This document shows positions 1-64,000 of a stretch of 64,000 nucleotides of DNA, piece after piece. This DNA is from Phormidesmis priestleyi ULC007 (lineage in GTDB: Bacteria; Cyanobacteriota; Cyanobacteriia; Leptolyngbyales; Leptolyngbyaceae), in the NCBI RefSeq assembly GCF_001895925.1, contig NZ_MPPI01000001.1:314099-378098 (forward strand), given 5' to 3'. Position 1 is the stretch's first letter, and each line of letters starts with the position of its first letter. The translations under genes were made by a program, and so were the position numbers. The notes under the pieces were generated by a model. That model saw only the letters and a list, made by a program, of their open reading frames with translations, was not told the DNA's origin and searched no databases.

Positions 1-291
1 GATCGAACTGCTTGCATAAACTGAAATTAGTTTTTTCCTTCAGTTCAATTTAGTTCAATCTGCGGCTCGTAATGGCGCTGAACAGCGAAACGATTGCAAT
101 CTCTCTAGAGTTAGAGAAGCTCTAACATCGGTTTAATGATGAATGAGCCTTTCGCTAGAGGCGATCGGAGAGCATAGATTTGTAATGTTGATAGGCGATT
201 TAAATTGATGAGAGTCTAAATCTTATGAGACTTCATCAACCCTTGTAGTAAAGATTTCAAGCCTATCGGTTTGAAGCAAAAAGGAGTATTT

Positions 292-903
292 ATGAATAAA
301 CTTGTTTCTGTCATTAAATCAATTCGTTTAGGTCAGGTTTTGACTGCTTTTCTGGCTGGGATTTTATTGTTCGTTAGCACGGCTTGTGCAGGAAACGCCC
401 AAGCGAGAGTGCCCCAGAGCGAAGTGTCTAGAGGTGCAGGCTCTAACCCAGTTGGACAAAACCAACCCTATGAGGGCGGCATGAATAACTTTAGCGACAC
501 GGCTCCGGGTCAAGCCGCTAAAGGAACTGCTGGAAAAACTAAAGCGCTTGTCGATCGAGCAGAGCGCGACATCAACACCAAGGGGATTGATAGTGTTGAT
601 CAATATGTTGACAATTACCGCTCTGGTGCCCCACTCGGTGAGAGAACGAAAAAGCTGACAGACAACGTAAAAGGAGCAGCTAAGAACACGGCAGATGATG
701 CAAAAGCGATCGGCGATCGAGCCTCTAATGCTAGTGAAAACACACTAAAAGGCGCAAAGAACGCGGCTGGAAATATCAAAGACAATACTGAATATGCTGC
801 GAAGGATGCTGCTCGTAGCGCTAAGGGTGTTGCTAAAGAGGCTGCACAAGCCACTGAAGATGCTGTCAAAAGCACCAATCGCAGGGTTCAACACGCAGAC
901 TAA
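292..903 (+). CDS. LEA-like repeat lipoprotein, function unknown
   Basis: Predicted secreted lipoprotein of 203 residues. The N-terminus has a basic start, a hydrophobic stretch and a lipobox ending in S-T-A-C, so the mature protein is probably lipidated at that Cys. The rest is hydrophilic and low in complexity, with many Ala, Lys, Asp and repeated K-G-A/A-K-N/K-D-A units resembling late-embryogenesis-abundant or apolipoprotein-like amphipathic helices. The ATG at 292 is preferred over an upstream in-frame TTG at 271 because AAGGAG lies just before it. No catalytic motif is visible. A role in stress or envelope protection is inference only. Confidence 0.75.
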   Translation: MNKLVSVIKSIRLGQVLTAFLAGILLFVSTACAGNAQARVPQSEVSRGAGSNPVGQNQPYEGGMNNFSDTAPGQAAKGTAGKTKALVDRAERDINTKGIDSVDQYVDNYRSGAPLGERTKKLTDNVKGAAKNTADDAKAIGDRASNASENTLKGAKNAAGNIKDNTEYAAKDAARSAKGVAKEAAQATEDAVKSTNRRVQHAD

Positions 904-945
904 TCCACAGCGATCGTACTTGTAGACCACACGATTGTTAAGACG

Positions 946-976
946 AAAAAAGCTAGGAGATCATCCTGGCTTTTTT
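946..976. terminator. Bidirectional intrinsic terminator
   Basis: A 13-bp stem (AAAAAAGCTAGGA paired with TCCTGGCTTTTTT, one G-U pair) with a 5-base loop and A/T tracts on both sides. It sits between two convergent genes, the lipoprotein on plus and larC on minus, and can serve both. Confidence 0.85.
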
Positions 977-2319
977 CATGACTGCCGAAGATACCAGGTC
1001 TGTAGAGCAATTCGATGGATTTCTCGCCAAGCGACATTGTGCTGACGGGCAAGCTGGGCACAGTCTTCATATTCTGGCTGCACGTTGACGATCGTGCCGT
1101 CTTTTTGCCGCGCTACTTTGATCTGAACGGTTCCATACTCGGTTTCGACGGGGTGAAATGCCCGATCGAGCCATGATCGCCGCTGAACCGTGTGACGAAT
1201 TCCCAAAGTGCTAGTCTCTCGAAACAAAACTGTTTCACAGGCAAGCTCTTTTTCGGTTGGGCAAATTACCGTCAGCAAGACCCCCGGACGCGATTTCTTC
1301 ATGCCGATCGCTTGAGTAAACACATCCACTGCACCGACCGCAAACAATGCATCAAACACATACCCGATCGCCTGTGGGTTCAGGTCATCAATCTGAGTTT
1401 CGAGAACCGAAATGGTTTCAGAATTGGCAACCAATTGAGGAACGATCGCATCGGACAAAGAATGGGTGTGATGAACCGAATTCTCGTGGATATCTTTCGC
1501 CCCGCCAATCCACAGTCGCAAAATGTTGGGAATTGGCAAATCACGCGATCCGGCACCCAGTCCAATCTTCTGCAACGTCATCGCCGGGGGCGCACCAAAC
1601 TGAGTTGCTAGAGTGGTGACGATCGCTGCCCCGGTCGGGGTGACTAGCTCTCGATCGATGCCATTGCTATAAATGGGTACGTTTCGCAACTCATAGAGCT
1701 TTAGCACGGCTGGCACTGGCACTGGCAACCGACCATGCGCTGCGCGAATCGTTCCCCCTCCCGTCGGCAGTGACGAACAGTAAATGAGATCGAGATCCAG
1801 CCAGTCGAGTCCTAAACAGGTGCCCACTACATCGACGATCGCGTCGATCGCTCCGACTTCGTGAAAATGCACCTGTTCTGCCGGAACTCCATGCACCGCC
1901 CCCTCTGCGTCTGCCAGTTGCCGAAAGATCTTGAGACTCCAGGCTTCAGCCCGTCGAGGCAACTCTGCCCGTTGGATCATCTGCTCAATTTCGGGCAGGT
2001 GCCGCAGTCGCGACCCTGTTTTCTGCTGCTCTTTCGGCTGGTGATGAGCATGATCATGGGCGTGATGATGATGATGTCCTGCATGAGCGTGACCAGTGTG
2101 AGAATGAGCATCCAGCAAGTCAACCCAAACCTTCGTCGCCTGCTGCCCGTTTCGATGAACTAGATCTGCCCGCAAGCGATACTCCTCGGCAATGCCCAAT
2201 CGATCGAGCTTCGCAGTCAGGTAGTCTAAAGGAACGCCTGCACTCACCAGCGCTCCTAAACACATATCCCCTGCAATTCCAGTTGGGCACTCTAGATAAG
2301 CAACTTTTTGCATCGCCAT
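976..2319 (-). CDS. larC: LarC-family nickel pincer cofactor protein (DUF111)
   Basis: LarC is the nickel insertase that completes the nickel-pincer nucleotide cofactor of lactate racemase and related LarA enzymes, acting after LarB and LarE. The 447-residue product shows the family N-terminus (YLECPTGIAGDMCLGAL), the HFHEVGAIDAIVDVVG motif and the C-terminal domain. Residues 72-93 are almost continuous His, a likely nickel-binding segment. Here the protein is one uninterrupted reading frame, unlike Lactobacillus where it is made by frameshifting. No larA, larB or larE lies in the window. A second possible start is two codons downstream. Its 5' end diverges from the Sua5-like gene on the other strand. 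Confidence 0.9.
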   Translation of the reverse strand: MAMQKVAYLECPTGIAGDMCLGALVSAGVPLDYLTAKLDRLGIAEEYRLRADLVHRNGQQATKVWVDLLDAHSHTGHAHAGHHHHHAHDHAHHQPKEQQKTGSRLRHLPEIEQMIQRAELPRRAEAWSLKIFRQLADAEGAVHGVPAEQVHFHEVGAIDAIVDVVGTCLGLDWLDLDLIYCSSLPTGGGTIRAAHGRLPVPVPAVLKLYELRNVPIYSNGIDRELVTPTGAAIVTTLATQFGAPPAMTLQKIGLGAGSRDLPIPNILRLWIGGAKDIHENSVHHTHSLSDAIVPQLVANSETISVLETQIDDLNPQAIGYVFDALFAVGAVDVFTQAIGMKKSRPGVLLTVICPTEKELACETVLFRETSTLGIRHTVQRRSWLDRAFHPVETEYGTVQIKVARQKDGTIVNVQPEYEDCAQLARQHNVAWREIHRIALQTWYLRQS

Positions 2320-2370
2320 AGCAACTCAGATAGTCCCTACACCCTACACCTGATACTTCGTCTTAACTTT

Positions 2371-3048
2371 ATGGCAACCGTTTATAAAATTCATCCTGTC
2401 AATCCGCAGCGTCGAGGCGTTGATCAAGTGGTTAGTGCTCTGCGGAGCGGTGCTGTGATGCTCTACCCGACTGACACAGCTTATGCGATCGGCTGCGACC
2501 TCAACTCTAAATCAGCCGTGCAGCGAGTTCGACAACTCAAGCAAATGTCTAACGATAAGCCGCTCACCTTCTTGTGTCCGTCGCTGTCTAACATTGCTCA
2601 ATATGCAGTCGTGAGTGATCAGGCTTATCGGATTATGAAAGGTCTGGTTCCGGGTTCCTACACGTTTTTGCTGCCAGCAACCAAGCTGGTGCCGAAATTG
2701 GTGATGCACCCCAAACGCAAAACTACAGGCATTCGCGTCCCCGATCATCGCTTGTGTCAAGCTCTGTTAGAGTCACTCGGAAACCCGATCATTTCCACCT
2801 CTGCCCACATTTCCACGAATGATCAACCCGTACCAGCCAAACGCAATTCTGAAAATTTATCGCTAGCGGAACTGTTTGATGCCATGGACGGTCTAGTCGA
2901 TGTAATTGTAGACACTGGAGAAGAACCTTCTGATCAAGTTTCCACCATCTTAGATTTAACGAGCGACGAACCCACTGTAGTTCGGCGAGGGTTGGGATGG
3001 GAAGCGATCGCAGACTTGGCGGTAGTGACCAAAACCTCGGAGGTTTAA
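2371..3048 (+). CDS. Sua5/YciO/YrdC family protein (threonylcarbamoyl-AMP synthase type)
   Basis: Members make threonylcarbamoyl-adenylate from Thr, bicarbonate and ATP for the t6A37 modification of ANN-decoding tRNAs. The 225-residue product contains family signatures: YPTDTAYAIGCD near the N-terminus, the basic KPLTFLC segment, and TTGIRVPDHRLCQALLE plus ISTSAH, which line the nucleotide site. It is the short single-domain YrdC/YciO length, without the C-terminal Sua5 domain. The ATG at 2371 was chosen because the family starts at about this point; an in-frame upstream extension to 2308 would overlap larC. YciO-like paralogues may not do the t6A reaction, so the exact role is uncertain. Confidence 0.85.
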   Translation: MATVYKIHPVNPQRRGVDQVVSALRSGAVMLYPTDTAYAIGCDLNSKSAVQRVRQLKQMSNDKPLTFLCPSLSNIAQYAVVSDQAYRIMKGLVPGSYTFLLPATKLVPKLVMHPKRKTTGIRVPDHRLCQALLESLGNPIISTSAHISTNDQPVPAKRNSENLSLAELFDAMDGLVDVIVDTGEEPSDQVSTILDLTSDEPTVVRRGLGWEAIADLAVVTKTSEV

Positions 3049-3382
3049 GCCACTCTGTCGGTCACAATGCTTGATTCTGGGTTAAAACCACCGAGGTTTG
3101 CGTAAGTCCTATTAAGTTTTTGTCTAGCTGCCACTTTGCCGATCGTCCACGGAAACACAGTAGTATATTGTTTGACAGGTTTGGACGATCGCCTATACGG
3201 AGGCGCTTAGATTGTAGACCCTGCACCGATTTGCGCTGACTCGATTAGACCTCGTGCCAATTAGAGGTTGCGTCGCTTAAAGTGACCAACTGAAGAACTG
3301 ACCTACCGATCGCTAAACTTACCGGAAGACCGGGAAGCATCGTGTAGCCACTGGTGTGCATTACCAAAGTCTGAGTTCCGCT
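3049..3382. other. Intergenic region, no gene seen
   Basis: 334 bases between the Sua5-like and hetZ-like genes. AAACCTCGG at the end of the upstream gene and CCGAGGTTT near 3090-3100 form a long-range inverted repeat that might act in transcript ending, without a T-run. The remainder is probably the hetZ-like promoter and leader; no clear consensus promoter could be picked. Confidence 0.5.
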
Positions 3383-4621
3383 ATGAACACCAAATCCGCA
3401 AAGTCGCTCCCGCATGAAGCAACCTTTCCTGCCGCGATCGAGTCCGATTCTCCATTAGACGCATCAAAGATTGAGTCCAAAGTTGAAGAACTCTCTCCCG
3501 AAACTCAAAAATTAGCCCGTCTTTTAGCCACTGAGCTAGAAGCAGACCTTCAGATCACGGGTCAAGCGATTCAAGCCATCACCGATCGCATCGCGACCGA
3601 AGTTGAGCGCATTTGTCTTAAAAGCGATCGCATTCAGACTTCGGGCGAAATCAGCTCTTGGCGGCTGACGCTGGCGCGTTATCGGCTGCAAAAGTGTGTC
3701 ACTTACTATCGTCTCAATTCGCAGCAAGGTCGCGTCGAGCTACACAGCATTCTCAGCACGATGGTCTATCGCCCGATCGCGCCTGCTCACCTACAACTGA
3801 GCTTTCAAGCCCGCTACAGCCTGATCGAAGACTTTCTGCAAGGCTTTTACACTGAGTCACTCAGAGCCTTCCGACGAGAAAATAAACTAGCAGAAACCTA
3901 TCAGCCCCGCACCCGGCTGCAACTGGCTGAATATATGGCATTTACTGAACAGTATGCCAAGCGAAGAATTACCCTTCCTAGTCAACACAATCAGCAGTTA
4001 GTGATTTTGCGCGCTCAACGGTTTGCGAATCGCCAACCCCACGAAATCGCGGTTGATATTGAAACGGCAATGGAATCGGCAAAAGGAGACGAAGCCGAAG
4101 CTTATGGGCGATCGCCGATTCTAAAAATGATTCGAGAGCAAATGGTCGCTGACAAAGTTGACCCCTCAGAATCGGCGTTGCGCGATCGCGTAGTGGGTGA
4201 GCTAATTCAATATCTCGAATCACAAGGACAGACCGATTGCGTCAATTATTTAACCCTAAAACTTCAAGACCTGTCCGTTCCTGAAATCGACGATATTTTA
4301 TCCATGTCTCCGCGTCAGCGCGATTATCTTCAGCAACGATTTAAATACCATGTTGAAAAGTTTGCCATCTCCCAAAGCTGGAAGCTTGTCCACGAGTGGT
4401 TAGGGGCCGATCTCGACCAAAATCTAGGACTTCCTCCTCAAGAATGGGACGCATTTTTAGCTCAACTTACGCCTGATCAAACCCAGCTTCTCAACCTGAA
4501 GCGAACCGCCACGAGTGACCACGAGATCACTCAAACCCTGAAGTGGACTGCAAAACAACTGCAAAAGCGGTGGGCAGCCCTCCTAGAAACTGCGCGTCAG
4601 GTGCGAAATCAGGCAAAGTAG
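3383..4621 (+). CDS. HetZ-family protein
   Basis: A 412-residue protein that I recognise as HetZ-like over most of its length: RVELHSILSTMVYR, LIEDFLQGFYTESLRAFRREN, LAEYMAFTEQYAKRRI, MSPRQRDYLQQRFKYH and LVHEWLGADLDQNLGL match the pattern of the Anabaena protein. HetZ is a DNA-binding regulator needed early in heterocyst differentiation in Anabaena, and relatives also occur in filamentous species that make no heterocysts. The ATG at 3383 is preferred to an in-frame GTG at 3356. The N-terminal 45 residues are not conserved-looking. The gene stands alone, with no patU or hetR beside it, so a developmental role cannot be assumed. Confidence 0.8.
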   Translation: MNTKSAKSLPHEATFPAAIESDSPLDASKIESKVEELSPETQKLARLLATELEADLQITGQAIQAITDRIATEVERICLKSDRIQTSGEISSWRLTLARYRLQKCVTYYRLNSQQGRVELHSILSTMVYRPIAPAHLQLSFQARYSLIEDFLQGFYTESLRAFRRENKLAETYQPRTRLQLAEYMAFTEQYAKRRITLPSQHNQQLVILRAQRFANRQPHEIAVDIETAMESAKGDEAEAYGRSPILKMIREQMVADKVDPSESALRDRVVGELIQYLESQGQTDCVNYLTLKLQDLSVPEIDDILSMSPRQRDYLQQRFKYHVEKFAISQSWKLVHEWLGADLDQNLGLPPQEWDAFLAQLTPDQTQLLNLKRTATSDHEITQTLKWTAKQLQKRWAALLETARQVRNQAK

Positions 4622-4715
4622 AAGTCCAGAAACTCTGGCATTCAACCCGGACAGCACTTCTCAGCCTGTGTTAAATTGATCATAATCTTGCAGTTCTTTC
4701 TTGCGGCTTAGTGGT

Positions 4716-5981
4716 ATGGCGATCACGAAAAGAGCGATTGTTCTCGGCGCAACAGCCGCCGCAGTCACGGCGGTAACCATTACAGGGTTTGGAATCCAGC
4801 GATCGAAGGTTCAGGCATTTTTTCGTGAAAATCCGAAAGAAGTAGTCGATGAAGTCTGGAACATCATCGATCGCAGCTTTGTCGATGGCACCTTTCATCA
4901 AGTCGATTGGAAAGCCGTTCGCACTCAATATCTCAATCGCGATTACGCCAGCAAAAAAGAAGCTTACGACGCAATTCGCGAGATGCTCAAAAAATTGGGT
5001 GACCCCTACACCCGGTTTATGGATCCAGAAGAGTTTAAGAACATGCAGATTGACACCTCTGGAGAATTGACAGGGGTAGGCATTCAGCTTGCAGCAGACG
5101 AGAAGACCAAGAAGCTGACGGTGATTTCGCCAATAGAAGGTAGCCCGGCTGCGACTGCGGGAATTATCGCCAAAGACATCATTACCAAAATTGACAACAC
5201 AAGCACCGATGGGATGGATGTTAACAAAGCGGTGACGCTAATTCGGGGGCCGGTTGGCTCTCAGGTGCAGCTAACCGTGATGCGTAACAATCAGGAGTTT
5301 AAATATCAGCTTAATCGCGCCAAAATTGAGATTCATCCGGTTCGCTATAGTGGCAAAAAGACCCCAGATGGCAATATTGGCTACATTCGTCTGGTGCAGT
5401 TTAGCGCCAATGCTGCGCCCGAAATGCGGGAAGCCATCCAAAATTTAGAGAAGCAGCAAGTAACCGGGTATGTCTTAGATCTGCGATCGAACCCAGGTGG
5501 CTTACTATATTCCAGTGTAGACATTGCCCGGATGTGGATTCAAGAAGGCGGAATTGTCTCAACGGTTGATCGTCAGGGTGAATCCGATCGCGAAGACGCT
5601 AATCGTCGTGCCCTGACCGATAAACCTCTAGTCGTTCTGGTCGATGGCGGATCGGCGAGTGCCAGCGAAATTCTTTCAGGCGCTTTGCAAGACAACAATC
5701 GCGGCACGATCGTCGGCACCAAAACTTTTGGCAAAGGGCTAGTGCAATCAGTGCGCGGGCTAGGAGATGGCTCAGGGTTAGCGGTGACGATCGCCAAATA
5801 TCTAACTCCTAAGGGTCGCGATATTAACAAGCATGGAATTGACCCCGATGTCGTCATCGAGTTGAGTGACCAACAGCGTCAGGCGCTCGGACGAGATCGC
5901 GACAAGATTGGCACGTCCGAAGATCCTCAGTTTGCCAAAGCGTTACAAGTGTTAAATCAGCAAATCTCTGCTAAAAAATAA
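4716..5981 (+). CDS. C-terminal processing peptidase (S41A, Ctp/Prc family)
   Basis: A 421-residue serine protease that cuts near protein C-termini, in cyanobacteria usually in the lumen or periplasm (CtpA matures D1; CtpB and CtpC have other targets). The N-terminus has a signal or anchor segment (residues 5-25). A PDZ domain follows (about 95-180, GVGIQLA to GSQVQLTV), then the tail-specific protease core with catalytic Ser315 in GSASASE and Lys340 in TFGKG, spaced 25 residues as in plant D1 protease. Which Ctp paralogue this is cannot be decided here. The ATG at 4716 is preferred to an in-frame TTG at 4701. Confidence 0.9.
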   Translation: MAITKRAIVLGATAAAVTAVTITGFGIQRSKVQAFFRENPKEVVDEVWNIIDRSFVDGTFHQVDWKAVRTQYLNRDYASKKEAYDAIREMLKKLGDPYTRFMDPEEFKNMQIDTSGELTGVGIQLAADEKTKKLTVISPIEGSPAATAGIIAKDIITKIDNTSTDGMDVNKAVTLIRGPVGSQVQLTVMRNNQEFKYQLNRAKIEIHPVRYSGKKTPDGNIGYIRLVQFSANAAPEMREAIQNLEKQQVTGYVLDLRSNPGGLLYSSVDIARMWIQEGGIVSTVDRQGESDREDANRRALTDKPLVVLVDGGSASASEILSGALQDNNRGTIVGTKTFGKGLVQSVRGLGDGSGLAVTIAKYLTPKGRDINKHGIDPDVVIELSDQQRQALGRDRDKIGTSEDPQFAKALQVLNQQISAKK

Positions 5982-5987
5982 TTATAG

Positions 5988-6176
5988 TTAGACGGGCTTG
6001 CACTTGCCTGCGCGAATTAAGCCGACTCGACGAGCGATCGCGACTCCTTGTGACTCAAAAGGTCCCCACTGTTCGCGTTGAGTCGATGTCTCCCCAATCA
6101 CCACCTCATCGGCTGGCACAACTTTGCACGAGCCATCTTCTTGTCTGACCACATACCAAGCGTTTGGATTGCTCAT
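5988..6176 (-). CDS. Small conserved cyanobacterial protein, unknown function
   Basis: 62 residues with a pattern I have seen in many cyanobacteria: an N-terminal NPNAWYVVR, then EQWGPFESQGVAIARRVGLIRAGKCKP at the C-terminus. It is convergent with the Ctp gene, with only six bases between stop codons. Similar proteins are sometimes labelled as DDE transposase relatives in automatic annotation, but nothing here (length, no acidic triad) supports that. Function unknown. Confidence 0.65.
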   Translation of the reverse strand: MSNPNAWYVVRQEDGSCKVVPADEVVIGETSTQREQWGPFESQGVAIARRVGLIRAGKCKPV

Positions 6177-6457
6177 TGATTAACGATCTAAACAATTGTT
6201 GACAAATCTCTGAGGACGGCGAGTTTGATACTTGCCTTTAAGTTTTGGGAAACCTTTTGTTGAGGGGTCTAGCTTTTTAGCAAAACTGTAAAAATTCCCT
6301 GAACCGCTCTATAACATCAAGCCCCCTCTAATTCTAGTTGCGTCCTGCCCCCAGTGAAGCTTCTAAATGTCTTCGTAACACTCACTCAGGTGATTACATC
6401 CGCTTCGACCAAGACCCCAAAGATGATATTTAGGGCTTTTTTATACCCACATAGGAT

Positions 6458-7852
6458 ATGACACCAGAACCCCAGCGTCCGTCTATTACGCCTCCCCCCG
6501 CGCCTCGTGTCCCACCTGCGCCGCCCCCACTTATGCGGGTTTCTGCTTACAACACTACGATCGAGGCGGCTGACCTCACGATCGCAAAGATAGGGAACGC
6601 ATCGATGGAAACAATGGTGATGCCTGCTACACCGATGACGACAAACCATTCTTCTCCTACCGCCGTCAGCTCATTTCCGCGCACCTCTGGAACGCCTGCC
6701 GGGGCGGTGCCTTCAACCTCTGCAATGGGAGGGCATCGCCCAGCGTCGCCACCAAACCTTCCTAGCACTGCCCGCAATGCCAATAGTTCGGGTTCTCCCA
6801 CGTTAGAGCAGCTAGTTCGCAATGCTTATGACAAGGGGTTTTCAGACGTTCATATTGGAGTTGGCGAGGTGCCACGCTATCGAAATCGAGGGGAGATTGA
6901 TACGACCGACTGGCCGGTGACCGATCGCGAAACCTTCTTCGGCTGGTTGAGAGAAGTCTTAACGGATGCAGAGATTCAAAAGTTTGAAGAAACTCTAGAC
7001 TTTGATGGCGCGACTCAATACGAGTTTGCACGGGTTCGGATCAACATTTTCGACTCGCTGCACGGCCCTGCGATGGTCATGCGTCTGATTCCGCTAACCA
7101 TTTTGACGATGGAGCAATTAAACCTGCCTCCCGTCCTGAGAGATATTTGTCACTATCACAAGGGTTTAGTGCTGGTGACGGGGCCGACAGGTTCGGGTAA
7201 GTCCACGACGATGGCGGCAATGATTGACTACATCAATAAGGAGATGCCTAAGCACATCATCACGATTGAAGACCCGATCGAGTTCGTTCACAAAAGCCGA
7301 AAAGCCTTGATCAAGCACCGAGAAGTGGGAATCCACACTCACAAGTTTGACAGCGCTCTCAAAGCGGCTCTGCGGGAAGACCCGGATCTAATTTTGGTGG
7401 GTGAAATGCGCGATAAAGAAACCGTCAACACCGCCCTGAAAGCTGCCCAAACTGGACACTTAGTGATGGGAACGCTGCACACCAATAGCGCTGTCAAAAC
7501 GATCGAGCGAATTCTCAGCCTATACAATCCCAGTGAGCAAGAACCGATGCGGGTTTCTCTCGCAGAATCTCTAATTAGTGTCATCGCTCAGGGTTTGTGC
7601 CGCACTACCGATGGCAAACGTGCCGCCTTCCACGACATTTTGATCAATACCGATGCGATTAGAGACTACATTCGCAAAGGTGAGATCGATGAGATTGAAG
7701 CCATCATTCCCAAATGTACGTTTGACGGCATGTGTACCATGAATCAGTCTCTCTACAAACTCTATGAAGAAGGACGGATTACAGAAGAAGTGGCGCTGGA
7801 GATGTCGCCTAAGATTAATGAAATGGCACAGATGCTGAGGGGTCGGGTGTAA
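6458..7852 (+). CDS. Type IV pilus retraction ATPase, PilT/PilU type
   Basis: Hexameric secretion-type ATPase that depolymerises type IV pili, needed for twitching motility and DNA uptake. The 464-residue protein has a Pro/Thr/Ala-rich, probably disordered N-terminus of about 115 residues, a PAS-like N-domain (SDVHIGVGEVPRYRNRGEI), Walker A GPTGSGKST at residues 242-250, the Asp box (ITIEDPIEFVH), Walker B (DLILVGEMRD) and the His box (TGHLVMGTLHT). The AIRNLIRE motif of classical PilT is not obvious: the matching region reads DAIRDYIRKGEI. It stands alone rather than in a pilB-pilT-pilC operon, so a second PilT paralogue (PilT2-like) is plausible. Confidence 0.88.
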   Translation: MTPEPQRPSITPPPAPRVPPAPPPLMRVSAYNTTIEAADLTIAKIGNASMETMVMPATPMTTNHSSPTAVSSFPRTSGTPAGAVPSTSAMGGHRPASPPNLPSTARNANSSGSPTLEQLVRNAYDKGFSDVHIGVGEVPRYRNRGEIDTTDWPVTDRETFFGWLREVLTDAEIQKFEETLDFDGATQYEFARVRINIFDSLHGPAMVMRLIPLTILTMEQLNLPPVLRDICHYHKGLVLVTGPTGSGKSTTMAAMIDYINKEMPKHIITIEDPIEFVHKSRKALIKHREVGIHTHKFDSALKAALREDPDLILVGEMRDKETVNTALKAAQTGHLVMGTLHTNSAVKTIERILSLYNPSEQEPMRVSLAESLISVIAQGLCRTTDGKRAAFHDILINTDAIRDYIRKGEIDEIEAIIPKCTFDGMCTMNQSLYKLYEEGRITEEVALEMSPKINEMAQMLRGRV

Positions 7853-7886
7853 CGATCGCTCGCATCCTTAAACTCCAAACGATTCT

Positions 7887-7922
7887 AAAAAAGGGGAGGA
7901 CATTATCAGTCCTCCCCTTTTT
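7887..7922. terminator. Bidirectional intrinsic terminator
   Basis: Near-perfect stem AAAAGGGGAGGA / TCCTCCCCTTTT with a short loop and flanking A and T runs, between the convergent pilT-like gene and the atpB-atpC operon. Confidence 0.9.
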
Positions 7923-7943
7923 CTGTAGACAAATTAAAAGCGA

Positions 7944-8357
7944 TTAGACTCCACCACCTGCCGCTTGAAGACGAGCACGAGCGCGCTTTAAGGCTTGGGT
8001 TGCTTGAATTTGTTCTTGTTTGTTTGTACTTTGCTGAAGTTGGCTGTAGCGAGATTCAGCTTCGGTGTAGGCAGCACGGGCTGCATCACGATCGATGCTG
8101 TCACCCCGTTCAGCCCCGTTGACTAGAATAGTCACTTCGTTGTTTTCGACTTCAGCGAAGCCACCCATGAGCGCGATCGGCACCCAAGTTTTATCGGCTG
8201 AACGAACGCGCATCACGCCCGTTTCTAGAGCCGTAAGCAAAGGCGCGTGACCGCTCAAAATACCCAGTTGTCCTGTCGTGCTAGGGAGAATCACTTCCTC
8301 AGCGCTAGAATCCCAGACGGTTTTGTCTGGTGCAATCACACGAACGGTTAAAACCAT
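7944..8357 (-). CDS. atpC: ATP synthase subunit epsilon (F1)
   Basis: Epsilon subunit of the thylakoid F1Fo ATP synthase; it couples gamma rotation to the c-ring and inhibits ATP hydrolysis through its C-terminal helices. The 137-residue product has the beta-sandwich N-domain ([37 protein letters not shown]) and the helical C-domain ([17 protein letters not shown]). The ATG at 8357 follows GGAG at a normal distance; an in-frame TTG four codons earlier is not needed. It follows atpB by 77 bases, the usual cyanobacterial beta-epsilon operon, separate from the other atp genes. Confidence 0.95.
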
Positions 8358-8434
8358 AATTTTCTCCAAAATAAAAGCAGTCGATAGGGGTGAGTTTTGA
8401 GCCGTCGGAAATCAACTCAAAACTCATTCCGTTT

Positions 8435-9901
<1,467 letters not shown>

Positions 9902-10052
9902 CTAGTGTGTGGTTCAGCTATTACAAACAATTAAAAACTAAAACTTTGCGTGTTATCCGCCATTTCTCAGCTTATCACTGAGGGGTTACAGATGATTAAG
10001 CAGATTTTGGGTTGGAATCGACGCAGACCTTCTCTCTGGCTCCCCTTCAGAT

Positions 10053-10081
10053 CAAAAGCCCCCCACTTTAGCGAGGAGCTT
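10053..10081 (-). terminator. Terminator of the ndhCKJ operon
   Basis: Read on the minus strand: AAGCTCC, a 12-base loop, GGGGCTT, then a short T run. It lies about 35 bases after the ndhJ stop codon and before the atpB promoter region. Confidence 0.65.
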
Positions 10082-10113
10082 GATTTGAGTGACGCGACTC
10101 GGCGGTTTAAAGG

Positions 10114-10641
10114 CTAGTATGCGTCTTGCAGCTCAAAAAAGTCGTGAGCGATATAGTCTTTGCGGAGCGGGTAGCCCACCCAATCGGCAGGCATTAAGAG
10201 ACGCTTTAAACTGGGATGCCCTTCATAAATGATGCCATACATATCAAACGACTCGCGTTCTTGCCAGTCTGCTGCTTTCCAAATCCAATAAACCGACGGC
10301 ACTATAGGATTTTCGCGGGGCAGAAAGACCTTGAGCCGCACTTCATCGGGTCGATCGGCGTTATCACTCAACTTTGCCAAATGATAAAAACTGACCAGCT
10401 CCTGACCAGGGCCGGAATCATAAGCACCTTGGCACTGAAGGTAGTTAAACCCATAAGCTAGGAGCGCGGTCGAAAAAGGAATCAGAAGTTCCGCATCGAC
10501 CTTGATCATTTCAGTACCACTGGCATCTCTTCCTAGAAACTCGTGTTCAAAGCCGTTTTGAGTCAGCCACTTTGAAGTTTTGCCCGCTTCGACGATCGCC
10601 GCTTCGGTTTCAGGCGCGGTAGGTTTGGTTTCTTCAGCCAC
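10114..10641 (-). CDS. ndhJ: NAD(P)H-quinone oxidoreductase subunit J (NDH-1)
   Basis: Matrix-arm subunit (bacterial NuoC relative) of the photosynthetic NDH-1 complex, which passes electrons from ferredoxin to plastoquinone in respiration, cyclic flow and CO2 uptake. The 175-residue product has the family stretch YLQCQGAYD...[43 protein letters not shown] and the C-terminal [14 protein letters not shown]-like segment. Its start overlaps the end of ndhK by 8 bases, indicating coupled translation; it is the last gene of the operon. Confidence 0.96.
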
Positions 10642-11371
10642 GATCGAGACCCTCCTTTTCGGTTGCTTTGAGTGCGGGGGCGATCGGCAGACCCATTGCT
10701 TCTCTCAGTTCGGCGGCAGGCGTTTGTCGATCGGCGACTGCAAGATATTTGCCGTCATTAATCTCGGCAACCGCTTTCATGCTGTGAGTCGTGCTGTAGT
10801 AGCGGTGAGTTTGGCGTAAAGCACCTCGCTCTTGGATCGACTCGTTGGAGATTTTCTTCCGTAATTTAATGATCGCATCCACGATCGCTTCAGGGCGGGG
10901 CGGACAACCAGGCAGATAAATATCAACCGGGATCAGTTTGTCCACACCTCGAACCGCTGTCGGAGAATCGACACTGAACATTCCGCCTGTGATCGTGCAA
11001 GCACCCATCGCAATGACGTATTTAGGCTCTGGCATCTGCTCATAGAGACGAACGAGTGCGGGAGCCATCTTCATCGTGATCGTGCCTGCGGTGATGATCA
11101 GATCCGCTTGACGAGGCGACGATCGCGGCACTAAACCAAAGCGATCGAAGTCAAACCGCGAACCAATCAACGCCGCAAATTCGATAAAGCAGCAGGCAGT
11201 TCCAAACAGCAACGGCCACAAGCTAGAAAGCTTTGCCCAGTTATAGAGGTCATCGACGCTCGTCAGAACTACATTTTCAGACAGTTCTTGAGTAATGTTA
11301 GGACGCTCGATCGGGTTAATCAAACCCTCAGCAGAGCCATTTTTTGCAGTGAGTTCCGAGTTCATGACCAT
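10634..11371 (-). CDS. ndhK: NAD(P)H-quinone oxidoreductase subunit K (NDH-1)
   Basis: Carries the 4Fe-4S cluster N2 that delivers electrons to plastoquinone. Cluster ligands are visible in [16 protein letters not shown] and PGCPPRPE. The start at 11371 (245 residues, beginning MVMNSEL) follows AAGGAG by seven bases and matches the start of cyanobacterial relatives; an alternative ATG at 11365 forms an ATGA overlap with the ndhC stop. The C-terminal 40 residues are variable in the family. Middle gene of ndhC-ndhK-ndhJ. Confidence 0.96.
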
Positions 11372-11724
11372 TCCAACGCTCCTTTGCGCCAAGCGTAGAC
11401 CAAACCGACGATGAGAATTCCGATAAAAATCAGGGCCTCGATGAACGCTAATAGCCCCAATCGACTAAAGGCGACTGCCCACGGATAGAGAAAGACCGTT
11501 TCAACATCGAAGATCACGAAAACCAGCGCAAACATATAGTAGCGAATGTTGAACTGAATCCAAGCTCCTCCGATCGGCTCCATGCCGGATTCATAGGTCG
11601 TGCGGCGTTCGGGGCCACGACGACTCGGACGAACCAGCTTAGAAGCCGTCAATGCTAGGACGGGCACCAAACTACAGATGAGTAGGAAGCCCAGAAAATA
11701 TTCGTAGCCAGTCAGGACAAACAC
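11362..11724 (-). CDS. ndhC: NAD(P)H-quinone oxidoreductase subunit 3 (NDH-1)
   Basis: Small three-helix membrane subunit of NDH-1 (NuoA relative) near the quinone cavity. The 120-residue product has the expected [55 protein letters not shown] core. First gene of the operon; its stop overlaps the start of ndhK. It diverges from rubA across a 266-base AT-rich region that must contain both promoters. Confidence 0.96.
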
Positions 11725-11990
11725 AGTGATAGCCGCCTCTCGTAGGGTGAATCAAAACGCTTGTGTTACTTCTTCTTCACATTTCACATTATAGATGGGC
11801 GTGACCTTCTGACGTATATTGAAACACCTGCAAGCCAAGAAATCTCACTCACCATCAATCGAGAATTTTCTATAAACCCATCCCGGATCATTTCTCTTAA
11901 TTGGATCTTAAAAAGGGGAGGTCATAATGTCATAATAATTAACGGAGATTTTAAGATTGGCATTCTAGTCCTCTACCCTCTCCTAAATCT

Positions 11991-12326
11991 ATGAGTACCG
12001 AAGTTATTGATCCAAAATCGCTCGATCGTCACGAGTGTTCAGCCTGCGGCTATGTCTATGAACCGATCAAGGGAGACGATCGCCGCAATATTCCTGCGGG
12101 AACTCCCTTTGAGGATTTGCCCCCTAGCTGGCGCTGCCCGGTTTGCGGGGTGCCCACCTCTAAGTTTCAGAATGTCGGTCCGCTCAACAGCCCGTCTGGG
12201 TTTAAAGAGAATTTAGGGTATGGCTTTGGGGTCAACACACTAACGCCAGGGCAAAAGAATCTCCTGATTTTTGGTGGGTTGATCTTAGTCTTCTTACTAT
12301 TCCTCAGCCTCTATGGGTTGCAGTAG
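11991..12326 (+). CDS. rubA: Membrane-anchored rubredoxin
   Basis: Rubredoxin A is a thylakoid membrane iron protein needed for assembly of photosystem II (and affecting photosystem I). The 111-residue product has the rubredoxin iron site, C-S-A-C-G and C-P-V-C-G, in residues 15-60 and one C-terminal membrane helix (NLLIFGGLILVFLLFLSLY). It heads the conserved rubA-ycf48-psbEFLJ group, which supports the assignment. Confidence 0.93.
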   Translation: MSTEVIDPKSLDRHECSACGYVYEPIKGDDRRNIPAGTPFEDLPPSWRCPVCGVPTSKFQNVGPLNSPSGFKENLGYGFGVNTLTPGQKNLLIFGGLILVFLLFLSLYGLQ

Positions 12327-12378
12327 TTGAGATCCTCGCTACAGAAAAACGTAAATTGTGTATCAGAGATTAGAAGCG

Positions 12379-13386
12379 ATGCAGTGGATTATGAGAGCCT
12401 GGAAACAACTTGTCATCTTATTAGCGATCGCATTGCTAACGACTGGCTGTAAAACTTTTTTGCCGACTTTGAGCGATAACCCCTGGGAAATCATTTCCCT
12501 CCCAGTTGAAGAAAATCTTTTAGATATCGGCTTTACAGGTGACACAAACCACGGTTGGCTCGTGGGCACGAATTCATCGCTTTTAGAAACTAACGACGGT
12601 GGAAAGACTTGGGAACCGCGCAAGCTCGATCTCGGTGAACAGAATTATCGATTGAGTTCGGTGAGCTTTTCGGGTCAAGAAGGCTGGGTGACTGGACAGC
12701 CCTCCCTTCTATTGCATACCAACGATGGTGGCAAATCTTGGGCGCAAATTCCTCTGAGCGAGAAGCTTCCGGGGGCACCTAGCACCATTCTGGCAAGGGG
12801 CGCAAATAGTGCTGAAATGACGACCGATCTAGGTGCCATTTATCAGACAGCCGATGGCGGTCGCAACTGGAAGGCAATGGTGGCTGAAGCGTTTGGCGTG
12901 GTTCGGAGTCTCGATCGGGCCGATGACGGCAAATATGTCGCAGTGTCTTCGAGAGGAAACTTCTTTTCAGTCTGGGAACCGGGCGATCAAGCTTGGCACC
13001 CCTACAACCGCAATAGCTCTCGGCGTGTGCAGAGCATGGGCTTTACCAAAGATGGTCGCCTGTGGATGTTGGCGCGGGGCGGACAGGTGCAGTTTACGAG
13101 TTCTAGTGACCCAGAAGACTGGCAAGAAGTTCAAAACCCTGAGTTTGGCACAAGTTGGGGTCTGTTGGATTTGGCTTACCGCACCCCTGATGAGCTTTGG
13201 GTTGTGGGCGGCAGCGGCAACTTGCTAGGCAGTTTTGACGGCGGCAAAACCTGGCAGAAAGACAAGGAGGTTGAAAACGTCCCAGCTAACCTTTATCGAA
13301 TCGTGTTTCTTAGCCCTGAGCAAGGCTTTATCATTGGTCAGCGAGGCACGCTATTGAGATATCAAGGAAGCACACAAGCTGCCTGA
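12379..13386 (+). CDS. ycf48: Photosystem II assembly factor Ycf48 (Hcf136)
   Basis: Lumenal seven-bladed propeller that binds newly made D1 and promotes formation of the photosystem II reaction centre. The N-terminus is a lipoprotein signal ending in L-T-T-G-C, so the protein is likely lipid-anchored. Repeated blade motifs of the type TNDGGKTWEPR, TNDGGKSWAQI, TADGGRNWKAM and FDGGKTWQK are visible. The start is ambiguous: ATG at 12379 or 12391, neither with a strong ribosome site, both keeping the signal peptide. It lies between rubA and psbE, the usual context. Confidence 0.94.
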   Translation: MQWIMRAWKQLVILLAIALLTTGCKTFLPTLSDNPWEIISLPVEENLLDIGFTGDTNHGWLVGTNSSLLETNDGGKTWEPRKLDLGEQNYRLSSVSFSGQEGWVTGQPSLLLHTNDGGKSWAQIPLSEKLPGAPSTILARGANSAEMTTDLGAIYQTADGGRNWKAMVAEAFGVVRSLDRADDGKYVAVSSRGNFFSVWEPGDQAWHPYNRNSSRRVQSMGFTKDGRLWMLARGGQVQFTSSSDPEDWQEVQNPEFGTSWGLLDLAYRTPDELWVVGGSGNLLGSFDGGKTWQKDKEVENVPANLYRIVFLSPEQGFIIGQRGTLLRYQGSTQAA

Positions 13387-13549
13387 TCCCCATTGCAATT
13401 TGTAGCGCGTTAATGGTGCTTTTTAACGCTTAGTTTTGAAGAAAATCAGCGGTTACAAATTGCAAATTTAGAAGGTTTGCTTGTGGGGATTTCTATCGTC
13501 CCTTATGATATTTATAAGGCTTTTGATTGTTGTCAGTGGAGGAATCTAA

Positions 13550-13810
13550 ATGGCTGGTACTACCGGAGAGCGTCCGTTTGGTGACATTGTTACAAGTATT
13601 CGTTATTGGGTGATTCATAGCATCACCATTCCGGCTTTGTTTGTGGCAGGTTGGTTGTTTGTCAGCACAGGCTTGGCATATGACGCGTTTGGCACGCCTC
13701 GCCCTAACGAATATTTTCCTGCGGCCCGCCAAGAAGTGCCGATCGTCAACAACCGCTTTGAGGCAAAGCAGCAAGTTGACCAGTTCATAAACGAAAAAGA
13801 CAAGAAGTAG
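13550..13810 (+). CDS. psbE: Cytochrome b559 subunit alpha (photosystem II)
   Basis: Binds, together with PsbF, the haem of cytochrome b559 at the photosystem II reaction centre. 86 residues; starts [28 protein letters not shown], where the His in RYWVIHS is the haem ligand, followed by one membrane helix and a lumenal tail. First gene of psbE-psbF-psbL-psbJ. Confidence 0.97.
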
Positions 13811-13836
13811 TTTTTCACTCAATTGGTTTAAACACT

Positions 13837-13971
13837 ATGACCAGCAATTCTCCCAATCAACCCGTGGTCTATCCCATTTTTACGGTGAGATGGATAGCCG
13901 TTCACACGCTAGCCATTCCTTCCGTGTTCTTTTTGGGTGCGATCGCGTCCATGCAGTTTATTCAACGATAG
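13837..13971 (+). CDS. psbF: Cytochrome b559 subunit beta (photosystem II)
   Basis: 44 residues read directly from the bases: [20 protein letters not shown] then [20 protein letters not shown] and FIQR. The His in VRWIAVHT is the second axial ligand of the b559 haem. It follows psbE by 26 bases. Confidence 0.97.
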
Positions 13972-13980
13972 GTAAAAGCA

Positions 13981-14103
13981 ATGGCAGTCAAATCTTCCAA
14001 CCCCAACAAACAGCCTGTTGAGCTAAATAGAACATCACTCTATTTGGGTTTATTGGCAATCTTTTCGCTGGGGATTCTTTTCTCTAGCTATTTCTTCAAT
14101 TAA
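13981..14103 (+). CDS. psbL: Photosystem II protein L
   Basis: 40 residues with one membrane helix, beginning [20 protein letters not shown] and ending SYFFN. PsbL supports the plastoquinone QA site and dimer stability. It starts 9 bases after psbF. Confidence 0.97.
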
Positions 14104-14174
14104 TCAAAAGTTTTAGACAATCAAATCTGTCTAAAGTCATCTACAAATCGCTTGCTTGTTAGGAGGTAAAAACT

Positions 14175-14294
14175 GTGGGTACTGGTGGAAGAATTCCCCT
14201 TTGGATTGTTGCAACTGTAGCAGGGACAGGGATTATAGGTATTTTGGGTCTTTTCTTCTACGGCGCTTATGCAGGGTTAGGCTCCTCTATGTAG
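14175..14294 (+). CDS. psbJ: Photosystem II protein J
   Basis: 39 residues starting with GTG, with a strong AGGAGG a few bases upstream that fixes the start. The sequence [18 protein letters not shown], followed by a single helix and [10 protein letters not shown], is typical PsbJ. Last gene of psbEFLJ. Confidence 0.96.
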
Positions 14295-14334
14295 GATGAC
14301 CTGAGCTTAGTTTAAGCAATCTGTTTAACAAAAA

Positions 14335-14374
14335 GAAAGCCGCCTAACCTTAAGGGATAAGCGGCTTTTGTTTT
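14335..14374 (+). terminator. Terminator of psbEFLJ
   Basis: AAGCCGC (14337-14343) pairs with GCGGCTT (14361-14367), followed by a T-rich tract. It lies directly after psbJ and only 10 bases from the convergent psaI stop. Confidence 0.75.
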
Positions 14375-14383
14375 GATGCTGGC

Positions 14384-14512
14384 TTAGATGCCAGTGGGAT
14401 CTTCGCGCTCAATGTATAAGAACAGCAAGCCCATGACGACGATCGGCAAGAGCCAGGTAACAACGGGGATCAGAATCCAGGGCAGATATGATGCTGCGTA
14501 TGAACCTGTCAT
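14384..14512 (-). CDS. psaI: Photosystem I reaction centre subunit VIII
   Basis: 42 residues: [20 protein letters not shown], then [20 protein letters not shown] and GI. This is PsaI, a one-helix subunit that sits next to PsaL and helps trimer formation. It lies 2.3 kb downstream of psaL with another gene and a psaL terminator between, so the two are probably not co-transcribed here. Confidence 0.93.
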
Positions 14513-14616
14513 AAAGTATTTTCCTACTAGTTGTTAGATGAGTCCATCTTTGAAGTTACCTGCGAAGGGTGTCTCAGATTCGAGGTTCTTAGAATTCTTA
14601 ACACATTTATTTTTTG

Positions 14617-16656
14617 TCACGCCTCAAATTCGTCGAGCGAGAGATTAGGTAAGTCGGGAGGAATCACGGCGCGATCGAGCACCACTTTATGACTTTCGCG
14701 CTGAGTTGCCACTTCAACGGCGATCGCTTCGAGTTGAATCTCTAAACTACCAAACGGCACCGTGAGCTGAGTGCTGGCTTCTAAGTCGCCTAAACCGTTG
14801 GGTGCAAAATCGACAAGCCAGCGGGGGCCATCTAACAACGCGCGGGTTTGGCGGTCATTGATCCAAAACTTGACGTAGAAGCGGGGCCGCAGATTAGGGA
14901 GTTTTGCCCGAACTACGATCGCTTGACCCGCAATCAGTTCTTCACTCGCTACATCTAAACTGGGCGTTGGAACGTCTTCGTCGGTTGGTAACAGTAAGGG
15001 ATTTGAAATCTGAGGTGCCGATGTCTGAAGCGGTCTTTGAAGAGTCGGGATATCTTCGACGAGCAATTCTTCACGCTCCTCATATTCATCAACTAAAACT
15101 TCTTGATTCAATAAGTCTTCTTCTAGAGACGAGGGCAACATTGCCACTTCAGAGTTATCTGAAGGAACAGCCGCCCCATCAGAAGCGGATTCTTCAACTA
15201 AAACTGCGCTTTCTGGCTGAGGAGCTGCCTCTCTTAATTCTTCAGATAACTCTGTGTCTGATGCCAGCGAGTTGAGACGATCGAGGAATCGACCCTGAAT
15301 ATTTAACGCCTGAAAAGCGGATTGAACGGGAGACACTTTAGAAATTGCGCCAGGGGTTTGGGCTTCAGGCAGCGCTTCTAATTCGGATACATCAGTTAAT
15401 TGGGGCTGAGTTGGGGTAGCGATCGCATCAGCATTCTCAACTTCGGGAACGATCGCGGCTTCAGCACTGGCAGATTCAATAATAGGCGCAGCAAACGATG
15501 GTAGATCCAGACCTCTTTTGCCTTCTGGAGCCGAGGCTGACTGATGGAGTTGAGGCGGAAGCGGCTGATCAGATGCGTATTTGAAACTGGGAGTCTCTTT
15601 GGGAGCCGAGACAAGATTTAAGAATGTCAGATTCAGGCTAGGAGACGCAGGCGGAGGTTCGGGGTTGGCAGCAGACTCTAAGGATTGCTCTAGTTCTTCT
15701 TCGTCAGCGATCGGGTGGTTAGCGATCGTCTCTAACAACTCATCAGCATCAGCCGTCAACGTGAAAGACTGATTGGCAAGTGCGATCGGCGGGTCTGAGG
15801 TCAAGTCATAGAGAGTCACTTCACCTAGAATCAACTGAGTTTTAAATTCAGAAGGTAGCGTCAAGCGACAGGTGATCGGAGTCGGAATCGGTTGATTCAG
15901 AATCGATTCGCGAGTTTCTAGCAAAACTTGAGCGCTTTGGGGGTCGCGAAAGCAAATTTTGATTTCAGCCTGGGCAAGCACGACAGACGCTTCTGCCTCA
16001 GTCACAGGAATAATCTGACCTGAAAGCGTCAAGGGTTGCCCACGACGAGCAATATAAGTTTCTTGAGTGAGGACAATTTGCAGCGGCGGCAGTTGCGCTA
16101 CTCGTTGAGTTTCTTGGGCGAGTTGCTCTGTGATTTGTAGCAAGCGATCGACTGACGATCCCGTTGCAGCGTCTGGCTCAATAGGGATTTCAGGCAGATC
16201 AGAAGTCGCTGATTCTGGGATCGGATCTGTAACGTCGATCGTCGATTCGACTGGCTCAGAGGGCGTTTGCCAATCGGGTTCCCACTCTTCTTCAGCTTCG
16301 ATCGCCACCACATGAAGCTGCACAGAATATTGCCAGCTATTGCCCATTAGCTCCGACATCAAATCGCCAGAGCAATTGAGTTCCCAGGTGCCGGGTTTAA
16401 GCGTCGTGTAGGGAATCACCACCACCAGTCCATCTACATTGGTGCGATTCGATCGCTGCTGAGTGCGGCGTTTTGGCGGAACTTCGACCGTCGCTTGATG
16501 AATAATCCGAACTTCGACATTGCTATTTTTGCGGCTCGATCGAGCCACCACGCGATAGCGACCTTCTAGAATTTCCACATCAGGAGATTCGAGGGGCAAC
16601 CAAGAGCGATCGCCTTCTTTTTGTAAGAGAAATTCCCAATACTCCATCTCAGGCAT
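14617..16656 (-). CDS. Large acidic protein with beta-sandwich-like ends, unknown function
   Basis: 679 residues, not recognised by name. The N-terminal ~120 residues (EYWEFLLQKEGDRSWLPLE, VEILEGRYRVVARS, LKPGTWELNCSGDLMSELMG) and a region at about 205-310 (SGQIIPVTEA, ILGEVTLYDL) look like beta-rich domains. The middle (about 310-560) is a long Ser/Glu/Pro/Ala-rich, probably disordered linker. The C-terminus (LRPRFYVKFWINDRQTRALLDGPRWLVDF) looks like another beta domain. No signal peptide and no membrane helix are seen. It sits between psaL and psaI on the same strand, but the psaL terminator argues for its own promoter. A cyanobacterial conserved protein is likely. Confidence 0.7.
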   Translation of the reverse strand: MPEMEYWEFLLQKEGDRSWLPLESPDVEILEGRYRVVARSSRKNSNVEVRIIHQATVEVPPKRRTQQRSNRTNVDGLVVVIPYTTLKPGTWELNCSGDLMSELMGNSWQYSVQLHVVAIEAEEEWEPDWQTPSEPVESTIDVTDPIPESATSDLPEIPIEPDAATGSSVDRLLQITEQLAQETQRVAQLPPLQIVLTQETYIARRGQPLTLSGQIIPVTEAEASVVLAQAEIKICFRDPQSAQVLLETRESILNQPIPTPITCRLTLPSEFKTQLILGEVTLYDLTSDPPIALANQSFTLTADADELLETIANHPIADEEELEQSLESAANPEPPPASPSLNLTFLNLVSAPKETPSFKYASDQPLPPQLHQSASAPEGKRGLDLPSFAAPIIESASAEAAIVPEVENADAIATPTQPQLTDVSELEALPEAQTPGAISKVSPVQSAFQALNIQGRFLDRLNSLASDTELSEELREAAPQPESAVLVEESASDGAAVPSDNSEVAMLPSSLEEDLLNQEVLVDEYEEREELLVEDIPTLQRPLQTSAPQISNPLLLPTDEDVPTPSLDVASEELIAGQAIVVRAKLPNLRPRFYVKFWINDRQTRALLDGPRWLVDFAPNGLGDLEASTQLTVPFGSLEIQLEAIAVEVATQRESHKVVLDRAVIPPDLPNLSLDEFEA

Positions 16657-16751
16657 ATTCGAGGAGCTTTCTACCCCGCATTTAGTGGTTCTAGGCTGTT
16701 ATTTAACCTGCCTCATGACAGGCATTCTACCTGAGTCTCAGCCCAAACACT

Positions 16752-16787
16752 GAAAAAGAGCCTGAATGTTGTCAGCAAACAGGCTCT
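16752..16787 (-). terminator. Terminator of psaL
   Basis: Minus-strand hairpin AGAGCCTG / CAGGCTCT with a 15-base loop followed by TTTTTC, 28 bases after the psaL stop codon. Confidence 0.8.
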
Positions 16788-16814
16788 CAGATCAGATTAA
16801 GTGTCGAGGTGAGA

Positions 16815-17288
16815 TTAGTTAAATCCGCCTCGGAAGATGCCATCGATGATCGAGAAGTTGGTCAACAGCAAGTAGGCAACAAACGCGCTACTCGTTGCGC
16901 CGACGAAAAACCCGCCAGTAAAATGGCTCCAGCCATCAGCAGACTGTAGAGAATCTTTAGAGGTGTGATCGTGATCTCCCTGAAAGGTCACGAGACCATA
17001 AGCTGAGAGGCAAAGAGTGGCGATCAAGACAAGCGCCTCACCAGAGATCAGCCCACCCACATTGGCGACATCAGAGTCACGCAGGGGGCCTAGCTTCACC
17101 CAAGGGCCGATCACGAAGTAGCCGTGAGCTAAACCGATTTCTAGCCCACGCAGCAGGGGAGATAGCCCTTTGCGATAGGCAGGCAGGTTACCAATAAATG
17201 TGCGAGTAAAGGGAGAGTCACTGATAGGGGTTGAAAGATGCCCTGTAAATGGATCGCCGTTGTAAGGTTTAATGAGCTGCTCAGTCAT
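16815..17288 (-). CDS. psaL: Photosystem I reaction centre subunit XI
   Basis: PsaL forms the contact surface of photosystem I trimers. 157 residues, full length, beginning with a soluble N-terminus (IKPYNGDPFTGHLSTPISDS) and three hydrophobic helices (EIGLAHGYFVIGPW, GEALVLIATLCLSAYGL, TGGFFVGATSSAFVAYLLL). The upstream neighbour is hisS, not psaJ; the tetramer-type arrangement psaF-psaJ-psaL-psaI is absent. Confidence 0.96.
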   Translation of the reverse strand: MTEQLIKPYNGDPFTGHLSTPISDSPFTRTFIGNLPAYRKGLSPLLRGLEIGLAHGYFVIGPWVKLGPLRDSDVANVGGLISGEALVLIATLCLSAYGLVTFQGDHDHTSKDSLQSADGWSHFTGGFFVGATSSAFVAYLLLTNFSIIDGIFRGGFN

Positions 17289-17408
17289 AGTTTAATATTT
17301 CCTAACACTTTGAAAAGTGACAGAAGAATTTGACACTCATTTTAAGCAGGCAGGGGGACGCATTCTTAAAAACGAGTCATGAGCGTTAGAAAAATTCACT
17401 AATCTTTG

Positions 17409-18695
17409 CTAGTTTTCGTCTTTCAGGTGAGAGATCTTAGTGCGAAGGTCAGCAATCGTCTCTAAAAGAGCAGACTGCTCGATCGCCGTTTGTTCGCCAC
17501 TTTTCAGCCACTTTAGCTGTACGGTTTTGGTTTCTGCTTCACTATCGCCCAAAATTAGACAGGCAACGGCACCACTGCGATCGGCCCGCTTAAACTGTTT
17601 ACCAAAGGCACTACCGCTTAAATCGAGTTCGATTGTGAAGCCCGATCGTCGCAGTAATTGTGCCAATATGAGCGCCTGAGACTCTGCCTTCTCGCCTCTA
17701 GACACGACATAAAAGTCTACTTTAGAAGGGCTGACTGGCTGAATCTGTTGCAGGAGCAAAATCAAGCGCTCTAGTCCCATTGCCCAACCGATCGCCGGGG
17801 TTTCAGGCCCACCAAGTTCTGAAACGAGTCCGTCATAGCGCCCCCCCGCGCAAACCGTCGCCTGTGCGCCCAAATCATCAGACTGAATCTCAAAAACGGT
17901 GTGGGTGTAGTAGTCTAAGCCGCGAACGAGACGGGAATTGATGTTGCAGGCGATGCCTAAATCACTCAATAGCTGTTGAACCCGATCGAACCGTCGCTGA
18001 GAATCGGAACCGAGATAGTCTAAAATGCTCGGTGCCTGATCCAGAATGGTTTGAGTGCGGGGATCTTTACTGTCAAGAATTCGTAGAGGATTGCGAGTCA
18101 GACGATCTTGAGAGTCAGCGTCTAACTCTTCTTTAAAGGGAGTCAGATAATTGACCAACGCTTCTCGATAAGTTTGACGATCGTTTGCATCTCCGATCGA
18201 GTTCAGATCTAACCGCAAATCTTTTAAGCCCAGCGTTTGCAAAATCTCGGTAGCAAGAGCGATCGCTTCGGCATCTGCCCGCACGTCTCCACTTCCCAAT
18301 ACCTCAACACCCAATTGATGAAACTGTCGCTGCCGACCCGCTTGAGGGCGCTCATAGCGAAACATCGCCCCGGCATACCAGAGGCGCTGCACTCCTCCTT
18401 GGGCATGGAGATTATGCTCGATATAGGATCGCGCTACTCCGGCCGTGCCTTCAGGCCGAATGGTTAGGGAGCGATCGCCGCGATCTTTAAAGGTGTACAT
18501 TTCTTTGTTGACGACATCAGTCGCCTCGCCCATGCCGCGCTCAAACAAAGCGGTTTGCTCAAAGATCGGGGTGCGAATTTCTTGATAGGCAGCCCGCACC
18601 AGAATTTCACGCACGATCGTTTCGACTCGTTGCCAATAACTCACCTCATCGGGCAAGATGTCTCGCGTTCCCCGGCTTGCTTGAATTGAACTCAT
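17409..18695 (-). CDS. hisS: Histidine-tRNA ligase
   Basis: Class II aminoacyl-tRNA synthetase that charges tRNA-His. 428 residues. Motif 1 is near GTRDILPDE...EIRTPIFEQT, motif 2 is MFRYERPQAGRQRQFHQLGVE, the histidine-specific motifs are LVRGLDYYTHTVFEI and GGRYDGL, and motif 3 is GWAMGLERL. The C-terminal anticodon-binding domain follows (FYVVSRGEKAESQALILAQLLR). It begins 29 bases after the 94-residue gene upstream on the same strand. Confidence 0.97.
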   Translation of the reverse strand: MSSIQASRGTRDILPDEVSYWQRVETIVREILVRAAYQEIRTPIFEQTALFERGMGEATDVVNKEMYTFKDRGDRSLTIRPEGTAGVARSYIEHNLHAQGGVQRLWYAGAMFRYERPQAGRQRQFHQLGVEVLGSGDVRADAEAIALATEILQTLGLKDLRLDLNSIGDANDRQTYREALVNYLTPFKEELDADSQDRLTRNPLRILDSKDPRTQTILDQAPSILDYLGSDSQRRFDRVQQLLSDLGIACNINSRLVRGLDYYTHTVFEIQSDDLGAQATVCAGGRYDGLVSELGGPETPAIGWAMGLERLILLLQQIQPVSPSKVDFYVVSRGEKAESQALILAQLLRRSGFTIELDLSGSAFGKQFKRADRSGAVACLILGDSEAETKTVQLKWLKSGEQTAIEQSALLETIADLRTKISHLKDEN

Positions 18696-18724
18696 GAACC
18701 TTAGTTGAAAAAATAGTGAAAACT

Positions 18725-19009
18725 TTACTCAGTCTGAGTGTCTTTCCAGGCACCATAGCGATCGCCATAGTAAGCCAAAATTTGCTCGACTCGCGCTTGA
18801 GAAGCCGACGTTGCAGAGTCTAAAACCTGAATCCACAAACTTTCGATCTGACTCTGGTTGTAGTCAAACTGTGACGATCGCTGCGATACCAAACCAGTCT
18901 TTACTCCATCAACCTGAGACAAATGCGCTGCCACTTCTCGATAAACTGCCAACGGCAACCCTAAACACTGAACCTGATATTTCAACTCCAACGCTCCTAG
19001 TTTAGACAC
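18725..19009 (-). CDS. Small conserved cyanobacterial protein, unknown function
   Basis: 94 residues, soluble, no recognised motif. Begins MSKLGALELKYQVQCLGLPLAVYREVAAHL-like and contains the pattern SQFDYNQSQIESLWI. It sits between the PedR-like regulator and hisS on the same strand with short gaps (19 and 29 bases), so the three may be co-transcribed. No function can be assigned. Confidence 0.65.
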   Translation of the reverse strand: MSKLGALELKYQVQCLGLPLAVYREVAAHLSQVDGVKTGLVSQRSSQFDYNQSQIESLWIQVLDSATSASQARVEQILAYYGDRYGAWKDTQTE

Positions 19010-19028
19010 TTCTTCAAAATTGTCTCAT

Positions 19029-19307
19029 CTAGAGAGCAGTGCCGTTTTCTCGGTAAGGAGGCAAAACGCAGCAGTTTACTTCGTCAAGACAGACTTTGCC
19101 CCACTGCAACGCCCAGCGCACGAGCGCCACCCGATTGTCTGTTTCAGTCTTGGTTAAGATATTGCTGATATGGTTGTCAACCGTGCGCTTGCTAATTTCT
19201 AGCTTTTCAGCAATATCTTGGTTAGTTAAGCCAGCAGCTACTAACTCAATGACTTGCAGTTCCCGATCGGAGAGCGGTGCCTGCGCTTGAGATTCGCTCT
19301 GCGCCAT
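19029..19307 (-). CDS. pedR: LuxR-type helix-turn-helix regulator, PedR-like
   Basis: 92 residues that are little more than a LuxR/GerE DNA-binding domain: LSDRELQVIELVAAGLTNQDIAEKLEISKRTVDNHISNILTKT. There is no receiver or sensor domain. The short tail carries three Cys (KVCLDEVNCC). The Synechocystis regulator PedR has this size and architecture and answers to the redox state of photosynthetic electron transport through Cys and thioredoxin; the Cys-rich tail fits that model. The symbol is a likely assignment, not proven. Confidence 0.65.
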   Translation of the reverse strand: MAQSESQAQAPLSDRELQVIELVAAGLTNQDIAEKLEISKRTVDNHISNILTKTETDNRVALVRWALQWGKVCLDEVNCCVLPPYRENGTAL

Positions 19308-19465
19308 ATAATTTGTTCCTAGACTGTGTATATGTACTTATTGTGACTTAATTCTAGAGGGTTGTTGGTCAAGCGCGAAAGGCTTGCGTTTAACATAGAG
19401 GGTGTCAAGAACCGTCTTTAGGTGAACCGTCGAGCCAAATTGCAAGACAACACCCATCAACCTCA

Positions 19466-21799
19466 ATGCAAAACGACCCGCCCATTCTTCAGTGTTCTAA
19501 TTTTTTCTGTCAGGCTCTCAATTCAGAAAGCCATCAGTTTTGTCATAAGTGTCGATCGCCGCTGATTAAACGGTATTTGTGGGCAGTAGGGTCTGGGTTA
19601 GAAATATTTAAGCCTAGGGAGTTGGTGGGCGATCGCTATCTGCTCAAAACGGGTCAAGTTTTACTGGATACCAAACCAGGGTTTCCGCCTGAAAGTCCAG
19701 TCGAAATTCCGGTTAGCTGGGAAGTCTATTTGCGGTTGTCGCCATCTCGACTGCATGTGCCGCAGATTTATGGAATGGTGACAGCACCGCGATCGACCTC
19801 TACGCTGCTTTTGCTAGAAGATGCTGCAATCTATCCAGATGGGGCAAAGCTAAAGTCAGGAAATGAGCTTGCAGGCAGTCTGATGCCAAAATTGACGAGT
19901 CTCTGGACAGAGAGCGACCCGTTACGGCAGCTTAACTGGCTCTGGCAAATCGCCCAGTTGTGGGAGCCGTTTTGCCGAGAGAACGTGGCTTCTACATTGC
20001 TGACCTCGGATTTGCTGCGGGTGGATGCCTCTTTTGTCCGATTGTTAGACTTGCAGCCCGACACTCAAGGAACTCCTGATTTAACCCAGTTGGGACAGTT
20101 TTGGGCACAGTGGCAACAAAACCCTGCTGATCCGATCTCAGACTTTTTGACTCAACTCTGTCAGCAAATGATCCAGGGGCAGATTAGAACTGCTGATCAA
20201 TTATTAGATCGGCTGGATCAGGGAATGACTCATTATGGTCAGGGTCAAACTAGAACGATTCAAATTGCCACCTTTACTGACCAGGGCCCGAGTCGCCAGA
20301 GTAACGAAGACGCATGCTATCCCGCGAGTGGAAGTCATCTTTCCTTCAAGATCGGAGACGCAGCTTCAAACCCTGTAGTGATTGTCTGTGACGGAATTGG
20401 CGGACACGAAGGCGGAGAAGTGGCATCGGGGTTAGCGATCGCCACCCTGCAAACTCAAGCTGAAACGCTACTCTCAGAAACAGACCCCGATGCAGCTACC
20501 CTCGTCAGTGGGCTAGAACAAGCTGCCCTGTCCGCAAACGACGTAATTTCGCAACGTAACGATCAAGAACATCGTCAAGAACGCCAGCGAATGGGAACGA
20601 CCGTCGTCATGGCACTTGCCCACGCCCATGAGCTTTTGATCAATCACGTTGGAGACAGCCGCGCTTATCGAATTACCCGAACTGGCTGCTATCAGGTCAC
20701 TTTAGATGATGATGTCGCGTCGAGAGAAGTCAGGTTAGGGTATGCCCTTTATCGAAATGCTCTGCAACAGCCCTCTTCTGGCGCTCTTGTGCAGGCGTTG
20801 GGCATGAGTAGTTCTAACTTTCTCCATCCGACAGTGCAACGATTTGTTTTGGACGAGGATTGTGTCTTTTTGCTCTGCTCAGATGGGTTAAGTGACCACG
20901 ATCGCGTCGATGAATGCTGGGAAGAGGAAATTGTCCCAATTTTGGATGGCACCACTGCTTTAGCAACCGCAAGCCGTCGATTAGTCGAGATTGCCAACAC
21001 TCGAAACGGGCATGATAACGTCACGGTTGGCTTGGTTTACTGTCAGGTGACGCTGAATCAGACGGCGATCGCGCCGCTTCAGATCGATTGGGATCGCGCT
21101 ACTTCACAAAGTTCTGAACCCTCGTCTTTATCTCCACGATCGCGGTCTGCCGAGTCTTTAGAAGAGTTACCGTCTGAACCCTCTACTTTGAAGACCCAAA
21201 TTATTCAACGACCGCGATCGTCTTTCCGATTTTTGCCCCTATTGGTGATGCTGTTGGCGCTGTTTGGTATCGGGGGTCTGCTAGTTTTGCTGGTGCCCGA
21301 AATTCGGGTGGCGTTAAATCCAGTTAGTCTGCCGCCGACAAGTTCGTTTCCGACCCCGATTCCGACCGTCAGCCTTTCACCCGATCCGCCAACCCCATTC
21401 AATTCAACCAGTTCTGCTCTAGAAGCAAGAATGGTAATTCTGCTTGACCGTCCTACTACTGGCAGCCCTCAACCTCCTGTGTTGTTCTCACTGGTTCGTC
21501 AACCTAACGCTGTGGTGCCGCCTGCGTCAGACCAAACGATCGGCAGCGTGGTGCCAGGGACGATCGCGCGGGTGGTGAACCAGCAGGCGACCGAAGATCG
21601 CATCTCGTGGGTGAGGCTTGAAGTCTGCTCTGTGCCCGGAGGCAGTAAAGTTGCTAATGCGGTGAAGCCCGGAGACTTTGGTTGGCAAGAAGAACGCACG
21701 GTCGGGCCTTTTGTCACCCAAAATCTGAGTCTCAAACCTGCTCAGTTAGGTCGATGTGCTCCTCCCGCTGCGTCAGCCAGTCCTGCACCTACGCCTTGA
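19466..21799 (+). CDS. Membrane PP2C phosphatase with zinc ribbon and degenerate kinase-like region
   Basis: 777 residues in several parts. Residues 10-29 form a zinc ribbon (C-x4-C, then C-x2-C). Residues about 45-260 have a protein-kinase-like pattern without catalytic residues: LLLLEDA like a hinge, then SDLLRVDASFVRLLDLQPD where a kinase has its catalytic and DFG loops. From about 265 comes a PP2C domain with its metal ligands intact: DQGPSRQSNED at 272, DGIGGH at 309, GDSRAY, SDGLSDHD near 473, and GHDNVT. One membrane helix follows at about 590-613, then an extracytoplasmic C-terminus of about 160 residues. It should remove phosphate from Ser/Thr proteins in the cytoplasm. It is followed by an FHA-domain gene, consistent with phospho-signalling. 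Confidence 0.85.
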   Translation: MQNDPPILQCSNFFCQALNSESHQFCHKCRSPLIKRYLWAVGSGLEIFKPRELVGDRYLLKTGQVLLDTKPGFPPESPVEIPVSWEVYLRLSPSRLHVPQIYGMVTAPRSTSTLLLLEDAAIYPDGAKLKSGNELAGSLMPKLTSLWTESDPLRQLNWLWQIAQLWEPFCRENVASTLLTSDLLRVDASFVRLLDLQPDTQGTPDLTQLGQFWAQWQQNPADPISDFLTQLCQQMIQGQIRTADQLLDRLDQGMTHYGQGQTRTIQIATFTDQGPSRQSNEDACYPASGSHLSFKIGDAASNPVVIVCDGIGGHEGGEVASGLAIATLQTQAETLLSETDPDAATLVSGLEQAALSANDVISQRNDQEHRQERQRMGTTVVMALAHAHELLINHVGDSRAYRITRTGCYQVTLDDDVASREVRLGYALYRNALQQPSSGALVQALGMSSSNFLHPTVQRFVLDEDCVFLLCSDGLSDHDRVDECWEEEIVPILDGTTALATASRRLVEIANTRNGHDNVTVGLVYCQVTLNQTAIAPLQIDWDRATSQSSEPSSLSPRSRSAESLEELPSEPSTLKTQIIQRPRSSFRFLPLLVMLLALFGIGGLLVLLVPEIRVALNPVSLPPTSSFPTPIPTVSLSPDPPTPFNSTSSALEARMVILLDRPTTGSPQPPVLFSLVRQPNAVVPPASDQTIGSVVPGTIARVVNQQATEDRISWVRLEVCSVPGGSKVANAVKPGDFGWQEERTVGPFVTQNLSLKPAQLGRCAPPAASASPAPTP

Positions 21800-21936
21800 G
21801 CCACTCGTAGGATTTAAGGCGCAAACTTCGGCGAAGCTCGGTAAACTAATGAAACATTGGGTGTCATGGTTCGCTGTCTTCACGAAACGAGTGATTCAAC
21901 TACCATTTAATAAGTTGGAATGGGTTGTGGTTGTGA

Positions 21937-23634
21937 ATGGCTTTGTCTGAAATTCCTTGTTTAAGTCTGGCGATCGAACGGCTTCGGGCCACTGAGGCCA
22001 GTCACTTTGCGATTCATGTGATCGAGGCTCCCTATAAAGGTGGCTATGTTTTGCGTGACTGCATTTGGTCTGAGTCACTGATGCAAACCTGGCACGCCTG
22101 GAGAGAATTGTTTTCTGCCCGCAGCTTGCCGCCAGTGCCTCACGTTTCTGAAGTTAAGGTGCCATCACTGCCTGCGGCTGAAGCGATCGCTCCTTTGGGG
22201 CAGCCCGTCTCGCGCGGTGTCCGACTGATGCAGACTCTGGGGATTGATCTGTGGGCATGGTTACTGGGAGGGTCGATTCAGAGCAGTTTTGATCAGAGTC
22301 AGGGCATTGCGCTCGGACAAACCAAATCTCTGCGCCTGCGTCTCGATATTCGTGACCCCGATTTGATTGCGATTCCGTGGGAGATTATGCAGAGTCAGGC
22401 AGGTAGGCAAGCCATCTCTCTGAGTCAACAAGTTTTGTTTAGTCGCACCACCAGCGATGTCGATGCCCTGCCGCATCTGAGAACCGATCAGAGTTTGAAT
22501 ATTTTGCTCGTGTTGGGACAGGATGCCGCACCCGCGATTCCGTCTATCTCTGGGGGGCTGGAGGATGCACCTTCCGGGGCATTGCGCGATCGTCAGGCGT
22601 TGCTCAAAAAACTCAAGCTAGAGCAAGAAGCTTCTGCCCTGTCTCAAATCTTGCAAAATCCGGGAAAGTTGGGCGACCCTTCCGATCGCAACGCTTACCA
22701 ATATGCGGCTTCCTGTCAGGTGGATGTTTTACTCCAACCTACTCCGGCGGATCTGATCGAGAAGCTAGAAACCGATCGCTACAACGTCCTATTCTACGCA
22801 GGGCATGGAGAACCTGCGCCCGATGGCGGCTTGCTCTTTCTGCGTCCTGATATGGCAATCAATGGCACAGAGTTGGCGCAAGTGCTGACGCGCTGTCGGG
22901 TGAAGCTGGCGGTGTTTAACTCTTGCTGGGGGGCACAACCTGATGAGCAAAACTATCAGGCGATTCCGCGCAGCAGTTTAGCTGAAGTGCTTTTGCATCA
23001 CGGGGTTCCGGCGGTGTTAGCAATGCGGGAGCCCATTACTGATCAAGAGGCACTCAGTTTTATTCAAGCATTTGCCCAAGCGCTGGCAGATCGGATGCCG
23101 ATCGACCAAGCTGTCGCCGTGGCAAGACAGCATCTCCTGACATTATTTAAGTTTAATCAGCAGGCTTGGACACTGCCCGTTCTTTATATGCACCCAGAAT
23201 TTGACGGCGAGCTACTGAAGCCGTTGGATGAAGGAGCGACTCAGTTTCCGCCCAACCCTAGCCAGTTTGGACAACGATCGGCGATCGCGTCTCTGCGATC
23301 GTTGGTGACAACAAAAGTCTGGACGGTGCGCGGTGGGCTGATGCGCGTCGGGATGAGTGAGGATAATGACCTGGTTTTGCCAGGAGAACCGGGCATTTCT
23401 CGCAAACACGCTGAGATTTTTTATCGCAACGCTTCTCAAGATACGGGGCAACCCACCTACTTTTTACGTGACTTTTCTCGCTATGGCACCTGGGTTTTTA
23501 CGGGTGGCGGGTGGCAAAAAGTTCATCACCAAGAGGTGTTGCTTCAGTCAGGTGTGCAGTTAAAATTTGGGGGATCGCAGAATTCTACGCTAGAATTTTT
23601 GATCACGGCTCCCGTAATGCCTGACTCGGCATAA
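21937..23634 (+). CDS. CHAT-domain (caspase-like) protein with C-terminal FHA domain
   Basis: 565 residues. The N-terminal ~100 residues are unassigned. The middle is a CHAT peptidase domain: IRDPDLIAIPWEIM near 135, catalytic His290 in YAGHGE and Cys330 in FNSCWGAQ, and the closing AVLAMREPITDQEALSF segment, so the dyad of clan CD proteases is present. Residues about 460-555 form a forkhead-associated domain with RVGMSEDNDLVL and SRKHAEI at 488, which reads phospho-threonine. No signal peptide is seen, so it is probably cytoplasmic. The PP2C phosphatase gene lies 137 bases upstream on the same strand. A phosphorylation-controlled protease is inferred; the substrate is unknown. Confidence 0.85.
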   Translation: MALSEIPCLSLAIERLRATEASHFAIHVIEAPYKGGYVLRDCIWSESLMQTWHAWRELFSARSLPPVPHVSEVKVPSLPAAEAIAPLGQPVSRGVRLMQTLGIDLWAWLLGGSIQSSFDQSQGIALGQTKSLRLRLDIRDPDLIAIPWEIMQSQAGRQAISLSQQVLFSRTTSDVDALPHLRTDQSLNILLVLGQDAAPAIPSISGGLEDAPSGALRDRQALLKKLKLEQEASALSQILQNPGKLGDPSDRNAYQYAASCQVDVLLQPTPADLIEKLETDRYNVLFYAGHGEPAPDGGLLFLRPDMAINGTELAQVLTRCRVKLAVFNSCWGAQPDEQNYQAIPRSSLAEVLLHHGVPAVLAMREPITDQEALSFIQAFAQALADRMPIDQAVAVARQHLLTLFKFNQQAWTLPVLYMHPEFDGELLKPLDEGATQFPPNPSQFGQRSAIASLRSLVTTKVWTVRGGLMRVGMSEDNDLVLPGEPGISRKHAEIFYRNASQDTGQPTYFLRDFSRYGTWVFTGGGWQKVHHQEVLLQSGVQLKFGGSQNSTLEFLITAPVMPDSA

Positions 23635-23749
23635 ACGCAGCCAAATCAATCACCCGATCGGGCTAATTTATTCATCGTTACGGAATTGGTAACGGGCAAC
23701 TTGTAGATATCACCAACAGCAGTGACTCAGTGGATGCGGGTATTACAGT

Positions 23750-24403
23750 ATGGCAAGTGAAGTAAATCGTTCTCGTTCGATCGTAGGTCTTCAAACCGAG
23801 CAAGACTTGGCAAATGCACTTCTTCAAACCGAAGATGTGACCCTACGGTGGAATCCGAACGAATCCATCGATACGGCTGAGATTGAGGTGGCAGAAACCC
23901 CCACCAGCAAAATATCCTATCCCTGGAATCCGAGCGATCCGAGCGCAGAGTCATTTCTTTCAGAACTCGAACGAGAATTTTCCTTAGATGACTGGGATGA
24001 CGGTGAGATTGCTCAACGATCGCAGTCGTTCTTCAGCCATCTAGATGCCCGGTGGTCAGCAACAGACTTAAAGACTACCCTGGCTCAAAAATTTGTATCG
24101 GTGCCTCAGGCTCTATTGGCAGCAATTGCGCGGCAAGCTCAAAAAGTCGTTGAGACTTCTAATTCCCTCGCTGATCAGTTGATTGAGTGTGTTCAAGACG
24201 TTCTTCCTACCTGGGCAGAAGACGATCTGCAAGTGTTGGCGCGTCCTTTAGCCTATGCGATGCGAAGCGATGGGGCAGATGTGGTCGATGCGACGGTCAA
24301 CAGTGTTCGGGCGATCGCCTGGAGTGATCTGTCCGAAACCGAACAAGCACGAATGAGTTTGGCGATCGCGCGGTATGCAATCGATCAGTTAGGCGAGCGC
24401 TAA
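23750..24403 (+). CDS. Conserved protein of unknown function in phosphatase/CHAT/NACHT cluster
   Basis: 217 residues, soluble, acidic N-terminal half with a repeated YPWNPSDPS / RWNPNES pattern and SFLSELEREFSLDDWDDGE, followed by a helical C-terminal half (FVSVPQALLAAIARQAQKVVETSNSLADQLIECVQDVLP, DVVDATVNSVRAIAWSDLSE). Not recognised as any named family. The gene starts 115 bases after the CHAT-FHA gene and lies on the same strand, so joint expression is plausible. A scaffold or substrate of its neighbours would be a guess. Confidence 0.65.
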   Translation: MASEVNRSRSIVGLQTEQDLANALLQTEDVTLRWNPNESIDTAEIEVAETPTSKISYPWNPSDPSAESFLSELEREFSLDDWDDGEIAQRSQSFFSHLDARWSATDLKTTLAQKFVSVPQALLAAIARQAQKVVETSNSLADQLIECVQDVLPTWAEDDLQVLARPLAYAMRSDGADVVDATVNSVRAIAWSDLSETEQARMSLAIARYAIDQLGER

Positions 24404-24643
24404 AATTGCCAAAGATTTTTAAGGAATTCATCGCAGTTGTCTCCGTAGATTCCACACCTTGCCCATAGCTGTGTGAAGATTGCGAGATCAATCCGCCTCC
24501 TGGGGGAACACTGAGCCAATCAGGGCTGCGATCGAGACTAATCAACGGCATCGACAGAGTGATCTTGCGTCTGTAAATTCCATTTAATAGCTTGCCAGCA
24601 GTCCTGCAATGAGTACCCTTCATCCCCTTGCAGGCGTTTCGGC

Positions 24644-27600
24644 ATGGCAACGCGCAACCGATCTTCGTTTTTTCTAGCGCTTCAGTTGAGTCTTCTGTGC
24701 TTTTCAGGGGTCGCAACCCCTCAAAAGGCGCGGGGGCAAAGCACCGCTGGACTCGCGGCTCAAATTCACAAACTCGCTAACAGCCCATCGTCTGACTCGG
24801 CGATCGCTACCCTCAAAAAGCAAGGCGCACCCGCGATCAAGACACTGATCTACGTCGTCAAAGACCGCAAAGAGCCGCCAAAAGTGCGATTGTTTGCGAT
24901 CAGCGCGATCGGAGAAATGGGAACCGATGCAAAAGCGGCGGTTCCTGACCTGCGAAATGCCCTCAAAGATTCAGATGAGCAAGTGCGTCAGGCGGCGGCA
25001 AAAGCGCTGGGAAGCATCGGGGTCAATGCCAAAGCAGCCGTTCCCGATCTGATCAATGCCTTAAACGATCCTAGTAAATTGGTGCGAGTGCAAACCATCA
25101 ATGCGCTTCCCAATTTAGGATCAGATGCAAAAACGGCGATCCCAGAACTGATTCCCGCTCTGTCAGATCCGTCTCAATTGGTGCGGCTCACTGCGATCGA
25201 AGCCCTGGCTCGATTTGGTCAAGACGCTAAACCTGTGGTGCAGCCCCTGGCTCAACTGCTGTCAGATCCCGATCGCCAAATTCGCGTAGCCACTGCAAGC
25301 ACCCTGAGTAGAATCGGAGCCGATGCCAGTGCAGCCGTTCCAGAATTGACCAAGGCACTTGCCAACAGCGATCGCACCACACGCTTTTTGGCAGCAATGG
25401 CACTGGGTCAAATTGGCACCAACGCTAAATCGGCGGTTCCAGAATTGACGAAAGCACTGTCCGATCCCGAAAAAGATGTGCGATCGAAAGCCGCTTCTTC
25501 CCTGGGCAGAATTGAAGCTCAATCAGCCCTTTCAGAACTGGTTAAGACGCTCAAAGACGAAAATTTTGACGTGCGGTTAAGTTCAGCCAGCGCGATCGAT
25601 CACATCTCAGGTAGTTTGCAAGACACAGCATCGTCTCTAACCACTAGCGAATTGGTATCGGCTTATGCCGCTCTAGAATCTGCCCAGCCGATCTTAGAAC
25701 AATCCAAAAATGTTGACGTTTTAGCGTCGGTGCGACGATCGCTGAGTGTGCTCAAAACCCAAAAAGATTCACGGCTGTTTGAGCGCTTTTTTGAGTGGAG
25801 TCGCTCAAATCCGGCGATCGCAGGCGTGTTGCTCTACCTAGGGGCGATGCCGTCTCTCTGGGGTCTGCTGCTGCTGATTCGCCCTCTGTGGTTACTGAAA
25901 CTCAACCATCTGCTCAAGCCCTATACCGATTTTGAGGTTCCCAGTCCTTTAGGCGGCAGCATCAAAGTGCCTCTACGATCCGTGTTGTTTTTGGCGATGT
26001 TTCACTACCATCCTCGCGTACTCGATGCGTGGGTCGCAGAACAGATTGAAGTCGCCCGTGAAGCTTTTATTCGTAAAAATACGGTGAGCGATTGTAAAGT
26101 TTATATTCCCATTCCCGTAGTACTCGATGGCAACACGATCGCAGAATTAGCGAGCCAAGATTTGCACTCAACCTTTTGGGATGGACGGCAATGTCTACTG
26201 ATCTGGGGCGAAGGTGGCATCGGCAAAACCAGCTTGGCATGTAACCTAGCAAAATGGGCAATGGCAGACGATCGCGCCTCGCGTCTGTGTCGGCATCAGA
26301 TGTTGCCTGTCTTGATCGAGCAAGAACTCGACTTTAAACTGCCCGCCGATAAACAACCGTTTCGCGAAGCGATTCGGGGGCAGTTGCAAGCGCTGATTGA
26401 TGCTGCCGAACCGATTTCAGATGAGTTCTTAGAAAAATTGCTGAGACAGCGACGAATTTTAGTGATCGTCGATCGGCTTTCTGAACTCAGCGAAGCCACT
26501 CGCGAACAAATTCGTCCCGGACATCCTGACTTCCCGGCAAACGCGCTGATCGTCACGTCGCGAGTTGAAGAAACCCTAGACGAAGTGCCTAAAACGACGG
26601 TCAAACCGTTGCGGATTGAGGGCAATCGCCTTTCATCGTTCTTAGAGGCCTATCTGACTCAACGCAGCAAGCGCGAACTCTTCACCGACTCCGAATATTT
26701 TGATGCCTGTAGTCAACTTTCCAAACTGGTTGGTCAGCGTAATATTACCGTTCTGCTGGCAAAACTTTACGCCGAGCAGATGATCGCCAAAGAAGAAGGA
26801 ATTAGCGAAGATAACCTGCCTGACAACATTCCAGACCTGATGCTGAGTTATCTCAACGAACTCAATCGCGATGCCGCAGAAGACGAGCCTGACAATTCCA
26901 CCATTCACAAAGATGCTCAAATCATCGCCTGGGAGTGTTTGAGGCAGTCTTACCATCCCGCCCCGGCTAAACGAGAGGCAATTCTGGCAGAAATGGCAGC
27001 GCGATCGGGCGCAGAAAGTGAAGTTGTGAAAGCGCGGCTCAAACATTTAGAAAAGCGGCTGCGAATTGTGCAAGCGATCGGGCCTGCCCAAGATCAAATC
27101 TGCTTTGCCCTCGATCCGTTAGCCGAATGTTTGGCAGCGCTCTATCTGGTGGAGCTGTATCGCGATCAGAAAAAACTCTGGGAAGAGTGGCTGATTCAAG
27201 CCGATGCAATGCCCGGTGCCCCTGAGAGCATTCAAGGCTTTTTGCTGGCAATGAGAGACTGTTGCCTCACCCGCAGCGCCGAGATTAATGTGCCCGACAT
27301 GGTTTTAGAAGAATTGGGCAAACGAGTCGGCTTGAGTGCAGAGACTCTCCGACGCACCCAGGTGGAACAGCGAATTCGTCGCCTTGCTCCTAGTTTGGCA
27401 AACGGTGATTTGCAAGTGCGGCTAGACGCTATCTGTGAGCTTGGAGAACTTGGCTCGGCTGCTAAAGCGGTTCTTCCGGCGCTGATTCGAGAGTTTCAAG
27501 CCCGTGATTGGCAGATTCGTCGCGAAGTTGCTAGAGCGATCGGACAGATTGGACCCGAAGCCCGCACCGCAATTCCGGCGCTAGTAGAGCGTCTAGGAGA

Positions 27601-28003
27601 TGACGATCGCCGCGTCAGTGGAGAAGCGATCGCGAGTTTGGGCAAATTAGGAGTCGGGGCAGTTCCGGCTTTAATTGCAGCGCTAGAAGCCAAACCTGCT
27701 CACGTTCGCAGCACGGCGGCTTGGGTGCTTTCTAGCTTCAATCATTTTGCGCGATCGGCAGTTCCCGCTTTGACACACGCTCTCAAAGATGAAGATTGGC
27801 AAGTGAGATGGGTGGCTGCCTACGCCTTGGGCTGCATTGGGCCCGATGCCAAGTCTGCGATTCCCGCCCTGATCGAAGCCTTTAAAGGAGAATATGAACT
27901 GGTGAGCAAAGAAGCCAGTCGCACCCTGTGGCGGATTAGTGGGGAAGCTGAAACGATCGTGGCGGCTCTGGGCGAAATGAGCAATGGACGAGAAGACAAT
28001 TAG
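24644..28003 (+). CDS. HEAT-repeat membrane protein with NACHT-type NTPase domain
   Basis: 1119 residues. An N-terminal signal or anchor (FFLALQLSLLCFSG) leads into about nine HEAT repeats (residues 40-340) of the form DAKAAVPDLRNALKDSDEQVRQAAAKALG. A hydrophobic segment at about 388-415 (AIAGVLLYLGAMPSLWGLLLL) is probably membrane-spanning. Then comes a NACHT-like NTPase with Walker A WGEGGIGKTSL near 520 and a Walker B-like LVIVDRLSEL near 602. From about 915 a second HEAT array closes the protein. If the signal and helix are used as read, the first array is extracytoplasmic and the NTPase plus second array are cytoplasmic. STAND-type NTPases act as molecular switches in immunity and signalling; the ligand here is unknown. 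Confidence 0.85.
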   Translation: MATRNRSSFFLALQLSLLCFSGVATPQKARGQSTAGLAAQIHKLANSPSSDSAIATLKKQGAPAIKTLIYVVKDRKEPPKVRLFAISAIGEMGTDAKAAVPDLRNALKDSDEQVRQAAAKALGSIGVNAKAAVPDLINALNDPSKLVRVQTINALPNLGSDAKTAIPELIPALSDPSQLVRLTAIEALARFGQDAKPVVQPLAQLLSDPDRQIRVATASTLSRIGADASAAVPELTKALANSDRTTRFLAAMALGQIGTNAKSAVPELTKALSDPEKDVRSKAASSLGRIEAQSALSELVKTLKDENFDVRLSSASAIDHISGSLQDTASSLTTSELVSAYAALESAQPILEQSKNVDVLASVRRSLSVLKTQKDSRLFERFFEWSRSNPAIAGVLLYLGAMPSLWGLLLLIRPLWLLKLNHLLKPYTDFEVPSPLGGSIKVPLRSVLFLAMFHYHPRVLDAWVAEQIEVAREAFIRKNTVSDCKVYIPIPVVLDGNTIAELASQDLHSTFWDGRQCLLIWGEGGIGKTSLACNLAKWAMADDRASRLCRHQMLPVLIEQELDFKLPADKQPFREAIRGQLQALIDAAEPISDEFLEKLLRQRRILVIVDRLSELSEATREQIRPGHPDFPANALIVTSRVEETLDEVPKTTVKPLRIEGNRLSSFLEAYLTQRSKRELFTDSEYFDACSQLSKLVGQRNITVLLAKLYAEQMIAKEEGISEDNLPDNIPDLMLSYLNELNRDAAEDEPDNSTIHKDAQIIAWECLRQSYHPAPAKREAILAEMAARSGAESEVVKARLKHLEKRLRIVQAIGPAQDQICFALDPLAECLAALYLVELYRDQKKLWEEWLIQADAMPGAPESIQGFLLAMRDCCLTRSAEINVPDMVLEELGKRVGLSAETLRRTQVEQRIRRLAPSLANGDLQVRLDAICELGELGSAAKAVLPALIREFQARDWQIRREVARAIGQIGPEARTAIPALVERLGDDDRRVSGEAIASLGKLGVGAVPALIAALEAKPAHVRSTAAWVLSSFNHFARSAVPALTHALKDEDWQVRWVAAYALGCIGPDAKSAIPALIEAFKGEYELVSKEASRTLWRISGEAETIVAALGEMSNGREDN

Positions 28004-28087
28004 TTCTGACCCCTAAATTTAGTACGCAGCAACTAGATTGCTAGCTGGAGCGATAGAATCATTAAGGACTATTTCATCGCGTCCTCA

Positions 28088-31000
28088 ATGCCAAAGCGTG
28101 TCAGCAAATCTAACAGCCCCGACGTGAAGACTCTAAGTGACGACTTAGACTCGATCGCCAAACCCTCAAGCCCGGCATCCCTGAATACGATTCGGGTGCG
28201 AGGTGCCAGACAGCATAATTTAAAAAATATTGACATAGAGTTGCCTCGTGATCGTCTAATTGTCTTCACGGGCGTGTCGGGTTCTGGCAAGTCATCGCTG
28301 GCGTTTGACACCATTTTTGCAGAGGGGCAACGGCGCTATGTAGAATCGCTAAGTGCTTACGCGCGGCAATTTTTGGGACAGGTCGATAAACCTGATGTCG
28401 ATGCGATCGAAGGACTCAGCCCCGCGATTTCGATCGATCAAAAGTCCACCTCTCACAACCCGCGATCGACCGTCGGCACTGTCACCGAAATCTACGACTA
28501 TTTGCGACTGCTTTACGGACGCGCTGGAGAGCCGCACTGTCCTCACTGCGATCGTTCGATTACACCGCAAACCGTCGATCAGATGGTCGATCGCGTCATG
28601 GAATTGCTAGATCGGACTCGATTTCAAGTGTTGGCTCCAGTAGTGCGCGGCAAAAAAGGCACCCATCGCAAAACGATTTCTAGCCTCAGCGCTGAAGGAT
28701 TTGTGCGAATTCGAGTCGATGGAGAAGTGCGAGAGTTAAGCGACTCGATCGAGCTAGACAAAAATCAACTGCACACGATCGAAATTGTGGTCGATCGGCT
28801 CGTCAAAAAAGAAGGCATTGAAGAACGCCTCGTCGATTCGCTCACAACCTGCTTAAAGCACTCCAACGGCATCGCCATCATCGACTTGATGAAAGAGGAA
28901 CCGAGCAACGTCGTCGATATCAAATCACAACAAAGTCTCAAAGCGGCTGAAAAAGGAGGAGCCTATCAAACCGAGGAGCAAAAACCGGATCACCCTACCG
29001 AACTCGTCTTTTCAGAAAACTTCGCCTGTCCTGAACACGGCGCAGTCATGGAGGAGCTATCGCCGCGTCTGTTTTCGTTTAACTCACCTTATGGCGCGTG
29101 TCCCAACTGTCACGGCTTGGGCAGTCACCGCAAGTTCTCGCCCGATCTGGTGATCCCGAATCCGAAATTGCCTGTATATGCCGCGATCGCGCCTTGGTCA
29201 GACAAAGACAACACCTACTATCTGTCGCTGATTTGCAGCGTAGCAGATGCCTTTAAGTTTGACATTCAGACCCCGTGGGAAAAACTCGCCCCTGAGCATC
29301 AGCAGGTCTTGCTGCACGGCTCTAAAGACCCAATTTGGATCGAGGCAGACTCTCGCTATCGAGAAAGCAAAGGCTATAACCGCCGCTATGAAGGGGCTTT
29401 GCCACTATTAGAACGGCAATATCAAGAAAGTTCTTCTGACCTCTATAAGCAAAAGTTAGAACAATATTTGATCGATCAGCCTTGCGACGACTGTCAGGGC
29501 AAACGACTTAAGCCAGAAGCCATTGCCGTGCGGCTCGGACAGTTTCGGATCACTGATTTAACGAGCGTTTCGATTCGTGACTGTCTGCATCGAGTCAACA
29601 GTTTAAAGTTGACCGATCGTCAAGCTCAGATCGGTGATCTCGTGCTGCGAGAAATCAAAGCGCGGCTGCAATTCCTGCTCGATGTGGGATTGGACTATTT
29701 GACGATCGATCGTACTGCCATGACGCTCTCAGGCGGCGAAGCGCAACGCATTCGTCTGGCTACTCAAATCGGCGCAGGGTTAACTGGGGTACTCTACGTT
29801 CTAGACGAACCCAGTATCGGGCTGCACCAGCGTGATAACACTCGTCTGCTCAACACACTCACCAAACTGCGCGATCTGGGCAACACGCTGATCGTGGTCG
29901 AACACGATGAAGAAACGATTCGAGCGGCTGATTATTTGGTGGATATTGGCCCCGGTGCGGGCGTTCACGGTGGACGAATTGTGTCTCAGGGCGACTTAGA
30001 AACGCTGCTTAACACTGAAGAATCGTTGACTGGAGCCTACCTATCTAAACGGAAAAGCATTCATACACCTGCCGATCGCCGAGAAGGAAACGGGCGATCG
30101 CTGAAGATTCGCAGTGCTGCCCGCAATAACTTAAAAGATATTGATGTCGATATTCCGCTAGGTAAGCTGGTTTCTATTACGGGGGTTTCGGGTTCTGGTA
30201 AATCGACGCTGATCAATGAGCTACTCTATCCCGCGATTCAGCATCACTTTGGGCAAAAAATTCCGCAGCCGAGAGAGATGCAGCCCGTCGAAGGGCTAAA
30301 CGGACTCGATAAAGCGATCGTGATTGACCAATCCCCGATCGGGCGCACTCCGCGATCAAATCCTGCGACCTACACGGGCGTTTTTGACGTGATTCGAGAT
30401 ATTTTTACCGGGACGATCGAGGCAAAAGCCAGAGGCTATAAACCGGGACAGTTTTCGTTTAACGTCAAAGGCGGACGCTGTGAAGCTTGCAGTGGTCAGG
30501 GCGTGAACGTGATTGAGATGAACTTCTTGCCCGATGTCTATGTGCAGTGCGAGGTCTGCAAAGGGGCAAGATATAACCGAGACACCTTGCAAGTCAAGTT
30601 TAAAAGCAAGTCGATCGCTGATGTTTTAGCGATGACCGTCGAAGAAGCGGCAGAGTTCTTTAAAAACATTCCGCAAGCGTCGGCTCGGCTGCAAACCTTA
30701 GCCGATGTTGGTTTAGGCTATATGCGACTCGGACAAACTGCCCCAACGCTCTCTGGCGGCGAAGCTCAACGAGTCAAACTGGCAACCGAACTCTCTCGCC
30801 GCGCTACGGGCAAAACCCTCTACCTGATTGACGAGCCGACGACAGGTTTATCGTTCTACGACGTTCACAAACTGCTAGACGTGGTGCAACGGCTAGTAGA
30901 CAAAGGCAACTCTGTGCTTGTGATTGAACACAACATGGATGTGATTCGCTGCTCAGACTGGATTATTGATCTAGGCCCTGAAGGCGGCAATTTGGGCGGC

Positions 31001-31114
31001 GAAATTGTGGCGATCGGCACCCCTGAAGAGGTGGCAAAAAATCCCGCTTCCTACACAGGGCAATATCTCAAACATGTTTTAGAGCAGTATCCTGTGACTC
31101 CAGTTATGGCTTAA
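28088..31114 (+). CDS. uvrA: Excinuclease ABC subunit A
   Basis: UvrA is the damage-recognition ATPase of nucleotide excision repair. 1008 residues with two ABC ATPase modules: Walker A GVSGSGKSSLAF near residue 62 and GVSGSGKSTLINE near 700, signature motifs LSGGEAQRIRLA and LSGGEAQRVKLA, and Walker B LDEPSIGLHQRD and IDEPTTGLSFYD. Zinc sites are seen at CPHCDRS, CPEHG...CPNCHG, and CEACSGQG...CEVCKG. About 35 residues precede the usual family start, with several in-frame starts possible. uvrB and uvrC are not nearby, as is common in cyanobacteria. Confidence 0.97.
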   Translation: MPKRVSKSNSPDVKTLSDDLDSIAKPSSPASLNTIRVRGARQHNLKNIDIELPRDRLIVFTGVSGSGKSSLAFDTIFAEGQRRYVESLSAYARQFLGQVDKPDVDAIEGLSPAISIDQKSTSHNPRSTVGTVTEIYDYLRLLYGRAGEPHCPHCDRSITPQTVDQMVDRVMELLDRTRFQVLAPVVRGKKGTHRKTISSLSAEGFVRIRVDGEVRELSDSIELDKNQLHTIEIVVDRLVKKEGIEERLVDSLTTCLKHSNGIAIIDLMKEEPSNVVDIKSQQSLKAAEKGGAYQTEEQKPDHPTELVFSENFACPEHGAVMEELSPRLFSFNSPYGACPNCHGLGSHRKFSPDLVIPNPKLPVYAAIAPWSDKDNTYYLSLICSVADAFKFDIQTPWEKLAPEHQQVLLHGSKDPIWIEADSRYRESKGYNRRYEGALPLLERQYQESSSDLYKQKLEQYLIDQPCDDCQGKRLKPEAIAVRLGQFRITDLTSVSIRDCLHRVNSLKLTDRQAQIGDLVLREIKARLQFLLDVGLDYLTIDRTAMTLSGGEAQRIRLATQIGAGLTGVLYVLDEPSIGLHQRDNTRLLNTLTKLRDLGNTLIVVEHDEETIRAADYLVDIGPGAGVHGGRIVSQGDLETLLNTEESLTGAYLSKRKSIHTPADRREGNGRSLKIRSAARNNLKDIDVDIPLGKLVSITGVSGSGKSTLINELLYPAIQHHFGQKIPQPREMQPVEGLNGLDKAIVIDQSPIGRTPRSNPATYTGVFDVIRDIFTGTIEAKARGYKPGQFSFNVKGGRCEACSGQGVNVIEMNFLPDVYVQCEVCKGARYNRDTLQVKFKSKSIADVLAMTVEEAAEFFKNIPQASARLQTLADVGLGYMRLGQTAPTLSGGEAQRVKLATELSRRATGKTLYLIDEPTTGLSFYDVHKLLDVVQRLVDKGNSVLVIEHNMDVIRCSDWIIDLGPEGGNLGGEIVAIGTPEEVAKNPASYTGQYLKHVLEQYPVTPVMA

Positions 31115-31175
31115 GACGGGGGAGCTAATTGGGATTAGTCGCTAAACTTCATCTAGTCCCTATTACGCACTTCTC

Positions 31176-32030
31176 ATGGAAGAAACTTGGCAACACGAGT
31201 GCATTCACACCAATGGCATTAACTTGCATTATGTGACCCAGGGTGAAGGGCCACTAATGCTGATGCTGCATGGATTTCCTGAATTTTGGTATTCCTGGCG
31301 CAAGCAGATTCCCGAATTTGCCAAAGATCACAAAGTGGTTGCGATCGACCTCCGCGGCTACAACGACAGCGACAAACCTGCCGACAAAGAAGCCTATGTG
31401 ATGGCTGAGTTTGTAGCAGATGTGAAAGGCGTGATTGAGGAATTGGGATACGATCGCTGCGTTCTAGTCGGGCATGATTGGGGCGGCGCGATCGCTTGGA
31501 ACTTTGCCTACGCCTATCCCAATCTGGTCGAAAAACTGATCATTCTCAACTTGCCCCATCCCGCAAAGTTTGCCGAAGGGCTTCGCACACCTCAGCAGTT
31601 GCTTCGCAGTTCCTATATGTTTTTGTTTCAGCTTCCGATCGTGCCAGAAGTGCTGATTCAACTCGGTGACTACAAGGCTCTAGAATCTGCATTTTTAGGA
31701 ATGGCAGTCAATAAAGCCGCTTTTACTCAACAAGATATTGATGCCTATAAGGATGCGTTTGCCAAGCGCGGCGCATTGACAGCAGCCCTCAACTATTACC
31801 GCAATATCTTCAAGCAAGGGCTGACAAGCCAAGACTGGAGCGTGTTAGACGTTCCGACTCTAATGATTTGGGGCGAAAGTGACACCGCTCTAGGTAAAGA
31901 ATTGACCTACGGCACAGAAGCTTACGTACGAGACTTTCAGATCAAATACATTCCCAACTGTAGCCACTGGGTGCAACAAGAACAGCCACAGCTCGTCAAT
32001 CAATACATCCGCGAGTTTTTGTCAAAATAG
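31176..32030 (+). CDS. Alpha/beta hydrolase, epoxide-hydrolase-like
   Basis: 284 residues. Shows the HGFPEFWYSWRKQIPEF oxyanion-hole motif of the epoxide hydrolase/haloalkane dehalogenase group, an Asp nucleophile in VLVGHDWGGAIAW near residue 100, a late acid in LMIWGESDTALG and a catalytic His in NCSHWVQQEQP. The substrate cannot be read from sequence. It is downstream of uvrA on the same strand with 61 bases between. Confidence 0.88.
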   Translation: MEETWQHECIHTNGINLHYVTQGEGPLMLMLHGFPEFWYSWRKQIPEFAKDHKVVAIDLRGYNDSDKPADKEAYVMAEFVADVKGVIEELGYDRCVLVGHDWGGAIAWNFAYAYPNLVEKLIILNLPHPAKFAEGLRTPQQLLRSSYMFLFQLPIVPEVLIQLGDYKALESAFLGMAVNKAAFTQQDIDAYKDAFAKRGALTAALNYYRNIFKQGLTSQDWSVLDVPTLMIWGESDTALGKELTYGTEAYVRDFQIKYIPNCSHWVQQEQPQLVNQYIREFLSK

Positions 32031-32042
32031 ACTGCGGTAAAA

Positions 32043-32095
32043 GGGCACGGCATCTCGTGCCCCTACCGTACGGACATGGCACTGCCGTGTCCGTA
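32043..32095. repeat. Two adjacent hairpins between convergent genes
   Basis: GGGCACGG-type palindrome at 32043-32062 (arms GGGCACG / CGTGCCC) and a longer near-perfect one at 32069-32095 (arms TACGGACA / TGTCCGTA). GGGGCACG-type hairpins of this kind are dispersed in cyanobacterial intergenic DNA. This pair lies between the hydrolase and the STAS gene, and may end both transcripts although no T-run follows. Confidence 0.6.
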
Positions 32096-32125
32096 TGCAG
32101 ATCTATCACATTCACAAATACTCTG

Positions 32126-32455
32126 TTATGCAGCTAGAGCGATCGCAGGGCTGTCTGTCTCCTCAGATCTGGGGAGAACCTCAAAAACCTCATTCATTCC
32201 GGTCAGTTCCAATAGCATTCTGACCTGCTCACTCACCGAGCAGAGAAAGAGTCGCTTGTTTGCCTCACGGACTCGCTTATAACTCATTACTAAAGCCATC
32301 AATCCGGGGCTGCTCGTGAATTCTACTCGGCTAAAATCGATTAGCACGACATCAGCATCCGCCTGAAGCGCCAACTCGGTTTGGTGATGGAATTGAGCGA
32401 TCGAGCCATCGTCGATCGATGCAGGAAACTTGATAGTTCTCGTTAAAAAATCCAT
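32126..32455 (-). CDS. STAS-domain protein (anti-sigma factor antagonist type)
   Basis: 109 residues forming one STAS domain: DADVVLIDFSRVEFTSSPGLMALVMSYKRVREANKRLFLCSVSEQVRMLLELTGMNEVFEVL. Proteins of this class are switched by phosphorylation on Ser in partner-switching pathways with a kinase and a PP2C phosphatase. The loop here reads F-T-S-S-P-G-L (Ser48, Ser49, Pro50); Pro stands where SpoIIAA has its phosphorylated Ser. No anti-sigma kinase gene is adjacent, so the partners are unknown. Confidence 0.85.
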   Translation of the reverse strand: MDFLTRTIKFPASIDDGSIAQFHHQTELALQADADVVLIDFSRVEFTSSPGLMALVMSYKRVREANKRLFLCSVSEQVRMLLELTGMNEVFEVLPRSEETDSPAIALAA

Positions 32456-33094
32456 ACAGTGCCACCTAATTATTGTGTTAAACTTTACAAAACTAAATAC
32501 CTTGTCCCTTTACTGGTGGCAGGTCTGATGCCGCGAAGTATAGAGAAGATAACTGAGAGCCTTATTAGAAACCTTCGCAGATTTCGGAATGGAAGTCTGA
32601 TAAGTAGCTAACAAAACGTCAACAAAACTTGTTCTTAAACCACGATTAACAACTGATATTCACAATACTAGGTTGCTTTTTATGAATGATTCATCTATCT
32701 AGAGAAAGAAGATTTTTGGTGTATAAAGACACGATTGAAGGTCATAATTCGTGTAGGTAAACGCTTTTCTTCCAGAGTTCAATGCTGCTAACATTCCGGC
32801 TCATCAAGCCCCTCAATCAAGATATGTTCTTGTTGGTCGGGGCGAGATCCACTCGTCGCAACTAACAAATACAAAACACCTTAACAGTTTGTATTTTAAG
32901 TTACCTTTTATTTCTCTACTTTCTACCCTGAATAAACCAACGGCTTTGGTGATTATGAAGTAAGCATATTTAAAACTCAGAATTAGTGATCTTTTCCCTG
33001 TTAGGAATTGGTTTAAGATTACCTCTGTACATAGACAGCAACTCTAAAAAAGGTAACTAACATTCAAGATATAAAGCGTTCTAGGAACTTAACA
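32456..33094. other. Long intergenic region, no gene seen
   Basis: 639 bases between the divergent STAS and hli genes. No coding frame with a credible start was found. An AT-rich hairpin (AAATACAAA 32867-32875 with TTTGTATTT 32888-32896) is the only clear structure. The length would allow a small RNA or long leaders; nothing specific can be named. Confidence 0.5.
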
Positions 33095-33244
33095 ATGGAA
33101 ACGCGCTCTAGTACTGACTTACCCCCCGTCTCTACTGAATACAACGGCAAAGACCGCAATGCGTTTCTGTTTGGCTGGATTCCTCAAACTGAACTCTGGA
33201 ACGGACGGCTTGCCATGATTGGATTTCTGGCTTATTTGGTCTAG
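33095..33244 (+). CDS. High-light-inducible protein (one-helix chlorophyll a/b-binding family)
   Basis: 49 residues read directly from the bases. The single helix carries the chlorophyll-binding motif ELWNGRLAMIGF (E-x2-N-x-R-x-A-M-x-G), preceded by a short soluble part (NAFLFGWIPQT). Hli proteins bind chlorophyll and carotenoid, dissipate energy and protect photosystem assembly under strong light. The protein ends 5 residues after the motif core, a short form. Which Hli paralogue it is cannot be decided. Confidence 0.9.
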   Translation: METRSSTDLPPVSTEYNGKDRNAFLFGWIPQTELWNGRLAMIGFLAYLV

Positions 33245-33390
33245 GATCTTGCTGGTCACAGTGTCGTTCGTGATGACGTGCTGCATCTAGTTAGCTGCTC
33301 ACCTCACTAGGTCGAGAGACTTCACGATCGCACCTCTTCCCAACTAGAGGCGGCTTCAACCATTCACGCCAGCTAAAAAATAAGAGGTGA

Positions 33391-33427
33391 AGGGGCGACT
33401 TATCAAGGTAAGTCGTCTCCTTGTTTT
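33391..33427 (+). terminator. Hairpin terminator after hli gene
   Basis: GCGACTTA (33395-33402) pairs with TAAGTCGT (33409-33416) and is followed by a T-rich stretch. It lies about 150 bases after the hli stop, leaving a long 3' untranslated part, and just before the next small gene. Confidence 0.6.
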
Positions 33428-33493
33428 GGGTAGCTCCATCAAGCTGAGGAAATGTCAGAATGGTGACACTGGCTAGAGCTGAAGAGGTTTATC

Positions 33494-33769
33494 ATGCAAA
33501 GTCTGCTTGCGATCGCTGTGTTTGTGATGTTGACAGGTGGAGTTATTTTTGGTGTCTCCCGCTATCGCCACCCAGCCAAATCAGAGCAACCTACAGAACT
33601 GCAAGACTCCACCGCTACCGCCCCACCTGCGATCGCAGCGATGCTGGTTTCCGATCAGGCAACAGTACATTCAGAACCAGAATTTAAACCATCGGCGATC
33701 GCAGACCCTTGGGAGATCGACTCGACTCCTACGATCGCTGCATTAACTGAAGAAGGAATGCCTGACTGA
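33494..33769 (+). CDS. Small single-helix membrane protein, unknown function
   Basis: 91 residues. An N-terminal membrane helix (SLLAIAVFVMLTGGVIFGV) is followed by a short Arg-rich turn and a hydrophilic tail rich in Pro, Thr, Ala and Glu. GAAGAGG lies at a usable distance from the ATG. No family was recognised. The tail is probably cytoplasmic given the basic YRHPAK after the helix, but this is inference. Confidence 0.55.
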   Translation: MQSLLAIAVFVMLTGGVIFGVSRYRHPAKSEQPTELQDSTATAPPAIAAMLVSDQATVHSEPEFKPSAIADPWEIDSTPTIAALTEEGMPD

Positions 33770-33789
33770 AAAATCTCGTGTTACCCGCA

Positions 33790-34257
33790 TTAGTAGTTCT
33801 TCAACGCCCGCTGCATGTCTCGCTGATCGTCACGCTTCTTGATATCTTCTCGCTTGTCGTAGAGCTTTTTGCCTCGCGCCAACCCGATATCGACCTTTAC
33901 CCAGCCCCGCTTCATATACATCTTGAGCGGCACCAGCGTTAAGCCTTGCTGCTCTACTCTGCCAAGCAACTTGCGGATCTCTGCCCGATGCAGTAAAAGC
34001 TTGCGAGTCCGACGGGGATCGTGGTTAAAAAACTGGCTAGCGGTTCGATGCGGAGAAATATGGACGTTGAGCAGCATCACCTCTCCATCTCGAATCAAGG
34101 CAAAGCCATCTCTGAGGTTGACCTTGCCTTCTCGAATCGATTTGACCTCGGTTCCGACTAACTCAATGCCAGCTTCATAGGTTTCCAGAATCTCGTACTG
34201 GAAGCGCGCATGGCGGTTGTCGCTAACAATTTTGAAACTTTCACTCTTTTCACTCAT
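33790..34257 (-). CDS. smpB: SsrA-binding protein
   Basis: SmpB binds tmRNA and brings it to stalled ribosomes in trans-translation. 155 residues: NRHARFQYEILETYEAGIELVGTEVKSIREGKVNLRDGFA, then HISPHRTASQFFNHDPRRTRKLLLH and the C-terminal GLARGKKLYDKREDIKKRDDQRDMQRALK. Full length. No ssrA gene was found next to it. A promoter and a terminator lie immediately upstream, suggesting transcriptional attenuation. Confidence 0.96.
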   Translation of the reverse strand: MSEKSESFKIVSDNRHARFQYEILETYEAGIELVGTEVKSIREGKVNLRDGFALIRDGEVMLLNVHISPHRTASQFFNHDPRRTRKLLLHRAEIRKLLGRVEQQGLTLVPLKMYMKRGWVKVDIGLARGKKLYDKREDIKKRDDQRDMQRALKNY

Positions 34258-34283
34258 TTTTTTATCTTAAACCGTCAAATCAT

Positions 34284-34317
34284 AAAAAAAATGCCCCCGG
34301 AGGTCAGTGGAGGCATT
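34284..34317 (-). terminator. Terminator in the smpB leader (attenuator or small-RNA end)
   Basis: Read on the minus strand: AATGCCTCC, an 11-base loop, GGGGGCATT and then a run of eight T. The 9-bp stem has one U-G pair. It ends 27 bases before the smpB start codon, so transcripts from the promoter upstream should mostly stop here unless the hairpin is prevented. Confidence 0.75.
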
Positions 34318-34348
34318 ACTTAAGGAGTGATGAAGCAGAGATAGTACA

Positions 34349-34376
34349 AGAATACTGCTAAAAGCGAATTTGTCAA
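34349..34376 (-). promoter_or_regulatory. Sigma-70-type promoter upstream of smpB
   Basis: On the minus strand TTGACA (34376-34371), a 16-base spacer and TATTCT (34354-34349). Transcription would begin near 34342, giving an RNA of about 60 nt up to the terminator at 34284 or reading through to smpB. Confidence 0.6.
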
Positions 34377-34409
34377 CTTATTTCTAGCGCGAATGAAGCA
34401 GCCCGATCT

Positions 34410-34443
34410 TAGTCTCTCAAACAATCGTAGTCTCTCAAACAAT
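34410..34443. repeat. 16-bp direct repeat upstream of first ammonium transporter
   Basis: TAGTCTCTCAAACAAT occurs at 34410-34425 and again at 34428-34443, separated by two bases. It lies about 155-185 bases before the transporter start and just behind the smpB promoter. A regulatory role is possible but unproven. Confidence 0.6.
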
Positions 34444-34596
34444 TGGGAAAAGCCAATGATCAGTCTTCAAAATCGTAATCATGTAGACCAAAAACTGTAA
34501 CAAGCAAGACAAATTAGAACCTGGAAGTCCTTCAGTATTTGATTCATTCTGAAAAACTTTCTTATTCGTCCGTCCACTCACCTACAGAACCTTGTC

Positions 34597-36186
34597 ATGA
34601 TGCACCGAGCAACGCTCAAAAAAGTTCAGCCTGCCCTGAAGCAACGTCAATTATTCAGTCGATCTTCTAAATGGTTCTCTCCAAGTTGGTATGCCAAACG
34701 TTTGACACCCAGTTGGCAAGCTTGCATTCCACTCGCACTGACGATCGTGCTGGGGTGGAGCTATGCAGGAATGACTCAAACCCCCCCGACGTTAGAAAGT
34801 GTCTCTCAGGCAACCGCCGAGTTGAAAGTTGGCATCGATACTATGTGGGTGATGATCGCCGCAATGCTAGTGTTCTTCATGAATGCTGGTTTTTGTATGC
34901 TCGAAACGGGGATGTGTCGCCAGAAAAACGCAGTCAATGTGCTGTCAAAAAACCTGGTTGTCTTTGCGCTCTCAACGGTTGCGTTTTGGGCACTCGGCTT
35001 TGGGCTAATGTTTAGCAACAGCAATAACTTTTTGGGGGTCAGTGGCGGATTTTTTCTTTCAGGGGCAGACAATAGTCCGGCGATCGGAGATGCCTATCAG
35101 GGCATTTTCTCGGCCCTCAATTGGACGGGCGTTCCGCTCGGTGCAAAGTTTTTCTTTCAGCTAGTGTTTGCCGGAACAGCAGCCACGATCGTGTCAGGTG
35201 CGGTTGCAGAGCGCATCAAATTCTTTGACTTTTTGATCTTCAGTCTGCTGCTAGTCGGCATCGCTTACCCAATCACCGGGCACTGGATCTGGGGCGGCGG
35301 TTGGCTGGCAGATGCAGGATTTTATGACTTTGCAGGCTCGACGGTCGTTCATGCGGTCGGTGGCTGGGCTGCCCTGATGGGAGCCGCCTTTCTCGGGCCC
35401 AGAATCGGCAAATATAACGCCGATGGCTCTGCGAATGCATTGCCTGCTCACAACATGAGCATTGCGACGCTGGGGGCGCTGATTTTGTGGTTGGGCTGGT
35501 TTGGCTTTAACCCTGGCTCCACAATGGGCGTAGGCAACGGCTCACTGATTGCTCACATTGCGTTGACTACCAACACCGCTGGCGCATTTGGGGCGCTGGC
35601 TGCCACCATCACTGCCTGGGTAGTTTTGGGTAAGCCTGACCTCTCAATGATCATCAATGGATTGTTGGCAGGGTTGGTTGCGATTACGGCTTCCTGTGCC
35701 TTTGTCAGTGTCACCTCAGCGGCGATTATTGGCACGATCGGCGGCATTTTAGTTGTGTTTGCAGTGGGCTTTTTTGACAAAATACACATCGACGATCCGG
35801 TTGGGGCGGTGTCTGTTCACCTGGTTAATGGGGTTTGGGGCACCTTGGCGCTTGGTTTGTTTAGTCAAGCAGGACAGTTTGGGGCAGCACCCGCACCCGC
35901 AGCAGGGCTATTGTTTGGCGGGGGAATTAGTCAGCTTTGGCTACAGGTTTTAGGGACAATTTCTGTGGGCGGGGCTACCGTTCTGCTGTCTAGCATTTTC
36001 TGGCTCGCTCTCAAGTCAACATTAGGAATTCGCGTCAGTGCTGAAGAAGAGTTTGAGGGTTTAGACATTTCAGAACACGGCATGGAAGCTTATGCGGGTT
36101 TTGTGAAGGAAGCTTCAGGACTTTCGTCTAGTGGAACCAGTGGCGTAACTAGCGGTATCTCAAGTGCAACTAACCCATATCCATAA
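34597..36186 (+). CDS. amt: Ammonium transporter (Amt family)
   Basis: 529 residues. After a basic N-terminus and a hydrophobic signal ([16 protein letters not shown]), eleven membrane helices follow. Family landmarks: [23 protein letters not shown] near the start of the core, [26 protein letters not shown] with the pore His, [10 protein letters not shown], and [24 protein letters not shown] with the second pore His. The C-terminal domain ([15 protein letters not shown]), where PII proteins regulate, is present. A second amt gene lies 285 bases downstream after a strong terminator, so the two are independently transcribed. Confidence 0.94.
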
Positions 36187-36203
36187 GGTTTCTCTTTCAG
36201 ATT

Positions 36204-36254
36204 AAAAGGAGGGAGGTTGAGGCACGATCGGGCTTTAACCTCCCTCCTTTTTTT
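36204..36254 (+). terminator. Terminator of first amt gene
   Basis: AAAGGAGGGAGGTT pairs with AACCTCCCTCCTTT across a 19-base loop and is followed by T7. It starts about 18 bases after the stop codon. Confidence 0.93.
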
Positions 36255-36471
36255 GGCTGATTCAAAATTTTACTTAAATGGGCAAACCATAAAATTTCTC
36301 AATTAAACTCATGCTTTCGTAGCAACAAAGAATGCAACAGTCAATTAATAAAAATAAAAAGGTATTCCGCTATACAGAACTAAATGGTGTAAAACTGTGG
36401 AATTCAATGATACCAATCAGGTTCGGTTGATAGCCGAATCTGAGTTCTTGGCGTTGAGGGTTGAAAGTTCA

Positions 36472-37893
36472 GTGTTGAATAAAATCTTAATGACGGGGCT
36501 GGCAGCGCTAGCACTGCTGAATGGTCCTTTGATTTCAAGTGCCTTGGCTGCTGATGATCCGATCAAAGCAGCAACAGATGCAGCGGCAGCAGCCCAAGTT
36601 TCGGGAGACACGGCATTCATGCTGATCTCGGCAGCCCTCGTGCTGTTGATGACTCCTGGGCTGGCGTTTTTCTATGGCGGCTTTGTCAGAACGCGCAACG
36701 TCCTCAACACCATGATGATGAGCTTCATCCTCATGGGCATTGTGGGCACCTCCTGGATTTTGTGGGGCTATAGCCTCGCATTTGCACCGGGAAATTCATT
36801 TATTGGCGGCTTGCAGTGGCTGTTCTTAAACGGGGTTGGGCTAGAGACTACCGACTACTTGAAAGGCACTCAACCGGATGCAGTCGTGTCTTACGCGGCT
36901 ACGATTCCTCACCAAACCTTTATGATTTACCAGGCGATGTTCGCCATCATCACCCCGGCGCTGATCTCTGGGGCGATCGTCGAGCGCATTAGCTTCAAGG
37001 CTTACTTCTGGTTCATCGTTCTGTGGTCATCGATTCTTTACCCAATTTTTGCTCACATGGTTTGGGCAAAGGGCGGATTCCTAGGCTTATATGGCGGCAT
37101 CGGTGCTTTAGACTTTGCGGGCGGCACCGTCGTGCATATTAGCTCTGGAGTTTCGGCACTGGTAGCGGCTTGGGTGATTGGTCCTCGCAAAACCTATCCA
37201 AACCAGCCTGCTGCGCCTCACAACGTTCCTTTTATCCTGTTGGGTGCAGGTTTACTGTGGTTTGGCTGGTTTGGCTTTAACGCTGGAAGCGCGTTAGCTT
37301 CTGGCTCTCTAGCAACCGTGGCATTTGTTGCCACCAACACGTCTGCTGCTGCGGCGGCTCTGATGTGGGTAATTTTAGAATGGGTGCTGCGCGGCAAACC
37401 GACGGCGGTTGGCATTGCAACAGGTGCAGTTGCAGGGCTGGTAGGCATTACGCCTGCGGCAGGATTTGTGACTCCAGTGAGTGCAATCTTGATTGGTGCA
37501 ATTACGGCAACGGCTTGCTTCTTTGCCATCAGCTTGAAAGCAAGGCTGCAATTTGACGACTCTTTAGACACCTTTCCGGTTCACGGGATTGGCGGAATCA
37601 CGGGTGCAATTTTGACAGGGATTTTTGCGACCAAGTTAGTCAACTCGGCAGGTGGCGACGGTCTGTTCTACGGCAATCCGGGTCAGTTGGTGACTCAGTT
37701 AATTGCGATCGTGATCACCGTCATCATCGCTGGGGCTGGAACCTTTGTGATTCTTAAAGCGCTCGATGCCACGATCGGGCTGCGAGTCCATCCTGATGTC
37801 GAGCTTCAGGGTGTCGATATCAGCGAACACGGTGAAGAAGGCTACGGCGAGGAACTCTCTCCTGGCTTTAGCTTGACCCGCAGCGAATCTTAA
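36472..37893 (+). CDS. amt: Ammonium transporter (Amt family), second copy
   Basis: About 473 residues from a GTG at 36472, which gives a normal signal peptide (LNKILMTGLAALALLNGPLISSALAA); an in-frame GTG at 36397 would add 25 residues before it and seems less likely. Core motifs: DTAFMLISAALVLLMTPGLAFFYGGFVR, DFAGGTVVHISSGVSALVAAWVIGPRK, LLWFGWFGFNAGSALA, and DDSLDTFPVHGIGGITGAILTGIFA. The C-terminus ends GVDISEHGEEGYGEEL like the first copy, but the two proteins differ clearly elsewhere, so this is an old duplication. The start codon is the main uncertainty. Confidence 0.9.
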   Translation: MLNKILMTGLAALALLNGPLISSALAADDPIKAATDAAAAAQVSGDTAFMLISAALVLLMTPGLAFFYGGFVRTRNVLNTMMMSFILMGIVGTSWILWGYSLAFAPGNSFIGGLQWLFLNGVGLETTDYLKGTQPDAVVSYAATIPHQTFMIYQAMFAIITPALISGAIVERISFKAYFWFIVLWSSILYPIFAHMVWAKGGFLGLYGGIGALDFAGGTVVHISSGVSALVAAWVIGPRKTYPNQPAAPHNVPFILLGAGLLWFGWFGFNAGSALASGSLATVAFVATNTSAAAAALMWVILEWVLRGKPTAVGIATGAVAGLVGITPAAGFVTPVSAILIGAITATACFFAISLKARLQFDDSLDTFPVHGIGGITGAILTGIFATKLVNSAGGDGLFYGNPGQLVTQLIAIVITVIIAGAGTFVILKALDATIGLRVHPDVELQGVDISEHGEEGYGEELSPGFSLTRSES

Positions 37894-37928
37894 AAAGTCT
37901 GGTTTTCGAGAAAGGTGAATTATAACGC

Positions 37929-37980
37929 TCAAAGGCTCCAGATAAGACTCTATGAGAAGAGTTCTATCTGGAGCCTTTGA
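37929..37980. terminator. Strong terminator after second amt gene
   Basis: A perfect 16-bp stem, TCAAAGGCTCCAGATA (37929-37944) with TATCTGGAGCCTTTGA (37965-37980). It separates the transporter from the convergent small genes on the minus strand. Confidence 0.85.
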
Positions 37981-37999
37981 TTAGTTTAAAGGAGAGATC

Positions 38000-38134
38000 T
38001 TATTTCCCTCTGGCTTTTTCTTGCCGTCGTCGGTCGCGCCAATCATTCAAAGTCAGGTAGGCAATTCCACCTGTGACGCTAATCAGCAACACAAATGCGA
38101 CGACTACGAGAACGCTAAATGCTGTTGATTCCAC
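38000..38134 (-). CDS. 44-residue single-helix membrane protein, possibly NdhP-like
   Basis: Starts with GTG and reads MESTAFSVLVVVAFVLLISV then TGGIAYLTLNDWRDRRRQEK and ARGK. One membrane helix and a strongly basic C-terminal tail. It is in tandem with petN, 18 bases after it. Size and tail resemble small subunits of thylakoid complexes; NdhP of NDH-1 is the best guess by size and shape, but I cannot confirm identity. It is not PsbN, PsbX, PetG, PetL or PetM by sequence pattern. Confidence 0.6.
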   Translation of the reverse strand: MESTAFSVLVVVAFVLLISVTGGIAYLTLNDWRDRRRQEKARGK

Positions 38135-38152
38135 AATGCCCCCATGCCTTAG

Positions 38153-38242
38153 TTAGAAGCCGTTACGACCCCAGATCACCATTGAAATTGAGAATGTAAA
38201 CACTGCCAGCATTGAAACCCAGCCCAAAGTCAAAATATCCAT
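38153..38242 (-). CDS. petN: Cytochrome b6f complex subunit VIII
   Basis: 29 residues: [20 protein letters not shown] followed by MVIWGRNGF. This is PetN, the essential smallest subunit of the cytochrome b6f complex, with one helix and the invariant end WGRNG. It precedes the other small membrane protein gene on the same strand. Confidence 0.96.
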
Positions 38243-38330
38243 AGCTTCGATAGTAAAAACATTACGAAAGGATGCTAATCATTATCATAATTCAAAGGCG
38301 TGATAGCTTTACTTTGGGTTTGGGAATTGC

Positions 38331-38786
38331 ATGATGAATGGTGACATGACGTTGGCAGAGCGGATCGAGTCAATCAAAGCTGGAATGGTTGCTTCTCTGT
38401 CGGTGGCGATCGCTTTTTGTGGCGCATCTTTAATCAATCGGCTGATCTTAGCGACTCGGTTTGAGCCGCTGGTAGGGCTGCAAGTGTCTGCGGTCGGGGT
38501 GAGTTTTTTGTTGAGTGGCGCGATCGCGGCGATCGCGGGTGTGTTGTTTGGCATCACTTATCGCTACGTAGTTCGGCAAGACCAAAACTCGCACCTCAAA
38601 TCAGGAGCAGTCTTGGCATTTGGGCTGGTGCGCGGGTTGGCACAAATTGATGTCGGCGTGATGACTCAAGGGAGTTTGTTGCCGTTTGTCGTGCTGGCAC
38701 TAGAAAGTATTTTATTATTTGCGGTGGCTCGTGTAGTGCTCGATCGGGCGATGAGTGATGGGTGGGTTAAACCCTTCAAATCTTGA
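38331..38786 (+). CDS. Membrane protein of unknown function
   Basis: 151 residues with about four hydrophobic segments (GMVASLSVAIAFCGASLINRL, VSAVGVSFLLSGAIAAIAGVLFGITYRY, SGAVLAFGLVRGLAQ, LLPFVVLALESILLFAVARVV). It resembles a conserved cyanobacterial membrane protein, and no functional motif is seen. Two adjacent ATG codons (38331, 38334) could start it, with a third at 38346. Divergent from petN with 88 bases between. Confidence 0.65.
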   Translation: MMNGDMTLAERIESIKAGMVASLSVAIAFCGASLINRLILATRFEPLVGLQVSAVGVSFLLSGAIAAIAGVLFGITYRYVVRQDQNSHLKSGAVLAFGLVRGLAQIDVGVMTQGSLLPFVVLALESILLFAVARVVLDRAMSDGWVKPFKS

Positions 38787-38943
38787 GCAAGGGATTGTAA
38801 TTCAGTTTTGCTTGTTGACCCGAAAGCTCACCCGGAACTCAAGTTCTGGGCTAATAGCCAAAGTCCATTGAAATGGACTGAAATTCTGATTCAGTGTTCT
38901 TCAGAGCACTTTCGCTGTGAGCCAGGAAATTGATTAAAATTTG

Positions 38944-39183
38944 CTTAGGAACGTGGATTTATTAAGGTGTAACTTCTCGCCATCTCCCTAAGGAGCTACG
39001 GTGTACACCACTCTTTGTCGCTGCGTTTGGGTCGGCTTCAGCCCCCTAAATCCCCCATTCTGGGGGACTTTGAGCTAAGACTCTGGTTTCAAAGTCCCTC
39101 ACTCGTGGGGGATTTAGGGGGCAAAAGCCTCGGCGATGACAAATCAGAGGACTTTTACAGGTTATTTAATCCACGATCCTTAG
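38944..39183. mobile_element. MITE-like element, copy 1
   Basis: About 240 bp ending in inverted repeats: CTTAGGAACGTGGATT at the left, matched on the other strand at the right end by CTAAGGATCGTGGATT. Inside is a long hairpin, arms 39041-39073 and 39089-39122, containing CCCCCTAAATCCCCC. The 57368-57601 element is nearly the same sequence. It carries no gene. It lies between the membrane protein gene and the Gln-rich lipoprotein gene, in otherwise featureless intergenic DNA. Confidence 0.8.
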
Positions 39184-39430
39184 TGTCATTCATTAGCGCC
39201 AATGTAAAGTAAAAGTATCCGGGCAATCTGGTTCAGGCGAAAGTGGCAAAAGGCGGTATTTCTCATCCTATTAGTTTCATATTTTCTTGCTCTATTGTAT
39301 ATGGCAAGTCATTTCAGTTATCTCTGCAAAATCTCTTGAAAGGGACGAAAGCTGTATCACAGATTGACTTATCTAAATCACAGCAAGAACTAACTTTGGA
39401 TTCAAAATAACTTACTTCGGGAAACTATTG

Positions 39431-39886
39431 ATGACGGACAAGATGACCCAAGCGATCGCCGCTGGCTTGGCTGGAATTAGCCTGATGGTTACTAGTGCAG
39501 GTTGCTCTCCCACACAGACAAATGTGGCTCAACAGCCAAATGCCACTCAACAGCCAAATGCCACTCAACAGCCAACTGCGGCTCAACAGTTTTCCTGCAC
39601 TGGAGTTAAAGTCAACGGCTGGAACTATGATGCACAATTTCGGAATGGTCGCTTTACACAAATTACCTGGACGCGATCGGGACAGCCAACGCAGGTCTCG
39701 CCACTGACGTTCGATCGCAACAATGAACAAGGACAGCCTATCTACCGAGGATCATTCCAGGGAGCCACTGCAATTTCGCTGGTGGATTTAGGACAAGGCA
39801 ATGTGCGTCCGGGTTCACAAGTCTCAGTCGGAACCGAAGAATGGGGCTGGGCGAGAGGAACCTGTGCGATCGCGAGTGCAGGTTGA
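39431..39886 (+). CDS. Small lipoprotein with Gln/Pro/Asn tandem repeats
   Basis: 151 residues. A signal with lipobox L-M-V-T-S-A-G-C is followed by about three copies of a six-residue unit Q-Q-P-N-A-T, encoded by near-perfect 18-bp repeats (39529-39590). The folded part (FSCTGVKVNGWNYDAQFRNGRFTQITWTRSGQP to the end) has two Cys that may form a disulphide and looks like a small beta domain. Function unknown. ATG at 39431 is immediately after an in-frame TTG. Confidence 0.7.
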   Translation: MTDKMTQAIAAGLAGISLMVTSAGCSPTQTNVAQQPNATQQPNATQQPTAAQQFSCTGVKVNGWNYDAQFRNGRFTQITWTRSGQPTQVSPLTFDRNNEQGQPIYRGSFQGATAISLVDLGQGNVRPGSQVSVGTEEWGWARGTCAIASAG

Positions 39887-40013
39887 ATCTAGCTCGACGG
39901 GCTGGTTTGCCGATCTGCGGCTGACGATGAGCAATAACAATTTTCTGGTGGACTTGACCACAGTCAGCCGCGACAACTGACGCAGGATTTTGAACCGACT
40001 CTTGAGCAGATTG

Positions 40014-40679
40014 TTAAACTGCGAATTCCTCAAAGGTCGCATCGCTGTAGGTCATGGTGCGATCGACCGCCGAAAAAATCTTGTTATTCGTGCGATCGCT
40101 CTTCAAACAACGACAAACCAAGTCAGCAACATCGGCACGATGAATGGTGCCCGCAATTTTAGGATCTTCGGTCAGAACGCCATTCCCAGTCGCGGGTTCA
40201 GATTTCAAACCGCCTGGACGAATGATCGTGTAGGTTAAGCCACTGGCAATTAAATGCTGTTCGGCTTTTTCTTTTTCTGCCAACACTTCTTTTAAAGCCT
40301 CAAATGCCTGGAGCGGCAGAGCGGCGACACTCTCACCACTGCCGATCGAGGTGACTAGAATGAATCGCTTCACCCCAGCTTTGACGGCAGCGTCAATCAA
40401 GTTTTTGTTGCCTGTGTAGTCGGAGCGTTCTCCATCTTGGGGTTTGCCTCCGATCGTGCTGATCACGAGGTCGATCGGGCTTCCTGCCATTGCTTGCTCA
40501 ATTTGTTCGAGATTGAGGGCATCTCCGATCGCCGTTTCAACACCCATTGTCTGCAATTCAGTCGCGATCAATTCTGATCTCAAGAACGCTTTGACTGATG
40601 TGTCTTGGGCAAGCAACCCCTTGAGAATTTCTCGCCCGACTCCCTGACTCGCCCCGGCTAAAAAAACGTGATTTGACAT
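40014..40679 (-). CDS. NAD(P)-binding atypical SDR / NmrA-like protein
   Basis: 221 residues with a Rossmann nucleotide site at the N-terminus (HVFLAGASQGVGREI), DLVISTIGG, FILVTSIGSGES and TIIRPGGLKS. This is the pattern of atypical short-chain dehydrogenases related to the NAD(P)-binding proteins of chloroplasts and cyanobacteria. The substrate is unknown. ATG 40679 follows GAGGTAAC; a longer in-frame start at 40727 lacks such a site. Confidence 0.85.
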   Translation of the reverse strand: MSNHVFLAGASQGVGREILKGLLAQDTSVKAFLRSELIATELQTMGVETAIGDALNLEQIEQAMAGSPIDLVISTIGGKPQDGERSDYTGNKNLIDAAVKAGVKRFILVTSIGSGESVAALPLQAFEALKEVLAEKEKAEQHLIASGLTYTIIRPGGLKSEPATGNGVLTEDPKIAGTIHRADVADLVCRCLKSDRTNNKIFSAVDRTMTYSDATFEEFAV

Positions 40680-40756
40680 CGTTACCTCAACTGCGACACC
40701 GCAACTTACAAATTCAGATCTAGACAATTGATTTTAGGGTTTGCTCAACGATCGTG

Positions 40757-41346
40757 CTATCTCCCCGCCCTCAAAATCAGTTCAGCCGTCAATTGCAGAT
40801 CTGGGAAGGTGGGCGAGTCAACTCGCTCACTACCCCGAAACTCATGAGATTGATAAGCGCCATCTCTGAGGGTCAGCACGGCTACTGCTGCTCTGTCTGG
40901 GTCAATCCGCCAAAATTCAGGAATGCCTCGCCCTGCATACCCTTTGGTTTCTCTATATAGTCGCGGTCATAGTTTTCGCTGCCTGGTTTTCCGGGTGAAA
41001 CGACTTCGATTACCAGCGTTGGAACTGGCATATCTAAACCAAGCAACGCCTGTTTTTGGGTCAAGATTGCGGCGGCTGATGCTTCAGAGTGAACGGTTAG
41101 ATCAGGTTCTCGCGCCGTTGCCTTAGCAGAGATGACCGCGATTTGCTGCTTGTCTCCTACCCGCTCGATCGAGATTCCCATCTGAATGAAGTACACCAGC
41201 AGAAATCTTGCAATCATTGCATTGAGAGGGTTCTCTGGAGCCATTTCAACTAATTCTCCATCAACCAACTCATAACGCCGATCGCTGCCGTCGTCATAGT
41301 TCAAATATTCCTCAAACGTTCTAAATCGTGGTTTTGCTTGCGTCAT
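40757..41346 (-). pseudogene. Uma2-family endonuclease-like gene, frameshifted
   Basis: The first part (41346 to about 40940) reads as an intact Uma2/DUF820 N-terminus: RFRTFEEYLNYDDGSDRRYELVDGELVEM, EPDLTVHSE, LVIEVVSPGKPGSENYDRDYIEKPK. The expected continuation YAGRGIPEFWRIDPDRAAVAVL, to a stop at 40757, is in the next frame. One base is missing near 40938-40945 (+ strand ATACCCTTTGG). Without the shift it would be 196 residues, normal for the family. As read, the protein stops at 40882 with an unrelated tail. Either an old mutation or a sequencing error in a short homopolymer. Confidence 0.8.
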
Positions 41347-41592
41347 GGCATATCTTCCCTACTTTGCCCTTTAACGGGGCTAAGTGCCAACCTAAAACTC
41401 TGAATCTCTCGACTCATTAAAGTTTAGCGAATATTGGTTAGCAACTCTGTAAGATCACTTATTCTTGATTAATAGCGAATTTAGATCGGAAATCAAACCT
41501 GGTTTGGGTAGAGAAAGCCGTCTACTAAAGTTGACAGTCTCTGATTAGATTGAAGTAGACCGATCGTATCTTTGAGTTTATAGGAGTTTGCT

Positions 41593-41976
41593 GTGAACCA
41601 GAACAGCCTCAACAATCTTCAATTAAGTATTACTGGCTTTGGACGCATTTTAACCATTATTGGGTTTGCGTGGCTGCTCGCGGCATTGGGGCTGGGCTGG
41701 TTGGTGAAGTCGTTTTTTGTGCTGCTGGCACTATTGCTGCTTGCGCCAGTGGTCGCGTTTTTGGGCTTTCGCTGGTGGCTTCAGAAAAATATCGTGCAGG
41801 ATGCTTGCCCAGTCTGTCGCTATGAGTTTACGGGTTTTAATGGGGCAGAGATTCAGTGCCCTAACTGCGGAGAAGCGGTGCAGGTTGAGCAAGGGCGCTT
41901 TAAGCGGCTAACGCCTGTGGGCACGATCGATGTCGATGCTGTCGAGGTTTCGGCAACGACGATCGACGACAGCTAA
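41593..41976 (+). CDS. Small membrane protein with zinc-ribbon-like domain
   Basis: 127 residues from a GTG preceded by AGGAG. Two hydrophobic segments (ILTIIGFAWLLAALGLGWL and SFFVLLALLLLAPVVAFLGF) are followed by a four-Cys zinc ribbon, C-P-V-C ... C-P-N-C, and an acidic tail. Unknown function; the zinc domain is probably cytoplasmic. A terminator follows directly. Confidence 0.7.
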   Translation: MNQNSLNNLQLSITGFGRILTIIGFAWLLAALGLGWLVKSFFVLLALLLLAPVVAFLGFRWWLQKNIVQDACPVCRYEFTGFNGAEIQCPNCGEAVQVEQGRFKRLTPVGTIDVDAVEVSATTIDDS

Positions 41977-41991
41977 AGGCAAGTTTTGAAT

Positions 41992-42024
41992 AAAAAAGGT
42001 AGACATCATTGGCTACCTTTTTTG
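41992..42024. terminator. Bidirectional terminator
   Basis: AAAAAAGGTAG and CTACCTTTTTT enclose a 10-base loop, between the zinc-ribbon membrane protein gene and the convergent small membrane protein gene. Confidence 0.85.
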
Positions 42025-42046
42025 TATGTCCAAAATTTTATAGACG

Positions 42047-42364
42047 CTAATCTTCTTCGTCTTCTAAGTGGGCAACGACGATCGCGCAAAAGCCAAATGC
42101 CAACACGATCGGCATGGGTGACTCCAAGAAGTAGCCCGAAGCGGCGGCAACGATCGTGCCGACCATGGCAGATAGACCCCACAACCGTTCGCTGGTGGTA
42201 AGCCCTCTCTCAGCTTTGATGGCTCTTAACACTTTTGTTGGAATGGGGACAGGCATGACTGCGTTAGGAGGAAATGCCCAATAGCTCGATCGCTCCTTAA
42301 ACCAATCTGTCCAGCCGTTTTCTTGGCACCAATCAGAAATCCATTGTTCACAATAATGATTCAT
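42047..42364 (-). CDS. Small protein with one or two membrane helices, unknown function
   Basis: 105 residues. The N-terminal part is Trp- and Glu-rich (HYCEQWISDWCQENGWTDWF), followed by PPNAVMPVPIPTKVLRAIKAERG, then LSAMVGTIVAAASGYFL and IVLAFGFCAIVVAHLE as likely membrane segments. No named family recognised. An in-frame TTG two codons earlier is ignored. Confidence 0.6.
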   Translation of the reverse strand: MNHYCEQWISDWCQENGWTDWFKERSSYWAFPPNAVMPVPIPTKVLRAIKAERGLTTSERLWGLSAMVGTIVAAASGYFLESPMPIVLAFGFCAIVVAHLEDEED

Positions 42365-42613
42365 ATTCAAGTGTGAACTATCACCATTTCATTCAATGAC
42401 CCTAACAAAACTGGTTCTGTGATGACAGTCAAAGACAATAAAGTTTACTCACTCAAGGGTTAGTGTAATCTTTTTTAACTTGCTTCACTGCTTTATAAAT
42501 ATTTCTCGCAGCCATAGCCATGAAATTCTAAGAAGCTTGTTTGATTAATGGAAAACTCATAGATTTTATAGAACTATGGGTTGATAAGAAGCCTTATTAA
42601 TTGAGATACTGCC

Positions 42614-43330
42614 ATGACGATCGATCGATTCTCAGCCAAGTTTTCTAGAAGAACTTTTTTATCTGTCGGAACAGGTGCGATCGCTGCTGGGCTAACGACT
42701 AATTTGCTGATTCCCAGTCAGTCCCTGGCTGCCACGCTAACTGAGAGTGCGATAACAATCTCCGCAGACCAAGCGCTCAAGCTATTAGTCAAAGGCAATC
42801 AGCGCTATGTATTGCACAAGTTGTCTTACCCACACGCCGATCAGAAACGCCTGTTAGAAGTAGCAAACGGACAAACTCCCTTTGCCGTTATTCTGAGTTG
42901 TGCTGACTCGCGCGTGCCCCCCGAACTGGTGTTTGATCAGGGGCTTGGCGACCTATTTGTCGTTCGAGTCGCTGGAAATATTTTAGATAACGCTGTTTTA
43001 GGCAGCATCGAGTATGCGGCTCAAAATTTAAACGTTCCGCTTGTGATGGTGTTGGGGCATGAGCGATGCGGCGCAGTTACAGCAGCCGTCAAGGGCGGGA
43101 AGGTGGCGGCTCACATTGACTCATTGGTGAAAGCCATTCAACCTGCTGTGGAACAGGCTAAGGGCAAGTCGGGCGACTTGTTAGACAATGCAGTTCGAGC
43201 CAATGTGCAACTGGTTGTAGAAAAGATGAGTGTGTCTGAGCCTCTAGCTAGTCTTGTAGAAAACCAGAAACTTAAGATAGTTGGCGGACGCTATGACCTC
43301 GATACAGGCACCGTCGAAATTATTGCCTAG
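42614..43330 (+). CDS. Beta-type carbonic anhydrase with Tat signal
   Basis: 238 residues. The N-terminus has a twin-arginine signal (S-R-R-T-F-L followed by a hydrophobic stretch, cleaved near SLAA), so the enzyme is exported folded to periplasm or lumen. The beta-CA core has zinc ligands Cys and Asp in ILSCADSRVP, and His and Cys in GHERCGAV. It interconverts CO2 and bicarbonate; an extracytoplasmic beta-CA of the EcaB type is the closest functional model. Its 3' end overlaps by 11 bases the convergent DUF6816-like gene. Confidence 0.92.
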   Translation: MTIDRFSAKFSRRTFLSVGTGAIAAGLTTNLLIPSQSLAATLTESAITISADQALKLLVKGNQRYVLHKLSYPHADQKRLLEVANGQTPFAVILSCADSRVPPELVFDQGLGDLFVVRVAGNILDNAVLGSIEYAAQNLNVPLVMVLGHERCGAVTAAVKGGKVAAHIDSLVKAIQPAVEQAKGKSGDLLDNAVRANVQLVVEKMSVSEPLASLVENQKLKIVGGRYDLDTGTVEIIA

Positions 43331-44114
43331 AATCACTGAGACTGTTTGGATCGTCTGCCGGAAGAAATTCTAGACGATAGCGATAAAGGGCAACGGGCGT
43401 TTCTCCTGCCTTGAAATAGTCGGGGTCTTGCGGAGAGAGATAAACTGCTGTGATCTGGTTTGCCTCGATCGCAGACCCTCGTTTATAAGCCGTAGTCGTT
43501 TCAACCTGATTGAGATAAGGCTGAGACGCGCCCCGAAAGACTTGCTGAAAGATTTCTGTGGTGATGAATTGGTCAGCAGCAGGCGTTTCAACCGCTCTGG
43601 CGTTGACGATCGAAACAAGCTGACGATCGCCTCGCAGCAAAGTGATCTGCCGATTGGGAGAACTCGGATCGACTTTGACGGCGAGAACTGCTCGATCGCC
43701 CAGATAAGCTTTGGCTAAATTCAAGCCGTTGAAGGCGCGATCGGCAACCACTTCTGTCTCACCTGACTTGGATTGCAGCGATTTTAAGATACTCGCGATC
43801 GCAGTCTTAACCGATTTCTGCCGCACAAATCGCACATCGAACTCGATCGGCTGATTGAGATAGTCACGATTGCTCTCAAATCCGGGCGTTGTTAAACCGG
43901 GAAGGGGTGCCACTAAATCAACCAGCGTACTCTTGACGCGCCAAGTTCCGGCTAGCCACGCGGGATAAGCTAAGTCTCCTTCGGCGGTTTGTACCGTGGG
44001 TTTGCTCTGCCAGTCAGGAAAAGCGGCGACTCGTTCTGCCAGGGTTTCTGCTTGAGCGGGAGCGCTGCAAAACAGCCAAATTATAGAGAACAGCAGAGAA
44101 CAAATAAAATTCAT
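43320..44114 (-). CDS. Exported conserved protein, DUF6816-like
   Basis: 264 residues with a signal peptide (LLFSIIWLFCSAPAQA). Features LAYPAWLAGTWRVKSTLVDLVAPLPGLTTPGFESNR, a lipocalin-like opening, and VYLSPQDPDYFKAGETPVALYRYRLEFLP at the end. I recall this pattern in cyanobacterial and chloroplast lumen proteins of unknown function. It lies four bases after ispH on the same strand, so both are probably one transcript. Confidence 0.75.
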   Translation of the reverse strand: MNFICSLLFSIIWLFCSAPAQAETLAERVAAFPDWQSKPTVQTAEGDLAYPAWLAGTWRVKSTLVDLVAPLPGLTTPGFESNRDYLNQPIEFDVRFVRQKSVKTAIASILKSLQSKSGETEVVADRAFNGLNLAKAYLGDRAVLAVKVDPSSPNRQITLLRGDRQLVSIVNARAVETPAADQFITTEIFQQVFRGASQPYLNQVETTTAYKRGSAIEANQITAVYLSPQDPDYFKAGETPVALYRYRLEFLPADDPNSLSDSRQ

Positions 44115-44118
44115 TGTT

Positions 44119-45321
44119 CTAAAAAACTGCCGCAGCTTTTAGCTCAAAAATTCTCTCAATCACATCGGCGACGACTTTATCGGGCGTAGACGCGCCAGAC
44201 GTGATGCCAACCACAATTTTGCCGTCAGGAAGCCAGTTTTTGGTGATTTCTAACTCGCGATCGAGCGGCTTGTGTTCAATGCCACTCTTACTAATGCGTT
44301 CGGCGCTGTCGATGTGATAAGAGGGAATCTGGCGATCGATCGCAATCTCTTGCAGGTGTGTCGTGTTAGACGAGTTATAGCCACCGATCACGACCATCAA
44401 ATCGAGTTTTTCATCCACTAGCTCGAACATGGCATCCTGCCGTTCTTGGGTGGCATCGCAAATCGTGTTGAAGCTGAGGAAATGCTGATTAAGCTGATCG
44501 GGACCGTATTTTCGCATCATCGTGTGTTCAAACAGTTTGCCGATTTGCTCGGTTTCGCCCTTGAGCATTGTGGTTTGATTGGCGATGCCGACGCGCTCTA
44601 AGTCACGATCGGGGTCAAAACCCACCGAGATCGATCGCTGAAACTTGGTCAAAAATTCGTCACGATCGCCGCCGTTGAGAATGTAATTGGCGACATACTC
44701 GGCTTCTGCCAAGTTCAAAACGATCAGATAAATTCCGGCAAACGAACTGGTCGCGACTGTTTCTTCGTGGTTATATTTGCCGTGAATAATCGAAGTGTGT
44801 GCGACTTTTTTGTGCTTCTCGACGGTGTTCCAGACTTTAGACACCCACGGACAAGTGGTATCGACGATTTTGCAGCCGCGATCGTTGAGAATCTGCATTT
44901 CTTGAACACTGGCACCAAACGCAGGCAAAATCACCACGTCGCCTGTTCCGACTCCAGAGAAGTCTTTTTCGCCCTCGATCAGCGAGATAAAATGCACGTT
45001 CATCTCTCGCAACCGCTGATTAACTGAGGGATTGTGAATAATCTCATTGGTGATCCAAATCCGCTCGGTGGGGAAGTGTTGGCGAGTTTCATACGCCATC
45101 GCGACCGCACGCTCAACGCCCCAGCAAAACCCAAACGCCTCCGCCAATCGAATCGTGACATCGCCTCGCGTCAGCGTGTATTGACGATCGCGGATCTGCT
45201 GAATCAAATCACTCTGATATTCCGACTCCATGACTCCCGCGACTTCAGTCTCGTGACCAAACCCTTTGCGGTGATAGTTTTCAGAACTGTTGAGCGATCG
45301 CTTAAACGCTTTGGTATCCAT
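44119..45321 (-). CDS. ispH: 4-hydroxy-3-methylbut-2-enyl diphosphate reductase
   Basis: Last enzyme of the MEP pathway, making isopentenyl and dimethylallyl diphosphate for carotenoids, phytol and quinones. 400 residues, the long cyanobacterial/plant form. The three Cys that hold the iron-sulphur cluster are in [23 protein letters not shown] and [11 protein letters not shown]; the catalytic ESTEV-like region is FNTICDATQ...[10 protein letters not shown]. The start is the only ATG upstream; the DUF6816-like gene follows at four bases. Confidence 0.95.
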
Positions 45322-45530
45322 CCGGTCTTTTCCCTTCAGTGGCGCTATTGGTCTCTTGGTCTCTACTCGTGATCATAAAGCGGTTGGGTAACAGCGGATG
45401 AAATCAAGGGCGAAGGATCAAGTTTTTCTAATAGCAATCTCTATTCCATCCGAAATTTCAAGCTTAGGGGGGAAGTGAACGGATCAGCGTTCGGCTGATA
45501 ATTTTCAGAGTTTAAAGCAGAGATTCTTCA

Positions 45531-46553
45531 ATGCCAAGCAACCCTCGCAGCCGTTTCACACAATTTAGACAGAAAAACGGGCAGCCAGATCAGGTTCAGC
45601 AGTTGCGGGCAGACCTGTTGGATGAGTCTACTCTCAGCACGAGCTACCTCGTTTTGATTGTGGGTTCCTGCGCGATCGCGACGTTTGGCTTACTCTCCAA
45701 CAGTGCCGCCGTGATTATTGGCGCAATGATTATCGCCCCGTTAATGCTGCCCATTCGCGGATTAGCGTTCGGCGCACTAGCAGGAGACTTAAGGCTGTTT
45801 CGCAAAGGCGCGATCGCCGTGACGGTGGGAACGCTGCTTGCAATAGTCATCTCCTCGCTTCTGGGGTTGCTGGTTGGGATACCGAGCTATGGCAGTGAAG
45901 TCCTCGCCCGTTCTGAGCCGACTCTTTTAGATTTAGGGATTGCCGTCACGGCAGGAGCCATTAGTGGCTATGCCAAAGCTGAACCCAAAATCTCTGGCAC
46001 GTTGGCGGGAACGGCGATCGCAGTTGCCCTGATGCCTCCCGTTTGCGTCATCGGCTTAGGACTCTCGCAGGGAAATAGCTCTCTCAGCCTCGGTGCAACG
46101 CTGCTCTACCTCACAAACTTGCTCGGAATTACTCTCTCCTGTACATTGACCTTCTTGCTGGTCGGCTATGCTCCATTCAAACGTGCCCAAAAAGCTCTCG
46201 TTTGGATGCTCGTGCTGACATCAGTCTTAATCGTTCCTTTGGGAGTCAGCTTTGTCAAACTAGTGCGCCAAGCCCAGCTAGAAACGAGTCTTAAACAGGC
46301 TTTACTCGATCGCACTGTGACCTTTCAACGGATGGAACTGCTCAAAATTCAAACAGAATGGCTCATGACTCCACCCGAAGTTTACTTAAGCGTCCGGGCG
46401 AAAGAGAACGTTACGCCGCGTCAGGTGCAGTTGCTAGAAGAATTTATCGAGCAGGAAATAGGGAAACCATTCACCCTAATTTTTGAAGTGAATCAAGTTG
46501 AAGAAGTCCGACGGCAGGAAGCACCTGCTTCTCTCTCTAAACCCAAGCCATAA
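45531..46553 (+). CDS. DUF389 family membrane protein
   Basis: 340 residues with several helices. The family signature SYLVLIVGSCAIATFGLLSNSAAVIIGAMIIAPLMLPI is followed by GNSSLSLGATLLYLTNLLGITLSCTLTFLLVGY. Family function is not known. The C-terminal ~90 residues (LDRTVTFQRMELLKIQTEW...VTPRQVQLLEEFIEQEIGKPFTLIFEV) are soluble. Confidence 0.85.
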   Translation: MPSNPRSRFTQFRQKNGQPDQVQQLRADLLDESTLSTSYLVLIVGSCAIATFGLLSNSAAVIIGAMIIAPLMLPIRGLAFGALAGDLRLFRKGAIAVTVGTLLAIVISSLLGLLVGIPSYGSEVLARSEPTLLDLGIAVTAGAISGYAKAEPKISGTLAGTAIAVALMPPVCVIGLGLSQGNSSLSLGATLLYLTNLLGITLSCTLTFLLVGYAPFKRAQKALVWMLVLTSVLIVPLGVSFVKLVRQAQLETSLKQALLDRTVTFQRMELLKIQTEWLMTPPEVYLSVRAKENVTPRQVQLLEEFIEQEIGKPFTLIFEVNQVEEVRRQEAPASLSKPKP

Positions 46554-46636
46554 AATGGTTCAACAGAAGTCTGATTCCCGCTGTCCGCTGTCATCTATCT
46601 TGATTGAGTGACCCTTTCAACGAAGCTGCAAATTTG

Positions 46637-47683
46637 ATGAATCAACCGCCAGAAATACCCAATCACCCATCCTTTTGGAGCCAAATTAGCACGAATGCGC
46701 TCGTTCGCTTTCTGCTTTTCTTTGCGTCAGGCTGGGCGTTTGTCGAACTTTTTCGATATTTTGAGTATGTTATTTTTGTATTTACAGCGGCGGCAACTTT
46801 AGCGTTAGTTCTCAGCTATCCAGTCCATTATCTAGAGCGATTTCTGCGGCGAAGTGCTGCGCTCGGTATTGTAATTGCGTTGAGCCTGCTTACGATCGTA
46901 GTTCTTTTAATTGGAATTGGGTTAATTATCACTACTCAGCTTCAACAGTTAGCCACTGCTCTCTTACAAGTTCTCAACAGTTCAAACAATCCGCTTGAAA
47001 GGCTGCAAAGTGGACTGGCAGAGCGAAACATTCCCCTGAATTTAGAAGCGATCGAAGCTCAAATCCGCAATGCATTTGTATTCGGGTTGAATTGGCTGGT
47101 TAGCTCTGTGCCCGCTCTTTTAGAAAATTATGTTACTTTTATTATCATTTTGGTGGTCGCCTTCTTTATGCTGGCTGATGGACAAAAGATTTGGCAACTA
47201 GTGCTGAAAATGATCCCCGCTCCGCACCGCAGTCGTTTTGCGATCGCGGTTCAAAAAAACTTCATCGGGTTTTTGCGGGGGCAACTGTTCATCTCATTAA
47301 TTCTGACGATCGCCACGTTTTTAGTGTTTGTCCTGTTTGGCATTCCATTTCCTTTTTTGTTAGCCGCGACAGTTGGCGTTTTAGACGTGATTCCCGGCAT
47401 CGGAGCCACGTTAGGAGTGAGTGTAATTTGTCTGATTATCTTGGTGCAAAGCGGTTGGCTTGCTGCTTTAAAGGTGCTGATTGTTTGCGTGGTCCTGCAA
47501 CAGCTTCAAGACAATCTACTGGCTCCTCGCGTCATGCAAAGCACGGTTCACTTAAATCCGATTATTGTATTTTTTGCGCTTTTAGTAGGGACGCGAATGG
47601 CGGGTTTGTTGGGAGTCTTTTTATCGATTCCGATCGCCGGAGTCATCGTCAGTTTGTTAGAGATTGAAGAGGTACAAGATTAG
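46637..47683 (+). CDS. AI-2E family transporter
   Basis: 348 residues from ATG 46637 (an in-frame TTG at 46604 would add 11). About eight membrane helices, and the family stretch LAATVGVLDVIPGIGATLGVSVICLIIL, then QDNLLAPRVMQSTVHLNPIIVFFALLVGTRMAGLLGVFLSIPIAG. Members are named for a proposed autoinducer-2 export role, but many move other substrates or ions; no specificity is claimed. No Shine-Dalgarno sequence decides the start. Confidence 0.87.
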   Translation: MNQPPEIPNHPSFWSQISTNALVRFLLFFASGWAFVELFRYFEYVIFVFTAAATLALVLSYPVHYLERFLRRSAALGIVIALSLLTIVVLLIGIGLIITTQLQQLATALLQVLNSSNNPLERLQSGLAERNIPLNLEAIEAQIRNAFVFGLNWLVSSVPALLENYVTFIIILVVAFFMLADGQKIWQLVLKMIPAPHRSRFAIAVQKNFIGFLRGQLFISLILTIATFLVFVLFGIPFPFLLAATVGVLDVIPGIGATLGVSVICLIILVQSGWLAALKVLIVCVVLQQLQDNLLAPRVMQSTVHLNPIIVFFALLVGTRMAGLLGVFLSIPIAGVIVSLLEIEEVQD

Positions 47684-47716
47684 CGTTTTAGCAATAGTGG
47701 AAAGTTTCGATTACTT

Positions 47717-48577
47717 TTAAAGTTTCTCAGCAGATTCAGAATCCAATGCCAATTGGCTAAACGTTTGAATCGCCGATCGCCACACTAGATATCCTTGCCG
47801 ATTTAGGTGCAAGCCGTCGGTGGTAAATTCCGATCGTAAATATCCTTCGTCATCGACCACTAATGGCTGCAAATCGAGATAAAAGACTTCTGCACTTTTG
47901 GAGATCGTCTCAAGGGTCTGATTCAGGGTGTGAATCCGTTCGTTAGAAATTTCTAGAAGCTGTTGACGCTTCTCAAGAGTTGCGTCTGGGTTAGCGCCGT
48001 GGGGCAAAATCGACTGCACCACAATCTTAGAGTTGGGGTGAGCCTGCTTTAACGCTTCAATAATTTGCTCGTAGGAATCTAACAATTCTTGATCAGAGGT
48101 GCCTTTGGTCAGATCGTTGATGCCAATCATTACAAAGATGGCTTGCGGCTCTGTCTGCTCGAACAAACTTAAGCGTTTGAGTAACCCGATCGAGGTTTCG
48201 CCAGAGATGCTTTGATTGAGCCAGATGCGATCGCTGGGCAACAACTCAGACGGAAACCAAAGACTTAAAGAATCTCCGGCGAGAATGGTTAAGCGATCGG
48301 GCTTATTTTTAACGATGGCTTTGGCTTCTTTGCCCAGCAAGTTGACCCATTGTTGATAAGTGAGTGGGTGCCGTTTTTCGAGTTGGTCGATTGTCGAGGT
48401 TAGCTGCTCTGAGGCGATCGGAAGCGGTGAAATTTTAACCTGAGAGGGGCGGCGCGCTGCGGTGCGTTCATGTCTCAGCACTAATAAAACGATGATCGCG
48501 ATCAGTAGACCGTTGGCTGCGATCGTCAACAACGTCCAGACTGGAAAAGCTTTTTTAGAAGAAGATGCGACTGACAT
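47717..48577 (-). CDS. SGNH/GDSL hydrolase with N-terminal membrane anchor
   Basis: 286 residues. An N-terminal helix (VWTLLTIAANGLLIAIIVLLVL) anchors the protein. Block I is ILAGDSLSLWF (nucleophile Ser), block III is IFVMIGINDLTKG (Asn), and block V is DGLHLNRQGYLVW (Asp and His). It is an esterase or lipase-like enzyme acting outside the cytoplasm; the substrate, perhaps cell-wall or polysaccharide acyl groups, is unknown. Confidence 0.88.
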   Translation of the reverse strand: MSVASSSKKAFPVWTLLTIAANGLLIAIIVLLVLRHERTAARRPSQVKISPLPIASEQLTSTIDQLEKRHPLTYQQWVNLLGKEAKAIVKNKPDRLTILAGDSLSLWFPSELLPSDRIWLNQSISGETSIGLLKRLSLFEQTEPQAIFVMIGINDLTKGTSDQELLDSYEQIIEALKQAHPNSKIVVQSILPHGANPDATLEKRQQLLEISNERIHTLNQTLETISKSAEVFYLDLQPLVVDDEGYLRSEFTTDGLHLNRQGYLVWRSAIQTFSQLALDSESAEKL

Positions 48578-48749
48578 GATGACCCGCGTTGGAATGACCT
48601 CGATTGTAGTAGAAGAATGCGGATATGGATTTTTTTAACGGTGCAAAATTTCTGCACCTGCTGCGATCGCACCAGCACTTAACAGTCAACAAAAAACGGT
48701 AAATGCAACTTAATCATTCACCGTTTGTCTTTAAAAAGTTTGTTTGATT

Positions 48750-49151
48750 TTATGGGGTAGGAGTCGTTCCATTGGCAGGCGGCACGACCTGAATTGCAGA
48801 AGGAACTGTCTGAGGTTGTTGCCCTTGAATGCGTTGACGTTGCTGTGCCCGAAACTGGGCCGCCGCATCGTCTAAATTTTGCTGCTGTTGCGCTTGAAAG
48901 TCAGCCGCGTTTGTGCCACCTGTGGTAAGTCGCTGGATCAGGTTAAGCACGCTAGTTGATGAGCCATCACTGCGGTTAGAAAAAATATCAGAAAGCCCGT
49001 CTTTTGATTGCGTATCTTTGAAGGGATCGACATTTGTAACCTGAGCGATCGACGGTCGAGCCATCAAAGAAGCCATGCCCAAGCCTATGAGAAGATTAAG
49101 CGCAACCCAAGCAATCGGCTTAACAGACTGACTCTCAAGTTTGGTTTTCAT
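48750..49151 (-). CDS. Small exported protein, Gln-rich, unknown function
   Basis: 133 residues with a signal peptide (IAWVALNLLIGLGMASLMARPSIA). The C-terminal half is Gln/Ala rich (QAQQQQNLDDAAAQFRAQQRQR, with a Pro-rich end). ATG 49151 is preferred to an in-frame upstream start at 49199. No conserved domain recognised; the low-complexity tail suggests an unstructured secreted or periplasmic protein. Confidence 0.6.
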   Translation of the reverse strand: MKTKLESQSVKPIAWVALNLLIGLGMASLMARPSIAQVTNVDPFKDTQSKDGLSDIFSNRSDGSSTSVLNLIQRLTTGGTNAADFQAQQQQNLDDAAAQFRAQQRQRIQGQQPQTVPSAIQVVPPANGTTPTP

Positions 49152-49246
49152 CGGGTTGGAATCCTGAATTAATGAGTGCTTACTGCTAATTCTACTCAAG
49201 ACGCAATAATCTAGGAATTGCTCCTGAGATCTTTCAATTCAAAACT

Positions 49247-50131
49247 TTACGCTAAGGTGCGCTTCAGCAAAGGCTGAATTGCCAAAAATGCCACAACGTT
49301 AAACCCCAGTAAGATGAGCAGAGACGTTCCCATCGTGACGGCTCCCCACGGAGCTTGCACAACGACACTACCAAGATTCCAGTCGCTGTGGAGATAGACA
49401 TAGCGAATTGGCTCGATCGCATAACTCAAGGGATTCAACGTCGCCACAACCTGCAACCACTTGGGCATAAATGACAGGGGCACCAATGCCGTGCTGGCAA
49501 ACAAAAGCGGCAAGTTTGTCACGAAGATCACCGCAATCAATTCGATGTGACCGGGAAGTGCAAACGCTAATCCTAAACTCAATGCGGTTACGGCAAGAAC
49601 CAGCATTAACACGATCAGTCCGACCAACGCTAACCCTAATGCATTGGGCAACCCTGATCCTAAAAAGGCACTCATCACCACGATCGCTGCCGTCTGAATC
49701 AAGCTCAATGTCGTGATAAAAATAGCTGATGCCATGACGATCGAGAAGCGAGAAGCGAGAGGCGCGACGAGCAAACGATTTAGAAAGCCAAACTCGCGAT
49801 CGAACATCACAGGCAATCCAGCATTTAATGCGCCCCCAAATGCGGTGAAGACAATAATTCCTGCGCCGAGAAACTGCCCGTAGCTGGCGCTATCTCCAAA
49901 CAATCCTTGGGGCGCGTTTTGGAACAGTGCCCCAAATAAGACGAGCCACATTAACGGCTGAATAATGCCTGCTGCCAGGGTCGAAGGGCGACGCTGAAGT
50001 TGAATAAATAAGCGACGAGTCAGCGCCAGCGTTTCTTGGATAAAGTCACTTAAAGGCGTAGATTTTGGTAGGGCGATCGCGCCTACTTGATCTTTAAACT
50101 CAGATTGGGGAGGAGTAATAGTGCGACTCAT
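49247..50131 (-). CDS. ABC-2 type transporter permease (DrrB-like)
   Basis: 294 residues with six membrane helices. GIIQPLMWLVLFGALFQ and MFDREFGFLNRLLVAPLASRFSIVMASA match the ABC-2 family, and LLFASTALVPLSFMPKWLQVVATLNPLSYAIEPIR is the usual late signature. It lies 27 bases after the ATPase gene on the same strand, so they make one exporter. It is followed by no related gene. The substrate is unknown, though the neighbouring ctaB and ctaA genes suggest a link to cytochrome oxidase assembly. Confidence 0.87.
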   Translation of the reverse strand: MSRTITPPQSEFKDQVGAIALPKSTPLSDFIQETLALTRRLFIQLQRRPSTLAAGIIQPLMWLVLFGALFQNAPQGLFGDSASYGQFLGAGIIVFTAFGGALNAGLPVMFDREFGFLNRLLVAPLASRFSIVMASAIFITTLSLIQTAAIVVMSAFLGSGLPNALGLALVGLIVLMLVLAVTALSLGLAFALPGHIELIAVIFVTNLPLLFASTALVPLSFMPKWLQVVATLNPLSYAIEPIRYVYLHSDWNLGSVVVQAPWGAVTMGTSLLILLGFNVVAFLAIQPLLKRTLA

Positions 50132-50158
50132 AAGACAATGCAATGAGGGACAAGTGAA

Positions 50159-51178
50159 TCAGCGCATATTTTGCTTTTTTTCGGCTTTAAGATCACGACT
50201 TCCCGCTGCCGCAATCTCGGCATCTAAAAGTGTGCGACCCGTCGCGTTGAGATAGACATCATCTAAACTGGGACGCGCCTGAGCAATGCCAAACGTGGGC
50301 AGTCCAGCTTGCTGAAGGGCGTTCTGAATGGTGATCAACGCCTCACTTTGAGGGGCAACCACTAAGTTTAGAGAGTTTCCTTGAGCGCGATTAATGATCA
50401 CTTCCTGCACTAAGGGCAAAGCTTCTAGCAAGACTTTTGCTTGTTCAGCCTCCTCAACCGGAGAGAACTCGCGAATCCGCAGGGTGACACGATCGCCCCC
50501 AACCTGATCCTTCAATTCTGAGGGAGTGCCCGCTGCGATGACGATGCCACGATCGATAATGGCGACTCGATCGGCAAGGGCATCCACTTCTTCTAAATAA
50601 TGGCTTGTGATTAAGACAGTGGTTCCTTGCGATCGCAGTTCGCGCAAGAAGTTCCACACTGCCACTCGGCTTTCGATATCTAACCCGACCGTTGGCTCGT
50701 CAAGAATCAGCACATCTGGCTGATGGAGCAGTCCGGCTGCTAAATCTAGGCGTTTCTTTAATCCACCAGAATAGGTGCCCGATTTTTTGTCTGCCCATTC
50801 ATCCAATCCCAAAAGGGTCAGAATCTCGACGATCCTCGGTTTAATGGTTTGCCGTGGAAGATGATAGAGCGCTGCCTGAAGCTCTAGCAATTCTCGCCCC
50901 GTTAAAACTTTGTCTAACGCGACTTCTTGAGCGACATAGCCCAAATGCTGACGAGCCAAACGAGGATGCTCGATCGCCGAAACTCCAGATACCTCAATTC
51001 GTCCCGAATCGGGTTCGGTTAAAGTACACAAACATCGCAGTGTGGTGGTTTTCCCGGCTCCATTGGGGCCCAATAAGCCAAAGATTTCACCTGACTCTAC
51101 CTGCAAAGAAACGTCTTTAACCGCTTCGATCGCACCATAGCGTTTCTGGAGTTGTTCGATTAAAACCGCAGGAGCCAT
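50159..51178 (-). CDS. ABC transporter ATP-binding protein (DrrA-like)
   Basis: 339 residues. Walker A GPNGAGKTTT, signature YSGGLKKRLDLAAGLL, Walker B LILDEPTVGLD and the switch His in ITSHYLEEVD. The extra C-terminal domain of about 90 residues (VTLRIREFSPVEEAEQAKVL) is typical of DrrA/ABC-2 exporters. Forms a pair with the downstream permease. It begins 60 bases after ctaB on the same strand. Confidence 0.9.
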   Translation of the reverse strand: MAPAVLIEQLQKRYGAIEAVKDVSLQVESGEIFGLLGPNGAGKTTTLRCLCTLTEPDSGRIEVSGVSAIEHPRLARQHLGYVAQEVALDKVLTGRELLELQAALYHLPRQTIKPRIVEILTLLGLDEWADKKSGTYSGGLKKRLDLAAGLLHQPDVLILDEPTVGLDIESRVAVWNFLRELRSQGTTVLITSHYLEEVDALADRVAIIDRGIVIAAGTPSELKDQVGGDRVTLRIREFSPVEEAEQAKVLLEALPLVQEVIINRAQGNSLNLVVAPQSEALITIQNALQQAGLPTFGIAQARPSLDDVYLNATGRTLLDAEIAAAGSRDLKAEKKQNMR

Positions 51179-51238
51179 TGCTACTCCTCCCTTATTTGAT
51201 ACAAATCTTTATCGCTATCCTCCTTATTGTAAGGACTT

Positions 51239-52213
51239 CTAGAGAGCATCTACGAGATGATTTCCTAGATTGGCCGCGAGGGCAGCAGTAAGTCGATGGG
51301 TCACGGGCAAGCTGTCGATTCCCATCCCCGCACAAAGCAGCATTAGGTAGAGAATGGAGTATTTGAACAGAGATTTCGCCACCCTTAATTCAGACGGCTC
51401 TTGGACTAATTTCCACGCTTTCTGGACGAAGATGCTGCCGAGTAATAGCGCGATCGCCGCATACACAGCGCCCATAACATGCAGCGGGTAGACCAACAGC
51501 AGCGTCACCGGGATCAGTGCCAGCGTGTAGTAGAGAATTTGGTGACTTGTCGATTCGTTGCCCTCCACTACAGGCATCATCGGCACGCCCACTTTGGCAT
51601 AATCTTCACGAATCATGATCGCCAATGCCCAAAAGTGAGGCGGAGTCCACATAAAGACGATCGCAAACAGCACCCAGGCTGCCCAACTCAAATCGCCTGT
51701 CACCGCCGCCCATCCCACAAGGGGAGGAATCGCCCCGGCTGCCCCGCCGATCACAATGTTTTGGGTGCTGTGACGCTTGAGCCAGTGAGTGTAGACCACG
51801 ACGTAGCAGAAAATGCCAGACATGGCGAGACCCGCACTGAGCAGATTCGCGAACACTGCTAATAGTGTGAAGGCAGTCACTGCCAGAATCGTCGCAAAAA
51901 TTAGCGCATCTCTAGGGCTGACTCGGCCCGATGGCAGCGGACGGTTGCGAGTGCGCTCCATAATATAGTCGATATCACGATCGTACAAACAGTTAATCGT
52001 GTTTGCCGCCCCCGCAGAAAATGCGCCGCCAATCAGCGTGATGATCAGCAAAAAGGGATCTACTTGCCCCTCAGCCGCGATCCACATCCCGCCTGCGGTG
52101 GTGATCAACAGCAGCAGAATAATTCTTGGCTTTGTGAGTTGCCAATAGCTTTGAATGACGTGCAGAAAGTCTTGATTGTGGCGAGAAATGCCAGGAAGCG
52201 CAGTATTTTGCAT
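51239..52213 (-). CDS. ctaB: Protoheme IX farnesyltransferase (haem O synthase)
   Basis: Polytopic membrane enzyme that adds farnesyl to haem b to make haem o for cytochrome c oxidase. 324 residues. The prenyltransferase motif is [23 protein letters not shown] and the second Asp region is [26 protein letters not shown]. It lies 52 bases after ctaA, so both belong to one operon with the ABC exporter genes possibly at the end. Confidence 0.95.
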
Positions 52214-52265
52214 TCTCTAAAGGTTCCGATTGGAGAGTAGTTAAGAAAAAGGTTAAAGGAGACGC

Positions 52266-53219
52266 TCAAGAGGCAGAAAAATCGATCAATGCCTCTTGAG
52301 ATTGACCCTTCAAGACCGGAATATCTCGAAACGCCAAAATAGTGAAGATGATTAGTGTTCCGAGTAGGGAGGCACCGACAGCCTGATGAGCGACTGTGAG
52401 CGGCTCAACCTGAAGGTGAAGGCGGAAGGTCGCAACCCCTAGCGTGATTTGCAGCAGCAGACAAAGCCCAGCCAGAGTTGCCCAACGACGGAGTAAAGGA
52501 GGAAGGGCAGGAGTCCGCCAAGTGAGAAAGATTAGGGTCAGGGTAGCGATCGTCGCCGGAACCACTCCCGCAATGTGGCTGTTCATCACCCCGCACAGTT
52601 GACTCGTGCCAAGACATTGATGAAGCGCCCACTGAGAGGAAACCAATCCACCCAAAATACTTTGTAGGTAAACCAAAACGATGGCGATCAGCCCTACCCA
52701 CTTCAGGTTACCAACGTTTCCAGTTCCTTGGTGAGAGATAAGGGAGGTGCCAATGGCAACCAGTGTGCTGAAAAACAGGAGTCCAGTTCCCAGGTGAGCG
52801 GTCACGATATCGAATCGCAACAGCTCAGTGACGGTCAATCCGCCCAAGATTCCTTGAATCACGACCAGGAACAGGGCAAAGGTCGCTGCCCAGGGTGTCC
52901 AATCAGGCAGAACTCGTCGATTCCACCAGGCTAGACTGGCAAGCCCGATCGTAGCAAACCCCATCGATGTGGCAATCAGCCGATGAAACCATTCTAAAAA
53001 CACCTGAAGATTCATCTGATCGCGAGGGACGAATTCACCGTAGCAAAGCGGCCAATCAGGGCAAGACAAGCCAGCATTCATGACGCGAGTCGCGCTACCC
53101 AACGCCATTAAGAAGAGAGTGGCGATCGCTAACCCAAACACCAGACGAGTCACCCAAGTTCTAACAACTGTGGAATCAGGTGTTGAGACGGCAGGCTGAT
53201 GCAGAAAGGATTCAGACAT
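52266..53219 (-). CDS. ctaA: Haem A synthase (COX15/CtaA)
   Basis: Oxidises haem o to haem a in the membrane. 317 residues with about eight helices. Family patterns: ALGSATRVMNAGLSCPDWPLCYGEFVP, WFHRLIATSMGFATIG with a haem-ligand His, IVTAHLGTGLLFFSTL, CVGTSQLCG-type paired Cys (HQCLGTSQLCGVMNSHIAG) and VAHQAVGASLLGTL. It diverges from coxB; the haem-a synthesis genes thus face the oxidase they serve. Confidence 0.94.
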   Translation of the reverse strand: MSESFLHQPAVSTPDSTVVRTWVTRLVFGLAIATLFLMALGSATRVMNAGLSCPDWPLCYGEFVPRDQMNLQVFLEWFHRLIATSMGFATIGLASLAWWNRRVLPDWTPWAATFALFLVVIQGILGGLTVTELLRFDIVTAHLGTGLLFFSTLVAIGTSLISHQGTGNVGNLKWVGLIAIVLVYLQSILGGLVSSQWALHQCLGTSQLCGVMNSHIAGVVPATIATLTLIFLTWRTPALPPLLRRWATLAGLCLLLQITLGVATFRLHLQVEPLTVAHQAVGASLLGTLIIFTILAFRDIPVLKGQSQEALIDFSAS

Positions 53220-53656
53220 AGGTTTAAGAGCCTTTATTCCGATTTCTGAAAATAAAATAAAAGTTAACTAAACTATGAGCATATACTCTAGCGTTTACTT
53301 TAGTGATGCAAGTCTAATTAGGGGCAAGCTTTCGGAATTTCTTCGGATTACAGAGGGCGTGAAGTCAATATTCAGTCACCTTTTCAGCAAACTCCTCCAG
53401 ATCCCAAAGAGATCCTTAAGGATAGTGAAATGGTTACCCTCTCCCAAGATGGGTAGCTTACCGTGTAGTAAGAAGAACGAGTAGCCGCGGATTTTAAGCC
53501 TGAATTTCTGAGACAGTTCAGGTGCAGTATGGTGAATGTATCTACCTCAAGACCATCTCTAAGGTTAGATTCAAGTCCTAAAATTCAAGGCATATTCGGT
53601 GGTTTTCAGTTGGTCGCTGCTGCGATCGCCCAGTTGTTTGTGAGATTTGACGAACT
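53220..53656. other. Divergent promoter region between ctaA and coxB, no gene seen
   Basis: 437 bases. A short frame of 69 codons on the plus strand (53275-53484) shows no conserved pattern and no ribosome site and is not taken as a gene. The region must hold promoters for ctaA-ctaB and coxBAC. Confidence 0.5.
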
Positions 53657-54733
53657 GTGAACATTCCAAGTCAGATTACAACCCTACTGGCTGGTATCGT
53701 TCTGACCCTGGTCAGTTTTTGGTACGGTCAGAATCATGATCTTTTACCTATCTCCGCGTCGGTAGAGTCTATTCGCATTGATAGTCTCTTTAATTTGATG
53801 ATGACGATCGGAACGGGGATTTTTCTACTCGTGATCGGCGTGTTGGTCTACTCTGCCTTTAAGTTTCGTCGCCAGCCTGGAGACGACTCAGATGGTCCTC
53901 CCGTCCACGGCAATATTCCCCTAGAGATTCTCTGGACGGCGATCCCAGCCATTATGGTTCTGGGTATCTCAATCCTTAGTTTTGATATCTATAACGACAA
54001 TGGTGGCGCTGATCCGATGGATCACTCTATGGCACACGGCAAAGCTTCCCATCAAATGGCAACCATGCCCGGATCGGCGATGGCAGGAACTTTGATGGCG
54101 CAAGCCGATCCCAATCAGCAAAAAGCCGCAGAGGTTAATCAAGATCCGACCACTGCTGCCATCCGTGAAGATTTGCCGCAGAAAAAAGACGCGCCGACTC
54201 TGGGCACTGTTTCTCCTAAAATTGGCGGAGCAGAGCCAGGAGCGCCTGAATTTGTCGTCAACGTAGCGGGAATGCAGTACGCTTGGCTGTTTACTTACCC
54301 CGGCACGGAAGTTGTGGCAGGCGAATTGCATGTGCCGATCAATCAGAAAGTGCTAGTCAACATCACCGCAAATGATGTGATTCACGCTTTTTGGGTGCCT
54401 CAATTTCGCTTGAAGCAAGATGCAGTTCCCGGACGGCAAACTGAAGTGCGATTCACCGCCAATAGACTGGGTGAATATCCGCTCATTTGCGCTGAGTTGT
54501 GTGGCGCTTATCACGGCGCAATGAACACTAAAGTTGTGGTTGAGTCTGCCGAAGATGTCCAGAAATGGATTCAGAGCCAGCAAGTTGCCAGCGCTGAAGG
54601 ACTGAGTAAAGCAGTTGCCACGACTCCGGCAACCATGACTGAAACCGAGTATCTCGCTCCCTACGCCAAAGAAGTGGGAATCAGCGCAGATACGCTTAAG
54701 CAACTCCATTCTGATCACCATTCTATGAGTTAG
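53657..54733 (+). CDS. coxB: Cytochrome c oxidase subunit II
   Basis: Carries the CuA centre that takes electrons from cytochrome c6 or plastocyanin. 358 residues, GTG start. An N-terminal helix, a second helix (MMTIGTGIFLLVIGVLVYSAF), then the cupredoxin domain with CuA ligands in VIHAFWVPQFR and CAELCGAYHGAMN. Between about 120 and 195 is an unusual insert rich in Met, His and Ala (PMDHSMAHGKASHQMATMPG) followed by QADPNQQ and an acidic linker. The C-terminus ends with HSDHHSMS. First gene of coxB-coxA-coxC. Confidence 0.95.
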   Translation: MNIPSQITTLLAGIVLTLVSFWYGQNHDLLPISASVESIRIDSLFNLMMTIGTGIFLLVIGVLVYSAFKFRRQPGDDSDGPPVHGNIPLEILWTAIPAIMVLGISILSFDIYNDNGGADPMDHSMAHGKASHQMATMPGSAMAGTLMAQADPNQQKAAEVNQDPTTAAIREDLPQKKDAPTLGTVSPKIGGAEPGAPEFVVNVAGMQYAWLFTYPGTEVVAGELHVPINQKVLVNITANDVIHAFWVPQFRLKQDAVPGRQTEVRFTANRLGEYPLICAELCGAYHGAMNTKVVVESAEDVQKWIQSQQVASAEGLSKAVATTPATMTETEYLAPYAKEVGISADTLKQLHSDHHSMS

Positions 54734-54742
54734 TGGTTATGC

Positions 54743-54793
54743 GTCATTCGTCGTTAGTCAATGGCAAATGACCCGTAACCCGTGACGAATGAC
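54743..54793. repeat. Inverted repeat between coxB and coxA
   Basis: GTCATTCGTC (54743-54752) and GACGAATGAC (54784-54793) form a 10-bp stem with GTCA/TGAC pairing in the loop. Repeats of this GTCATTCGTC type are common between cyanobacterial genes. It could be a processing or attenuation site between the two cistrons. Confidence 0.6.
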
Positions 54794-54814
54794 AGAGAAC
54801 CCCTGACATTTCTT

Positions 54815-56581
54815 ATGACCCAAGCCGCAGAATTTCAAGAACAAGCTAATCTTCCTGCCCACGGCACCGAGCCGGACAAGGGCGATTGGCGCAAATATTT
54901 TGGTTTTAGCACCGACCACAAAGTAATCGGGATTCAATATCTCGTTACGACGTTTATTTTCTATCTCGTCGGCGGCGTGCTGGCAACAATGGTGCGAACT
55001 GAGTTGGCGACTCCAGAATCTGATTTTGTCAGTCGCGAAGTTTATAATAGCCTGTTTACGGTTCACGCAACGGTGATGATCTTTTTGTGGATCGTGCCTG
55101 CGGGAACGGGTGGATTTGGCAATTATTTGATTCCGCTAATGATTGGGGCGCGAGACATGGCGTTTCCTCGCCTCAACGCGATCGCCTTCTGGATTATTCC
55201 ACCCGCCGGAATTCTCTTAATGTCGAGCTTCTTGGTCGGTGCCCCCGGCTCAGGCTGGACTTCTTATCCCCCTCTGAGCTTGATGAACGGCAAGCCTGGA
55301 GAGCTGATTTGGATTCTCAGCGTCTTGCTGTTGGGAACGTCTTCGATTTTGGCGGCGGTGAATTTCATCGTCACTATTTTCAAAATGCGAATCCCTGGAA
55401 TGGGGCTAAACCAGATGCCCCTATTCTGCTGGGCAATGCTGGCAACGTCATTTCTGGCTCTGATCGCGACTCCGGTCTTGGCAGGTGCGATGATTTTGCT
55501 GTCGTTTGACCTGATGGTGGGGACGAATTTCTTTAACCCAACAGGGGGTGGAGATCCGATCGTCTATCAGCATATGTTCTGGTTTTACTCCCATCCGGCG
55601 GTCTACATTATGATCTTGCCCGTGTTTGGGATGATTTCAGAAATTGTGTCAGTCCACTCTCGCAAGCCAATTTTTGGATATAAAGCGATCGCTTACTCCA
55701 GTATTGCAATTTGCGGTTTGGGCTTGATTGTGTGGGCACACCATATGTTCACTAGCGGCACACCTCCCTGGCTGCGAATGTTTTTTATGATCACGTCGAT
55801 GATCATTGCCGTGCCGACGGGCATTAAAGTGTTTAGCTGGTTGGCAACGATCTGGGGCGGCAAACTTCGGCTCGAAAGTCCGTTGCTGTTTGCGATGGGG
55901 TTTATTTCTCTATTCGTGATTGGCGGCATTAGCGGCGTGATGGTCGCGTCTGTGCCTTGGGATATTCACGTTCACGACACCTACTTCATCGTGGCTCACC
56001 TGCACTATGTGTTGTTTGGGGGCAGCGTGTTTGGGTTATATGCCGCTTTCTACCATTGGTTCCCTAAAATGACGGGACGAATGCTCAACGAAACCTGGGG
56101 TAAAATTCACTTTGCTTTGAGCTATGTGGGCTTTAACCTGGCATTTATGCCAATGCACAAGTTGGGAATCGAAGGCATGAATCGTCGGATCGCCGAATAT
56201 GATCCCAAGTTTGCCTCACTGAACTTGCTGTGTACGATCGGAGCCTACCTCTTAGCCATCTCCACCCTGCCCTTTTTGGTGAATGTTTGCTGGAGTTGGG
56301 TTTATGGTGAGAAAGCGAGCGACAATCCATGGCGTGGTTTAACGTTGGAATGGATGACCACTTCTCCGCCTCCGGTCGAAAACTTTGAGGCAGATCCGGT
56401 TTTAGCCACTGGACCTTATGACTATGGCATGGGCAGCCGCGCGACCGAAGTCGATGTTCCGTTCTCAGATGCCAGCGATCCTGCGCTTTCAGCCGGGCCT
56501 AGTTCTACGTTGCGGGCAAAACCCGATCCGGCGGTTGCAGTCAGCCCTAGCGATCGCGTTGGCGAAAGCCACAATCGTTAA
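54815..56581 (+). CDS. coxA: Cytochrome c oxidase subunit I
   Basis: Catalytic subunit with haem a and the haem a3-CuB centre that reduces O2 to water. 588 residues, twelve helices. Seen: VHATVMIFLWIVPAG (haem a His), WFYSHPAVYIMILP with the CuB His and cross-linked Tyr, YSSIAICGLGLIVWAHHMFTSG (paired CuB His), and HDTYFIVAHLHYVLFGG (haem ligands). The ATG at 54815 is preferred to an upstream in-frame GTG at 54782, which lies inside the inverted repeat. The C-terminal 60 residues are a variable tail. Confidence 0.97.
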   Translation: MTQAAEFQEQANLPAHGTEPDKGDWRKYFGFSTDHKVIGIQYLVTTFIFYLVGGVLATMVRTELATPESDFVSREVYNSLFTVHATVMIFLWIVPAGTGGFGNYLIPLMIGARDMAFPRLNAIAFWIIPPAGILLMSSFLVGAPGSGWTSYPPLSLMNGKPGELIWILSVLLLGTSSILAAVNFIVTIFKMRIPGMGLNQMPLFCWAMLATSFLALIATPVLAGAMILLSFDLMVGTNFFNPTGGGDPIVYQHMFWFYSHPAVYIMILPVFGMISEIVSVHSRKPIFGYKAIAYSSIAICGLGLIVWAHHMFTSGTPPWLRMFFMITSMIIAVPTGIKVFSWLATIWGGKLRLESPLLFAMGFISLFVIGGISGVMVASVPWDIHVHDTYFIVAHLHYVLFGGSVFGLYAAFYHWFPKMTGRMLNETWGKIHFALSYVGFNLAFMPMHKLGIEGMNRRIAEYDPKFASLNLLCTIGAYLLAISTLPFLVNVCWSWVYGEKASDNPWRGLTLEWMTTSPPPVENFEADPVLATGPYDYGMGSRATEVDVPFSDASDPALSAGPSSTLRAKPDPAVAVSPSDRVGESHNR

Positions 56582-56616
56582 AGCCACGTTTTGTTCTTTA
56601 CCAAACTGCAAGATTC

Positions 56617-57243
56617 ATGACAGGTTCCACCCTCGATTCTGCAAAAACGGTTCTCAATCATCACCCTGAAGAAGACGTGGTGGTCGCCCACGGCGTAGAA
56701 CATCACGACTTTCGGCTATTGGGCATCATTGTCTTTCTGGTGGCTGAGGGCATGATTTTCCTGGGTCTTTTTATGGCGTATTTCACCTTTCGATCGGTCG
56801 CTCCAACGTGGCCGCCCGAAGGTACGCCTCGACTCGAATTGCTGCTGCCCGGAATCAACACCGCCATTCTGGTTTCGAGTAGTTTTGTCATTCACAACGC
56901 AGATACGGCGATCAAAAAGAATGACGTGAAAGGGCTACGGCTCTGGTTTGGCATCACTGCCGCAATGGGCGCTATTTTCTTGTCAGGTCAACTTTATGAG
57001 TACTTTCATCTAGAGTTTGGGCTGACAACCAATCTCTTTGCCAGCACGTTTTATGTGTTGACTGGCTTCCACGGGCTGCACGTTTTATTTGGGCTGATGC
57101 TGATTTTAGGAGTGCTGTGGCGATCGTTAAAGCCCGATCACTACAACACCAACAGTCATTTTGGCGTAGAAGCGGCTGAAGTTTATTGGCACTTTGTCGA
57201 TGTGATTTGGGTGATTCTCTTTTTGCTGCTCTACATTCTCTAG
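56617..57243 (+). CDS. coxC: Cytochrome c oxidase subunit III
   Basis: Membrane subunit that stabilises the oxidase and proton uptake. 208 residues with five helices. Features: FRLLGIIVFLVAEGMIFLGLFMAYFTFR, TFYVLTGFHGLHVLFGLMLILGVLWRS, and VEAAEVYWHFVDVIWVILFLLLYIL, which is the usual family end. It starts 35 bases after coxA. A terminator follows. Confidence 0.96.
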   Translation: MTGSTLDSAKTVLNHHPEEDVVVAHGVEHHDFRLLGIIVFLVAEGMIFLGLFMAYFTFRSVAPTWPPEGTPRLELLLPGINTAILVSSSFVIHNADTAIKKNDVKGLRLWFGITAAMGAIFLSGQLYEYFHLEFGLTTNLFASTFYVLTGFHGLHVLFGLMLILGVLWRSLKPDHYNTNSHFGVEAAEVYWHFVDVIWVILFLLLYIL

Positions 57244-57270
57244 CGATCAGATTGCAGCAGCGTTTGTATT

Positions 57271-57303
57271 AAGCCTCCAGCGATTGGGGGCTTAATTTTT
57301 TTA
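57271..57303 (+). terminator. Terminator of coxBAC
   Basis: AAGCCTCC (57271-57278) pairs with GGGGGCTT (57286-57293), one U-G pair, followed by AATTTTTTT. It begins 27 bases after the coxC stop codon. Confidence 0.85.
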
Positions 57304-57367
57304 ACAGAAATAAGCTACTTTTGAAAAAGCTTGTATATTAACTTGTCTGTAGCTTATCGAACGCCTA

Positions 57368-57601
57368 CTTAGGAACGTGGATTTATTAAGGTGTAACTTC
57401 TAGCCCTCTCTAAGGAGTTGGTGTACACCAATCTTCGCTGCGTTTCAGTCGGCTTCAGCCCCCTAAATCCCCCATTTTGGGGGACTTTGAGCTAAGACTC
57501 TGGTTTCAAAGTCCCCCACGAGTGGGGGATTTAGGGGGCGAAAGCCTCGGCGATGACAAATCAGAGGACTTTTACAGGTTATTTAATCCACGATCCTTAG
57601 C
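57368..57601. mobile_element. MITE-like element, copy 2
   Basis: About 234 bp nearly identical to the element at 38944-39183. Left end CTTAGGAACGTGGATT, right end ending GATCCTTAG, and an internal near-perfect hairpin (arms 57458-57490 and 57506-57539) around CCCCCTAAATCCCCC. It lies between coxC's terminator and the 627-residue membrane protein gene, whose ATG follows 16 bases later. Confidence 0.8.
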
Positions 57602-57617
57602 GCTAGGGTGATTGAAG

Positions 57618-59495
57618 ATGAATTTGCCATTTGTTTTAGATGTCGCGATCGGCTTGGTGTTTATTTATTTAATTCTGAGTCTGCTTGCGTCTGAAGTTCA
57701 AGAACTGATCACCACCCTATTGCAATGGCGGGCAAAGCACCTTAAGGAGTCGATCGAGATTCTCTTAGGTGGCGGCGTAGAGCTTTCTGAGCATCAAACG
57801 CAGGTCAAGACTCTGGTTGATGAACTCTACAACGATCCCCTGCTGCAAAACGTCAATCAGGGAGTCACGGGCGGCATCGCGCGCTGGTTTCGACAGTTCA
57901 CAAAACTTTTTCCGGGCAATCGCAGAGGCGCTTATGGAGAAGAACTGGCAACGGGGCCGTCTTACATTGCACCTGAAACATTTGCGACCTCACTGTTAGA
58001 GCGATTAGGAATCTCTAAACTAATCAATAAGCTCACAGAAGTCAGACTTGAAAAATTTGCAACCCGACTGGTCGGAATCTATAAAGTCAATGACAATGGC
58101 GGAGTTGAAATTCCGACGCGTCAGGAGATCAAAGACAACTGGGAAGCTGGAAAAATTAGGCAAATTGTTGAGCAGGCAAATCCAGATCAGGCGGATTTAA
58201 GCACCGATTCTAACTTTGTTGGGTTGGTGACTGACTATCATGAGATTCTCAAAGATTTTAGAATCAAACAAGCGACTTTAAAGACGTGCGTTGAGCGGAT
58301 GGGAGAAAGCCTCGATCGCTTCATTGTGGCAGGTTCTCCAACGAATCCTGAAGCGGAAGGAGTGCCTTTGATCGGTCGTCTAAAATCTTTTAAGCTCGGA
58401 ATTTTTGGAGCAGACAACGAACGGGCGATCGTCTCTGGTGGACTCAGACCCTCGCTATCCGAAATTGCGGATATGGTTAATCAAAGCAGTGATGTCTATC
58501 GAGAAATCACAGATGCTTACGCAACCGTTAAAACAAAATTACCGCCGATTAATGCCAAGATTGACGATTCTGTTAAGGCACAGCTTGATGCTTATAACAA
58601 TTCTGAAGATCCACCTCTGACTCTAAAACTAAGTGATCTCACAAATGAACAGCGTGATCTGTTTCGCAATGCTGCGATTAGAGAAATTTCAGAAGAAGAA
58701 TATGCACTCTATCAAGATTATCAATCCTATGTTGAGATTCAAAAAGGACTGGGTAAGCTTCCCAATGCGGTGAGAGAGAGTTTAGCCGTTTTGGCGAGAC
58801 GTGCCCAGACCAGAGTCAAGCAAACTGAGAGTGACATTAATCAACTGCGCGAAGAAGTTTCGTTGTGGTTCGATCGCTCAATGTCGCGAACTTCGGGCGT
58901 TTATAAACGCAATGCTAAAGGGGTTGCAATTCTGATTGGTATTACGATCGCTTCCTTTACAAATTCTGATACCTTCCATGTGTTCAATCGTCTTTCGAGC
59001 GATGAGAATCTGAGACAAGTGATCACAAAACGGGCAAGCGACGTAATTTCTCCTGCAACCTCTGGAGATAGACCTCCTCTGCGTCAAGAGCTAGATAACA
59101 TTCGCAACCAAACAGATTCTGTGTTGAGGAATGTGGCGCTGCCGATTAGCTGGAATCCGGCAAACTTGTCGAAACAATTTGACTGTCCTCCGGCTGCGCC
59201 CATTAATCGAGATAACGTCACCAGTGAGCAAGAATGGGCAACGATGTTTGCAAGTTGTCTCAACCGTCCACCCGAAGAGCGGGACATCTCTTTCTTCAAG
59301 AAAATTGGGCTGACGGCACAAGTTGCCTTTAGGCATCCCTGGGAGGCGTTTAAGATGTTGCTCGGTTGGGTGCTGAGTGGGATCGCGATCGCAATGGGCG
59401 CGCCATTCTGGTTTGATCTGTTGAACAGGTTTGTCAACGTCCGCAATACTGGAAATAAGCCCAAGGCAGCACCAGAGCAATCACCGCCAGCTTAG
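57618..59495 (+). CDS. Large membrane protein next to contractile injection genes, unknown function
   Basis: 625 residues from ATG 57618 (an in-frame TTG at 57612 is not needed). An N-terminal helix (FVLDVAIGLVFIYLILSLLASEVQELI) is followed by a cytoplasm-like helical and coiled region (SYVEIQKGLGKLPNAVRESLAVLARRAQTRVKQTESDINQLREEV). Two late hydrophobic segments, GVAILIGITIASF near 435 and MLLGWVLSGIAIAMGAPFWFDLLN near 590, make it multi-span. No known family recognised. It lies on the same strand as the injection-system genes and upstream of them, so it may serve as membrane partner, but this is inference from position only. Confidence 0.7.
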   Translation: MNLPFVLDVAIGLVFIYLILSLLASEVQELITTLLQWRAKHLKESIEILLGGGVELSEHQTQVKTLVDELYNDPLLQNVNQGVTGGIARWFRQFTKLFPGNRRGAYGEELATGPSYIAPETFATSLLERLGISKLINKLTEVRLEKFATRLVGIYKVNDNGGVEIPTRQEIKDNWEAGKIRQIVEQANPDQADLSTDSNFVGLVTDYHEILKDFRIKQATLKTCVERMGESLDRFIVAGSPTNPEAEGVPLIGRLKSFKLGIFGADNERAIVSGGLRPSLSEIADMVNQSSDVYREITDAYATVKTKLPPINAKIDDSVKAQLDAYNNSEDPPLTLKLSDLTNEQRDLFRNAAIREISEEEYALYQDYQSYVEIQKGLGKLPNAVRESLAVLARRAQTRVKQTESDINQLREEVSLWFDRSMSRTSGVYKRNAKGVAILIGITIASFTNSDTFHVFNRLSSDENLRQVITKRASDVISPATSGDRPPLRQELDNIRNQTDSVLRNVALPISWNPANLSKQFDCPPAAPINRDNVTSEQEWATMFASCLNRPPEERDISFFKKIGLTAQVAFRHPWEAFKMLLGWVLSGIAIAMGAPFWFDLLNRFVNVRNTGNKPKAAPEQSPPA

Positions 59496-59812
59496 GTATG
59501 AAACCGCCCGGTTGTTCCTCTTCTCTTGGGGGAGAAGGGCTAGGCGAGGGCTTCGCCCCACTTCGCGAGGAGAGCGAAAGGCTAAAACGTAGCTCGAACA
59601 GTGTCACGCTCCTTTGCAGACTGAGGAGTTTCTAATCACCCTAATTAGTGATTTCTCAGGAGAGAAGAGTAACCTTTTGTGAAAAATTAAGCATATTTGT
59701 GAAAATCTGGCATCAACATCAACAATATCGCTTAAAAGTTTCTTAGGACTGTTCTTAAAACTAAACTGTTCTCTTGAGGGCGGTTACCCAATTCCTGATT
59801 CCTGTTGAGGCT
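59496..59812. other. Intergenic region with palindromic repeats, no gene seen
   Basis: 317 bases. About 59515-59582 contains several hairpins (CTTCTC...GAGAAG, GGGCTTCGCCC) like repeats dispersed in cyanobacterial genomes. The remainder is AT-rich and probably includes the promoter for the injection-system genes. Confidence 0.5.
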
Positions 59813-60370
59813 ATGTCAAACCCAGCAGTAGAAGAAATTCGTCATCGCGTTGCGATCGCCGGGTCTGTTACAGATTCAGTGAGCGAACGTGCGATTGCTG
59901 GCGCGATCGTGGAACTCCTAGATCCACCTTTGCAGACGTTTACCCGTGAAGAAGGAAGCTTCTATTTCATTGATCTACCCGTTGGTTCATACACGCTAAA
60001 TATTTCTGCGCCGCTTTTTGGCACTCGATATGGAGTGGTGAATGGGCTAAACATTCTGGTGCAAAACACGGTAGATAACCAGCCGATTTTAGACTCGAAA
60101 GCCAGAGTGAGATTAACACCCACTACTCTCGTTGGACGGGTGACTCGTAACGATAATAACCAGCCGATCGAGCGGGCGATCGTGCAGCTTCGTTGGAGTA
60201 CCGTCCAAACTTTAACTGACAAGGAGGGTCGCTATACGTTGTCCGGTCTTCTAGCAGGTGAGCCAACTGTTCAAGCCTCTGCAAAAGGGTTTTCTACCTC
60301 GATTCAAAAAGTTGTTTTGACGGCTGGAGCCGAAACCACTGCCAACTTCAGCCTGAGTGTCCCCCCTTAA
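59813..60370 (+). CDS. Protein with two carboxypeptidase-regulatory-like (beta-sandwich) domains
   Basis: 185 residues. Two tandem repeats of a pre-albumin-like fold: VAIAGSVTDSVSERAIAGAIVELLDPPLQTF then EEGSFYFIDLPVGSYTLNI, and LVGRVTRNDNNQPIERAIVQLRWSTVQT then KEGRYTLSGLLAGEPTVQAS. No signal peptide. ATG 59813 is preferred to an in-frame TTG at 59774. Lies 74 bases before the first sheath gene on the same strand; such domains occur in contractile-injection clusters, so an accessory or surface part of the particle is possible. Confidence 0.75.
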   Translation: MSNPAVEEIRHRVAIAGSVTDSVSERAIAGAIVELLDPPLQTFTREEGSFYFIDLPVGSYTLNISAPLFGTRYGVVNGLNILVQNTVDNQPILDSKARVRLTPTTLVGRVTRNDNNQPIERAIVQLRWSTVQTLTDKEGRYTLSGLLAGEPTVQASAKGFSTSIQKVVLTAGAETTANFSLSVPP

Positions 60371-60444
60371 TTTCTAAGCTTCCAACCGTTCCGATCCCAC
60401 CCATTCAGCCCCGCAGCCCACGCTGATTTGAAAAGGAGAGCGCT

Positions 60445-61737
60445 ATGCCTAATTATCGATCCCCAGGTGTTTATGTTGAAGAAGTTCCATCGTCGGTAAA
60501 AGCGATCGCGGGGGTCAGCACCAGCACCCCCGGATTTATTGGAGTTGTGCCAGATAAAATTAATTTGGTTGCTCAACGCAAAGATGATCCCAGCCAAACG
60601 ACGTTTGTAGAGTTCCCGCTGCTGACCCCCGAAAAAACTGCTGTGCTGATTACAAGCTGGACGCAGTTCACACGGACGTTTGGCGATTTAGTGGGACAAG
60701 CTCCAGAGCCTACTCCAACACCGACACCCACACCGACTCCAACACCCACACCGACTCCAACACCCACACCCACGTCCAGCATTGATGAAGGACATCGACA
60801 ATTGGCGCATGCCGTCTATGGGTTTTTCAACAACGGCGGTAGTCGCTGTTATGTGGTGCGAGTCAAAAATACTGCCGCGCTTGACGATGCGCTCAAGGCA
60901 TTCGAGGCGATCGACGAAATTGCCTTAGTGCTGATGCCAGGAAATCTAGATGACGCGCTGCGAGACAAGCTAGTTGCCCACTGCGCCAAGGTCAAAGACC
61001 GCTTTGCAATTCTGGATGGCCCTGACACTGTGACGGATCTAACCACGCTGACGCGCATCACGGCTGATGGTGGTGTAATGCCCAAACGCACAGATTTAGC
61101 CGCGTTCTATTTCCCTTGGATTCGCGTCTTTGATCCCGCGACCAAATTGCAGAATCCGAGCGGCGATGGGTCGATCGCGGTTCCTCCCAGTGGTCATATT
61201 GCGGGGGTTTATGCGCGAGTAGACAACGATCGTGGTGTCCACAAAGCCCCAGCAAACGAAGCGATTCTCGGGGCGCTGAATGTGACGCAGCCAGTCAGCA
61301 GTATCGACCAGGAAGGCCTGAATGACAAAGGTGTTAACGCGATTCGTGTCCTCAACAGCAACATTTTGGTGTGGGGAGCGCGAACTGTGGGGGGCAACGC
61401 CAACGCGGATTTGAAGTACATCAACGTGCGTCGGACGCTGCTCTATCTGCGCGAATCGATCGACGAAGGCACTCAATGGATTGTATTTGAGCCTAATACA
61501 CCCGCCTTGTGGCAAACGATCAGCCGCAACGTTTCGGCCTTTCTGACCAGCGTTTGGCGATCGGGCGCTCTGTTTGGCAATACGGCGCAAGAGGCGTTCT
61601 ACGTCAAATGCGACGAAGGCACGAATTCCCCAGATGACCGGGAAAATGGGCGGGTGGTTACAGAAATTGGCGTGGCGATCGTCCGTCCGGCTGAGTTTGT
61701 AATTTTCCGCATTAGTCAGATGGTGCAGGCGAAGTAG
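60445..61737 (+). CDS. Contractile injection system sheath protein, copy 1
   Basis: 430 residues of the phage tail sheath family, the outer tube that contracts to drive the inner tube. N-terminus YRSPGVYVEEV, then GFFNNGGSRCYVVRV, HCAKVKDRFAILDGP, FYFPWIRVFD, PPSGHIAGVYARVDNDRGVHKAPANEAILGAL, YINVRRTLLYLRESIDEGTQWIVFEPN and EAFYVKCDEGTNSPDDRENG. Residues about 89-110 are a run of Pro-Thr dipeptides inserted between the N-terminal and core domains, absent from the second copy. AAAGGAG precedes the start. A paralogue follows 203 bases later. Confidence 0.93.
   Translation: MPNYRSPGVYVEEVPSSVKAIAGVSTSTPGFIGVVPDKINLVAQRKDDPSQTTFVEFPLLTPEKTAVLITSWTQFTRTFGDLVGQAPEPTPTPTPTPTPTPTPTPTPTPTSSIDEGHRQLAHAVYGFFNNGGSRCYVVRVKNTAALDDALKAFEAIDEIALVLMPGNLDDALRDKLVAHCAKVKDRFAILDGPDTVTDLTTLTRITADGGVMPKRTDLAAFYFPWIRVFDPATKLQNPSGDGSIAVPPSGHIAGVYARVDNDRGVHKAPANEAILGALNVTQPVSSIDQEGLNDKGVNAIRVLNSNILVWGARTVGGNANADLKYINVRRTLLYLRESIDEGTQWIVFEPNTPALWQTISRNVSAFLTSVWRSGALFGNTAQEAFYVKCDEGTNSPDDRENGRVVTEIGVAIVRPAEFVIFRISQMVQAK
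60708..60777 (+). repeat. Pro-Thr coding tandem repeat in sheath gene
   Basis: Degenerate six-base repeats (CCNACN) coding for about ten Pro-Thr units inside the first sheath gene. Repeats keep the frame but vary in third positions, so it is both a protein linker and a possible slippage site. Confidence 0.85.
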
Positions 61738-61775
61738 AGGAGTTTTGATACGCGATGTACGACTTTCCCGATTGC

Positions 61776-61873
61776 CCTCACCCTAAATCCCTCTCCCAGA
61801 GCGGGAGAGGGACTTTGACCTCTTCTTGCTCCCCTTCTCCCGCCTTGGGATGAGGGCTGGGGGATGAGGGCTG
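61776..61873. repeat. Palindromic intergenic repeat between sheath genes
   Basis: CCCTCACCCTAAATCCCTCTC and later GGGAGAGGGACTTTGA and CTTCTCCCGCC...GGGATGAGGG form overlapping hairpins. The CCCTAAATCCC / GGGACTTTGA core resembles that in the MITE interior, a motif spread widely in cyanobacteria. It may influence relative expression of the two sheath genes. Confidence 0.55.
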
Positions 61874-61946
61874 ACTTTAGTTGCACATCAGGTTTTGATG
61901 CAATTCAACATCACAAATCCGTAATCCAAAATGGCATGAGGTGAGT

Positions 61947-63263
61947 ATGTCTGTGGCTTATCGAAGTCCTGGAGTCTATCGCGAGGAAGTGTTCCTACAA
62001 CCGGAGGTCGCGCTGCCAACGGGGATTCCGGTGTTTATCGGGTTTGCGGCTGCGATCGCCAAACTCGATGCACTGCCCGCTGGAGTGCAATTTCCCAATG
62101 CGCTGCCCAATGTACTTAAAACCAGACTGGAACATGATGTTCAACAAAAGCGCTTGGTTTTGAACGGGATCATGGCTCAAGAGGATCGCGATCGTCTGTT
62201 AGCACTGTCCCCCGATCCGGCTTTTCGTAAAGCTATTAATGGGTTATTTCTGAGTGGACAAACTGTGGTGCCGCTGCGCCGCAAACAGGAGTTTACCGAG
62301 AACTTCCTGGGATTATCAACGGGCTATTTAGCGGATGCGGTGATCGGATTTTTCGAGAATGGTGGTAGCCGCTGTTATCTTGCCCGTGCGGATACTCTGA
62401 AAGACCGAAAGACCGCGCTAGAGGAAGCGATCGCTGGATTAACGACGCTCACCGATCTAGATCTGGTTGCCATTCCCGATGCCATGACGCTGGATCGCGA
62501 TGCTGTAATTCAGGTGCAGCAGCAAGTGGTGATGCACTGTGGGAAGCAGGGCGATCGCATGGCAATTTTGGATGCAATCCCTGGCAGTAGCATCGAGACC
62601 GTTAAGCAACAGCGCCTGGATTTGTTGCGAAATCAGCAAGAGCCAGTCAACGCTGCTCTCTACTATCCCTGGTTGAGAAATTCTCAAAATCGTTGGGTGC
62701 CGCCCTGTGGTCACGTTGCCGGAATTTTTGCCCGCAGTGATGCCGCTCGTGGAGTGTTTAAGGCTCCGGCGAATGAAGAAGTGCGCGATGCTTTGGATCT
62801 AGAATTCGCGATCGACAACACCGTGCAAGATGACTTGAATCCAGCCCATGTGAATTGTTTACGATCGTTTCCCGGTCGCGGCATTCGCGTTTGGGGCGCA
62901 CGCACTCTCAGCCGCGATCCCAACTGGCGCTACATCAATGTGCGTCGGGTGTTCCTGACTCTCGGCCGCTGGATTGACGCAAATATGCGATGGGCAAGCT
63001 TTGAACCCAACTCCCCGCGACTGTGGGTGCGAATTCAGCGCGAACTCAGCGTCTATCTAGAACGGCTCTGGCAAGCGGGTGCCCTTCAGGGCCAATCGCC
63101 ACAGCAAGCGTTCTACGTCAAATGCGACGCTGAAACGAATCCGTCCGATCGTCGCGAGGCTGGAGAACTGATCACCGAGATTGGTTTAGCCGTCGCAGCC
63201 CCAGCAGAATTTCTCATCATCCGAATCATTCATCGCGCTGGTGGGATTGAAGTGAGTTCTTAA
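61947..63263 (+). CDS. Contractile injection system sheath protein, copy 2
   Basis: 438 residues, paralogue of the first sheath protein: YRSPGVYREEV, GFFENGGSRCYLARAD, HCGKQGDRMAILDAI, LYYPWLRN, PPCGHVAGIFARSDAARGVFKAPANEEVRDAL, YINVRRVFLTLGRWIDANMRWASFEPN and QAFYVKCDAETNPSD. It lacks the Pro-Thr run and has instead a different 55-residue segment after the N-terminus (FPNALPNVLKTRLEHDVQQKRLVLNGIMAQEDRDRLLALSP). GAGGTGAGT precedes ATG 61947; a GTG at 61941 is less likely. Many eCIS loci encode more than one sheath. Confidence 0.93.
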   Translation: MSVAYRSPGVYREEVFLQPEVALPTGIPVFIGFAAAIAKLDALPAGVQFPNALPNVLKTRLEHDVQQKRLVLNGIMAQEDRDRLLALSPDPAFRKAINGLFLSGQTVVPLRRKQEFTENFLGLSTGYLADAVIGFFENGGSRCYLARADTLKDRKTALEEAIAGLTTLTDLDLVAIPDAMTLDRDAVIQVQQQVVMHCGKQGDRMAILDAIPGSSIETVKQQRLDLLRNQQEPVNAALYYPWLRNSQNRWVPPCGHVAGIFARSDAARGVFKAPANEEVRDALDLEFAIDNTVQDDLNPAHVNCLRSFPGRGIRVWGARTLSRDPNWRYINVRRVFLTLGRWIDANMRWASFEPNSPRLWVRIQRELSVYLERLWQAGALQGQSPQQAFYVKCDAETNPSDRREAGELITEIGLAVAAPAEFLIIRIIHRAGGIEVSS

Positions 63264-63316
63264 TGATTATTTGTTCTTGATCAAACATAACTAACACCTA
63301 ACTAAGGAGATGAACA

Positions 63317-63736
63317 ATGGCTGATCCGTATCGTGGCTTTAATTTCTTAGTTGAAATTGATGGCATTACCGAAGCAGGTTTTCGCGAATGTAGTGGGTTA
63401 GATGCGACAACTGACGCTGTAGACTACCGTGAGGGCAGCGATCCCAATCATGTGCGGAAACTAACTGGGTTAAACAAACACTCCCCCATCACCCTTAAAC
63501 GAGGGCTGACCGATTCCGACAAACTGTGGAAGTGGCGACAAAGCGTGGTGGATGGAAAAGCCGATCGCAAAAATGTTTCGATCGTCCTGTTAAACGAAGC
63601 TCGCGAAGAGAAATGGCGCTGGAATATTCGCAATGCTTGGCCCTCAAAATGGACAGGCCCGACCTTGAATGCTACGAGCAATGATGTAGCCATTGAAACA
63701 CTAGAAATTGTTCATGAGGAGATGGTTAAAGCTTAA
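63317..63736 (+). CDS. Contractile injection system inner tube protein (gp19-like)
   Basis: 139 residues of the phage tail tube family: MADPYRGFNFLVEIDGITEAGFRECSGLDATTDAVDYREGSD, LTGLNKHSPITLKRGLTDSDKLWKWRQ and the end NDVAIETLEIVHEEMVKA. It stacks as hexameric rings inside the sheath to form the cargo channel. AAGGAG sits before the ATG. It follows sheath copy 2 by 53 bases and precedes the truncated gene by 6 bases. Confidence 0.94.
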   Translation: MADPYRGFNFLVEIDGITEAGFRECSGLDATTDAVDYREGSDPNHVRKLTGLNKHSPITLKRGLTDSDKLWKWRQSVVDGKADRKNVSIVLLNEAREEKWRWNIRNAWPSKWTGPTLNATSNDVAIETLEIVHEEMVKA

Positions 63737-63742
63737 AAGAAC

Positions 63743-64000
63743 ATGCTACAAACCGAGTTTCCATTCACGCTACCGCTGGGCTATGTTGACTCAGAAGGCA
63801 CCTTGCACAAAGAGGGCACCATGCGATTGGCAACGGCATTTGATGAAATTGCGCCCCTCAAAGATCCGCGCGTTCGTAGTAATTCAGCCTACTTGCTGTT
63901 GATTTTGCTGTCTCGCGTGGTGACCAAACTCGGAACACTGGAACACATTAACCCTAAAACGATCGAGGAACTATTCGCAGCAGATCTGGCGTACTTACAA
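63743..64000 (+). CDS. Tail-assembly-chaperone-like protein (5' part only)
   Basis: The window ends after 86 codons. The N-terminus reads MLQTEFPFTLPLGYVDSEGT, LHKEGTMRLATAFDEIAPLK and DPRVRSNSAYLLLILLSRVV. This resembles small tail assembly proteins of Mu-like phages and of contractile injection clusters, which start with a GYVDxxGxxHKxGxMRLAT pattern and end in an LxxLxxLxYL segment. It is 6 bases downstream of the tube gene, so probably translated with it. The assignment is by pattern only. Confidence 0.65.
   Translation, partial: MLQTEFPFTLPLGYVDSEGTLHKEGTMRLATAFDEIAPLKDPRVRSNSAYLLLILLSRVVTKLGTLEHINPKTIEELFAADLAYLQ

Follow-up and report, generated by a model that had tools for sequence, protein, structure and literature searches.

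A cyanobacterial NACHT protein predicted to carry HEAT arrays on both sides of the membrane, and its family

The NLRs and bacterial STAND defence proteins characterised so far have been interpreted as cytosolic sensors, and the gene described here raises the question of whether a NACHT switch can also serve as an envelope receptor. It lies at 24644..28003 on the forward strand (+) of the window, the 64,000-nt stretch of the Phormidesmis priestleyi ULC007 contig NZ_MPPI01000001.1 that was analysed and to whose positions all coordinates refer; all features given below are on the same strand. The reading frame of 1119 aa is open throughout and begins with an ATG that is common to its relatives, as is a beginning of the form 'MA..R...hydrophobic', and full-length orthologues in the window's clade are 56-87% identical across the entire protein. 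From its N-terminus the chain reads as a signal peptide (SP), a HEAT ectodomain, a transmembrane helix (TM), a NACHT domain, the helical domain NCH4 and a second HEAT block.

HEAT repeats are detected over the whole protein (Pfam HEAT_2, 7.7e-69) in two blocks, one per end, as the original prediction had it. The N-terminal array, predicted to be extracytoplasmic (residues 34-376, 24743..25771, +), yields HEAT_2 at 1.1e-46 for the segment alone and consists of about 8 repeats with a period of 33 aa, with 0 cysteines in 358 aa, while the C-terminal, predicted cytoplasmic array (residues 906-1111, 27359..27976, +) has about 6 repeats of the same period. The signal-like N-terminus that had been proposed is likewise a feature of the family. 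The signal peptide region comprises residues 1-33 (24644..24742, +) with a hydrophobic core at about 9-23, as delimited from the sequences of close relatives and the AlphaFold model; in the close relatives this core is preceded by K/R and by no D/E, and almost every complete relative retains such a core behind a basic n-region poor in acidic residues, in spite of sequence divergence.

The hydrophobic segment originally placed near 390-415 was found at residues 390-412 (25811..25879, +), where it contains no charged residue and exceeds every other 19-mer of the protein in insertability. Segments of HEAT repeats are hydrophobic too, so the hydropathy of one protein is insufficient for a transmembrane call: the candidate helix reaches a KD value of 1.95 and the HEAT segment 996-1014 one of 1.79. 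An entirely cytoplasmic protein, in which the segment is a buried helix, the N-terminus is no working signal and both arrays reside in the cytoplasm, could draw on exactly this property of HEAT helices, and it is the evidence at family level that settles the topology. When 19-mers were scored for insertion on the biological hydrophobicity scale, this segment ranked first among all those not in the signal peptide, and it did so in 33 of 33 relatives whose core is recognisable. It is uncharged across the family, and in the family average this position combines zero charged or strongly polar residues with the best summed insertion score.

Cysteine is avoided on the outer side only. The ectodomains of the 13 closest members contain none at all, and for 18 members the count is 3 in 5,942 aa of ectodomain versus 207 in 13,130 aa for the remainder. 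In a wider set, cyanobacterial ectodomains hold 23 cysteines in 16,928 aa and the family's C-terminal HEAT arrays 55 in 7,980 aa, a comparison that matters because both sides are HEAT arrays (Fisher p 4e-12, a value that overstates the difference since the sequences are related). Where the ectodomain does hold cysteines, in the members with an FGE-sulfatase tail and in L098, these include a conserved pair about 28 residues apart, as would be expected for an oxidising compartment. Furthermore, relatives such as L092 and L038 have a short stalk in place of the outer array and have nevertheless retained the signal peptide and the TM, a combination that speaks against a wholly cytoplasmic chain.

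For the full-length chain, AlphaFold (mean pLDDT 85, pTM 0.51) predicts a helix at 6-21, a disordered linker of low confidence at 22-33, the HEAT solenoid at 34-376 and a low-confidence, flexible hinge at 378-383, followed by the separate helix 390-412, whose boundaries thus come from both the model and the insertion ranking. A low pTM with a high pLDDT fits two rigid halves that would have no fixed mutual arrangement. After the TM, close members have 1-3 K/R and few acidic residues, a weak signal of orientation. The claim that the two arrays lie on opposite sides of the membrane is thus strongly supported by family sequences and models, with one array on the outer side, NACHT and the other array in the cytoplasm and a single predicted crossing at 390-412; computationally, the chain up to residue about 389 is shown as exported. 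The compartment outside may be the periplasm or the thylakoid lumen, and in the modelled arrangement the outer arm would be outside even if the signal peptide remained uncleaved. As far as prediction and cysteine distribution go, the layout is that of a type I single-pass protein, with SP, extracytoplasmic domain, one TM and cytoplasmic domain. The buried-helix alternative is largely refuted by the same family-level tests on sequences and models, and we regard an all-cytoplasmic protein as very improbable.

Behind the membrane, a conserved cytoplasmic juxtamembrane linker (residues 413-510, 25880..26173, +) contains YHPRVLDAWV and TVSDCKVYIPIPVVL, and in the relatives' alignments its columns 455-464 and 480-481 are nearly invariant. 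It leads into the nucleotide-binding domain (residues 511-660, 26174..26623, +), which was assigned from Pfam, fold match and conservation. Pfam NACHT (PF05729) scores 21.6 bits on the window protein, under its gathering score of 26.7, and NACHT, AAA_16 and AAA_22 all appear as sub-threshold matches at 513-626; the NACHT profile is matched by 17 of 18 scanned family cores at E < 0.01. NCH4 (PF22731; residues 856-898, 27209-27337, +) scores 75.6 bits, far above its cut-off of 27, and matches all 18 scanned cores. As a Foldseek search with the whole protein is swamped by HEAT solenoids, the core was modelled apart (54-member AlphaFold model, pLDDT 87.6, pTM 0.84), and its best PDB matches were NLRP3, NAIP5, NLRC4 and NOD2 over about 480-510 columns, the better ones with a TM-score of about 0.5 normalised by query and about 14% identity. 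A PDB sequence search with the window protein found no informative relatives. The length of the fold match indicates that a whole NACHT module is present and more than a P-loop, with NLR-like helical and winged-helix domains after the nucleotide-binding domain (residues 661-905, 26624..27358, +). On the NCH4 score and the fold match of the model, the NACHT assignment of the original prediction is judged right despite the sub-threshold Pfam score.

The nucleotide site itself is kept with characteristic departures. Walker A (GEGGIGKT, 522-529, 26207..26230, +) is intact as GEGG.GKT in the 54 relatives, invariant save for one position, and in the sensor-1 segment ALIVTSR (634-640, 26543..26563, +) the S and R of TSR, at 638-640, are invariant in the same set. 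NACHT-clade Walker B motifs usually have the form hhhhD[GAS]hDE. The window protein has LVIVDRLSE (606-614, 26459..26485, +), and the remark that VDRLSE is uncommon proved to hold for the whole family, where the motif is D-[RH]-x-S-E with G at the second position in 3 members and with D610, S613 and E614 invariant in 54 relatives: the first D and the last E of the usual form are kept, and its second acidic residue is always Ser. D-x-x-S-E is, by this alignment, a family signature and not a defect of this gene. We therefore describe the window protein as NACHT-like, its Walker B being divergent and its clade backed by the modelled fold, and the departure from the usual pattern makes predicted hydrolysis uncertain. 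In STAND/NACHT proteins a winged-helix His contacts ADP in the resting state, with the signature FxHxxxxE; a similar segment here is F-x-L-D-P-L-A-E, with Asp at what would be the place of His in 51 of 54 members and His in 1, a putative equivalence that was judged by eye. The NACHT domain is the best-conserved part of the protein, 97% identical to that of a congener with a dN/dS of 0.02.

The homologue search returned 80 loci in named genomes, nearly all from filamentous cyanobacteria, the genera including Nostoc, Fischerella, Planktothrix, Trichodesmium, Okeania, Microcoleus, Scytonema, Calothrix and Oscillatoria; to our knowledge every cyanobacterial genus named among the family loci is filamentous. 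Single loci also occur in Planctomycetota, Calditrichia, Chromatiaceae and one unassigned bacterium. The distribution is patchy: at E < 1e-30 the core occurs in 15 of the 386 genomes sampled from the phylum, with a single copy in the window's genome. Going by this protein (93% core identity) and the genes around it, the closest named relative is Phormidesmis priestleyi BC1401 (Leptolyngbyaceae). NCH4 was found in 25 of 115 relatives, and the places listed are mostly family loci or fragments of these, so that the domain marks the family in this genome group.

Throughout the family, a fixed chassis of SP-TM-NACHT-NCH4 carries variable modules in four arrangements. Many members have only the outer HEAT array and no module C-terminal to NACHT-NCH4; others combine a short outer stalk with an inner HEAT array, or an outer array containing the cysteine pair with an inner FGE-sulfatase domain; and the window's clade has HEAT both outside and inside. 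HEAT was recognised in 51 of the 53 long ectodomains that were scanned and HEAT_2 in each of 30 scanned C-terminal parts, FGE-sulfatase being present as well in 4 of these, and the segment after NCH4 aligns between HEAT-tailed and FGE-tailed types. The nine double-array members including the window protein formed one branch of a quick tree of 54 cores (SH-aLRT 100), on which the C-terminal type needs 5 changes. In the course of its evolution this conserved family has swapped arms on the outer as well as the inner side.

The two arrays of the window's clade change at different rates. Identity to a congener is 76% for the outer array, with a dN/dS of 0.16 and one repeat gained or lost, and 92% for the inner one, with a dN/dS of 0.05; helix-2 surface positions hardly change in the inner array and vary in the outer. 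Because of its slow change and nearly fixed helix-2 surface, the inner array looks like a conserved docking surface, and the outer array may either track changing ligands or be under less constraint. Within the protein, repeat identities of 0.41 (N-N), 0.35 (C-C) and 0.36 (N-C) are not separable, while across orthologues the best match falls within the same array for 181 of 183 repeats, which rules out recent duplication or copying between the two arrays.

The genomic surroundings are of local character. Upstream genes for a PP2C protein, a CHAT-FHA protein and a 217-aa protein, together with uvrA downstream, are syntenic in the same genus only, and an operon with the three upstream genes was rejected as a general feature for this reason; in a P. 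priestleyi relative an amidohydrolase gene separates these three from the NACHT gene. When the neighbours from 20 whole-genome and 80 contig loci were clustered all against all, no conserved partner gene emerged beyond this local synteny. At one locus, L095, a TPR-CHAT protein is encoded directly upstream, and among the other loci only L075 has a distant (28%) CHAT relative. Neighbours elsewhere differ and, inspected by eye, resemble housekeeping genes (uvrA and genes for biotin and glycine cleavage), and no defence island was seen at the loci inspected by eye. Among the Pfam and PADLOC hits of the protein there was no fused or N-terminal effector domain, and assignment to a known defence family was rejected since the PADLOC hits of the full protein were HEAT-type models and the window's core had none. 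We infer that a downstream effector would be encoded elsewhere.

What, then, would such a protein do? Our preferred reading, to which we give a little better than even chances, is a membrane-embedded, NLR-like STAND switch with outside-in or two-sided sensing. At rest the NACHT module would hold ADP; the extracytoplasmic HEAT array would be triggered by binding a ligand or partner, possibly along with a partner on the cytoplasmic array; ADP would then be exchanged for ATP, and the ATP-bound protein would oligomerise within the membrane plane and recruit a cytoplasmic effector encoded elsewhere. The simplest guess for the window's clade is that the outer array, which changes fast, serves as the input and that the slow inner one offers a docking site to a conserved partner or to the NACHT module itself. 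The outside-in direction is argued from the members with an outer module only, in which the outer HEAT array is the sole candidate input for lack of any module C-terminal to NACHT-NCH4, and from the slow change of the inner array. A loosely constrained spacer could likewise change as fast as the outer array does, and the dN/dS of this array is well below 1; against the switch, neither a ligand nor a fused effector nor a conserved neighbour gene was identified in the Pfam, PADLOC and neighbour-clustering analyses. As a more specific and tentative version, which we hold possible with clearly less confidence, the NACHT switch would sit in a type I receptor chassis with exchangeable inputs on either side, and the window's clade, which has both, might be a coincidence detector for envelope and cytoplasmic signals in filamentous bacteria.

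The receptor layout of the original prediction thus fits the anatomy, and its direction from outside to inside is a conjecture, as some relatives have a sizeable module only outside and others only inside. Signalling in the reverse sense would have the cytoplasmic array respond to an intracellular trigger, with the SP/TM part as the effector and a NACHT ring that clusters TMs and outer arms to alter or breach the membrane. Such a scheme follows the classical tripartite order of N-terminal effector, central STAND and C-terminal sensor (PMC10907252), and the relatives with a short outer stalk and inner HEAT fit a cytoplasmic sensor of this kind, against the outside-in direction; the members with a C-terminal FGE-sulfatase, a fold used elsewhere as a variable sensor, and the alignable segment after NCH4 in HEAT- and FGE-tailed types point the same way. 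It sits poorly with the many members that keep a large outer HEAT array and nothing C-terminal to NACHT-NCH4, with the inner array being the slow-changing one in the window's clade, and with neighbours that are housekeeping-like rather than defence-like, and one TM preceded by a signal peptide and a folded arm of 350 residues would make an unusual pore former; we consider it rather unlikely. The protein might otherwise anchor a NACHT complex of the cytoplasm at the envelope, filament septa being one example, its outer array binding a structural partner without any ligand-triggered signal. A solo gene without conserved partners would suit such a tether, as would the general role of HEAT arrays as binding scaffolds and the Foldseek similarity of the HEAT solenoid to artificial alphaRep binders; however, a passive tether would need neither the best-conserved NACHT domain nor its kept nucleotide-site residues, and this makes it improbable.

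If the topology of the family is true, bacteria also use the NACHT switch as an envelope receptor, and the family would be a concrete model for the coupling of ligand binding, membrane position and NACHT oligomerisation. It might constitute a bacterial NLR-like receptor family sensing across the membrane, in filamentous bacteria and with inputs exchangeable on both sides; its patchy spread and module exchange, almost entirely among filamentous cyanobacteria, open cell-cell or envelope sensing in multicellular bacteria to testing.

NACHT proteins, NCH helical domains and the NCH4 Pfam entry are already known, and bacterial STAND-related systems with membrane segments have previously been noted (PMC7159879, PMC10907252). 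No family of NACHT proteins whose HEAT arm is exported was found described in the open-licence literature searched, to which the main bNACHT paper does not belong, and priority is therefore not claimed. With the NCH4-type NACHT proteins (PF22731, 'NACHT C-terminal Helical domain 4') the window protein shares NCH4, an entry that covers a 45-residue helical piece only and not the signal peptide, TM or outer HEAT array; the literature searched yielded no account of their membrane topology. DGR-diversified STAND/NACHT putative antigen sensors of multicellular bacteria, such as Thiohalocapsa DGR 3, combine NACHT with a variable C-terminal lectin-type fold, and some are predicted to have membrane segments (PMC10907252). 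Compared by description, several relatives in our family resemble them through a C-terminal FGE-sulfatase, whereas the window protein ends in HEAT repeats. Those NLR-related bNACHT proteins and Avs STAND proteins of bacteria that have been described are tripartite, with an N-terminal effector and a C-terminal sensor (PMC12169576, PMC10907252). Like the window protein, they join a NACHT module to a C-terminal helical (NCH) domain, and the C-terminal repeats of the window's clade are a further resemblance; unlike them, the window protein has an exported HEAT arm and a TM at the N-terminal position, without a recognised effector domain, and no PADLOC model matches its core. The fold of the NACHT module is common to the window protein and the animal NLRs NLRP3, NLRC4, NOD2 and NAIP5, but these are cytosolic, and the window's family is set apart by its Walker B D-x-x-S-E and its winged-helix LDPLAE.

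Upstream of the membrane NACHT gene, and on the same strand, genes for a PP2C phosphatase, a CHAT-FHA protein and a 217-aa protein follow one another consecutively (window 19466-24403). The CHAT domain of the second is HetF-like and has both the GHG and the NSC motif, and no family was assigned to the 217-aa protein. This gene row is shared with P. priestleyi only, and in strain BC1401 (locus L021) an amidohydrolase gene that is missing from the window lies between the 217-aa and NACHT genes (8644-9990). In an uncultured Chromatiaceae (L095), a TPR-CHAT (caspase-like) protein is encoded at 1940-4417 on the same strand as the membrane NACHT gene; 53 bases separate the end of the TPR-CHAT gene from the NACHT start, and the TPR-CHAT protein is a possible effector partner there. 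Six loci of the inner-HEAT type (L099, L104, L107, L112, L113 and L116) have in common a large neighbouring gene on the opposite strand, whose product of roughly 1000-1770 aa may resemble alpha-2-macroglobulin.

Inter-phylum transfer is suggested by a Planctomycetota MAG in which a protein with a 51% identical core and an ectodomain of 700 residues is encoded amid apparent biotin-synthesis genes (L065, 2969-6682). In copies L026/L042, L034 and L036, a frameshift or an in-frame stop breaks the gene within its outer or juxtamembrane part, through either sequencing errors or decay. One of the assemblies concerned is a draft metagenome, and the other two have long contigs.

Four relatives (L093, L096, L100 and L102) end C-terminally in an FGE-sulfatase domain. 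Around L096 and L100, inspection by eye picked out no reverse transcriptase; the neighbours there resemble glycine-cleavage genes. In other STAND proteins, the FGE-sulfatase fold is diversified by retroelements (PMC10907252).
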